Source of the DNA: a bacterium
GTDB taxonomy: Bacteria; Patescibacteriota; Minisyncoccia; Phycocordibacterales; UBA918
DNA: 38,317 nt
Assembly (NCBI GenBank): GCA_030430425.1
Contig: JAUIFS010000003.1
Coordinates: 1 to 38,317, forward strand
Direction of reading: 5' to 3'
Within the stretch, counting starts at the first letter, position 1, and every line of letters starts with the position of its first letter. The notes beneath the pieces are model-generated. The model made no database searches. It was given only the letters and a program-made list of their open reading frames with translations, and had not been told where the DNA came from. Below are positions 1 through 38,317 of this stretch, one piece after another. The position numbers were made by a program, and so were the translations under genes.

Positions 1-2
1 TT

Positions 3-500
3 GTTGATTTTGGGAAAACTCGAACAGGTATCGGCATTGTGTACCAAGGTGCACTTATGTACACCTCAACAATAGATATTGGTGGGGCAGATCTCTCAGC
101 TGCGCTACGGCGTCAGATTGGCGATAAAGCCGAGTCTGAACTAACAGAACTTAAAAACACACAAGGACTTGTTCGTGCTGTGGAAAGTTCTGATGTGCAC
201 GATGCACTATTGCCGACCATGTCAGCTATTATTGATGAAATAAATACGCGTATGAATTATTGGAATATGCGTGATGCTTCAAGAGGAGCGCGGCAGATAG
301 GCTCAATTATTTTGTGTGGTGGGAGTGTCAATATGAAAGGTCTCCCGGAGTATTTTACAGAAATGCTCGGTGTGTCTGCGCAGCGCGCAGATATCTGGCA
401 GAATGCTTTTTCGTTTGATAGGCATGTGCCAGAAATTTCACGTCGATATTCCTACGGATACGCTACTGCGGTAGGGCTTGCATTGGCACCATTTATGTAA
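3..500 (+). CDS. pilM: PilM-like (type IV pilus assembly ATPase) C-terminal part, truncated by window edge
   Basis: Frame is open from nt 3 through the stop at 500. Actin-like signatures: IDIGGADLSAAL and IILCGGSVNMKGLPEYF. Followed by PilN/PilO-like genes. Confidence 0.7.
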   Translation, partial: VDFGKTRTGIGIVYQGALMYTSTIDIGGADLSAALRRQIGDKAESELTELKNTQGLVRAVESSDVHDALLPTMSAIIDEINTRMNYWNMRDASRGARQIGSIILCGGSVNMKGLPEYFTEMLGVSAQRADIWQNAFSFDRHVPEISRRYSYGYATAVGLALAPFM

Positions 501-505
501 ACATT

Positions 506-1051
506 ATGATTAATCTCATCCCTCCACATGCACGAAAGGAAGTGAAACACGAGTACTGGATACGTGTTGTTACAGTATGGTTTTTCCTCTGCATAACTGC
601 AATGGGCATTGTCGCGTTACTGTATATTCCGGTATATGTACTGATTCAATCACAAATAGCTGCATATGAAGAGACATATCAAAGAGCAGTGCAAAATGAT
701 AGTTCCTATAAAGAAATTCAGTCTACACTCACTCAAACCAATGCAACTGCACAGCAACTTCTACAAGGAGCTGATACGCAGTCATTTTCAGAGATTATTG
801 ATGCGTTAGAGCGTATTGCAGGGACTGCGGTGGTTATAGAAGAAATTTCGTCGCAGCGAAATGATGAAGGCTATATTGAAACCGTGCGTGTGCAGGGTAT
901 TGCTGCAACACGAGAAGAACTCGCATCGTTTCGAGACATGATCGAAGCGGCTTCTCTGTTTGCAAGTGCTGAGTTGCCAATTTCAAACCTAGCAAAAGAC
1001 AAAGACGCCTCTTTTGCGATTACCGTGAGAGTACAAGCTGATGAAATATAA
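506..1051 (+). CDS. PilN-like type IV pilus assembly protein
   Basis: MINLIPP start, single N-terminal TM, coiled region, position after pilM. Confidence 0.65.
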   Translation: MINLIPPHARKEVKHEYWIRVVTVWFFLCITAMGIVALLYIPVYVLIQSQIAAYEETYQRAVQNDSSYKEIQSTLTQTNATAQQLLQGADTQSFSEIIDALERIAGTAVVIEEISSQRNDEGYIETVRVQGIAATREELASFRDMIEAASLFASAELPISNLAKDKDASFAITVRVQADEI

Positions 1052-1056
1052 TCAAT

Positions 1057-1587
1057 ATGCACATTACTAAAAAAACAAAATTATATTTTATTATTGCAAG
1101 TGTGCTGCTGGTGCTTTGTATTGGTTTTTCGTTCTTTATACACCGTCATATAGCGCATCGTGGAGGGGAGCTGCTTGCGTATATAAAAACAGTTGCTGAG
1201 TACACCGACCGTGAACAAAAATACTCAGAACTTTCTCGATTGATTGCTGCAACACAAGAAGATCGAGAGGAGTTACATACCTATATACTCAAACGTTCTG
1301 AAACGATTGATTTTTTAGCAGAGGTTGAGGAGATTGCAAAAGCCAAGCAGGTAGAACTAAGCACAGATCGTCTTGAAGAAGAAGTGACAGATACACAGTT
1401 TGATACACTGGTGGTCACATTTGCCTTACGGGGCACAGACAAAAATGTGCGTGACATGATCCGCATCTTTGAAACAGTGCCGTATCATAGTACCGTCACA
1501 AGTATTGTAATTACTGAGAAGGGTGCTACTCAGGAAGAAGACATAGACGCAGTCATTGAATTAGTGGTAAGTCTCAACAACGTATGA
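1057..1587 (+). CDS. PilO-like protein
   Basis: N-terminal TM plus coiled-coil and C-terminal alpha/beta domain; operon position. Confidence 0.5.
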   Translation: MHITKKTKLYFIIASVLLVLCIGFSFFIHRHIAHRGGELLAYIKTVAEYTDREQKYSELSRLIAATQEDREELHTYILKRSETIDFLAEVEEIAKAKQVELSTDRLEEEVTDTQFDTLVVTFALRGTDKNVRDMIRIFETVPYHSTVTSIVITEKGATQEEDIDAVIELVVSLNNV

Positions 1588-2048
1588 TTGATAAAAAAAG
1601 TATCATAGCAATGTCAGAGCATGTGTTTAAAAAGGGGAAAGGGTATCCCGATCGTCGTTTGATGCATCCACGCCGAGAGTGGGTGCTCGGCGTGATGATG
1701 TTTCTGACTGTTATATTCGTCGGAGGTGTTTTAGCTGCGCAGGCATATGTACAGTATCGAGACATAGAGGCACTTGAAGAAGTTGCACTACAACAAGTCC
1801 CACAGTACAACGATGTTGCAGTACAGAACGTGCTTACTTTATTTCGAGAACGGAATACGATATACGAAGATCTGACATACATGGAGCCGGCACCTGTGAC
1901 CCCAGTTACGCTTGAGGAGACTGTTGGTAGCACTACAGCACAAGATATGGTGTCGGAAGCTGAGACAGATGAATCAGTTATAGAAACTGAAGATGTAATA
2001 GATGCAGAACTAGAAACACAAGAAGGAGGGGAGTTGTTGTTTGAATAA
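1584..2048 (+). CDS. Hypothetical single-TM protein of the pilus cluster
   Basis: 4-nt overlap with the upstream gene, TM segment, acidic C-terminus. Confidence 0.65.
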   Translation: MIDKKSIIAMSEHVFKKGKGYPDRRLMHPRREWVLGVMMFLTVIFVGGVLAAQAYVQYRDIEALEEVALQQVPQYNDVAVQNVLTLFRERNTIYEDLTYMEPAPVTPVTLEETVGSTTAQDMVSEAETDESVIETEDVIDAELETQEGGELLFE

Positions 2049-2071
2049 GGGAGCTCGTAGTAAGGTTTATA

Positions 2072-2102
2072 GTAAAAACCGGACACGAAGTCTGGTTTTT
2101 AC
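2072..2102 (+). terminator. Rho-independent terminator of the pil cluster
   Basis: GTAAAAACC..GGTTTTTAC hairpin. Confidence 0.65.
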
Positions 2103-2106
2103 ATAA

Positions 2107-2320
2107 GGTGCCCCGGGAGGAATGATCCTGACGGTTTCTAAATTCGTCATACTTCCTCATTAAGAACCGCGGGACACGTCTCGCTTGTTCGTAAACTCAC
2201 ATCGCTCCGACGGTTCGATTCCTCAAAAGGTGCATTAGCACCTTTTTTCTGCGGGCACAAACAAAAATGGCACACCGAGGAGTGCTCATTTTTGTACTCG
2301 TGCCCCCGGGAGGAATCGAA
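2107..2320 (-). repeat. tRNA-3'-end-mimic module E1 (second downstream of tRNA-Arg)
   Basis: Bounded by ggtgccccgggaggaat (2107-2123) and gtgcccccgggaggaatcgaa (2300-2320), both matching the tRNA-Arg 3' end. Inverted T-arm copy ttcgattcctc at 2214-2224. Confidence 0.6.
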
Positions 2321-2508
2321 GCTTACTTTTAAACGATACGAGCAAAATGGAAATTTATTTACATTTTTGAGTGAGTGAAGAAAGAAATTTATTTACAGCT
2401 TCAGTACAGGTTGTCACCATTTTCTTTGGAAAATGCTAGGCAACCTTTTCGATTCCGTGGACCAATTTAAAAAGCTGCCAGCAAGAAGCTGACAACTTTT
2501 TAAATCGG
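2321..2508 (-). repeat. tRNA-3'-end-mimic module E2 (immediately downstream of tRNA-Arg)
   Basis: Between the 21-nt direct repeats at 2300-2320 and 2508-2528. Long hairpin CCGATTTAAAAAG..CTTTTTAAATTGG. Inverted T-arm copy ttcgattcc at 2448-2456. Contains an AGGTTG..CAACCT hairpin. Confidence 0.6.
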
Positions 2509-2580
2509 TGCCCCCGGGAGGAATCGAACCCCCATCTAAAGCTTAGAAGTCTCCTGTTTTATCCATTAAACTACAGGGGC
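2509..2580 (-). tRNA. tRNA-Arg(TCT)
   Basis: GCCCCTG/CGGGGGC acceptor, T-arm GGGGGTTCGATTCCTCC, anticodon loop CTTCTAA; CCA not encoded. Confidence 0.9.
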
Positions 2581-2814
2581 AAGTGAGAAAATAAGCAGAA
2601 ATGTGTCTCTATTTATTTTTCGAATAATGTTCCTGAAAGAAATTTTGTTGAAACGTTAGTGGAAACAAAAGTTTCTTACAGAAGGATCGTCATACAATAG
2701 CAAATTATTTAAATATAGAAAACAAAAAAGCGGCCCAGACAATCTCAAATTTTAAAAAATGAATATGATTGAAGATGTTGGGCGCGCTCTATGTTGTGTG
2801 TGATACCGTTCTTG

Positions 2815-2934
2815 CTACACTGATGCAAAATCGGTAATCAATTTTTTGCTCGGCGGTTGCCAAGGACAGCGTCCGAGAAAGTGGTGAGCAGCTGCAATGG
2901 CGCGTTTCACCATGTTTTGTTTTTCACGAGACAC
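2815..2934 (-). CDS. 39-aa small protein MSREKQNMVKRAIAAAHHFLGRCPWQPPSKKLITDFASV
   Basis: GTG start 6 nt after AAAGGAG. Upstream GTCACCAcaacaTGGTGAC hairpin. Downstream GC-rich hairpin followed by a T-run on the minus strand. Confidence 0.5.
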   Translation of the reverse strand: MSREKQNMVKRAIAAAHHFLGRCPWQPPSKKLITDFASV

Positions 2935-3085
2935 AAGGTGCTCCTTTCTGTCACCATGTTGTGGTGACCTTATTTCACTATACCCCTATACACTAGAGGA
3001 AAATGTGGTGTGATGTGGATAAGTATCTCAGGACCTATAAATAGGAGTACAATAAAAGTAGATTACAAGATAATTTCACATATAT

Positions 3086-3325
3086 ATGGAATTAGTTTAT
3101 TTCGTGCTCGTTGGAGCAGCCGCTGGGTGGCTTGCGAGTATGCTCATGAATATCAATGCGAGCCTCGTACTGACAATCGTGCTCGGTATTGTAGGAGGTT
3201 TTGTTGGTGGATGGGGTCTGGGTCAACTGGGTGTTATGCTGCCGTGGGGAGTTGTAGGAGAAATTATTACCGCAGCAATCGGCGCGGTGGTACTTATCTT
3301 CCTCTATAAGTTGGTGACAAAGTAA
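3086..3325 (+). CDS. GlsB/YeaQ/YmgE-family small membrane protein
   Basis: 79 aa, Gly-rich TM pattern AAAGWLASML..IVGGFVGGWG..GAVVLIFLY. Confidence 0.7.
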   Translation: MELVYFVLVGAAAGWLASMLMNINASLVLTIVLGIVGGFVGGWGLGQLGVMLPWGVVGEIITAAIGAVVLIFLYKLVTK

Positions 3326-3346
3326 TGACTAACGATCCTGTTTAAT

Positions 3347-3380
3347 TAAAAGAACCGTAGCCTAGGCTACGGTTCTTTTA
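3347..3380 (+). terminator. Perfect loop-less palindrome terminator
   Basis: TAAAAGAACCGTAGCCT/AGGCTACGGTTCTTTTA, 34 nt. Confidence 0.75.
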
Positions 3381-3466
3381 TGATGAGTTTATAATCTGCT
3401 TCCGAAACGTGTACTGAGTTACAATAGTCACTTATTTTAAAATAATGGCAGTGTATAATTCCAATT

Positions 3467-3742
3467 ATGATTGATTTAATTTCAGGTCTATATTTGCTCA
3501 ATGCAGCAATAGTAATCGTGGCTTATGTGCCGCAAATTATTAAACTAAAAGCAATCAAGGAAAAGCCTAAAAATTTCTCTCTCCCAAGCTGGACGTTGTG
3601 GACGTATACTTCTATTGTTGCTTTTTTGTATGCAGTCTTTGTTATACAAGACACTATCTTAATTTTTGTTAATGCTTTGGCGTTGTTGAGCGTTTCGCTC
3701 GTTTTTATAATTGTTTTGTATAAGCATAGGAAATATTGCTAG
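3467..3742 (+). CDS. PQ-loop / SemiSWEET-like membrane protein
   Basis: VAYVPQIIKL..SLPSWTLWTYTSIVAFLYA motif, 3 TM. Confidence 0.6.
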   Translation: MIDLISGLYLLNAAIVIVAYVPQIIKLKAIKEKPKNFSLPSWTLWTYTSIVAFLYAVFVIQDTILIFVNALALLSVSLVFIIVLYKHRKYC

Positions 3743-3805
3743 AATTTTTATATATATTTTGAAATGAATGTATAAACTAAGTGTGTAATTGGTATACTGA
3801 AAGGT

Positions 3806-4093
3806 ATGAGCACAATACAAGAACAAAAACTACGGGTAGAAACAGAGATCAGCAAATTGGAAGAAATGGGAGGTTCTCTAACAGGGAAAGCAAAGCGCAT
3901 GAGAGATACCGCGTTCACACGTTTCCCTGTTGTTTTTGCACTTCTCACTACTTTTGGACTTGTTGCTACATTTTATGGATTTGAAAAAGTTATTGATGAG
4001 ATTGCCTTTTTTTCAGAAAATCCAGTGACCGTGTTATCAGCAGGTTTGTTGGTTTTAGCATTAACCGGCACGTTGTATAAAAAACTTACGTAG
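3806..4093 (+). CDS. Small membrane protein of unknown function
   Basis: 95-aa ORF with N-terminal helix and two TM segments. Confidence 0.6.
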   Translation: MSTIQEQKLRVETEISKLEEMGGSLTGKAKRMRDTAFTRFPVVFALLTTFGLVATFYGFEKVIDEIAFFSENPVTVLSAGLLVLALTGTLYKKLT

Positions 4094-4130
4094 TGAGGGG
4101 AGGATGGTGGGTTTTTATAAAATAAAAAAA

Positions 4131-4306
4131 GTGCCTGCCCTCGATGAGAGACTTTCTCGTTACAGGACCGGTACACCTTTTGGGTATTTCTGTTCGTTCC
4201 TCCAGAAATTCCGCAAAAGCTTTTCAAGTCTCCCGTAACAGTGCCTTTGCACTGTTACTTCATCGCGCACAAAAAGAAAAACGCCCCGGAGGGCGTCTTC
4301 TTTTTG
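4131..4306 (-). repeat. tRNA-3'-end-mimic module E3 downstream of tRNA-Val
   Basis: 19-bp inverted copy of the tRNA 3' end plus flank (4260-4278 vs 4298-4316). Inverted T-arm 4223-4232 vs 4317-4326. Sense-like copy cgatgagagact near 4142-4153. Confidence 0.7.
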
Positions 4307-4379
4307 TGCGCGATGAGAGACTTGAACTCCCGACCTTCGCAGTGTAAATGCGCTGCTCTACCAACTGAGCTAATCGCGC
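4307..4379 (-). tRNA. tRNA-Val(TAC)
   Basis: GCGCGAT/ATCGCGC acceptor, GCTCAGTTGGTAGAGC D-arm, anticodon loop ATTTACA. Confidence 0.93.
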
Positions 4380-4427
4380 GTAGTGTGTAATGTCTTACAT
4401 ACTCGCTATTTGGTATAAATGTCGTTT

Positions 4428-4499
4428 GCGCATTCCCATGTGTAAATGGTTCAAAGATATCCCATACCTCCTCACCTCTACAACTGAGCTAATCGCGCG
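4428..4499 (-). pseudogene. Degenerate tRNA-Val(TAC)-like copy
   Basis: GCGCGATTAGCTCAGTTG-TAGAG 5' half nearly identical to the adjacent tRNA-Val; a TTTACA loop is retained; T-arm and acceptor decayed. Confidence 0.55.
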
Positions 4500-4616
4500 A
4501 ACGATTATCTAAATACAAAATATCTGTATTCAGGTACGCAACATAGTATCGTTTTTTAAAAAAAAATCAATAGGTTTCATGGACGAATACATATTGCACG
4601 GTATACTACGTTCACT

Positions 4617-4892
4617 ATGATGGAAATGAATTGTGTTATTACGGGAAACGTACAGGGAGTTGCATACCGTGCGTACGCACAAGACTCTGCTGATACACTT
4701 GGATTGTGTGGTTGGGTCAAGAATGCTGCCGATGGCTCTGTACTCGTGTGTGCACAAGGAACACCAGACATGCTTAAAGAATATGTTGAGTATCTGCACG
4801 AAGGTTCATTACGTGCAGAGGTTGCGAGTGTATCAGTGGAATGGCAGTCACCCAAAAAAGTATTTACTGAATTTTCGATTATTCATATATGA
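4617..4892 (+). CDS. acyP: Acylphosphatase
   Basis: VITGNVQGVAYRAYAQDSADTLGLCGWVKNAADGSV signature. Confidence 0.9.
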   Translation: MMEMNCVITGNVQGVAYRAYAQDSADTLGLCGWVKNAADGSVLVCAQGTPDMLKEYVEYLHEGSLRAEVASVSVEWQSPKKVFTEFSIIHI

Positions 4893-5683
4893 GAAGAACT
4901 ATGTTTGGTTTTGGAAAAGAAAAAAAAGAAGACATTGAGATCGAGATCCTTTTTGAAAATGATGCTGTGTTGGTGATTAATAAGCCTGCAGGAATTATGG
5001 TGCATCCTGACGGTCATCATGAAGGAGTCACGGTTGTTGATTGGTTTTTGGAGAGGTGTCCCGAGGCAAAGGGAGTAGGGGAACCACAAAACAATAATAA
5101 AGGAGAACCGCTTGAGCGGTCAGGAGTGGTGCATCGCCTCGATACAGAAACTTCAGGGGTGCTTGTGCTTGCCAAAACGCAAGCATCGTTTGCACACTTA
5201 AAACGTCAGTTCCATGACCGGTTCGCAAAGAAAGAATATCGTGCGTTTGTGTATGGTCCGGTGCGTGAACGGTGGGGAACCATAGACAAGCCGATTGGTC
5301 GGAGTCCAAAGGACTTTAGAAAGCGTCTTGCGTCACAGGGGGCAAAAGGAAACTTGCGTGAAGCTGCTACTGACTGGGAATGTATTGGGCAGGGGAGATA
5401 CAACGATGAAGATTTCTCATATATGAAACTAAAGCCACGCACCGGACGGACGCATCAGATTCGCGTACATTTGCGTGCCATTGATCGTCCGGTTGTGGGA
5501 GATGTGCTCTATGCAGATTATTTGATGGAAAAGTCTAACAACCTTGACCTCAAGCGTATGGCACTGCATGCCCACACACTTGAGCTACTCCTTCCAGACG
5601 GTTCGGAAGAACGCTTTATCGCACCACTTCCGCTATGCTTTGAGGAGGCCGCGGAAAAAATTGCAGAAGAAGTAGGGGAATAA
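4889..5683 (+). CDS. RluA-family pseudouridine synthase
   Basis: NKPAGIMVHP, HRLDTETSGVLVLAKT, GRTHQIRVHLRAIDRPVVGD motifs. Confidence 0.95.
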   Translation: MRRTMFGFGKEKKEDIEIEILFENDAVLVINKPAGIMVHPDGHHEGVTVVDWFLERCPEAKGVGEPQNNNKGEPLERSGVVHRLDTETSGVLVLAKTQASFAHLKRQFHDRFAKKEYRAFVYGPVRERWGTIDKPIGRSPKDFRKRLASQGAKGNLREAATDWECIGQGRYNDEDFSYMKLKPRTGRTHQIRVHLRAIDRPVVGDVLYADYLMEKSNNLDLKRMALHAHTLELLLPDGSEERFIAPLPLCFEEAAEKIAEEVGE

Positions 5684-5775
5684 TGTTGCAGGGACTTCCT
5701 TTTTTTAAACTGTTGTGGTAGATTAGGGCACGTTTTATTGCGGCTTCTTAAGCATTTAATAAAGAAATAATTATT

Positions 5776-6417
5776 ATGAACACAGTAACAACAGGTGTAG
5801 CGGTCTCTCCCGTAAATATGGAAGATCGAAAGAGCATCGGCATTCGTGCGGGTGACACGGTACGCGTACACCAGAAAATTCAAGATAAAGGTAAGACACG
5901 TATTCAAGTTTTTGAAGGTGTGGTACTTGCGCGAAAACACGGAAACGAAGCAGGAGCTACGTTTACCGTACGAAAGGTAGCGAGTGGAGTAGGAGTGGAG
6001 AAAATCTTCCCACTGTACTCACCAAATATCGATAAAATCGAGATTGTGAAGCGAGCAAAGGTTCGACGAGCGAAGCTCTACTTCATCCGAGAGAAGGTAG
6101 CGCGACAAATCAAGCGACAGATGCGTCGTATGCGACTTGTATCTATTGCTTCTGAGTCTGAAGCAGAAGCTGCAGTTAAGGCTGAAGCAGAAGCAGCTGA
6201 AGCAGCTGCTAAAGCTGAGGAAGAAGCAGCAAAGGCTGCTGAGGAAGCAAAGAAGGCTGAAGAAGCAGAAGCAGCAAAGGCTGAAGCTGAAACAGCTACA
6301 GAAGACGCACCAGAAGCTGAAGTATCTGAAGAAGAGACTCCTGCTGAGGACACTCCTGAAGAAACTGCGACTGAAGAAGCTGCAGAAGAGGCATCTGAAG
6401 AAGAAAAGAAAGACTAA
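5776..6417 (+). CDS. rplS: 50S ribosomal protein L19 with long Ala/Glu-rich C-terminal extension
   Basis: [70 protein letters not shown]; followed by ~90 low-complexity residues. Confidence 0.93.
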
Positions 6418-6428
6418 CTTTCTTACAC

Positions 6429-6460
6429 AAAAAACGCATCGGCATACCGATGCGTTTTTT
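6429..6460 (+). terminator. Rho-independent terminator after rplS
   Basis: AAAAAACGCATCGGcataCCGATGCGTTTTTT. Confidence 0.85.
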
Positions 6461-6510
6461 GTTTATCTGCAAAAGGATATATTAATTGGTAGACATGATA
6501 TAGTAGAGGT

Positions 6511-7170
6511 GTGGGAAAGCGTGGCCCAAAACCAAAGGGAAGGGTAGATACAATGTGGCGACCAGAGTTAGCATATGCACTGGGTCTCATTACTGCTGAC
6601 GGCTCTTTATCAAAAAATGGACGCCATATTGATTTCACTTCAAAGGATATTGCTCAATTAGAGACTTACAGAAGCTGCCTTGGGATAGAAGAGATAAAAA
6701 TTGGTTCTAAACGTAGTACGCACAAGAATAATGTTTTGTACTACAGAGTTCAGTTTGGTGACGTATTGTTTTATCAGTGGCTCGTAGACAGAGGTCTGTC
6801 ACCCAATAAGTCTAAAATAATACAAAAAGTTGATGTACCAGGTAAATACTTTTTTGATTTTGTACGCGGTGAATGGGATGGAGACGGAACAATATATTGT
6901 TCAGAAGATAAACGTTGGAAAAACAGCTATGTTGTTAGTATTGCTTTTGCAAGTGGAAGTTTGGAGTTTTTGCAATGGTTGCAAAAAGAAATTAATAGAA
7001 GAATTGGCACTACTGGACATATTCAAGAAAATGTACGAGCAATGCAGCTACGTTATGCGCGAAAAGATTCAAAAAAACTTTTTGATGCTATGTTTTATGA
7101 CGATGATCTACCACACCTCTCAAGAAAGTTTGCAAAAGCTGAAAAAATCTTTAAAATGACGGGACTCTGA
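6511..7170 (+). CDS. Free-standing LAGLIDADG-type homing endonuclease-like protein
   Basis: Two LAGLIDADG-like motifs: ALGLITADGSL and FVRGEWDGDGTI. Confidence 0.8.
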   Translation: MGKRGPKPKGRVDTMWRPELAYALGLITADGSLSKNGRHIDFTSKDIAQLETYRSCLGIEEIKIGSKRSTHKNNVLYYRVQFGDVLFYQWLVDRGLSPNKSKIIQKVDVPGKYFFDFVRGEWDGDGTIYCSEDKRWKNSYVVSIAFASGSLEFLQWLQKEINRRIGTTGHIQENVRAMQLRYARKDSKKLFDAMFYDDDLPHLSRKFAKAEKIFKMTGL

Positions 7171-7181
7171 AGGATAGAGAT

Positions 7182-7266
7182 GCCCAGGTGGCGAAATTGG
7201 TAAACGCGTACGCTTGAGGGGCGTATGACTTCGGTCTTGCTGGTTCAACTCCAGTCCTGGGCACCA
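7182..7266 (+). tRNA. tRNA-Leu(GAG), CCA encoded
   Basis: GCCCAGG/CCTGGGC acceptor, long variable arm, anticodon loop TTGAGGG, 3' ACCA. Confidence 0.95.
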
Positions 7267-7306
7267 AAAGAAAAAGTTCGAGGTTCAGCCTCGAACTTTT
7301 TCTTTT
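7266..7306 (+). terminator. Terminator directly after tRNA-Leu
   Basis: AAAAGAAAAAGTTCGAGG..CCTCGAACTTTTTCTTTT. Confidence 0.85.
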
Positions 7307-7320
7307 GCTATACTACAAAC

Positions 7321-7767
7321 ATGGAAACAATTAATGACTATTCATTCGGTGTGGTGCCTGTTCAAAAGGTAGGAGATGCATGGAAAGTGTTTCTTATACA
7401 TCAAATACCACGAAGAGGATCTCTCTTTTGGACCTTCCCAAAAGGACACCCAGAAGAAGGGGAAAGTCATGAAGAGACAGCGTTACGTGAGTTGCGTGAA
7501 GAGACAGGGCTTGTTCCTGATATTTTTAAGAAAGATGTAACGTTCACACAAGAGTACACCTTTATACATGATGGTCAGAGTATAGAAAAAAAAGTTGTCT
7601 ATTATTTGGGCGTTATTTCTACTGCAGAGTTTCAAATACAAATTGATGAAATCCATGAAGCGAAGTGGTGTACATTTGCCGAGGCAAGAGTATTATTAAC
7701 TCATGACATCGCGAAGCAGCTTCTGGATGAAGTTGCAGCGTATTTAGCAGATAACAATTCAGTATGA
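7321..7767 (+). CDS. NUDIX hydrolase
   Basis: Nudix box GHPEEGESHEETALRELREETGL. The ORF-track start at 7225 lies inside tRNA-Leu, so the ATG at 7321 is preferred. Confidence 0.92.
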   Translation: METINDYSFGVVPVQKVGDAWKVFLIHQIPRRGSLFWTFPKGHPEEGESHEETALRELREETGLVPDIFKKDVTFTQEYTFIHDGQSIEKKVVYYLGVISTAEFQIQIDEIHEAKWCTFAEARVLLTHDIAKQLLDEVAAYLADNNSV

Positions 7768-7952
7768 AAACAATCACATGCTACGACTGTGAGAGCTCGT
7801 TTCAAGCAGAAACACGCGAAGAGATTCTTGATATTCTCTACGAGCACTATATGAAAAATCATCATAGTGTTATTACTGGCGCTTCAGACGAAGCAAAAAA
7901 ACAGTGGATGGAACAGTTTGAGAAAGACTGGTCTGCAGCTGAAGAAGTGTAA
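7764..7952 (+). CDS. DUF1059-like small protein
   Basis: MKTITCYDCESSFQAETREEILDILYEHYMKNH pattern. Confidence 0.55.
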   Translation: MKTITCYDCESSFQAETREEILDILYEHYMKNHHSVITGASDEAKKQWMEQFEKDWSAAEEV

Positions 7953-7961
7953 AAAAATAAT

Positions 7962-8570
7962 ATGAATACAAAAATAGTAGTACTAATAGGGGTGGCAGTA
8001 GTGGTACTTGGCGGAGGGTATATGCTAATGCAGTCATCAGACACTTCTGGTGGAGATGTCGCAAACAATACAGCACAGGAATCTCTTTCAGAACAGAACA
8101 GCGGCAGTGGTTCATTCCGGTCGCTTATGCAACGAGGTGAAAATATCACATGTACTTTTTCTTCCACTGCAGAAGGATCAGTCTCTAACGGAACATTCTA
8201 CTACGGCGACGGTATGTACCGTGTTGAAGCTGAGACAGAAACAGACGGGGTAACCTTTGTCTCAAACATGATTGGTCTTGCAGATAAATCATACATATGG
8301 GGCGGTACACCAGCAGGTGAGATGGCAGTCGTTATTGCAAATGATACGACTGAGATGGACGAGTCGGTACATGATTTTGCTGATACTCAGCAGGGGAGTG
8401 CGGTTGATCTGGAAGCAGGTGTAGAGTATGAGTGTGATGCATGGCGACCAGTTCCATCAATGTTTGTGCCGCCGAGTGACATTGAGTTTCTTGATATGCA
8501 GGCTATGATGCAAAACATGCCTGGTATGCCTGAAGGGTTTGCATTGCCTGCAGATATGCAAACACCGTAA
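7962..8570 (+). CDS. Secreted/lipoprotein-like hypothetical protein
   Basis: N-terminal TM/signal, Ser/Gly linker, beta-rich region. Confidence 0.6.
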   Translation: MNTKIVVLIGVAVVVLGGGYMLMQSSDTSGGDVANNTAQESLSEQNSGSGSFRSLMQRGENITCTFSSTAEGSVSNGTFYYGDGMYRVEAETETDGVTFVSNMIGLADKSYIWGGTPAGEMAVVIANDTTEMDESVHDFADTQQGSAVDLEAGVEYECDAWRPVPSMFVPPSDIEFLDMQAMMQNMPGMPEGFALPADMQTP

Positions 8571-8582
8571 CACTAAACTATT

Positions 8583-8644
8583 CCACGTACCTAAGCGGCA
8601 AAAATGGACGCAATTGCGTCCATTTTTGCCGCTTAGGTACGTGG
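8583..8644. terminator. 62-nt perfect palindrome, likely bidirectional terminator between convergent genes
   Basis: CCACGTACCTAAGCGGCAAAAATGGACGCAA followed directly by its exact reverse complement. Confidence 0.8.
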
Positions 8645-8657
8645 GTTTTGGTATATG

Positions 8658-9065
8658 TTACGAAAATAGTATCGTGCCGAGTAGATAACTGATGGCAGCA
8701 ACGGTAGCAGTGAGTACGGTACCCCAGACGATATCGACAAGTGTGAGTAACAGTGGCCAGTTTCGTATTGTTGCAAGATTGGTTAGGTCGTAGGTTGCGT
8801 ATGCAAAGAATCCAAACAGTGCTCCCCAGAGCACCGCTTTCATGAACGATTGTGCTTCGAGCGCAGGTTGCACCGCAAAGATGATGATACCAACGATGTA
8901 TAAGAGGTAAAAAATAATTGCTGCCGCCCAGTTCACTGGTCCCAGCAAGAAACCAAGTTGTGATTGGTAGAACTTGTTAGCAATGAGACCCAGCCAGAGC
9001 ATATCGATAATAAAAAAGACGGGAATAGTTATGAGGTAGAGATAGGTACGTTGTATGAGTGTCAT
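8658..9065 (-). CDS. DUF2177 membrane protein
   Basis: FFIIDMLWLGLIANKFYQSQLG..GALFGFFAYATYDLTNLATIRNWPLLLTLVDIVWGTVLT. Confidence 0.85.
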   Translation of the reverse strand: MTLIQRTYLYLITIPVFFIIDMLWLGLIANKFYQSQLGFLLGPVNWAAAIIFYLLYIVGIIIFAVQPALEAQSFMKAVLWGALFGFFAYATYDLTNLATIRNWPLLLTLVDIVWGTVLTATVAAISYLLGTILFS

Positions 9066-9067
9066 AG

Positions 9068-9463
9068 CTATATATTAAGATACGTGATTGTTAGTTGAAG
9101 CACCGTTGCAAAGGATACCCATGCTACATACGGTATGTTTATGTACGTCACGAAAGGAACATAGGGATATATTACATACAGTGCCCAAAGCAGTGTTGCT
9201 AACACCAAGCATATATCTATTGCCGCAAGTGTATTATTTTGGAGTCCAAACTGCAGGGGTGTAAACGCAAAATTACATAACAGATTAAGGATAAAAGGGA
9301 GTAGTACTACAAAGGGAATGGTCCCTTTAAAATATAAATAGAAAACGTACCCAAAAGAAACGGCTATGATAGCGTACAGCACACCCCATACTGGTCCAAA
9401 AAGCCATGCTGGTGGTGCCCACGCAGGCTTTATGAGTGTTTGATACCAAGTGTATTGATCCAT
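9068..9463 (-). CDS. TspO/MBR family protein
   Basis: WYQTLIKPAWAPPAWLFGPVWGVLYAIIAVSFGYV motif; start taken at MDQYTW. Confidence 0.85.
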   Translation of the reverse strand: MDQYTWYQTLIKPAWAPPAWLFGPVWGVLYAIIAVSFGYVFYLYFKGTIPFVVLLPFILNLLCNFAFTPLQFGLQNNTLAAIDICLVLATLLWALYVIYPYVPFVTYINIPYVAWVSFATVLQLTITYLNI

Positions 9464-9591
9464 TCTTTTTAGTGTAGCATTGTAGGTAGAAAATTTTTCA
9501 ATTTTGAACATCTGGTAGGGAAAAGAAAACACCTCGCATTGTTTGATATACAGTATCTTCATTGCGAGGTGTAGTTGCAGAATATTTGTTT

Positions 9592-10101
9592 TTAGTACGC
9601 ACTTCCACGCATATCACGAGCGGCGTGGTAGGCAGCATTTAATGGCTGCAGAATCAACAGCACACAATAGATTAACCCAGGGAGCGCGACAAACCATAAC
9701 CACTGCGAGTTGTCAGGCTGTTGCTGTCGCAAGAGTTCTATGAGCGCCCTAATGGTAGTAAACGCGCTTTCATGCAGAAAATTTGCCGCTATTTGACTAG
9801 CAAAGTGAGTGCCAAAACTCTCTCCAATGATTAAGAGTACTGCAACCCAGTAGATTATCGGCGCAAGAAGCCCGTACAAGAACGTAAAATTAAAAGCGTC
9901 CCTCCCGTGGCGTTGTGCTGCTGGCTCAGTATGAATAAACCAAAAAAGGAACGGTATTACATACCAAACAATAATAACAAATCCTGCTGTAGCCAAGCTT
10001 GAACCCGTAGGAGTAAAAATAACAACTGCAGATCCCAGAGCAACTAAAAGGTGCATAAGGGCAACGAGTGATGATCTTTGAGTATTTTTGTTACTGGACA
10101 T
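9592..10101 (-). CDS. Hypothetical membrane protein (DUF4870-like)
   Basis: Multiple TM segments; family assignment weak. Confidence 0.5.
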   Translation of the reverse strand: MSSNKNTQRSSLVALMHLLVALGSAVVIFTPTGSSLATAGFVIIVWYVIPFLFWFIHTEPAAQRHGRDAFNFTFLYGLLAPIIYWVAVLLIIGESFGTHFASQIAANFLHESAFTTIRALIELLRQQQPDNSQWLWFVALPGLIYCVLLILQPLNAAYHAARDMRGSAY

Positions 10102-10277
10102 CGCGAAGTCTCCTTGTCAGATGTGAGGTGCTCAATGAACTTTCGTGAGAAAGACCGTTTAAGTTCTAGTCGAACAATACTGAAATATAATATAATGTCA
10201 ACAGAGGAGGGAGAATGAATATTTTGATGATTTTAATGATCAGAAATGGCGGTTTTTTTGTTTGTACTGGCACTTAT

Positions 10278-10392
10278 AGGACTGTGTGATATATTCCTCA
10301 CATCAGTCCGCCGTTCGATTCCGGACGAAAGCTATACGCTTTCTTAGTCACCCAAAACACAAAAGACCCCAGAAGGGGTCCGTGTGTTTTGG
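10278..10392 (-). repeat. Orphan tRNA-3'-end-mimic module E4
   Basis: Hairpin GGACTG..CAGTCC, T-arm-like ccgttcgattccgg (10311-10324), GAAAGC..GCTTTC hairpin (10327-10343), tagtcaccc (10345-10353), terminator-like hairpin (10352-10392). No matching tRNA in the window. Confidence 0.55.
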
Positions 10393-10537
10393 ACACGTAC
10401 TGTCTCTCGAGTGGAGCCAATTTGAAGAATTGTGTCTTGCTTAGCTAAGCGACGCCAGGGTTTGTTTCAGGTGATGAGGGAGAAAGTGGTTCCATTGGGT
10501 CGGTGGGTATGGTGAAGAAGAATACATTTGCTTAATT

Positions 10538-10554
10538 TTGTACAATATGTACAA
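10538..10554. promoter_or_regulatory. Putative toxin-antitoxin operator
   Basis: Perfect inverted repeat TTGTACA-ATA-TGTACAA, 7 nt upstream of the antitoxin ATG. Confidence 0.5.
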
Positions 10555-10561
10555 TATAGGT

Positions 10562-10813
10562 ATGAAAACTATCACTACTACCAATGCTCGTAAACAAATC
10601 GCACAGCTTATTAATGCTGTGAGGGATACGGGGGATGTGTTTGCAATAGGGCGTCGTAATCGTCCAGAAGTGCTCCTCATAAAATTTCCTGCTGAGTACA
10701 ACAGCGAATTAAATGATATTACAAACGTGAACACCTATTCAGAGAGCTTTTCGTTTTTAGAGAATGAACCAGAGACATATTCAGTAAATGATTTAAAGAA
10801 ACGATATGTATAA
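10562..10813 (+). CDS. Phd/YefM-like antitoxin
   Basis: MKTITTTNARKQIAQLINAVRDTGDVFAIGRRNRPEVLLIK; overlaps the toxin gene. Confidence 0.75.
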   Translation: MKTITTTNARKQIAQLINAVRDTGDVFAIGRRNRPEVLLIKFPAEYNSELNDITNVNTYSESFSFLENEPETYSVNDLKKRYV

Positions 10814-11132
10814 GAAAGGGACTATTGTGTTGGTCCCTTTTCCGTTTACCGATTTGTCAGGTAGCAAAGTGCGACCAGCGGTGATTGTTTCTGATGGAAA
10901 GGTTGGGTCTGACGTTGTACTTTTGTTTATCACTTCACAGTTAAAATTAAAAGGGAGACATATTGTCCAAGTCGTTCCAGATCAAGAAAATGGCATAAAA
11001 ACCAAGTCTAAAATAGTTTGTTCTAAAATTGCCACTTTGGAAGCAAAAATCATACTCGGTGAGTTAGGGGTGCTGGCACCACCAGTTTTAAAAAGTATTG
11101 ATATTGAGCTCAAAAAAGTCTTGGGCCTATAA
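10806..11132 (+). CDS. PemK/MazF-family toxin
   Basis: GTIVLVPFPFTDLSGSKVRPAVIVSD motif. Confidence 0.85.
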   Translation: MYKKGTIVLVPFPFTDLSGSKVRPAVIVSDGKVGSDVVLLFITSQLKLKGRHIVQVVPDQENGIKTKSKIVCSKIATLEAKIILGELGVLAPPVLKSIDIELKKVLGL

Positions 11133-11142
11133 CTTTTTATCG

Positions 11143-11248
11143 GGGCGACGTCGTAGATTGAGAAAGTGCGGGGCACTTTTGCAAGAGGTTGCCAGCTGCG
11201 CCTGCAGCGACAACCTGAACAGTCTCTGTATAGAGATGTTCGAACTGT
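11143..11248 (-). repeat. Repeat with gggcgacgtcgtag / gttcgaactgt ends and an inserted AGGTTGCCA..GACAACCT hairpin block
   Basis: Ends recur at 12193-12206 and 12222-12232. Hairpins AAAGTGcgggCACTTT, AGGTTGccaGCTGC..GCAGCgaCAACCT (11186-11215), CTCTgtatAGAG. Confidence 0.6.
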
Positions 11249-11296
11249 GTTTGAGTAATTACAGGATGAAACTGTTTACATTCCAGTTTTATCTAA

Positions 11297-11944
11297 CTAA
11301 ATTACTTCTGATGATTCAGCAATCTCAAGCATTTCTCTTACGTCTTCATCTTTCAAACACTCCTCTACGTTACTCCATAGTTCAAGGTTAACCTTTGCCC
11401 ATTTTAGGTACGACTGCTTTGCTTTATCAGTGTAGAAATATATTCCACTTTCCATAAGGTGTGTTTGTTCATCACATATTTTATGGGCAAGTTTAGCAAC
11501 ATCTACGTTGTTCTCCTCAATATACTTACTGGCAAATAATATCGGAGTCACTGGCAATGCTTTAAAAAGAGTATCAGCATCACTCAATGCTTTTGACTCT
11601 AGAGAAATATCACCATGTCGATTAGTCGTGCATTCGTCCATTATGATTTTTTCAATTTTCTCTATTTCTTCTGATGAGTAACCAGCTTTTGAAAGAATCT
11701 CCTCTCGCAGACCTTTCCCTGCTTCTGGTTTAGAGTTAGATTCGACAATGTAATTCAAATCATGTACCAAAGCGGCCGACTGAACGAGAAACTCGTTCGC
11801 TCCCAATTCCTTAGCAAATACAATGCTTTTGTTTGTAACAAAAGTGATGTGATGCCATCCATGAAACAACAGTCCATCCTGATGTTGTTGGTATAAGGTC
11901 ACAAGTTGACTTCGCAATTGGTTAATTTTTTCTGTTTCAGACAT
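11297..11944 (-). CDS. HD-domain phosphohydrolase-like protein
   Basis: FHGWHHITFV..AALVHDLNYI..LSDADTL pattern. Confidence 0.75.
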   Translation of the reverse strand: MSETEKINQLRSQLVTLYQQHQDGLLFHGWHHITFVTNKSIVFAKELGANEFLVQSAALVHDLNYIVESNSKPEAGKGLREEILSKAGYSSEEIEKIEKIIMDECTTNRHGDISLESKALSDADTLFKALPVTPILFASKYIEENNVDVAKLAHKICDEQTHLMESGIYFYTDKAKQSYLKWAKVNLELWSNVEECLKDEDVREMLEIAESSEVI

Positions 11945-12004
11945 GATAAGAGTATATCAGTTCGAGCTTCCCATTAGGGTAGCTGTGAGAGCGCTATAAA
12001 TATA

Positions 12005-12232
12005 CTTCAAAATGTTGGGCGACTACCGGGGTAATCTTTCATTACATGAACTGTACACCTTTTGGCTAGATTGTTTCGCTATGCTCACAATCTATCTCAA
12101 AAGCTTTTCGATTCGCGCAACGCTTTTCAGAGAAAAGTTGCGCCCAGTAGTCGCCCAAATGCAAAAAACTCCCGAAGGAGTTTCTGCATTCAGGGCGACG
12201 TCGTAGAGGACGTTCGAACTGTTTTTGAAGAG
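12005..12232 (-). repeat. tRNA-3'-end-mimic module E5 (tRNA-His signature, no adjacent tRNA)
   Basis: gggcgactaccggg (12017-12030) identical to the tRNA-His 3' end (13070-13083). Inverted gtagtcgccc near 12148-12156. Hairpins 12059-12103 and 12115-12143. gggcgacgtcgtag at 12193-12206. Confidence 0.65.
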
Positions 12233-12259
12233 AGGAATGATACGACTGTCTTTATCCCA

Positions 12260-12796
12260 TTACTGCATAAGGTTGTTTAACTTTCGAACAGTGTTTACAT
12301 TACGAACTGTCATATTCTTATAAATCTCTGTACCAATTATGTCGTTCATCTTGCTTTTTCCATAATCTTTCTTTTTCAAATGCCAGACCACTGCACCGTC
12401 AATATAGAGCAGTGTGTCTACCTTGGGATTTGTAACAATTTTCTTGAGCGTACCTCGGTTTGCAAAACTGTTCCAAAGAAACATAACATCGGTCTTGTAT
12501 TCTTTGTCGTTGATCCAGTCGGCTGGTATCTCCTTATTTACCTTATCTATGCTTTTTTTGCCACGGAGCACAACAGGGATATCAAGTTCAAAATTTTTCT
12601 TGATGGCTCTTTCAATCTCATTAGCTATCTTCGTGGTGTCACTTTTCTTAGTTTCAAAGATTACATTCCCTGAATTTATATAGGTAGCGACATTGGTGTA
12701 CCCAAGTGACTCAAAGCAAATTTTGAGTCTAGCCATTTCTATCTTATTGTTACCGCCAACGTTGATTCCACGAAGAAGTGCGACGTACTTTTGCAT
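12260..12796 (-). CDS. DUF1697 protein
   Basis: MQKYVALLRGINVGGNNKIEMARLKICFESLGYTNVATYINSGNVIF. Confidence 0.92.
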   Translation of the reverse strand: MQKYVALLRGINVGGNNKIEMARLKICFESLGYTNVATYINSGNVIFETKKSDTTKIANEIERAIKKNFELDIPVVLRGKKSIDKVNKEIPADWINDKEYKTDVMFLWNSFANRGTLKKIVTNPKVDTLLYIDGAVVWHLKKKDYGKSKMNDIIGTEIYKNMTVRNVNTVRKLNNLMQ

Positions 12797-12859
12797 ACTA
12801 AAAGTATACCAGTTCTACCTTCTCGGTATGGTATCTAGAAAACCCTTATGATACTTACT

Positions 12860-13070
12860 TCAAAATGCTGGGCGGCTACTGGGAAGTTCGGTCACGAATC
12901 ACTAAGTATATTGGTTCGTCTTCGACTCCAAATCTACTAAGTGTTCTCGACCCCGACTCATTCGCGGCAAGGCCGCATCATTCCGTCTTTCGATTCCCGG
13001 ACAGAAGCAAAGCAGTTTGCTTCTTTAGCCGCCCCATACGCAAAAATCCCCGAAAGGGGATTTTGCTTTG
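12860..13070 (-). repeat. tRNA-3'-end-mimic module E6 downstream of tRNA-His
   Basis: Degenerate sense copy tgggcggctactggga (12870-12885). Inverted T-arm ttcgattcccgg (12989-13000 vs 13079-13090). Inverted acceptor tagccgccc (13026-13034). AGAAGCAAA..TTTGCTTCT hairpin 13003-13024. Confidence 0.65.
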
Positions 13071-13143
13071 GGCGACTACCGGGAATCGAACCCGAACTTC
13101 CGGTACCACAAACCGGAGCACTAACCGTTATACTATAGTCGCC
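13071..13143 (-). tRNA. tRNA-His(GTG)
   Basis: G-1:C73, acceptor GCGACTA/TAGTCGC, anticodon loop TTGTGGT, T-arm CGGGTTCGATTCCCG. Confidence 0.93.
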
Positions 13144-13240
13144 ATACAGCAGTATATAAAATACCGTGTGCGCATATTTATACCTATTTTTAGTACAAAT
13201 GTCGAGTATTTTCTTGTGTGAATGCGCTACAATATTGTAG

Positions 13241-13330
13241 ATGCAAGGCGAAGGACTACAAGCAGCGATATTCCTCACATTTCTGTTAGGATGTGGTGTT
13301 GGTTTTTATCTTGCTAAGTTTATTCTTTAA
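13241..13330 (+). CDS. 29-aa single-TM small protein MQGEGLQAAIFLTFLLGCGVGFYLAKFIL
   Basis: Short ORF with one TM, preceded by a -10-like TACAATATT; no clear SD. Confidence 0.35.
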   Translation: MQGEGLQAAIFLTFLLGCGVGFYLAKFIL

Positions 13331-13445
13331 ATGTATCCGCTTAAGCGGTATCTTGACAGCATAAAAAGTTATTATGTCGCTCTAGAGAGCGATTTTTTGT
13401 AGTATACTCAAATAAATTTATTTATATAATAATTTGCATATTTTT

Positions 13446-13835
13446 ATGAAAGGATTTATCGAAGAGTTCAAAGCGTTTGCGGTAAAAGGAAACGTGATCG
13501 ATCTCGCCGTAGCAGTAGTTATTGGAGCTGCATTTGGGAAGATTGTTTCTTCTCTTGTTGAGAACATCATCATGCCATTGGTGGGTGTGCTCCTGGGAGG
13601 AGTGAGTTTTGCTGGTATGACCTACCAGGTAGGTGATGCGATGATCACCTACGGCGTGTTCATCCAAGCTGTTGTAGACTTTGTTATTGTTGCGTTTGTT
13701 ATCTTCATGGTAGTGAAGGCACTCAATAAAATGCAAGAAGTAGGGAAGGAAGATGAGGCTACAGACGATACTCCTGAAGAACCTTCAGAAGAAGTGAAGC
13801 TGCTACGAGAGATTCGCGACAACCTTCGCCGATAG
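13446..13835 (+). CDS. mscL: Large-conductance mechanosensitive channel
   Basis: MKGFIEEFKAFAVKGNVIDLAVAVVIGAAFGKIVSSLVENIIMPLVG. Confidence 0.97.
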   Translation: MKGFIEEFKAFAVKGNVIDLAVAVVIGAAFGKIVSSLVENIIMPLVGVLLGGVSFAGMTYQVGDAMITYGVFIQAVVDFVIVAFVIFMVVKALNKMQEVGKEDEATDDTPEEPSEEVKLLREIRDNLRR

Positions 13836-13857
13836 GCACACTGTAGGCGTAATAAAG

Positions 13858-13886
13858 AAAGGCTGTGACGTTTCGTCACAGCCTTT
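13858..13886. terminator. Bidirectional terminator between mscL and the CarD gene
   Basis: AAAGGCTGTGACGtttCGTCACAGCCTTT. Confidence 0.85.
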
Positions 13887-14379
13887 TCAGCTCCGGTGGA
13901 AGCTTTTTTGTGGTGAGCGCCTCTTCAACCAATCCATATACTGTCGAGTCGGGAAGCTCCATAATAAGAGAAAGCTCGTCAACCAAACGTGCGGTTGCTT
14001 CTTCAGCAAGCTGTAGGTTGGCGTACGATCGCTCCTCTCCCTCAGGGACGAATAGGTTGCACACAAGCTGTGTCAGCTCACTGATCACACCACTGGTGAG
14101 TTTTGCATTGTGGAAGCGCTGTACTTGGTGCGGATACCCACGCACTTTCTTGCGATTTGCAATGAGTTTTTGCAGCGCCTGTTCCATCGCTTTCTTTGTG
14201 GTGATCTCACGGAGAGACTGATTGTCTAGTGGTACGTGTACGGTCATCTGTTGTCGCGCAAACCAGATGCGATACATTGGTTGCACGGCTCCGTTAACGG
14301 TACTTGTTTCAATTGATTGAACGGTGCCAACCCCATGAGCAGGGTAGATCACCGTATCTCCAGGTGAAAAAGGTCTCAT
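13876..14379 (-). CDS. CarD-family transcriptional regulator
   Basis: MRPFSPGDTVIYPAHGVGTVQSIE N-terminal RID domain; helical C-terminus. Confidence 0.85.
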   Translation of the reverse strand: MRPFSPGDTVIYPAHGVGTVQSIETSTVNGAVQPMYRIWFARQQMTVHVPLDNQSLREITTKKAMEQALQKLIANRKKVRGYPHQVQRFHNAKLTSGVISELTQLVCNLFVPEGEERSYANLQLAEEATARLVDELSLIMELPDSTVYGLVEEALTTKKLPPELKRL

Positions 14380-14639
14380 GGGACATCTCCTTTCTATTGG
14401 CAACTATGCATTTTTGTTGTAAGAAAAGCAAGTTTTTCACTACACAATTAACTGGCACCCTTGCGCAAGAGACAAGAAAATTGCTATCCACAGGTGCGTT
14501 TGCTCTGGCACTTTCTCACCTTCGAAATATGAGGCTTAGTTTGCACTGTATTTTTGTTAATTCATAAATTATTTATCCACAATATCCATAGTTTCAGGGG
14601 TATTTTACAAATTCACGCTGGAGGGTTACTATCTAAATA

Positions 14640-14876
14640 TCACTCGTTGATACTCCACAAATCGAGTGTGTTTGGAGGACGAACACGCGATATTTCGCGC
14701 CATGTATTACCATACATGGTTATATCAGTGACTCCTCAATATGATCTTTCTTAGAAATAGTTGCCACAGCTTTAGCCAGCTGTATACAAACACACCATAC
14801 AATTATTTTTGTGAGAGATCTCCCATATGCCGCAACGGACTGGAGGTAGTCCGGGTGGTTTAGTAGCCCCTAAAAA
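14640..14876 (+). other. Hairpin-rich leader upstream of nrdA
   Basis: CGCGAtattTCGCG, CATGTATtaccATACATG, ACAGCTttagccAGCTGT, GGACTggaggtAGTCC in succession. Confidence 0.4.
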
Positions 14877-14882
14877 TTGAAT

Positions 14883-17768
14883 ATGTTTACGGAAATTACG
14901 AAGCGAAATGGTACAACCGTACCGTTTGATCAAAATAAAATCGTCGTCGCGATGCGAAAAGCTTTTTCGCAGGAGAATACACCTGTTACTGACGATGTAC
15001 TACAGCAAATGGCTGATCGCGTCTTTGCAAAGCTTGAGGGTGTCTGTGAAAACATTACCGAAGGTCCTTGTCCTACCGTTGAGCAAGTACAAGACCTTGT
15101 GGAGGAAACACTCATGGAGCGTGGATACTTTGTGGTTGCAAAGCACTACATCCTCTACCGATTCCAACAAACCGAAGAGCGAAAAGAAGAAGTAGTAAAA
15201 GAGATTGAAGAGAATCGTTTGATGATCAAGACTGCAGACGGCGAAGAGCAGTTTTCTCGAGACAGTGTTCGCGATTATGTTGCAAAATTCACCCATGATC
15301 TTGAAAAAGACATTGATCTCGATGGTGTTGTGAATCAAATTGAACGAGAAGTGTACGATGGTATTACCACAAAAGAGCTCACCAAATTGGTGACACTCGT
15401 ACTGCGCTCAAAGATCGAGCTCGATCCTGCGTATTCACAAGTAGCTGCGCGACAGCTCTGTGGACGCATTTATGAAGAAGCAATTATCAAAGATATCGAT
15501 GTCACCGCTGCTGATTTCACAAAGAAGTATCAAGACGCGTTTGTGCGAAATATCAAGCAAGGTATTGCCGACAAGAAGTATGCTGAAGAAATGGGAGCAT
15601 TTGACCTTACCGCGATCAGTGCAGCGATCAAGCCAGAACGAGATGACCTGTTTCGCTATCTTGGTGCAGAGACACTGAATGATCGATACTTCGTACGTGC
15701 TGCCGATGGGCATATTCTTGAGACACCACAGTACATGTGGATGCGTATCGCAATGGGGCTTGCGATCAATGAAGAGGACAAAACAGCACGTGTGCTTGAG
15801 TTCTACGAAATTATGTCAACGTTACGCTTTGTGCCATCTACTCCGACGCTGTTTCACTCAGGAACACCACACCCACAACTTTCGTCATGTTACCTCAACG
15901 TGGTGGAAGACGACCTTAACCATATCTTCAAAGTGTTTGGAGACAATGCACAGCTCTCTAAGTGGGCTGGAGGTATTGGGACTGCATGGACGAAGCTTCG
16001 TGCAACGGGTGCGCTGATCAAGACTGCAGGCATCACCTCACAAGGAACCATTCCATTTCTAAAAATCTCAAACGATGTAACGGTTGCGATCAACCGTTCA
16101 GGGCGTCGGCGTGGTGCGACGTGTGTTTATATGGAAAACTGGCACTATGACTTTCCTGACTTCCTAGAGCTCCGTAAGAACACGGGAGACGAGCGACGGC
16201 GAACCCACGACATGAATACCGCAGCATGGATTTCTGACCTATTCATGAAGCGCGTGAAGGAAAATGGTGAATGGACACTTTTCTCACCAGACGAAACACC
16301 TGAACTTACCGAAACGTTTGGGAAAGAATTTGAAGAACTCTATACAAAGTATGAAGAAATGGCAGATCGTGGAGAAATCAAACTCTTCAAAAAGATGAAG
16401 GCAGTAGATCTTTGGAAGAAGCACATTGGTATGCTCTTTGAAACAGGGCATCCATGGATCACGTTTAAAGACCCTTCAAATGTGCGTTCACCACAGGACC
16501 ACGCAGGTGTGGTACACAGTTCAAACCTGTGTACCGAGATCACACTCAATACCTCAGCGACAGAAACTGCAGTGTGTAACTTGGGATCGGTACACTTCCA
16601 TAAGCACATTACCGACGGCAAGTTTGATGAAGCACTTGCGCGAGAAACAACAACAGTAGCGATGCGTATGCTCGACAACGTCATCGATATAAACTTCTAT
16701 CCAACAAAAGAGGCGCGAAACTCAAACATGAAGCATCGTCCTGTTGGACTTGGTATTGCAGGCTTCCAAGACGCACTCTATGCAATGAACATTAACTTCG
16801 ACTCTGAAGCATGTGTGCAGTTTGCAGACCGTTCGATGGAGGTTATCTCGCATGCAGCAATTGCTGCGTCGAGTAACCTTGCACGCGAGCGTGGTGCATA
16901 CGAAAGCTTCGCAGGAAGTAAGTGGGATCGCGGCATTCTGCCGGTAGACACCATTAAGCTCCTTGAGGAAAACCGTGGCATGAGTACCGGTGTAGACACC
17001 AGCGAATCACTCGACTGGTCTGCAGTGCGAGACTCTATTAAGAAGTACGGTATGCGCAACAGTAACTGTATGGCAATTGCACCAACTGCAACAACCGCAA
17101 ACATTTCTGGTGCGATTCCAGGTATTGAACCTATCTACAAGAATATCTATGTAAAGGCGAATATCTCCGGTGACTTCATTATTGTGAACACTGCGTTGGT
17201 GAACGATCTGAAGAAGCAAGGGTTGTGGAGTAAAGATATGCTTGACGCATTGAAATACAATGATGGGTCAGTTGCAAACATTGCCGAAATTCCTGCTGAG
17301 TTAAAAGCAAAATACAAAGAAACGTTTGAGATTGACATGCGCTGGCTCGTGAAGGCAGCTGCTGCACGTGGGAAGTGGATCGATCAGTCGCAGTCACTCA
17401 ACATCTTCTACTCAGGAACGTCAGGTAAAGACATTAGTGATCTTTATCAGTACGCATGGGAAGCGGGGGTGAAGACAACATACTATCTCCGCTCACTTGC
17501 AGCGTCACAGGTTGAGAAATCAACTATTGCCACTTCAGGGACACAGATTCGAAAGAAGAAAGAGTCATCAACACAACCAGCAGAACCTGCGGTTGCTACA
17601 GATGCACCTGCAGACCAGCCAGTGCCATCACCAATGGCAACGCCATCACCTATTCAGAAGGCACACATCGACGCTGCAAAGGTATCAGAGAAAATCGCTG
17701 CAAAACCAACAGGGCAAGTAAAACTACATGTCGCAGCAGACTCAGTGTGTGAGTCATGTGAAGGTTAA
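14883..17768 (+). CDS. nrdA: Ribonucleoside-diphosphate reductase alpha subunit (class I), probably two N-terminal ATP-cones
   Basis: KRNGTTVPFDQNKIVVAMRKAF ATP-cone; SSCYLNVVEDDL, NLCTEI, MRNSNCMAIAPTATTANISG; C-terminal CESC. Confidence 0.95.
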   Translation: MFTEITKRNGTTVPFDQNKIVVAMRKAFSQENTPVTDDVLQQMADRVFAKLEGVCENITEGPCPTVEQVQDLVEETLMERGYFVVAKHYILYRFQQTEERKEEVVKEIEENRLMIKTADGEEQFSRDSVRDYVAKFTHDLEKDIDLDGVVNQIEREVYDGITTKELTKLVTLVLRSKIELDPAYSQVAARQLCGRIYEEAIIKDIDVTAADFTKKYQDAFVRNIKQGIADKKYAEEMGAFDLTAISAAIKPERDDLFRYLGAETLNDRYFVRAADGHILETPQYMWMRIAMGLAINEEDKTARVLEFYEIMSTLRFVPSTPTLFHSGTPHPQLSSCYLNVVEDDLNHIFKVFGDNAQLSKWAGGIGTAWTKLRATGALIKTAGITSQGTIPFLKISNDVTVAINRSGRRRGATCVYMENWHYDFPDFLELRKNTGDERRRTHDMNTAAWISDLFMKRVKENGEWTLFSPDETPELTETFGKEFEELYTKYEEMADRGEIKLFKKMKAVDLWKKHIGMLFETGHPWITFKDPSNVRSPQDHAGVVHSSNLCTEITLNTSATETAVCNLGSVHFHKHITDGKFDEALARETTTVAMRMLDNVIDINFYPTKEARNSNMKHRPVGLGIAGFQDALYAMNINFDSEACVQFADRSMEVISHAAIAASSNLARERGAYESFAGSKWDRGILPVDTIKLLEENRGMSTGVDTSESLDWSAVRDSIKKYGMRNSNCMAIAPTATTANISGAIPGIEPIYKNIYVKANISGDFIIVNTALVNDLKKQGLWSKDMLDALKYNDGSVANIAEIPAELKAKYKETFEIDMRWLVKAAAARGKWIDQSQSLNIFYSGTSGKDISDLYQYAWEAGVKTTYYLRSLAASQVEKSTIATSGTQIRKKKESSTQPAEPAVATDAPADQPVPSPMATPSPIQKAHIDAAKVSEKIAAKPTGQVKLHVAADSVCESCEG

Positions 17769-17960
17769 AAAGTTCTGGGAGACCTTTTTAGGGCCTTGCC
17801 TGGTATTTCTTGAAAACTTAGAAAGAAATATCGACAAGATTGAAACTGGGAGTTTCAGAAGGTTGCCAGCTGCGAATGCAGTGACAATCTCTACTGAACT
17901 TGTAAAGTTTTTAGTCCCTCTAATAAGGGAAACTAAGTTTTCTACAGGTGTCACGTAATA
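17769..17960 (+). repeat. Structured module after nrdA, with AGGTTGCCA..GACAATCT hairpin
   Basis: TAAAAAG..CTTTTTA hairpin includes the nrdA stop. Then ATTTCTT..AAAGAAAT, TGAAACTgggAGTTTCA, and AGGTTGCCAGCTGCgaatGCAGTGACAATCT (17860-17890). Confidence 0.5.
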
Positions 17961-18163
17961 CTCTTTGAGGATACGGTATACTGGTAAACATACGAGAAAG
18001 AGGTATCTATCCGGGATTGTGAGACGCGACTTGCAGTCCCCGCTAGGTACCTCTTTTTCTATCTCTGTAGGTTGCAGGAGGTAACGGTGTACACTTGGCA
18101 TTTTTTCAGACAAGAGTACAATAACCACACAAAATAATTACAATCGTTTAAGGAATCATTACT

Positions 18164-19174
18164 ATGAACAAAACAGGAATCATCAACAATAGTTCAACCG
18201 ACCCAAATAAAATTCTTCCCATGAAGTACAAGTGGGCGCGTGAACACTACAAAGCAGGAGTAAACAACAACTGGGTACCAGAAGAGATTTCAATGCAGCT
18301 CGACATTGAGCTCTGGAAAAAAACAGGAGAGGGAGCACTTTCAGAAGAAGAGCGCCGTATGATTCTTTGGAACCTCGGCTTTTTCTCAACTGCAGAGTCG
18401 CTTACCGCAAACAACCTGGTACTTGCTGTATACAACCACGTGACCAATCCAGAGTCACGGCAGTACTTGTTGCGACAGGCATATGAAGAGGCGATCCACA
18501 CCGATACATTTATCTACTGTTGTGACTCACTAGGGCTTGATCCAGACGAGATCTACAACATGTACGAGACGATTCCTTCAATTAAGGCGAAAGATGATTT
18601 TGTAGTTGATTTCACGAAGTCAGTATTTGATCCAAACTTCAAAACAGACTCAATTGAGAATATTCAGCGGTTTGTACATGATCTCATTGGGTTCTATGTG
18701 ATCATGGAAGGTATTTTCTTCTATGCAGGATTTGCCATGATTCTTTCAATGAAGCGACAAAATAAGATGGTAGGTGTGGGAGACCAATTCCAGTATATTC
18801 TCCGTGACGAATCCATTCACCTTGCATTTGGTATCGATCTTATCAATACCATTAAGGACGAAAACCCAGAGATTTGGACTGATGCATTCCAGGCCGATAT
18901 TCGGGAAAAGATCAAGAAAGCAGTTGAGCTTGAGATGGATTATGTAGATGATGCGATGCCTAACGGCTTCCTTGGACTCAATCCACAAACGGTGAAGGAC
19001 TATGTGGAACACATTGCTGACCGCCGGTTTGAGCGACTCGGTATGGAGACTGAGTATGGGAAAGACAACCCATTCCCGTGGATGAGTGAAATAGCCGATG
19101 TATCAAAAGAAAAGAACTTTTTTGAAACACAGGTTACTGAGTATCAGAACAGTGGTTCACTCGACTGGGACTAG
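18164..19174 (+). CDS. nrdB: Ribonucleotide reductase beta subunit, apparent class Ic
   Basis: FFSTAESLTANNLV (Glu ligand), EEAIHTDTFIYCCDSLGLD (Phe at the radical-Tyr position), YYxIMEGIFF-type and ESIHLAFG ligand motifs. Confidence 0.95.
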   Translation: MNKTGIINNSSTDPNKILPMKYKWAREHYKAGVNNNWVPEEISMQLDIELWKKTGEGALSEEERRMILWNLGFFSTAESLTANNLVLAVYNHVTNPESRQYLLRQAYEEAIHTDTFIYCCDSLGLDPDEIYNMYETIPSIKAKDDFVVDFTKSVFDPNFKTDSIENIQRFVHDLIGFYVIMEGIFFYAGFAMILSMKRQNKMVGVGDQFQYILRDESIHLAFGIDLINTIKDENPEIWTDAFQADIREKIKKAVELEMDYVDDAMPNGFLGLNPQTVKDYVEHIADRRFERLGMETEYGKDNPFPWMSEIADVSKEKNFFETQVTEYQNSGSLDWD

Positions 19175-19186
19175 CATTTCCCTCTA

Positions 19187-19290
19187 AAATCATCCAGTCT
19201 ACTTCGTTAAGCTGCGAAAAATAATTTCCATCGTACCGCTAAGTACGCTCCAATTATTTTTTTTGCTTGCCTCGTATCTCAAGCGATTTT
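19187..19290 (+). repeat. Long imperfect hairpin element, copy 1 (after nrdB)
   Basis: AAAATC..AGTCTACTTCGTTAAGCTGC..CGTAC/GTACG..TTTTGCTTGCCTCGTATCTCAAGCGATTTT. Confidence 0.65.
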
Positions 19291-19325
19291 CTTGCAAAAA
19301 TAGAGATGCGGAGCAGAACAATTGA

Positions 19326-19362
19326 AAAACAGCACGGCGCCCAAAGGGCGCCGTGCTGTTTT
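19326..19362 (+). terminator. GC-rich terminator hairpin
   Basis: AAAACAGCACGGCGCCCaaaGGGCGCCGTGCTGTTTT. Confidence 0.8.
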
Positions 19363-19391
19363 TTGTTGTGACAAATTGCTAGAATGTATTC

Positions 19392-20330
19392 ATGCGAAGT
19401 GGGTTTATCGTTAGTTTGATTGCAACACTGCTGTTCACGGGCGGGTATTTTTACTACGTCGCAGAAGCAGTGTGTCCTGCACCGCTTGCGTACTCCATAG
19501 GGCAGCTTGATGAGGAATTCGGTCTTTCGTTTGATGAAGCAAAACTTGCAATCGCTGAAGCAGAAAGTGTCTGGGAAGATGCCACTGGACAAAATTTATT
19601 TACCTACGAAACTGATGCACCATTTACCATTAATTTTATATATGATGAACGGCAGGCGGTAGCAGATGCGGAGGATACATTTAAAGCACAGCTCGACCAA
19701 ACACAGAGTGCCAGTGACGCTATAAATGAAGCATATGAAACCCTTGTTACTGAATATAACAAGTTGCAGATTGAATACAGCAAACAGGCAAAGCGGTATG
19801 AAACAAACCTTGCTGCCTATAATGCGCAAGTTGGATCACTCAATGCGCAAGGAGGCGCAGACGAGAGTGAGTACGCGGTTTTGCAAGAGCGTAAAGAAGA
19901 GCTGGACGCAGAGCGTGTGCAGCTTAACGCACGCTCTGAGGAGCTCAATGCCCTCGTGGTTGAGATCAATGATATCAGTGAACGAGGAAATAAAATCGTG
20001 GAGACTTACAACCGAGGAGTAGAAGAATACAACGACACCTTTGGAGAAAAGCGCGAGTTTACCCAAGGTACGTACAGTACAGATGGGCGTATTGATATTT
20101 TTGCATTTTCCGATAGTCAGGAGCTGCGTATAGTGCTTGCGCATGAGCTTGGGCATGCACTTTCGCTTGACCATGTTGCGAATGAATCTTCCGTCATGTA
20201 CTTCCTTATTGGTGATCAGCCGGAAGAGCTTGTGGTTTCAGAGGAAGATATTGCAGAGTTTGTACGTGTTTGCAGTAACAGAAGTGTATGGGATACAATA
20301 CAGTTATCAATCAATAATTTTATACTATAG
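19392..20330 (+). CDS. Matrixin-like metzincin metalloprotease with coiled-coil region
   Basis: HELGHALSLDHVANESSVMY zinc site and Met-turn; N-terminal signal/TM. Confidence 0.8.
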   Translation: MRSGFIVSLIATLLFTGGYFYYVAEAVCPAPLAYSIGQLDEEFGLSFDEAKLAIAEAESVWEDATGQNLFTYETDAPFTINFIYDERQAVADAEDTFKAQLDQTQSASDAINEAYETLVTEYNKLQIEYSKQAKRYETNLAAYNAQVGSLNAQGGADESEYAVLQERKEELDAERVQLNARSEELNALVVEINDISERGNKIVETYNRGVEEYNDTFGEKREFTQGTYSTDGRIDIFAFSDSQELRIVLAHELGHALSLDHVANESSVMYFLIGDQPEELVVSEEDIAEFVRVCSNRSVWDTIQLSINNFIL

Positions 20331-20333
20331 TTT

Positions 20334-21134
20334 ATGGATACTTTATTTTCTTATCGATACATGCGGATTATCATTGCAACACTTGGTGTGATGGCAATTC
20401 TTGCGGTGGCAGGCGCAGTGGCACACATGCTTAACCTTATTTCGTATGAGCCAAACTACACGACTATCAATGTAGAAGGTGTAGCGGAAGTGACTGCCAC
20501 ACCAGACATAGGATCATTTCGTTTTACCGTAGAGGCTGAGGCTGCAGACGTTGCAGAAGCACAGAAGCTCTCCGGAGAAAAGATCAATGACATTATGAGC
20601 TATCTTAAGAATGAAGGTGGTGTAGAAGAAAAAGATATTAAAACTACAGGATACAACGCACAGCCACGGTATGAATGGGAGCGTGAAAATTGCTTAAGTG
20701 GTTTTGGTTGTGAAAGTGAACGCGTGCTGAGAGGATATGTGGTGACACAAAATGTACAAGTGAAGGTACGCAATACTGCAAAAGCCGGAGAACTTATTGG
20801 GGGTGTTGGGGGGCGTGGTGCAACGAACATGAGCGGACTCTCGTTTGAGGTGGATGATATTGAAGCACTCAAAGAAGAAGCACGTCTCCTTGCAACTGCA
20901 GATGCTAAAGAAAAGGCAGAGCGCCTGGCAGATGAACTTGAGGTGCGACTGGGTGACGTGGTGAGTTTTAATGATGGTGGCGGGCGATACCCAATGCCGA
21001 TGATGGAAAGCCGCGCGGTGATGATGGACGCTGCGTATGGTGGAGATATGGAAGAAGAGGCGTTCGCACCTGACATTGCAGTAGGGGAGGATACTATTAC
21101 TGCTCGCGTCACCATTACCTATCAAATAAAGTAG
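20334..21134 (+). CDS. SIMPL (DUF541) domain protein
   Basis: VEGVAEVTATPDIGSFRFTVEAEA..KDIKTTGYNAQPRYEW..ITARVTITYQI. Confidence 0.85.
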   Translation: MDTLFSYRYMRIIIATLGVMAILAVAGAVAHMLNLISYEPNYTTINVEGVAEVTATPDIGSFRFTVEAEAADVAEAQKLSGEKINDIMSYLKNEGGVEEKDIKTTGYNAQPRYEWERENCLSGFGCESERVLRGYVVTQNVQVKVRNTAKAGELIGGVGGRGATNMSGLSFEVDDIEALKEEARLLATADAKEKAERLADELEVRLGDVVSFNDGGGRYPMPMMESRAVMMDAAYGGDMEEEAFAPDIAVGEDTITARVTITYQIK

Positions 21135-21250
21135 TAAAATTACTTAGTCTACTTTGTTAGACTGCAAAAAAAGACCCTCGCTGGGCACGTGCCCCACTCG
21201 GGTCTTTTTTCTTGTCTGCCTTGTATCCTAAGCAATTTTACTACTTTATT
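21125..21250 (+). repeat. Long imperfect hairpin element, copy 2 (overlaps the end of the SIMPL gene)
   Basis: AATAAAGTAGTAAAATT (21125-21141, includes stop) vs AATTTTACTACTTTATT (21234-21250); conserved internal-loop motifs. Confidence 0.7.
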
Positions 21251-21327
21251 AATTACAATGTCCTGCATGTTTGCTTTTTATTATTTTTATGATATTTTTC
21301 AAAATAATATGATCTTTGGAGGCTATA

Positions 21328-21636
21328 ATGACAAAACGAACGACACTTACTGTTTCCAAAGCCGTGCCAAAGGAAGTGGCAAGGTTGCTTGAGAAGCATA
21401 TTGATGTTCAGGAGACTAATGAGTCTTCCGATCATTCTGCTTTTAATTGTGTGCATCGAGATTTTGAAGGAGACGGAGTTCCTGAGGTATATAACCGAAT
21501 TGACGATGCTGCGCTCGCTGCAGGAGTTGACCCGGATGCAGTACCTGTTGAACCAGGTGCTGAGTGCCCGCAAGTTGCACTGGAGGATGATCCTCTATGC
21601 GCACATATCATCGAACAAAAAATGAAGAAGCTGTGA
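21328..21636 (+). CDS. Hypothetical protein
   Basis: ORF with upstream GGAGG; family unknown. Confidence 0.6.
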   Translation: MTKRTTLTVSKAVPKEVARLLEKHIDVQETNESSDHSAFNCVHRDFEGDGVPEVYNRIDDAALAAGVDPDAVPVEPGAECPQVALEDDPLCAHIIEQKMKKL

Positions 21637-21755
21637 TGTCTGCTATCCGGCGGCACTTTGTGCCGCCGGACTTTACTTTTTTTAAAACAGGAGTATCATT
21701 GTGTGTATCAAGTCCAGCGGGGCTTTTTATTTTACCCAACTATATCTATATCATT

Positions 21756-21938
21756 ATGAGTCGACTAGGAAACTACTTCCGTGACACTGCTGCAGAAATG
21801 AAGCATGTATCATGGCCAACACAAACACAGGCGTTTGTCTATACACTGCTTGTTATCGCGGTGTCAGGTATCGTTGCACTTTTCTTAGGTGCGTTTGATT
21901 ACCTCTTTACACAAATTCTTGACAAGTTACTTGGCTAA
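21756..21938 (+). CDS. secE: Preprotein translocase subunit SecE
   Basis: YFRDTAAEMKHVSWPTQTQAFVYTLLVIAVSGIVALFLGAFDYLF; next to nusG. Confidence 0.92.
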   Translation: MSRLGNYFRDTAAEMKHVSWPTQTQAFVYTLLVIAVSGIVALFLGAFDYLFTQILDKLLG

Positions 21939-21949
21939 CAACTTTTATT

Positions 21950-22501
21950 ATGTCAATGCAAAAACAACAAACAGGTGGTGAGCGCCACTGGTACGCAATT
22001 CACACCTACTCAGGGTATGAAAACGCGGTAGCACGAAATCTTAAGCAGCGTATGGAGTCTTTAAACATGCAAGACCAGATTTTCGACGTGGTAGTACCAA
22101 CAGAAAAGAAGGTGCGTGTTAAGGGTGGAAAGCGTGTCACTGAAGAAGAGAAGATGTATCCAGGATACGTATTGGTAGATATGATTGTAAATGATGAGTC
22201 GTGGTACGTCGTACGAAACACGCCGCGCGTAACCGGTTTTGTTGGAAGTGGAACACAGCCAGTACCCCTGTCGCCAACAGAGTACGAAGCACTCATGAAC
22301 ATCATGTCTGATGAGACGGTGAAGCATAAAGTAGATCTTGCAATCGACGATATGGTGATGATCACTGACGGACCGTTCAAGGAACTTGAAGGAAAGATTG
22401 GTGAAGTAGATGAGGTAAGTGGTAAGGTAAAAGTGCTCGTGTCTATGTTTGGGCGGGAGACACCCGTTGAACTCGACTTTCTCCAGGTCAAAAAGGTTTA
22501 A
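21950..22501 (+). CDS. nusG: Transcription termination/antitermination protein NusG
   Basis: WYAIHTYSGYENAVARNLKQR..PGYVLVDM..VTGFVG..GPFKELEGKIGEVD. Confidence 0.97.
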   Translation: MSMQKQQTGGERHWYAIHTYSGYENAVARNLKQRMESLNMQDQIFDVVVPTEKKVRVKGGKRVTEEEKMYPGYVLVDMIVNDESWYVVRNTPRVTGFVGSGTQPVPLSPTEYEALMNIMSDETVKHKVDLAIDDMVMITDGPFKELEGKIGEVDEVSGKVKVLVSMFGRETPVELDFLQVKKV

Positions 22502-22615
22502 AATCACTTCATCTGCGTCGTTGCCGTGCGAAAAATTTTTCTCACCGTACCACTAAGTACGACTCGAAAAATTTTTTGCTAGCGCCTCGCACCTAAAGCA
22601 ATTTTAAACCTTTTT
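22490..22615 (+). repeat. Long imperfect hairpin element, copy 3 (overlaps the nusG end)
   Basis: AAAAAGGTTTAAAAT (22490-22504, includes stop) vs ATTTTAAACCTTTTT (22601-22615). Confidence 0.7.
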
Positions 22616-22762
22616 AGGCAACAAGAAGCAAAACAAAACCTCGTGTAACCATGAGGTTTTGTTTTTTTGACAGAGTGATGAAGGGTGTAGTTTTTTTGCT
22701 CCTCATCGTTCTTTATTTCGTTGTCACTTTCTTTTGAAGCTTTTGGAATAAGGTGTTTTCTC

Positions 22763-22791
22763 TTGCCAAAGTGATAAAAATTCTGTATTCT
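22763..22791 (+). promoter_or_regulatory. Putative sigma70-type promoter upstream of rplK
   Basis: TTGCCA, 17-nt spacer, TATTCT. Confidence 0.45.
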
Positions 22792-22863
22792 ACGCGAGCT
22801 TCTATTGATATTCAGTAGCTATGGACTAGTGGGTATCTATAACAAACTTTTAAACAAAAAAGC

Positions 22864-23286
22864 ATGGCAAAACAAGTATTAAACAAAATTAAAGTACAAG
22901 CAATTGGAGGAAAGGCTACACCAGCGCCACCTCTTGGACCAGTGCTTGGACAGGCTGGTATTAACATTGGTGAATTCGTAAACCAATTCAACGACCAGAC
23001 ACGTGAGCGAATGGGGGAAGTGGTTCCAACAATCATTACAGTATATGACGATCGATCATTTACGTTTGAGTGTAAGACAGCTCCAGCATCACGCATGATC
23101 CTGAAGGCTATTGGTAAAGACAAAGGCTCTGGAAAGAACCTTGTTTCAAAAGCAGGGGAAATCACAAAGGCGCAGATTCGAGAAATTTCTGAAGCGAAGA
23201 TGCAAGATCTTAATGCAGCTTCACTTGAAGCAGCTGACAAGATCATTGAAGGTACGTGTAAAAGCATGGGGGTAAAGGTCATCTAA
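22864..23286 (+). CDS. rplK: 50S ribosomal protein L11
   Basis: KIKVQAIGGKATPAPPLGPVLGQAGINIGEFVNQFN. Confidence 0.97.
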   Translation: MAKQVLNKIKVQAIGGKATPAPPLGPVLGQAGINIGEFVNQFNDQTRERMGEVVPTIITVYDDRSFTFECKTAPASRMILKAIGKDKGSGKNLVSKAGEITKAQIREISEAKMQDLNAASLEAADKIIEGTCKSMGVKVI

Positions 23287-23390
23287 ACGACCTTTACCGA
23301 GCTTTTGAGGCAGGTTCGACCGGAGGGAGAAATATGTCCAAAAGGTACACAGTCTCTGTAAGAAGTTAAAGCGATACAGACCATAATCCA

Positions 23391-23430
23391 AACAAAGCCT
23401 CTCGTTAGTTGACGGGAGGCTTTGTTTTTT
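23391..23430 (+). terminator. Terminator after rplK
   Basis: ACAAAGCCTC..GAGGCTTTGTTTTTT. Confidence 0.75.
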
Positions 23431-23492
23431 GGTATAACAGCTACTGGAAATCATTCCAGGCATTGTTCACTTGACAGAAAGGAAGGTCTTCT

Positions 23493-24098
23493 ATGGCACC
23501 ACGCTTGCAGAAGCAGAAAAGTTTTTTTACTCCTCATGGAGGAAGCTCGTCACAGTTTGCGGTCGACGCAAACAGAAAGTATCCGCATCTACAGAAAAGT
23601 GTTGCTGTAATCGGTGTGCGCAAGAACGGAAAAGAGATGTGTCTGCTGCATCCCAGGAAAGCTGCTGAAGACATGCGTATCCCTCCACAGGGGAGGATTC
23701 AAAATCCTCAAGGAGATATGAGGCGTGAAGCACAACGAATCGTGAATGAAAAAGCTGGTCTTATGATTAACCTGGATCAGTTTTACTACCTTGGCTACGC
23801 ATTTACCGACCGGCATCATGCCAACGGTGATGTCACCAACAACGGTAAGCTGGTGCATTGGCTCTGTGCAGGGTTTGGTGATGATCCAAAGCTTGAACAA
23901 ACATACAGCAAGAATGAGTACGCTGATATTGTTGAATGGTGGCATGTGAAAGGTGTTCTTGGTCAAATGGCTGATCTGGATATGATGAGCGCACGAAAGC
24001 TTTACATGCTCGAGTCAGCAATCATTGAGATGCCTGACTATCATCCAGGCTTCAAGGCGAAGGTATTCCAAGACCATGCTATTTCAGTCGATGCATAA
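23493..24098 (+). CDS. Nudix-like domain protein (degenerate box)
   Basis: GDMRREAQRIVNEKAGL resembles a Nudix helix. Confidence 0.5.
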   Translation: MAPRLQKQKSFFTPHGGSSSQFAVDANRKYPHLQKSVAVIGVRKNGKEMCLLHPRKAAEDMRIPPQGRIQNPQGDMRREAQRIVNEKAGLMINLDQFYYLGYAFTDRHHANGDVTNNGKLVHWLCAGFGDDPKLEQTYSKNEYADIVEWWHVKGVLGQMADLDMMSARKLYMLESAIIEMPDYHPGFKAKVFQDHAISVDA

Positions 24099-24155
24099 TG
24101 TAGACACGTCCCGGAATTTTCCGGGGCGTTTTTTCTGTGCTACCATTGCGCCATT

Positions 24156-24866
24156 ATGCAGCTTATACCAGTGAAAACCAGACGTGTTGAACTCCCAAAG
24201 GACGACCTCTTTGCAGTACTTGACGAGTCTTTATCTTCTGTTCAAGAGAAGGATGTGGTGCTCATTTCTTCAAAGATCGTTGCTATTGGGGAAGGGAGGA
24301 CGGTGGAAGCATCAATGGTGAATAAACAGGAGCTTGTAGAAGCGGAAGCTACACTCTGTATTCCACGTGCATACTGGAAGTCACCTTTAACTGTAGTTGC
24401 CAACGCGTTTATTGGTACCTCGGGAATTGATGAAAGTAATGCTGATGGATATCTTGTGATGCTCCCGGAAGCCCCGTTTAAAAGTGCAAAAGAAATTCAT
24501 GCGTACATAAAGAATCGTTTCGCTCTAGAAAAAGTTGGTGTGGTCATTACTGATAGTCACTCACAGCCACTACGTCGCGGAGCGTCTGGTATCTCAATTG
24601 GTTTCTGGGGTTTTGAGCCAGTAGTGGATCATGTTGGTAAAAAGGATTTGTTCGGAAGAAAGATACAAATAGAGCAGTCAAATCTCGTTGATGGGCTCGC
24701 TGCTGCAGCTACGGTTGTGATGGGTGAAGTTGATGAGTGCCAGCCAGTGGTGATTGCACGCGATGTGCCTAGTCTGCAGTTTACTGAAGAAAACCGCAAA
24801 GATATTGCATATGTTTCACCCGAGAACGATACATTCCGGGTGTTGTACGAACGATTTTTAAAATAG
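24156..24866 (+). CDS. CofE-like (F420-0:gamma-glutamyl ligase family, COG1478) protein
   Basis: VKTRRV..DVVLISSKIVAIGEGR..GVVITDSHSQPLRRGASGISIGFWGFEPV..LVDGLAAAATVVMGE. Confidence 0.8.
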   Translation: MQLIPVKTRRVELPKDDLFAVLDESLSSVQEKDVVLISSKIVAIGEGRTVEASMVNKQELVEAEATLCIPRAYWKSPLTVVANAFIGTSGIDESNADGYLVMLPEAPFKSAKEIHAYIKNRFALEKVGVVITDSHSQPLRRGASGISIGFWGFEPVVDHVGKKDLFGRKIQIEQSNLVDGLAAAATVVMGEVDECQPVVIARDVPSLQFTEENRKDIAYVSPENDTFRVLYERFLK

Positions 24867-24892
24867 AAACCTTTCAATCGATTGAAAGGTTT
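24867..24892. terminator. Perfect palindrome terminator between convergent genes
   Basis: AAACCTTTCAATC/GATTGAAAGGTTT. Confidence 0.8.
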
Positions 24893-25402
24893 TTATTTTC
24901 GTATGTAGTCTATCCACTGATACTTTAGTCCGTTGTGTTCAGCTACAGGATGCTCTGTTACCACTTCAAAGTCTTCTTCAAATATAGGGAAGTGCGTGTC
25001 GCCCTCTGTGTCGTCGTCGAAAAAAGTAAGATGCAGTTTTGAGACATAAGGAAGTGCGAGTTTGTATAGTTCTGCACCACCACCAATGTGTATTTCTTCG
25101 GGGTCTTCAGCTTGTGCTCTGGCAAGCGCATCTACAAAAGAGTGTTCAATAATAGCTCCTTCATGGGCGTAGGATTCGTCCCGTGTGACTACAATATTGG
25201 TACGTCCCGGTAGTGGTTTGCCGAGTATTTCAAGAATGGACTCAAATGTTTTTCTCCCCATGATAATTGGATGCCCGACGGTGAGCTGTTTAAAGCGCTT
25301 CAGGTCTTCCGGCACATGCCACAAAAGACCATTGTCTTTACCAATAGCGCGCGTTTGCTTGCTCATCCCAGCAACGATTACAACAGGTACTTTCTTTGTC
25401 AT
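24893..25402 (-). CDS. folA: Dihydrofolate reductase
   Basis: NGLLWHVPEDLKRFKQLTVGHPIIMGRKTFESI..IHIGGGAELYKLALPYVSKLHLT. Confidence 0.95.
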   Translation of the reverse strand: MTKKVPVVIVAGMSKQTRAIGKDNGLLWHVPEDLKRFKQLTVGHPIIMGRKTFESILEILGKPLPGRTNIVVTRDESYAHEGAIIEHSFVDALARAQAEDPEEIHIGGGAELYKLALPYVSKLHLTFFDDDTEGDTHFPIFEEDFEVVTEHPVAEHNGLKYQWIDYIRK

Positions 25403-25419
25403 ATCCTCTGCAGTATACT

Positions 25420-25968
25420 ATGATTCACGATAACGATATAGATATGGCTATTAACGCAGGAATTTTTGGAGACCGAACCGCTTTTGAAGATCGATATATT
25501 GAAGATCATGAAAAGCTACGGGAGCTGGTGGGGTATTGGAAAAACCTAGGTTTAAAAATTGTACTTACCTCAGGAACGTTTGACCTCTTTCATATTGGAC
25601 ATGCGCAGTACTTAGAAAAGGCGAAAGAGCTCGGTGACATTCTTATTGTTGGAGTTGATAGCGACGAGAAAGTGAAAGCGCGGAAGGGTCCTGATCGACC
25701 GGTGGTGCCAGAAAATGAACGTGTACTCATTCTTGCACACATGCGTCACGCAGATGTGATCACACTTAAGCATCTTGATGATGGTAGTAACAATCTAATT
25801 AAAGTGGTTTCGCCTGACATTTTAGTAGTGTCAAAGTCGACAAAGCATAAAGAGGGTGAGGTGGACGAGAAGGCGCAGTATTGCAAAGAGATTGTGCTCA
25901 TGGAGCCGCAGTCAGAAACAAGCACAAGCGCCAAGCTACGACTAATTCAAATCAAAAAAGATGCATAA
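25420..25968 (+). CDS. Cytidylyltransferase-like nucleotidyltransferase (RfaE2/TagD-like)
   Basis: GTFDLFHIGHAQYLEKAKELGDILIVGVDSD. Confidence 0.85.
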   Translation: MIHDNDIDMAINAGIFGDRTAFEDRYIEDHEKLRELVGYWKNLGLKIVLTSGTFDLFHIGHAQYLEKAKELGDILIVGVDSDEKVKARKGPDRPVVPENERVLILAHMRHADVITLKHLDDGSNNLIKVVSPDILVVSKSTKHKEGEVDEKAQYCKEIVLMEPQSETSTSAKLRLIQIKKDA

Positions 25969-26809
25969 AAAAATTGGTGTTGCGTATATTCCTGTACTAC
26001 ACAAAGGATATATCGATTTCTTAGAATCGCTCATACAAGAGAGTGTAGAGAAATTGTACTTGGTTGGTGACGAGATACTGGAAGCTCATGAAGAGCTTGA
26101 CTACATCAACCGAAAAGATCGCTTGCGTGCAGTTCCGGTTGAAACAATGAAAGCTTCATTGGAAGCGACAACAAATTTTGATATAGAGATACTCACACCT
26201 ACTACTGTTGTTTCTGCAGAGACGATCGTGACACCACGAGAAGATATTGGTGAAGTGATTGTGCAAACGTACTTTACAGACAAAGTTATTGAGTACCGCA
26301 ATGTATTTGTACGACGCGACAAACACACTATCGGAGAGGAGTCACATCCGGAAGCAGCTGAAATTATTTCAATGGACAGTTTTTCAAAAGAGATATGGGA
26401 TGACGTGCTTGCAGAAGCTGAAAAAAGTGCTGATTGGTATCGGCGCGTAGGTGCAGCGTTGGTGAAAGATGGAAAAGTTGTATACGTGACCCATAACGAG
26501 CATATGCCGGAAGAGCAATTACCCAACATTGAAGGGGATGCGCGCGCATTATTTAAGAAAGGGGTACATATCAATTATGTAACTGCTGCACACGCAGAAG
26601 TGGCAGCAATTGGAGCAGCAGCAAGAGAGGGGATTGCGACAGAGGGAGCAGAATTGTTTGTGACTGACTTCCCGTGCCCATACTGTGCGCGACTGATTGC
26701 AAAAGCGGGTATTGCAAAAGTGTATTTCCTGAAAGGGTATGCAGTGCTAGAGGGAGACGTTTTCCTTAAAGAAGCAAATGTTGAGGTGATCAAAGTTTCA
26801 CTCACGTAA
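25961..26809 (+). CDS. dCMP deaminase-family protein with N-terminal nucleotidyltransferase-like domain
   Basis: C-terminal HAEVAAIGAAAREG..DFPCPYCARLIAKAGI zinc-deaminase motifs; ~130-residue extra N-terminus. Confidence 0.8.
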   Translation: MHKKIGVAYIPVLHKGYIDFLESLIQESVEKLYLVGDEILEAHEELDYINRKDRLRAVPVETMKASLEATTNFDIEILTPTTVVSAETIVTPREDIGEVIVQTYFTDKVIEYRNVFVRRDKHTIGEESHPEAAEIISMDSFSKEIWDDVLAEAEKSADWYRRVGAALVKDGKVVYVTHNEHMPEEQLPNIEGDARALFKKGVHINYVTAAHAEVAAIGAAAREGIATEGAELFVTDFPCPYCARLIAKAGIAKVYFLKGYAVLEGDVFLKEANVEVIKVSLT

Positions 26810-26846
26810 AAAAGCCCAGCAGTGGATGCGGGGCTTTTGTATATAC

Positions 26847-27287
26847 CTATAACAACTTCAGGTGTGGTGTTTGTTTTTTTAAATCGTATGCGTGTAGCAA
26901 ATCAGACCAAGGTTCTGACATTTGTTGCGTGTACACTTCTGCATACATATCGACTGTGTCGATGGTGCCTTCAATGTCAGGAAGACCTCCCCATATCATG
27001 TCTCTTTTGGAGTGATACGTATTGAAGTATTGCATGCAATCTTGGAAGTATATTTCACGGTTGCTGCTATGTACATCTTGTACAGCAATGATAGGTCCTG
27101 GCGCCACGATTCTTTTTTCCGGGCGCTGCACCATAAGGTGCCAGAATTTGAGATACTCAAGTACGAGTGTCTCAATTTTTTCAACAAGCTTTCTAGAGCT
27201 TTTGTGTGAAGGGTATGTTGCAAGAACTTCTTGTGTGAGCCATGCATGATTAATTGCATGGTTGTGATACCAGAGAACATCTGTCAT
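26847..27287 (-). CDS. Hypothetical protein, weak resemblance to glycine-rich-domain (GRDP)-like proteins
   Basis: LKFWHLMV..VQDVHSSNREIYFQDCMQYF. Confidence 0.4.
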   Translation of the reverse strand: MTDVLWYHNHAINHAWLTQEVLATYPSHKSSRKLVEKIETLVLEYLKFWHLMVQRPEKRIVAPGPIIAVQDVHSSNREIYFQDCMQYFNTYHSKRDMIWGGLPDIEGTIDTVDMYAEVYTQQMSEPWSDLLHAYDLKKQTPHLKLL

Positions 27288-27367
27288 TTTTAATCCTCCT
27301 TAACTCTTTTGTGAATATATCGTAGAAGGTGCAATGAGACAAGTTGTATTTGTTGTATAGTGAGCAG

Positions 27368-27706
27368 ATGGCAGTTTCTGAAGAATATCTAGCATACATA
27401 CAGGAAATGCTGGAGGGTGTTGGTCTCCTTGAGTGCACGCGTTTGTTTGGCGGAGTGCTTTTTAAAGTAGATGGGGTGCAACTGGGAGTTATCCTGGATG
27501 AGGAGTTATATTTTACAGTTACTGATACGGCGCTACAGAAATGTTTTGCAGAGGAGGATTCTGTGCAGTTTACGTATGACCGTAAAGATAGATCACAGCC
27601 CGTGATTATTAAAAAGTGGTGGAAAGTGCCAGAGCGGTATCTTGATGATACAGTCTTGTTGCAACAGCTGGCACAGAAGGTGCTTGCACAAGAAAACACC
27701 GCATGA
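27368..27706 (+). CDS. TfoX N-terminal-domain protein
   Basis: YLAYIQEMLEGVGLLECTRLFGGVLFKVDGVQLGVILDEELYF. Confidence 0.75.
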   Translation: MAVSEEYLAYIQEMLEGVGLLECTRLFGGVLFKVDGVQLGVILDEELYFTVTDTALQKCFAEEDSVQFTYDRKDRSQPVIIKKWWKVPERYLDDTVLLQQLAQKVLAQENTA

Positions 27707-27721
27707 TCCATGCGGTGTTTT

Positions 27722-28753
27722 TTATTGACCTCGTCCGTAGATATTCTTTAGTTTTTCTACATGTCCTTCGTAGTCAGATGAACAATAGAGGTCTCCATGG
27801 TCATCGTGGAAATAAAAAAGACAGTCTGAGTCTTGCGGGTTAAGTGCAGCAAGCACTGCTGCAGCAGAAGGGTTTGCAATCGGTGTAGGAGGAAGCCCTT
27901 TGTGTTGGTAGGTGTTGTAGGGTGAGTCAATGTATTTATCATCAGGAACAACCGGTGGCCACCAGCGTGTTGCATAGGGTTCTGATCCTCGTGCGTATTG
28001 CAGTGTTGCATCAAGTTGGAGTTTCATGTCGTTAAAAAGTCTGTTCCAAACTACTCCCGAAATAATACGCATATCTGCAAATGTGTACGCTTCGCGCTGC
28101 AATAGAGACGCAACGATAAGTGCTTGGGCTGCGGGAACTTTGCTTGCCACTTCTGCATTGTATCGCCGCATGATATTTTCGGTAAAGCGATCGGTAACTA
28201 GTTTTGCAACTGTTTCGGGGGATGCTTTCTTTTCTACAATATATTTTCCAGGAGCAAAGACGCCTTCAGGAAACTCTGGATATGCAATAGAAACACTCAG
28301 CGCAAACACCGCGCGCTGGGTATCATCCCATCCCATGATGTCTCCAAAAGCATCCACCACTTCTTCTTGCCGTTGTCCTGCGTATATCATCAGAACGCGA
28401 CTGTGTGGTGAGGCGAGGTTTTGGTACCATGCCAGTGCAAGAAGTTCTTTTTGAATACGTTGCAGGAAGCTTGTTTTTATTGAGGCTTCCTCTTGCGCAA
28501 AGTGTGTTGAAAGATACGTAGCAACTCCATGTTGTTCAGTGATCGTTTTGTTTTGCGGATTAACCCCAACAGGAAAGGGAAGAATTTCTTCGCTGACTTC
28601 TGTTTGAGAGGTTTTGGTAAACATGAGTTCTTTTGATTGCAATACAAACACAAACCCCGCACTGACGATGATGAGTAGCAGCAACACTGCCCCCGCAACT
28701 ACTCGTGAATAGAAAAGAAGATTTGTTGCAAAACTATACTGCACTTTTTTCAT
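27722..28753 (-). CDS. mltG: Endolytic transglycosylase MltG
   Basis: ASLLQREAYTFADMRIISGVVWNRL..LQLDATLQYA..SPYNTYQHKGLPPTPIANPSAAAVLAALNP. Confidence 0.93.
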   Translation of the reverse strand: MKKVQYSFATNLLFYSRVVAGAVLLLLIIVSAGFVFVLQSKELMFTKTSQTEVSEEILPFPVGVNPQNKTITEQHGVATYLSTHFAQEEASIKTSFLQRIQKELLALAWYQNLASPHSRVLMIYAGQRQEEVVDAFGDIMGWDDTQRAVFALSVSIAYPEFPEGVFAPGKYIVEKKASPETVAKLVTDRFTENIMRRYNAEVASKVPAAQALIVASLLQREAYTFADMRIISGVVWNRLFNDMKLQLDATLQYARGSEPYATRWWPPVVPDDKYIDSPYNTYQHKGLPPTPIANPSAAAVLAALNPQDSDCLFYFHDDHGDLYCSSDYEGHVEKLKNIYGRGQ

Positions 28754-28804
28754 ACTTGTATTATTGCATAGAAAACAGCAGCCGACTCCGGCTGCTGCTT
28801 GTTT

Positions 28805-29326
28805 TTATGTTGGAATTTCACCAGTTTCGTAACGCTCGGAAAATCTCGTGGCACGAATTTTGTTGTCGCTTCTTCCAGAAGGGTCTTTAAACACTGGAAT
28901 GCGTACTTCACCCGTCTCATTCACTTCAAAAACATTGATATGCAGATGGTCAACAGTTCCAGCATTTTTGTTCATAGGGCCTTCACGAACATGCGAGAGA
29001 CCCCCGGTGTATCCAAGTTCGTTGCGAACAAATTGTTTTGCATGATGAATGTCTAAAGCTTCCGCCTCGCTGAGGTCGGCTTCAAACCGTACGTGTCGAA
29101 CGGGCACAATAAGCGCGTGCAGCTTAAGAGTATCTCTCAGATATTCCTCTGGTACTTTCCAAACCATCACATGTTCAGTTTCAAAAATAACTTTGTTAAA
29201 TGTCCGATCGAGATTGCAGAAAGCGCAATGGTCCTCTTCAAAACCTTTTCGCATTTTGTAGTACTGCTTGTATGAACGGCATCCTTCTAGGCAAAAAAGG
29301 TGTTCTTCAGAAAGTGTACAGGTCAT
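28805..29326 (-). CDS. HIT-family protein
   Basis: CAFCNLDRTF..DTLKLHALIVPVRHV..DHLHINVFEV. Confidence 0.7.
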   Translation of the reverse strand: MTCTLSEEHLFCLEGCRSYKQYYKMRKGFEEDHCAFCNLDRTFNKVIFETEHVMVWKVPEEYLRDTLKLHALIVPVRHVRFEADLSEAEALDIHHAKQFVRNELGYTGGLSHVREGPMNKNAGTVDHLHINVFEVNETGEVRIPVFKDPSGRSDNKIRATRFSERYETGEIPT

Positions 29327-29415
29327 TTGGACCTCCTTTGTTGATTTCTTCCACCATACTGCAGTATTGCGTACACAAAAGCAAGAAAAAAGCCTGCGAG
29401 AATCGCAGGCTTTTT

Positions 29416-29877
29416 CTATTTCTTTTTGTATCCGAGTTTTACTTTCAAACCTTCTGTTTCTTCGGACTTCTGCTCTCCAACAACAAGCTGTGCATGGAGA
29501 TGTTCGACGCTGCTACCATTGTACCCACCTTCACCAAAGCGCATGAAGAATCCGCCACCAGGTATATTATGCTCAGTCACTATTTCTGAAACGAGTGAAA
29601 AGAGTTCAGCACTAGCCTCTGGAGTTACGTCGCTGGGATTGTTGGTGTGTATTGGCTTGTACACAAACAAGAAGTGTTGCGTTGTCCCTTCGTACGGACT
29701 CATGTTTGTGGTTACAAACCAGTTGTTAGTTTCTTTGAGAATTGGTTTTGGGTGGTACTTCGCAAAGTGTTCAGCACAAAAGGGACAGACGCCGTCTGCT
29801 TCGATCTGCGCCATGAGCTTTTTTTGCTCGTCAGTCCGCGCTTCGTTGTGATCAAGTCCTGCTTTTGAAAACGACAT
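29416..29877 (-). CDS. HIT-family protein
   Basis: GVCPFCAEHF..QHFLFVYKPIH..VEHLHAQLVVGE. Confidence 0.75.
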   Translation of the reverse strand: MSFSKAGLDHNEARTDEQKKLMAQIEADGVCPFCAEHFAKYHPKPILKETNNWFVTTNMSPYEGTTQHFLFVYKPIHTNNPSDVTPEASAELFSLVSEIVTEHNIPGGGFFMRFGEGGYNGSSVEHLHAQLVVGEQKSEETEGLKVKLGYKKK

Positions 29878-29878
29878 A

Positions 29879-30796
29879 CTAGATTGCTACGGGGATGTCT
29901 TTAATCGGCGCACCTCGTTCGTAATCGTCACCAAGCTCGAAGTCTTCTACACGGTAGCTCCAGAAGTCGGTACTGTCATTATTGAAGTGCATGGTAGGGA
30001 ATGGGAGTGTGTCTCGCTCAATGATTTCCTTAACTGCGTCGATCTGATCTACATATATATGTGCGTCGGAGATAGTGTGGACATACTCACCTGGTTCGTA
30101 GCCTGTTGCTTTACTGAGCATCATCAGGAGTGCTGCGTACTGCATCATGTTTGACGGAACACCAATAGGAACGTCACCCGAACGTTGGTACATGTGCATA
30201 TGCAGTTTGTTGTTCAGTACTCGTAAGTGTAACCATCCGTGACACGGACATACCACCACTTTTTGTTGCTTGCCCTCGCCGCGAATAGTGTATTGTGGGA
30301 CCCATGGAGAGATGAAGTGGGTCTTCAGGTGTGGCTTAAATGCGATTTGTTCGATGATGTTTTGGAATTGGTTGAATGAGTCACCTTCTGCAGTGGGGAA
30401 GTCATGGAATGCCGCACCATACGAACCAGGTCCAAGGTCACCAGGCTCGAGTCCTCGTTTCGCACATTTCTCAGGAGTGATGAAGTTTGTCCAAAACTTA
30501 CACCCGTATGACTCGAGCTCTTCGAGCGTGCGTGCACCATTGGCAAAGCCGATGATTTCTCCAACAGCCTGCTTCCAGAAGCCTTTCACACTACGCTCCG
30601 TAATCATTGGGAAACCGTTACTGAGGTCAAAGCGCATCGGTGTTGCGCCTAAGAGTGTTATGCAGTCGGTGCCTTCAGGGTTTTCTTTGGTTGTCCCAGC
30701 TTGTGACTGAGAGCGAATGCCTTTTTCGAGGATCTCTTTGAGGAGATTTTTGTATTGTTCGTTTGGAGTGCGTTCTTCGTATGGTTTGTAGTGCAT
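29879..30796 (-). CDS. thyA: Thymidylate synthase
   Basis: DLSNGFPMITERS..VVCPCHGWLHLRVLNNKLHMHMYQRSGDVPIGVPSNMMQYA. Confidence 0.96.
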   Translation of the reverse strand: MHYKPYEERTPNEQYKNLLKEILEKGIRSQSQAGTTKENPEGTDCITLLGATPMRFDLSNGFPMITERSVKGFWKQAVGEIIGFANGARTLEELESYGCKFWTNFITPEKCAKRGLEPGDLGPGSYGAAFHDFPTAEGDSFNQFQNIIEQIAFKPHLKTHFISPWVPQYTIRGEGKQQKVVVCPCHGWLHLRVLNNKLHMHMYQRSGDVPIGVPSNMMQYAALLMMLSKATGYEPGEYVHTISDAHIYVDQIDAVKEIIERDTLPFPTMHFNNDSTDFWSYRVEDFELGDDYERGAPIKDIPVAI

Positions 30797-30987
30797 AGGT
30801 CAATTGCTTAGATAAGTAATGTGTATCAATAATACAACATCATATATATGACAGACAGAGGAGAATACAACTATGCAATAAAAAGTATACCTGTGCTCTG
30901 TACGATATGCAGAATATGTTTTCTAAATAAACTGACGTGTCCTCAGAGTGCTACACTAGTACTACTTAGAAGATAGCTAGAGTTGGT

Positions 30988-31329
30988 ATGGATTTTCAAG
31001 AATATCAAGAGAAGTCACGCGTGACCGCAAAATACCCCGACGTGGGAGATACATTTACGTACCCAACACTCGGGCTTGTGGGCGAGGCTGGTGAAGTGGC
31101 AGATAAGTTTAAGAAACATATGCGGGACAATGGTATTGCGCGACCTAGCCAGCTTTCTGAAGAGCAAAAACAAGAACTCGTAAAAGAGTTTGGGGACGTG
31201 TTGTGGTATATAGCACAGCTGTGTTCAGAATGCAGTCTGTCGCTCGCAGATGTTGCGCAGATGAACATCGATAAACTGTATTCACGTATGGATCGTGGGG
31301 TGCTTGGTGGTAGTGGAGATAATCGATAG
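30988..31329 (+). CDS. MazG-like nucleotide pyrophosphohydrolase
   Basis: LGLVGEAGEVADKFKKHMRD..EFGDVLWYIAQLC. Confidence 0.88.
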   Translation: MDFQEYQEKSRVTAKYPDVGDTFTYPTLGLVGEAGEVADKFKKHMRDNGIARPSQLSEEQKQELVKEFGDVLWYIAQLCSECSLSLADVAQMNIDKLYSRMDRGVLGGSGDNR

Positions 31330-31333
31330 TAGT

Positions 31334-32008
31334 ATGGAACAGCAATCAAAAATAATTGTCATTGAGGGAGGAGATAGTGTGGGGAAGGCAACACAGGTTG
31401 AGTTGCTCATGAAGCGATTGCAAGCAGAAGGTATTCCCGTTGCAACCATGGATTTCCCACGCTACACACAAAATGCATTCGGTGCACTGCTTCGAGAATG
31501 TCTCGATGGAAAACATGGTGACTTCATGCAGCTTGACCCAAAAATTGCTGCGACACTCTACGCTGCAGATCGATTTGAATCAAGAAAAGAACTAGAATCA
31601 CTCTTGGCTGAGGGTAAAATAGTGATCCTTGACCGCTATGTCAGTGCAAACCTGATGCATCAAGGTGCAAAAATAGCAGACTTGCAAGAACGCGAAGCTT
31701 TTGTAGGTTGGCTCGACCATATTGAACATGGCGTGTTTGGCTGCCCACGACCTGACTTGACGGTGTACCTCGATGTGCCACCTGAAAAGAGCAAGGTGTT
31801 ACTCGACTACATGGTCAGCACGGGCAAAAAAACTGCTGATGTAGCTGAGCAAAACCGAGAGCATCAAGAACATGCAGCAACGTGTGCACAGTATCTTGCA
31901 AATACACAAGATGGTTGGGAGTCCGTGATGTGCATGGAGGGTGATGCACTACGCACCCGAGAAGATATCCACGAAGAGATATATACTATAGTACTGAAGT
32001 ATTTATAA
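31334..32008 (+). CDS. tmk: Thymidylate kinase
   Basis: IVIEGGDSVGKATQVELLMKRL..MDFPRY..DRYVSANLMHQ. Confidence 0.88.
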   Translation: MEQQSKIIVIEGGDSVGKATQVELLMKRLQAEGIPVATMDFPRYTQNAFGALLRECLDGKHGDFMQLDPKIAATLYAADRFESRKELESLLAEGKIVILDRYVSANLMHQGAKIADLQEREAFVGWLDHIEHGVFGCPRPDLTVYLDVPPEKSKVLLDYMVSTGKKTADVAEQNREHQEHAATCAQYLANTQDGWESVMCMEGDALRTREDIHEEIYTIVLKYL

Positions 32009-32098
32009 ACGTATGTTGTATCCATCTGACCACATGAAACGATTTATTGAAGAAGCACGTGGTTGCGGACTGATTTTATAATTGATAACGATATACCT

Positions 32099-33367
32099 AT
32101 GAACGAATATAACTATATAAAGAAACAAGATGCAGAAATCTACGAAGCAATTATGGGCGAAGAGGCACGTGAGGCCTCAGGACTGGAACTTATTCCAAGT
32201 GAGAATTATGTGTCGCGAGCCGTTCGCGAAGCGAACGGCTCTGTGCTGACCAACAAATACTCAGAAGGGTACCCCGGGCGCCGGTATTATGGAGGACAGG
32301 ACTACACTGATGCAGTAGAACAACTTGCTATTGATCGAGCCTGTGAGCTGTTTGGGTGTACGTATGCAAACGTGCAGCCGCTTTCGGGTGCACCTGCAAA
32401 CGTGGCGATGTACTTTGCGCTTATGGAACCGGGCGACACCGTACTTGGTATGGATCTCTCGCACGGGGGACATCTCACCCATGGACATCCAACCACAAGT
32501 ATCAACAAAGTATTCAACTTCGTGCGGTACAAAATGAAGGATGTCGATACTGGTGAAATTGACTACGACGAACTTCGGGAGGTTGCACTAGAGCACAAGC
32601 CAAAAATTATCCTTGCGGGGTTTTCAGCATATTCGCGAGAGCTCGACTATCAGAAGTTTGTCGACATAGCACGAGAGGTGGGCGCGTACGCAGTTGCAGA
32701 TATGGCGCATATTGCTGGGTTGATTGCAGGCGGCGTTGTACAAAATCCGTTCGACTACGGGTTTGATGTAATCACCTCAACTACACACAAAACCATGCGT
32801 GGTCCACGTGGTGGAATGATTCTTATTCGTGAAGACAAAGAGATTGCACAGAAGATCAACAAAGCGGTATTCCCAGGACTACAGGGTGGTCCACATATGA
32901 ACCTGATTGCTGGGAAGGCGGTTGCATTTGGCGAAGCGTTACGTCCTGAGTTTAAAGAATACTGTCAGCAAGTATTGAAGAATGCAAAAGCAATGGAAAA
33001 GGTGTTTCTTGAAAAAGAGGTGCGATTGCTTGGTGGCGGAACGGATAACCATTTATTGCTTGCAGACGTCTATGGCTCACTTGGGGTAACCGGGCAAGAG
33101 GCAGAAACAGTACTCGATGAAATCGGTATTACACTCAACAAAAACATGATTGCCGATGAGTCACGCACCGCCATGGATCCTTCGGGTATTCGGTTTGGTA
33201 CGCCAGCAATGACCACGCGCGGTATGAAAGAAACTGAGGCAACACGACTTGCAGAGATTATGATTGAGGTATTGAAAGACAAAGATAATCAACAACTGAA
33301 AGATGCGCTCAAGGCTGAAGTTGAAGCGTTGTGCACATCGTTTCCGGTACCTGAGTCTTTTGTGTAG
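32099..33367 (+). CDS. glyA: Serine hydroxymethyltransferase
   Basis: LELIPSENYVSRAV..NKYSEGYPGRRYYGG..VITSTTHKTMRGPRGGMIL. Confidence 0.97.
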   Translation: MNEYNYIKKQDAEIYEAIMGEEAREASGLELIPSENYVSRAVREANGSVLTNKYSEGYPGRRYYGGQDYTDAVEQLAIDRACELFGCTYANVQPLSGAPANVAMYFALMEPGDTVLGMDLSHGGHLTHGHPTTSINKVFNFVRYKMKDVDTGEIDYDELREVALEHKPKIILAGFSAYSRELDYQKFVDIAREVGAYAVADMAHIAGLIAGGVVQNPFDYGFDVITSTTHKTMRGPRGGMILIREDKEIAQKINKAVFPGLQGGPHMNLIAGKAVAFGEALRPEFKEYCQQVLKNAKAMEKVFLEKEVRLLGGGTDNHLLLADVYGSLGVTGQEAETVLDEIGITLNKNMIADESRTAMDPSGIRFGTPAMTTRGMKETEATRLAEIMIEVLKDKDNQQLKDALKAEVEALCTSFPVPESFV

Positions 33368-33382
33368 AGCTGAAGAAAACTT

Positions 33383-33418
33383 TTAAAAAGCACAAGCGCA
33401 TGCGCTTGTGCTTTTTAA
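33383..33418 (+). terminator. 36-nt perfect palindrome terminator after glyA
   Basis: TTAAAAAGCACAAGCGCA/TGCGCTTGTGCTTTTTAA. Confidence 0.8.
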
Positions 33419-33488
33419 TAAACTGCGTATAGTAGAAGTGATTCAGTAGACATTTCCCTTTGTCCCCAATCCGTGTCTGCTGAACGAC

Positions 33489-33517
33489 AGCCCTGTGCGT
33501 ATCGCACAGGGCTTTTT
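33489..33517 (+). terminator. Second terminator-like hairpin upstream of the DUF2914 gene
   Basis: AGCCCTGTGCgtatCGCACAGGGCTTTTT-type hairpin. Confidence 0.7.
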
Positions 33518-33558
33518 CTTTTGTACATTCTTCGATGCCTCTTGTACAATACCTACAC

Positions 33559-34674
33559 ATGGAAGCAGAGCAAACACCGCAAGAAAAGACTTCGCGTGTA
33601 CCACGAAAGTCCCTCTCAAAAGTAAAGCGTCACTGGATGACGCTCTCGTTTGTGTTCGGGTTTATTATCGACAACATTACGCTTAATCGCGTGGATCAGC
33701 TGTTTGATAACTTTATTCTTGCATCATATGTACTGCTTGCAATGATTGCGCTGTTGCTCCTCTATGCTTCAGCGTCACATAAGATTCAGGGCAGAAAAGG
33801 TGAGCTTGCACGGAAATATGCTCCGTTGTTAGTGCAGTTTGCGTTTGGTGGGCTCCTCTCAGGAATGCTCATCTTTTACGGACGCTCTGGTGCATGGGCG
33901 CAGACGTGGCCATTTATGACGGTGATCCTCCTTGCTATTTATGGAAACGAAACCATTAAAGACCGCGCTTCACGTCTGATCTACAACCTTGCCATTTTGT
34001 TTATTGGTCTCTTTTCGTACACCGTTCTTGTGATCCCAGTGTTTACCGGTTGGATGGGACCATGGGTGTTTGTCGGGAGTGGATTGTTGGCGCTGTTTGT
34101 GATGTATCAGTTTGTGCAGCTGTTGCTGCGTATTGTGCCAAACTTTATGGCGATGCAAATGCGTTCCATTGTGTTTACGCTCGGAACAATTTTCTGCACA
34201 TTCAATTTTCTCTACTTTGCAAATATCATCCCGCCGATACCGCTTTCTTTGAAAGACGTTGGTATTTATCACAGTGTCGTGCGCATTGGCGACAGTATCT
34301 ATGAACTAAAGTACGAAGCGGGTCGCTGGTTTGAACCGTTTAAAAACTCAGACGATACCTATCATGCACAAGCAAATGATCAGATATTCTGTTTTGCGCA
34401 GGTATTTGCACCAACAAAGCTCGCAACGGACATTGTGCATGTATGGGAGTTTAAAAACCCCGACACCGGCGAGTGGGAAGAACATGCAAGTCTTCCGTAT
34501 AGTATTTCAGGTGGTCGTAGTGACGGGTTCCGCGGGTACACACTTATAAAAAACTATACAGACGGAAAGTGGCGCTGTTCGGTAGAAACTACGAGGGGAC
34601 AGGTGCTTGGTCGCGAGACGTTTGTTATCGACAGTACACAGGCGCCACGAGAACTTGTCACACAAGAGCGCTAA
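33559..34674 (+). CDS. Multi-TM protein with C-terminal DUF2914 domain
   Basis: N-terminal TMs; C-terminal YHSVVRIGDSIYELKYEAGRWFEP..WRCSVETTRGQVLGRETFVI. Confidence 0.75.
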   Translation: MEAEQTPQEKTSRVPRKSLSKVKRHWMTLSFVFGFIIDNITLNRVDQLFDNFILASYVLLAMIALLLLYASASHKIQGRKGELARKYAPLLVQFAFGGLLSGMLIFYGRSGAWAQTWPFMTVILLAIYGNETIKDRASRLIYNLAILFIGLFSYTVLVIPVFTGWMGPWVFVGSGLLALFVMYQFVQLLLRIVPNFMAMQMRSIVFTLGTIFCTFNFLYFANIIPPIPLSLKDVGIYHSVVRIGDSIYELKYEAGRWFEPFKNSDDTYHAQANDQIFCFAQVFAPTKLATDIVHVWEFKNPDTGEWEEHASLPYSISGGRSDGFRGYTLIKNYTDGKWRCSVETTRGQVLGRETFVIDSTQAPRELVTQER

Positions 34675-34699
34675 GGCTATAGTAGCCACACACATATAT

Positions 34700-36373
34700 A
34701 TGAAGGAACAGATACAGCAGAAGATACAAACAGTGCTTGATGAACTTGGCGTTACCGACGTCCCTTTTACCGTGGAGCATCCAGCCGATCTTTCGCATGG
34801 CGACTACGCAAGTAATGTTGCACTTGTTGCATCGAAGCAGCTTGGGAAAAATCCGCGCGAACTCGCGGAGGAAATTGTGTCTAAACTCGACGAGTTTGAA
34901 ACAACTATTGCAGGTCCTGGGTTTATTAACGTCCACGCACCACGGAGTTTTTTTGTAGACCATGTTGCGCAAAGTATTGCTGCTGGAACAAACTGGGGCA
35001 AGAGTGAATTGTTGGCAGGAAAGAAGTATGTAGTTGAGTACACTGACCCAAACCCATTCAAGGAGTTTCATGTTGGGCACCTTTTTACTAACTCTGTAGG
35101 TGAATCTGTTTCTCGGCTTATAGAGTTTGCAGGTGCTGATACGAAGCGACTGTGCTACCAAGGTGATGTAGGCATGCATGTCGCCCATGCAGTATGGGGG
35201 ATGCAACAAATGGGACTTACCCCTGAAAGTAATTTTACCGCTGGTGACCTTGGAAAAGCCTACGCACTTGGCGCCACGGCATATAAAGAAGATGAGCGTG
35301 CGCAGACAGCTATCAAAGCTTTAAATAAAAAAATATACGAACGTTCAGATGAGGTAGTGAATGCCTTGTATGACAAAGGTCGTGAAGTATCACTGGCGTA
35401 CTTCGAAACTATCTACGCAATTGTTGGTACGCACTTTGATGAGTATTTCTTTGAAAGTGAAGCAGGACCAAAAGGAAAAGAGCTTGTGTTGGGTAATCCA
35501 AAGGTTTTTTCAGATAGTGACGGTGCAAAGGTATTTGAGGGAGAGCAGTATGGGCTGCATACTCGAGTTTTTCTTAACTCGGAAGGTTTGCCGACTTATG
35601 AAGCAAAAGAGCTTGCATTGGCTCAGATGAAAGAAGATCGTCTTGGTGTATATGACCACTCAATTATTTCTACATCAAATGAAATTGTTGCATACTTTAA
35701 GGTACTTAAGAAAGCAATGAGCTTTGTATATCCAGAGTTGGAAAAGAAGACAGAACATATCGGTCACGGTACGGTACGCCTCACAACAGGGAAGATGTCT
35801 TCACGGACAGGGGAGGTGATTGCAGCAATTGATTTCATTGAAGAAATAACAGATACAGCACAAGAGCGCATTGCAAGCGCAACACCCGAGCTTGCGCAGG
35901 ACAGAGCGCTAGCACAGCAAATTGCGCTTGGGGCTATTAAGTATGCGACTCTCAAAGGGAACATGCTACAAGATATGGTATTTGATAAGGAGGCAGCACT
36001 TTCTTTTGAAGGAGCATCAGGTCCGTACTTGCAGTACACGCATGCGCGTATTTGCTCAGTGCTTGCAAAAGCTGCTGATGCGGGAATAGTGCCTAGTACA
36101 GATGCAGCACCAGAAGAAGCATATGCTCTTGAGAAGATACTCTATCGATTTCCTGAAGTGGTAGAAGAAGCGATGCTGCACCGTGCACCGCACAAAGTTG
36201 CACAGTATCTCACAGAGCTTGCAGGTATGTTTAACTCATTCTATGCACAAGAAAAAATTGCCGATCCGTCTGATCCTCACGCACCCTATAAAGCACGTGT
36301 TGCACAGTCAGTTGCGCAGACTTTGAAGAATGGCTTGTGGTTGCTTGGAATAGAGGCACCAGAGCGCATGTAA
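34700..36373 (+). CDS. argS: Arginyl-tRNA synthetase
   Basis: EYTDPNPFKEFHVGHLFTNSVGESVSRL, TTGKMSSRTGEVI, FYAQEKI..LKNGLWLLGIEAPERM; start at ATG 34700. Confidence 0.96.
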   Translation: MKEQIQQKIQTVLDELGVTDVPFTVEHPADLSHGDYASNVALVASKQLGKNPRELAEEIVSKLDEFETTIAGPGFINVHAPRSFFVDHVAQSIAAGTNWGKSELLAGKKYVVEYTDPNPFKEFHVGHLFTNSVGESVSRLIEFAGADTKRLCYQGDVGMHVAHAVWGMQQMGLTPESNFTAGDLGKAYALGATAYKEDERAQTAIKALNKKIYERSDEVVNALYDKGREVSLAYFETIYAIVGTHFDEYFFESEAGPKGKELVLGNPKVFSDSDGAKVFEGEQYGLHTRVFLNSEGLPTYEAKELALAQMKEDRLGVYDHSIISTSNEIVAYFKVLKKAMSFVYPELEKKTEHIGHGTVRLTTGKMSSRTGEVIAAIDFIEEITDTAQERIASATPELAQDRALAQQIALGAIKYATLKGNMLQDMVFDKEAALSFEGASGPYLQYTHARICSVLAKAADAGIVPSTDAAPEEAYALEKILYRFPEVVEEAMLHRAPHKVAQYLTELAGMFNSFYAQEKIADPSDPHAPYKARVAQSVAQTLKNGLWLLGIEAPERM

Positions 36374-36376
36374 AGT

Positions 36377-36718
36377 GAACAAATGCCGCAGGGCATATTG
36401 TGAACTTTCACAGGACAGTTCAGGTGTATTTGAGGTCCTAGCGAAAATACACCGAACTGGTATCGGGAAAAGGAATATAAAAACATCACTATGTTCCAGT
36501 GATGTTTTTTAACTTCTTTCTATCTTCACTCACTCGGAAATGAATAAACTAACGTTATATTCATTTTTCTCGTATCGCTCGATAGTAATCTGAACAAAGG
36601 AGCAAAGCGACTATTGTGAAGGTTCACAGGACAGTTTCGGCAGATTCGAGCCTTCCTAGCGAAAATCTACCAAACTGGTATCGGGAAATGAGCAAAGGAG
36701 TGTAACGACTATTGTGAA
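36377..36718 (+). repeat. Tandem structured-repeat region after argS (three GAACAAA..TATTGTGAA hairpins, two ACAGGACAGTT..AACTGGTATCGGGAA hairpins)
   Basis: Small hairpins at 36377-36404, 36592-36620, 36690-36718; large hairpins at 36409-36470 and 36625-36688; stems differ in sequence but stay paired. Confidence 0.7.
36478..36510 (+). terminator. Terminator hairpin
   Basis: AAACATCACTatgttccAGTGATGTTTTTT. Confidence 0.75.
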
Positions 36719-36869
36719 TTTTGTTCCCGATTTGTTCTGCCTTTGGGCAAATCGCTGGAACTCGAAGTAGAAAATGATCACTCTGACTGATGGTCTTTCT
36801 GGACATTGACTCTATGCATTTGTATGGTATTTTTCAATATAAAGAGATCTTTAGAGAAAGGGTTGTACT

Positions 36870-37256
36870 ATGTTTTCGAATGTAGTTATTGCTTCTGGGT
36901 ACGGCATACTATGGATGGTATTCGCGCTGAATGCGCCGTCTGTGTATAGTGAGAGTTGGCGTGTTACGAGTTATCGTTGTGGCATCGTTGTCGTTGCTGG
37001 AGTTGCTGGCTTTTGTGCCTGGCAGTATGAGCTCACTAGTATTGTGATGGTCATCCCTTGGGTTGCGCTAGGATATCTTTACGTGTCTCTCTGTTTCCAG
37101 TGGCCTTCATTTGTCCCAAAGGGATGCCCCTACGCAACCTTTGCAGTTCGGGCAACAAAGACGACGTCTGTACCCGCGCGAAAATTGTTTCACCAGCACC
37201 AGCGTGCTGTGGCAAAACCAACACTTATTGTTGACAACACACAGGCAGGGAGATAA
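36870..37256 (+). CDS. Hypothetical membrane protein
   Basis: RBS-like GAGAAAGGG upstream, several TM segments. Confidence 0.6.
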   Translation: MFSNVVIASGYGILWMVFALNAPSVYSESWRVTSYRCGIVVVAGVAGFCAWQYELTSIVMVIPWVALGYLYVSLCFQWPSFVPKGCPYATFAVRATKTTSVPARKLFHQHQRAVAKPTLIVDNTQAGR

Positions 37257-37258
37257 TC

Positions 37259-37450
37259 ATGGAAACAACTATTGCCTATGTACGAGATATGCTTTTTATG
37301 GCGGACCTCGGCGCATGGCAGGTGTGGCAGCATCTAGAGTTTAAACGAATGCTCGCAGAAGGATACGATGGAGAACCACCGAATGATGGTGGAGGACTAA
37401 ACATACTAACGGCGCTCTTAGCGCCGTTTTTCTTTGACAAAGTATTTTAA
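37259..37450 (+). CDS. Hypothetical small protein
   Basis: Start 3 nt after the previous stop, but a terminator-like hairpin (37410-37426 plus T-run) lies inside its 3' end. Confidence 0.4.
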   Translation: METTIAYVRDMLFMADLGAWQVWQHLEFKRMLAEGYDGEPPNDGGGLNILTALLAPFFFDKVF

Positions 37451-37497
37451 TTCAGGTACATATACACACAGATACAAGAAACAACGGGAGAAGTGCT

Positions 37498-37803
37498 ATG
37501 TTTGAACAGCTGTGGGTAGTTGATTTTCTGACGTTTGCAACCGTAATGCTTTTGCTTCTTGCGGTGCGTGATGCTGTTGAGGATTTTCGGCAACTTTCCT
37601 TGCCAAAGGACGCCGTGGTGATACTGCTTGACCCCCTTGTTGGGGGACGAGTGTTGGGAGTTATTACTGTGTGGTTGCTGTACGCAACCGGACATCTCTT
37701 GCTGATGTTTTTGTTCCTTGGCGGGATCGTTGGTGTACCAATGGTCTGGCGTTTGATTGCGTGTGAATCATTTTTACATGCATCCCGAAAGCGATTTCGG
37801 TGA
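37498..37803 (+). CDS. Hypothetical membrane protein
   Basis: GGGAGAAGTGCT upstream; two TM segments. Confidence 0.55.
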   Translation: MFEQLWVVDFLTFATVMLLLLAVRDAVEDFRQLSLPKDAVVILLDPLVGGRVLGVITVWLLYATGHLLLMFLFLGGIVGVPMVWRLIACESFLHASRKRFR

Positions 37804-37939
37804 GTACGAAAAGACTGCGCATGTGCGTGGTCTTTTTCTTTGCAAAATAAATAGCGAGTGCTAGTATGCAAAGGCAGGCCTGATACGTCTGCTTCGGCAG
37901 GTGCCGGAATTACTATGTCTGATATACATATCATAAAAT

Positions 37940-38317
37940 ATGAATACAAAAAAAGAGGAGAACGCTACTCCTGAAAAAAGTGACGTTGCGTTGCGTGAAG
38001 AGGCGATATTGTCCTTTTGGCAACAGCACGATATTTTTAATAAAACATTGGAGCAAGACGCTCCAAACGGTGAGTTTATTTTTTACGATGGGCCACCGTT
38101 TGCAACCGGATTGCCGCACTATGGGCACATTCTTGCGGGGACGATAAAAGACGCTATTCCGCGTTTTTGGACGATGAATGGATACCGCGTGCCGCGCAAG
38201 TGGGGCTGGGACTGCCATGGTTTGCCACTGGAGAACTTGATTGAGAAGAAGCTCGGACTTGCGACAAAACGAGACATCGAAGCATACGGTATCCAAAACT
38301 TTAACGAAGCTGCTCGT
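37940..38317 (+). CDS. ileS: Isoleucyl-tRNA synthetase, N-terminal fragment (runs off window)
   Basis: FIFYDGPPFATGLPHYGHILAGTIKDAIPRFWTMNGYRVPRKWGWDCHGLPLE. Confidence 0.93.
   Translation, partial: MNTKKEENATPEKSDVALREEAILSFWQQHDIFNKTLEQDAPNGEFIFYDGPPFATGLPHYGHILAGTIKDAIPRFWTMNGYRVPRKWGWDCHGLPLENLIEKKLGLATKRDIEAYGIQNFNEAAR

Follow-up and report, generated by a model that had tools for sequence, protein, structure and literature searches.

Several described systems share features with the locus analyzed here. Rickettsia palindromic elements (RPEs) are selfish palindromic elements of ~100-150 nt that reside in intergenic regions, in functional RNAs and in ORFs, which they leave unbroken (PMC4316617). 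REP and BIME sequences are dispersed, non-autonomous hairpins found near gene ends, for which movement as folded single strands has been proposed (PMC8266576). In integrons, recombination at attC sites uses the bottom strand (PMC6393395). Lastly, tRNA-targeted islands and other integrative elements insert at the 3′ end of tRNA genes, leave a short repeat of this end at the far border and can lie in tandem.

The sequence downstream from the tRNA-His gene of a member of the Patescibacteria resembles each of these systems in part. On balance, we lean towards the view that the 3′ end of this gene serves two systems: accessory-gene cassettes bounded by a left and a right end (LE and RE), and hairpin insertion elements that copy their target site. 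Like RPEs, the hairpin units are short and are also found in-frame in coding sequence, a likeness in described behavior; they differ from RPEs in occurring in a different phylum, in having arms that copy the neighboring tRNA 3′ end, in a sense-oriented location that is mostly 3′ of tRNAs, and in a structure kept by covariation. With the REP/BIME sequences associated with RAYT (TnpA-REP) they share a dispersed, non-autonomous, gene-end hairpin character, but they are larger, multi-helix and tRNA-tracking, and several unit-rich genomes lack Y1-family genes. Arrays of small cassettes and folded, directional sites recall integrons; here, in contrast, no integron integrase (IntI) was found, scores falling below the cut-off, and it is the sense strand that folds. 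Unlike typical tRNA-targeted islands, the cassettes hold one or a few genes, are stacked up to six deep in one relative (G007) and have no integrase in the window, by which we mean the whole stretch of DNA analyzed (38,317 nt).

The source is a tiny environmental bacterium of the Kaiserbacteria/Paceibacteria type, with a genome assembly of 48 contigs and 726 kb (95% complete). The genomes compared were metagenome-assembled (MAGs) and are species-level relatives of the source; they included 34 same-genus genomes, and the order-level set comprised 59 genomes from 25 genera. In the window, the tRNA-His gene (GTG) occupies positions 13070..13142 of the minus strand (ARAGORN; Rfam RF00005, 57 bits). 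Its 3′ end, GTAGTCGCCC, provides the anchor and the attachment core of the array. The original prediction viewed the region as a tRNA-His cassette array in which genes and non-coding modules, E5 and E6 among them, are separated by five tRNA-derived repeats. All five strings were found where claimed, but only three derive from the tRNA. One of these, GGGCGACTACCGGG, is exact at both 13070-13083 (the tRNA-His end itself, minus strand) and 12017-12030, and GGGCGGCTACTGGG, at 12870-12883, carries two changes relative to that end. The two GGGCGACGTCGTAG strings, at 12193 and 11143, have only the 7-nt core GGGCGAC in common with tRNA-His; rather than degenerate tRNA copies, they are part of a conserved ~70-nt sequence found in other genomes. 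The tRNA-derived strings at 12017 and 12870 are the ends of the hairpin elements E5 and E6, and an inverted copy, CCCAGTAGTCGCCC, overlooked previously, lies at the opposite end of E5 (12143-12156). The array interpretation thus held for the genes, with their LE/RE ends, differing cargo and RE-LE junctions, and failed for E5 and E6, which belong to separate structured-repeat families present beside most tRNA genes. The earlier reading went astray because it lumped together E5/E6, the GGGCGACGTCGTAG cassette right ends, and an RE bearing an inserted hairpin unit.

Two cassettes that have the same ends but differ in their genes follow one another in the window. The one closer to the tRNA begins with an LE composed of AGCATTTTGAAGTAAG and a leader that recurs elsewhere (12801..12869, minus strand), carries a DUF1697 gene (12260..12796, minus strand; PF08002, E=1.2e-41) and terminates at an uninterrupted RE, GTTCGAACGTCCTCTACGACGTCGCCC (12193..12219, minus strand). 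The LE of the other consists of AACATTTTGAAGTA plus a leader (11945..12016, minus strand). Its cargo is an HD-domain-like gene (11297..11944, minus strand; PF01966, 21.1 bits, marginal against a cut-off of 22), and its RE (11143..11250) is split by a hairpin unit of the class called type A (R1 match at 11183-11237), placed on the plus strand at about 11158-11228. Beyond lies a pair of genes for a PhdYefM antitoxin and a PemK/MazF-like toxin (10562..11132, plus strand; PF02604, PF02452). These gene assignments agree with the original ones, and the segment studied contains no visible integrase, as had been noted. The sequence gggcgacgtcgtag at 11143 and 12193 is a conserved cassette right end and not a decayed tRNA copy; read in the direction of the tRNA it is GTTCGAACATCCTCTACGACGTCGCCC. 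The boundaries of the array lie at RE and LE and not at E5/E6.

The RE was present in 11 of 36 genomes searched, every one of the same genus, and in none of 14 genomes from other families. In all annotated stretches containing tRNA-His (G000, G005, G007, G014, G020, G024 and G026) it lies downstream of this gene in a single orientation. Six REs follow tRNA-His within 16 kb in G007, at 4155, 7339, 9650, 10606, 15229 and 16033. The LE of this genome, AGATTTTGAAG, is fused to several of them (RE-LE junctions at 7339/7361, 10606/10628 and 16033/16055) and is also found directly 3′ of tRNA-His. The junctions are visible at the core, GTCGCCC, which is repeated directly at tRNA-His and at the REs, as at the distal border of a tRNA-targeted element. 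G003 shows a fusion of an RE with an LE of the window type; the leader of this type also occurs after the tRNA-end copy of E5 in the window, in G014, and immediately 3′ of tRNA-His in G017. Across about 17 genomes tRNA-His stays beside MscL while the genes downstream differ between relatives. Gene order is therefore not shared by all, nor were the repeats scattered at random positions, the two outcomes that would have spoken against an array.

By eye, cargo ORFs of the six-RE array (L266, G007:C19:4000-23999) resemble Nudix, phosphatase and response-regulator genes. The other strand of the RE (window 12193-12260, plus strand) can be read as a conserved short peptide (GDVVEDVRTVFEERND..IP). In this frame, 61% of single-base codon changes are synonymous, against 22% at random. 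Since the LE type of the window has an ATG immediately beyond the core, an RE-LE junction rebuilds a short ORF. The conservation of the RE could partly be due to selection acting on a small gene.

The hairpin units form the other component. Between tRNA-His and E6 stands a terminator-like hairpin (13036..13066, minus strand), and similar hairpins separate many other tRNAs from their units. E6 itself (12870..13034, minus strand; R2 match at 12890-12954) belongs to type C; a small hairpin interrupts its inverted copy of the tRNA-His 3′ end, after which come a body and a sense copy, CCCAGTAGCCGCCC. E5 (12017..12158, minus strand; R1, 70.9 bits at 12031-12115; predicted fold -61.8 kcal/mol) is a type A unit of similar layout, in which an inverted tRNA-His 3′ end, likewise split by a hairpin, precedes the body (AAAGCTTTTG..CAAAAGGTGTAC) and a sense copy. 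At 10279..10353 (minus strand) lies a decayed unit whose inverted arm is of the tRNA-His type (GGGTGACTA-hairpin-CCGGAATCGAA). Behind tRNA-Val, a type A unit (4143..4300, minus strand) shares its body with E5 and is flanked by arms copied from tRNA-Val (GCGCGATGAGAGACTT). Since the same body thus occurs between His arms and Val arms, body and arms have separate histories. Two units behind tRNA-Arg (2105..2500, minus strand; R1 at 2384-2456) have copies of the tRNA-Arg 3′ end as their borders, near 2105 and 2306. Others follow protein genes: two type A units (17795..17917, plus strand; E=6.5e-4 for the one at 17849 and E=0.36 for that at 17795) lie 3′ of a 963-aa ORF (14877-17768), and one (23291..23372, plus strand) lies at the stop codon of a 140-aa L11-like ORF (22864-23286), its 5′ arm being an inverted copy of the last bases of this gene (GTAAAGGTC/GACCTTTAC). 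The window also contains a perfect 31-nt inverted repeat with zero spacer (8583-8644).

The DNA after 31 tRNA genes follows one plan. A terminator-like hairpin comes first, then the 3′ end of the adjacent tRNA in inverted form, often interrupted by an additional small hairpin; the conserved body and a sense copy of the tRNA 3′ end come last. Hand alignment of 15 hand-picked type A units yielded four helices with 91.6% of cells paired and covariation at 21 of 24 pairs; versions slid along the alignment were 34-47% paired, and none of 500 shuffles did as well. When 60 distinct matches were aligned to the resulting model, all 24 pairs covaried and 94.1% were paired. The hairpin of type C is near-invariant, 98.9% paired with just 3 covarying pairs, and recurs in other genomes. 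Mismatches on the sense strand of type A were G.U rather than A.C in a ratio of 50:18 (p=1.3e-4), an excess that fits RNA as well as single-stranded DNA and to which the RNA bias of the model itself may contribute. The excess of G.U over A.C indicates that it is the sense strand that folds, i.e., the one running in the direction of the tRNA. Two nested arrangements were seen (L137, about 10089, and L106, about 4741), in which a type A body lies within a body of another type (GGTGAGAA-hairpin-TTCGCAAGACC...).

Searches of the source genome with E5 and with E6 returned matches chiefly beside other tRNA genes. The type A model detected units in 49 of the 59 order-level genomes and 16 of the 25 genera, with up to 69 copies in less than 1 Mb. 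Nearly all of the 40 repeat-bearing stretches belong to MAGs of Patescibacteria or of unclassified bacteria, the named relatives being Ca. Kaiserbacteria and other Paceibacteria. One contig (L179, PWLF01000172.1) of a MAG labelled Bacteroidales carries the type A core; the label is probably a binning error. No Rfam family corresponded to the units, tRNA being the only hit at gathering score, and the open-licence papers searched, preprints excluded, held no description of tRNA-tail repeats or integrons in Patescibacteria; by these sources, the repeat family is previously uncatalogued.

The arms of the units track the local tRNA. In the 1200 nt downstream of 31 tRNAs, 14-mers matching the tRNA's own 3′ end (up to 3 mismatches) numbered 24 against about 2.5 expected; the control with mismatched tRNAs gave 0.08 per tRNA. 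The sense copy matched the 3′ end of its own tRNA at 10 or more of 12 positions in 45 of 64 units drawn from many genomes, compared to 2.3% for other tRNAs (0 of 2000 permutations), and the inverted arm showed a weaker trend in the same direction (31 of 64 versus 5.3%). Units with a tRNA upstream were on its strand, a median of 74 nt behind it. Some units follow protein genes and have as their arm an inverted copy of the last bases of the gene; some lie near a host gene and have no clear sense copy. Many tRNAs have no unit. In L205 and L144, where no intact tRNA was called upstream, units stand behind an apparent tRNA 3′ end (GGTTCGAATCCTATCCGCGGAGCCA); the gene is possibly an intron-split tRNA.

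Presence and absence of units could be observed at several sites. An exonuclease gene (L236, G000:C13:2601-3284, minus strand) contains an in-frame unit of about 93 nt, or 31 residues; in 31 of 31 other genomes that have the gene, the homologue aligns with residues 1-42 and 74-228 and has no insert. A search of solved structures with the interrupted exonuclease gave no result. E6 is absent from G017, where tRNA-His runs directly into the leader that follows E6 in the window. Similarly, the RE at 11143 is filled by a type A unit and the copy at 12193 is empty. Tandem near-identical units in L145 (period 155 nt) and L119 show that units multiply locally. Excised circles or polymorphic pairs of near-identical strains were not seen among the genomes compared.

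As to enzymes, the source genome encodes one Xer-like tyrosine recombinase, on a contig other than that of the window, two Y1-family genes and no large serine recombinase (no PF07508 match). Relatives have mostly one tyrosine recombinase each, Xer-like in most, and Y1-family genes are present in 32 of the 59 genomes. Searches for these three classes tied no recombinase to either cassettes or hairpin units, and a cognate integrase, as expected of a tRNA-targeted element, was not found. Y1/RAYT genes were rejected as movers of the units, their presence not tracking that of the repeats: the unit-rich genomes G002, G014, G018, G025, G037, G044 and G046 have none. A viral origin was discarded as well: neither the type A core nor the RE had an exact match in 2.9 million viral contigs. 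One tRNA-Ser-adjacent element with a large serine recombinase (L289, G013:C19:1-9000) also carries an ORF of 315 aa whose product looks, by eye, like a CRESS/HUH-type Rep with helicase motifs.

Other readings must be weighed against the two-system view. For the hairpin units, the main alternative is a role as RNA in tRNA maturation: they would be functional, non-mobile elements, transcribed together with the tRNA, in which the inverted arm and the sense copy act as a switch or a tRNA-like minihelix, adjusting the maturation, the termination or the stability of the RNA upstream. Their invariable position on the strand of the tRNA and 3′ of genes, their occurrence in 16 of the 25 genera sampled, the fit of the arms to the local tRNA, and strong covariation with an excess of G.U on the sense strand all agree with such a role, and the covariation could result from a function as RNA instead of being needed for movement. 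We nevertheless find this alternative somewhat improbable, given the in-frame insertion in the exonuclease exclusive to the source genome, the unit lodged in the RE at 11143, the within-genus variation at tRNA-His and the many tRNAs free of units. Furthermore, the inverted copy includes genomic bases past the tRNA end and no complement of CCA, indicating that it was copied from DNA and not from the mature tRNA; for the same reason, tRNA-primed reverse transcription with the inverted arm as primer-binding site was rejected. That chance or faulty assembly produced the pattern, through GC-rich short matches or misassembled tRNA repeats, is practically negligible. Matches to the tRNA-His end (up to 3 mismatches) number 4 against 0.66 expected, a count reached by 1 of 100 shuffles, and the genomes are MAGs; however, this explanation is refuted by the recurrence of the same architecture across dozens of independent genomes and by covariation that greatly exceeds the controls.

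The cassettes invite comparison with better-known systems. A hairpin unit adjoins each cassette gene of the window, the units are folded and directional with ends that match the anchor, and the cargo (toxin-antitoxin, DUF1697, HD) is of the kind integrons carry. E5 and E6 would then be attC-like folded sites, with tRNA-His as attI. This seems very unlikely: cassettes end in RE/LE rather than in hairpins, as in the G007 array, whose borders show no R1 match, and units also follow core genes and interrupt an ORF. Besides, the best recombinase is Xer-like, its 143.6 of 265 bits falling far under the integron-integrase cut-offs, and it is the sense strand that folds, in contrast to the bottom strand used by attC (PMC6393395). 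The gene cassettes might instead be leftovers of tRNA-targeting large serine recombinase elements, kept after loss of the recombinase. Large serine recombinases are encoded by 36 of the 59 genomes, some of the elements adjoin or end at tRNA genes, and a broken recombinase of this class lies inside the tRNA-His array of G005. We rate this origin as possible but rather doubtful, since the source genome has no such gene, none is found among the ORFs of the 20-kb six-RE stretch of G007, and a common core as short as 7 nt is more typical of tyrosine recombinases.

In the two-system model, tRNA-His would serve as the attachment site for small accessory cassettes of the form LE-gene(s)-RE; site-specific recombination at the core GTCGCCC (7 nt) would stack them and generate the order rebuilt tRNA end / LE ... 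RE / LE ... RE. The integrase for the cassettes of the source genome would have to act in trans or have been lost. E5, E6 and their kin would be small insertion elements of about 80-200 nt, both non-coding and non-autonomous, that insert in sense orientation at gene ends, mostly tRNA 3′ ends. After insertion, copies of about 12-22 nt from the end of the host gene would flank the body, inverted on one side and direct on the other, and tandem multiplication of units would follow. We postulate that the unit moves as a folded sense strand, either single-stranded DNA or RNA, and that the arm arises at the tRNA end, through either copying or a template switch. It is conceivable, though we think it unlikely, that Patescibacteria harbor site-adaptive mobile elements in this sense, with no fixed attachment sequence, arms rewritten to the host tRNA 3′ end as a terminal stem, and a host enzyme acting on the folded strand.

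Non-coding repeats thus accompany most tRNA genes despite the very small genomes of Patescibacteria, and their tRNA-matched arms raise the question of how part of a target can be copied by the very element that inserts into it. The tRNA-His cassettes, for their part, offer a simple view of how small genomes may gain single accessory genes, such as those for toxin-antitoxin, Nudix-like, HD and DUF1697 proteins.
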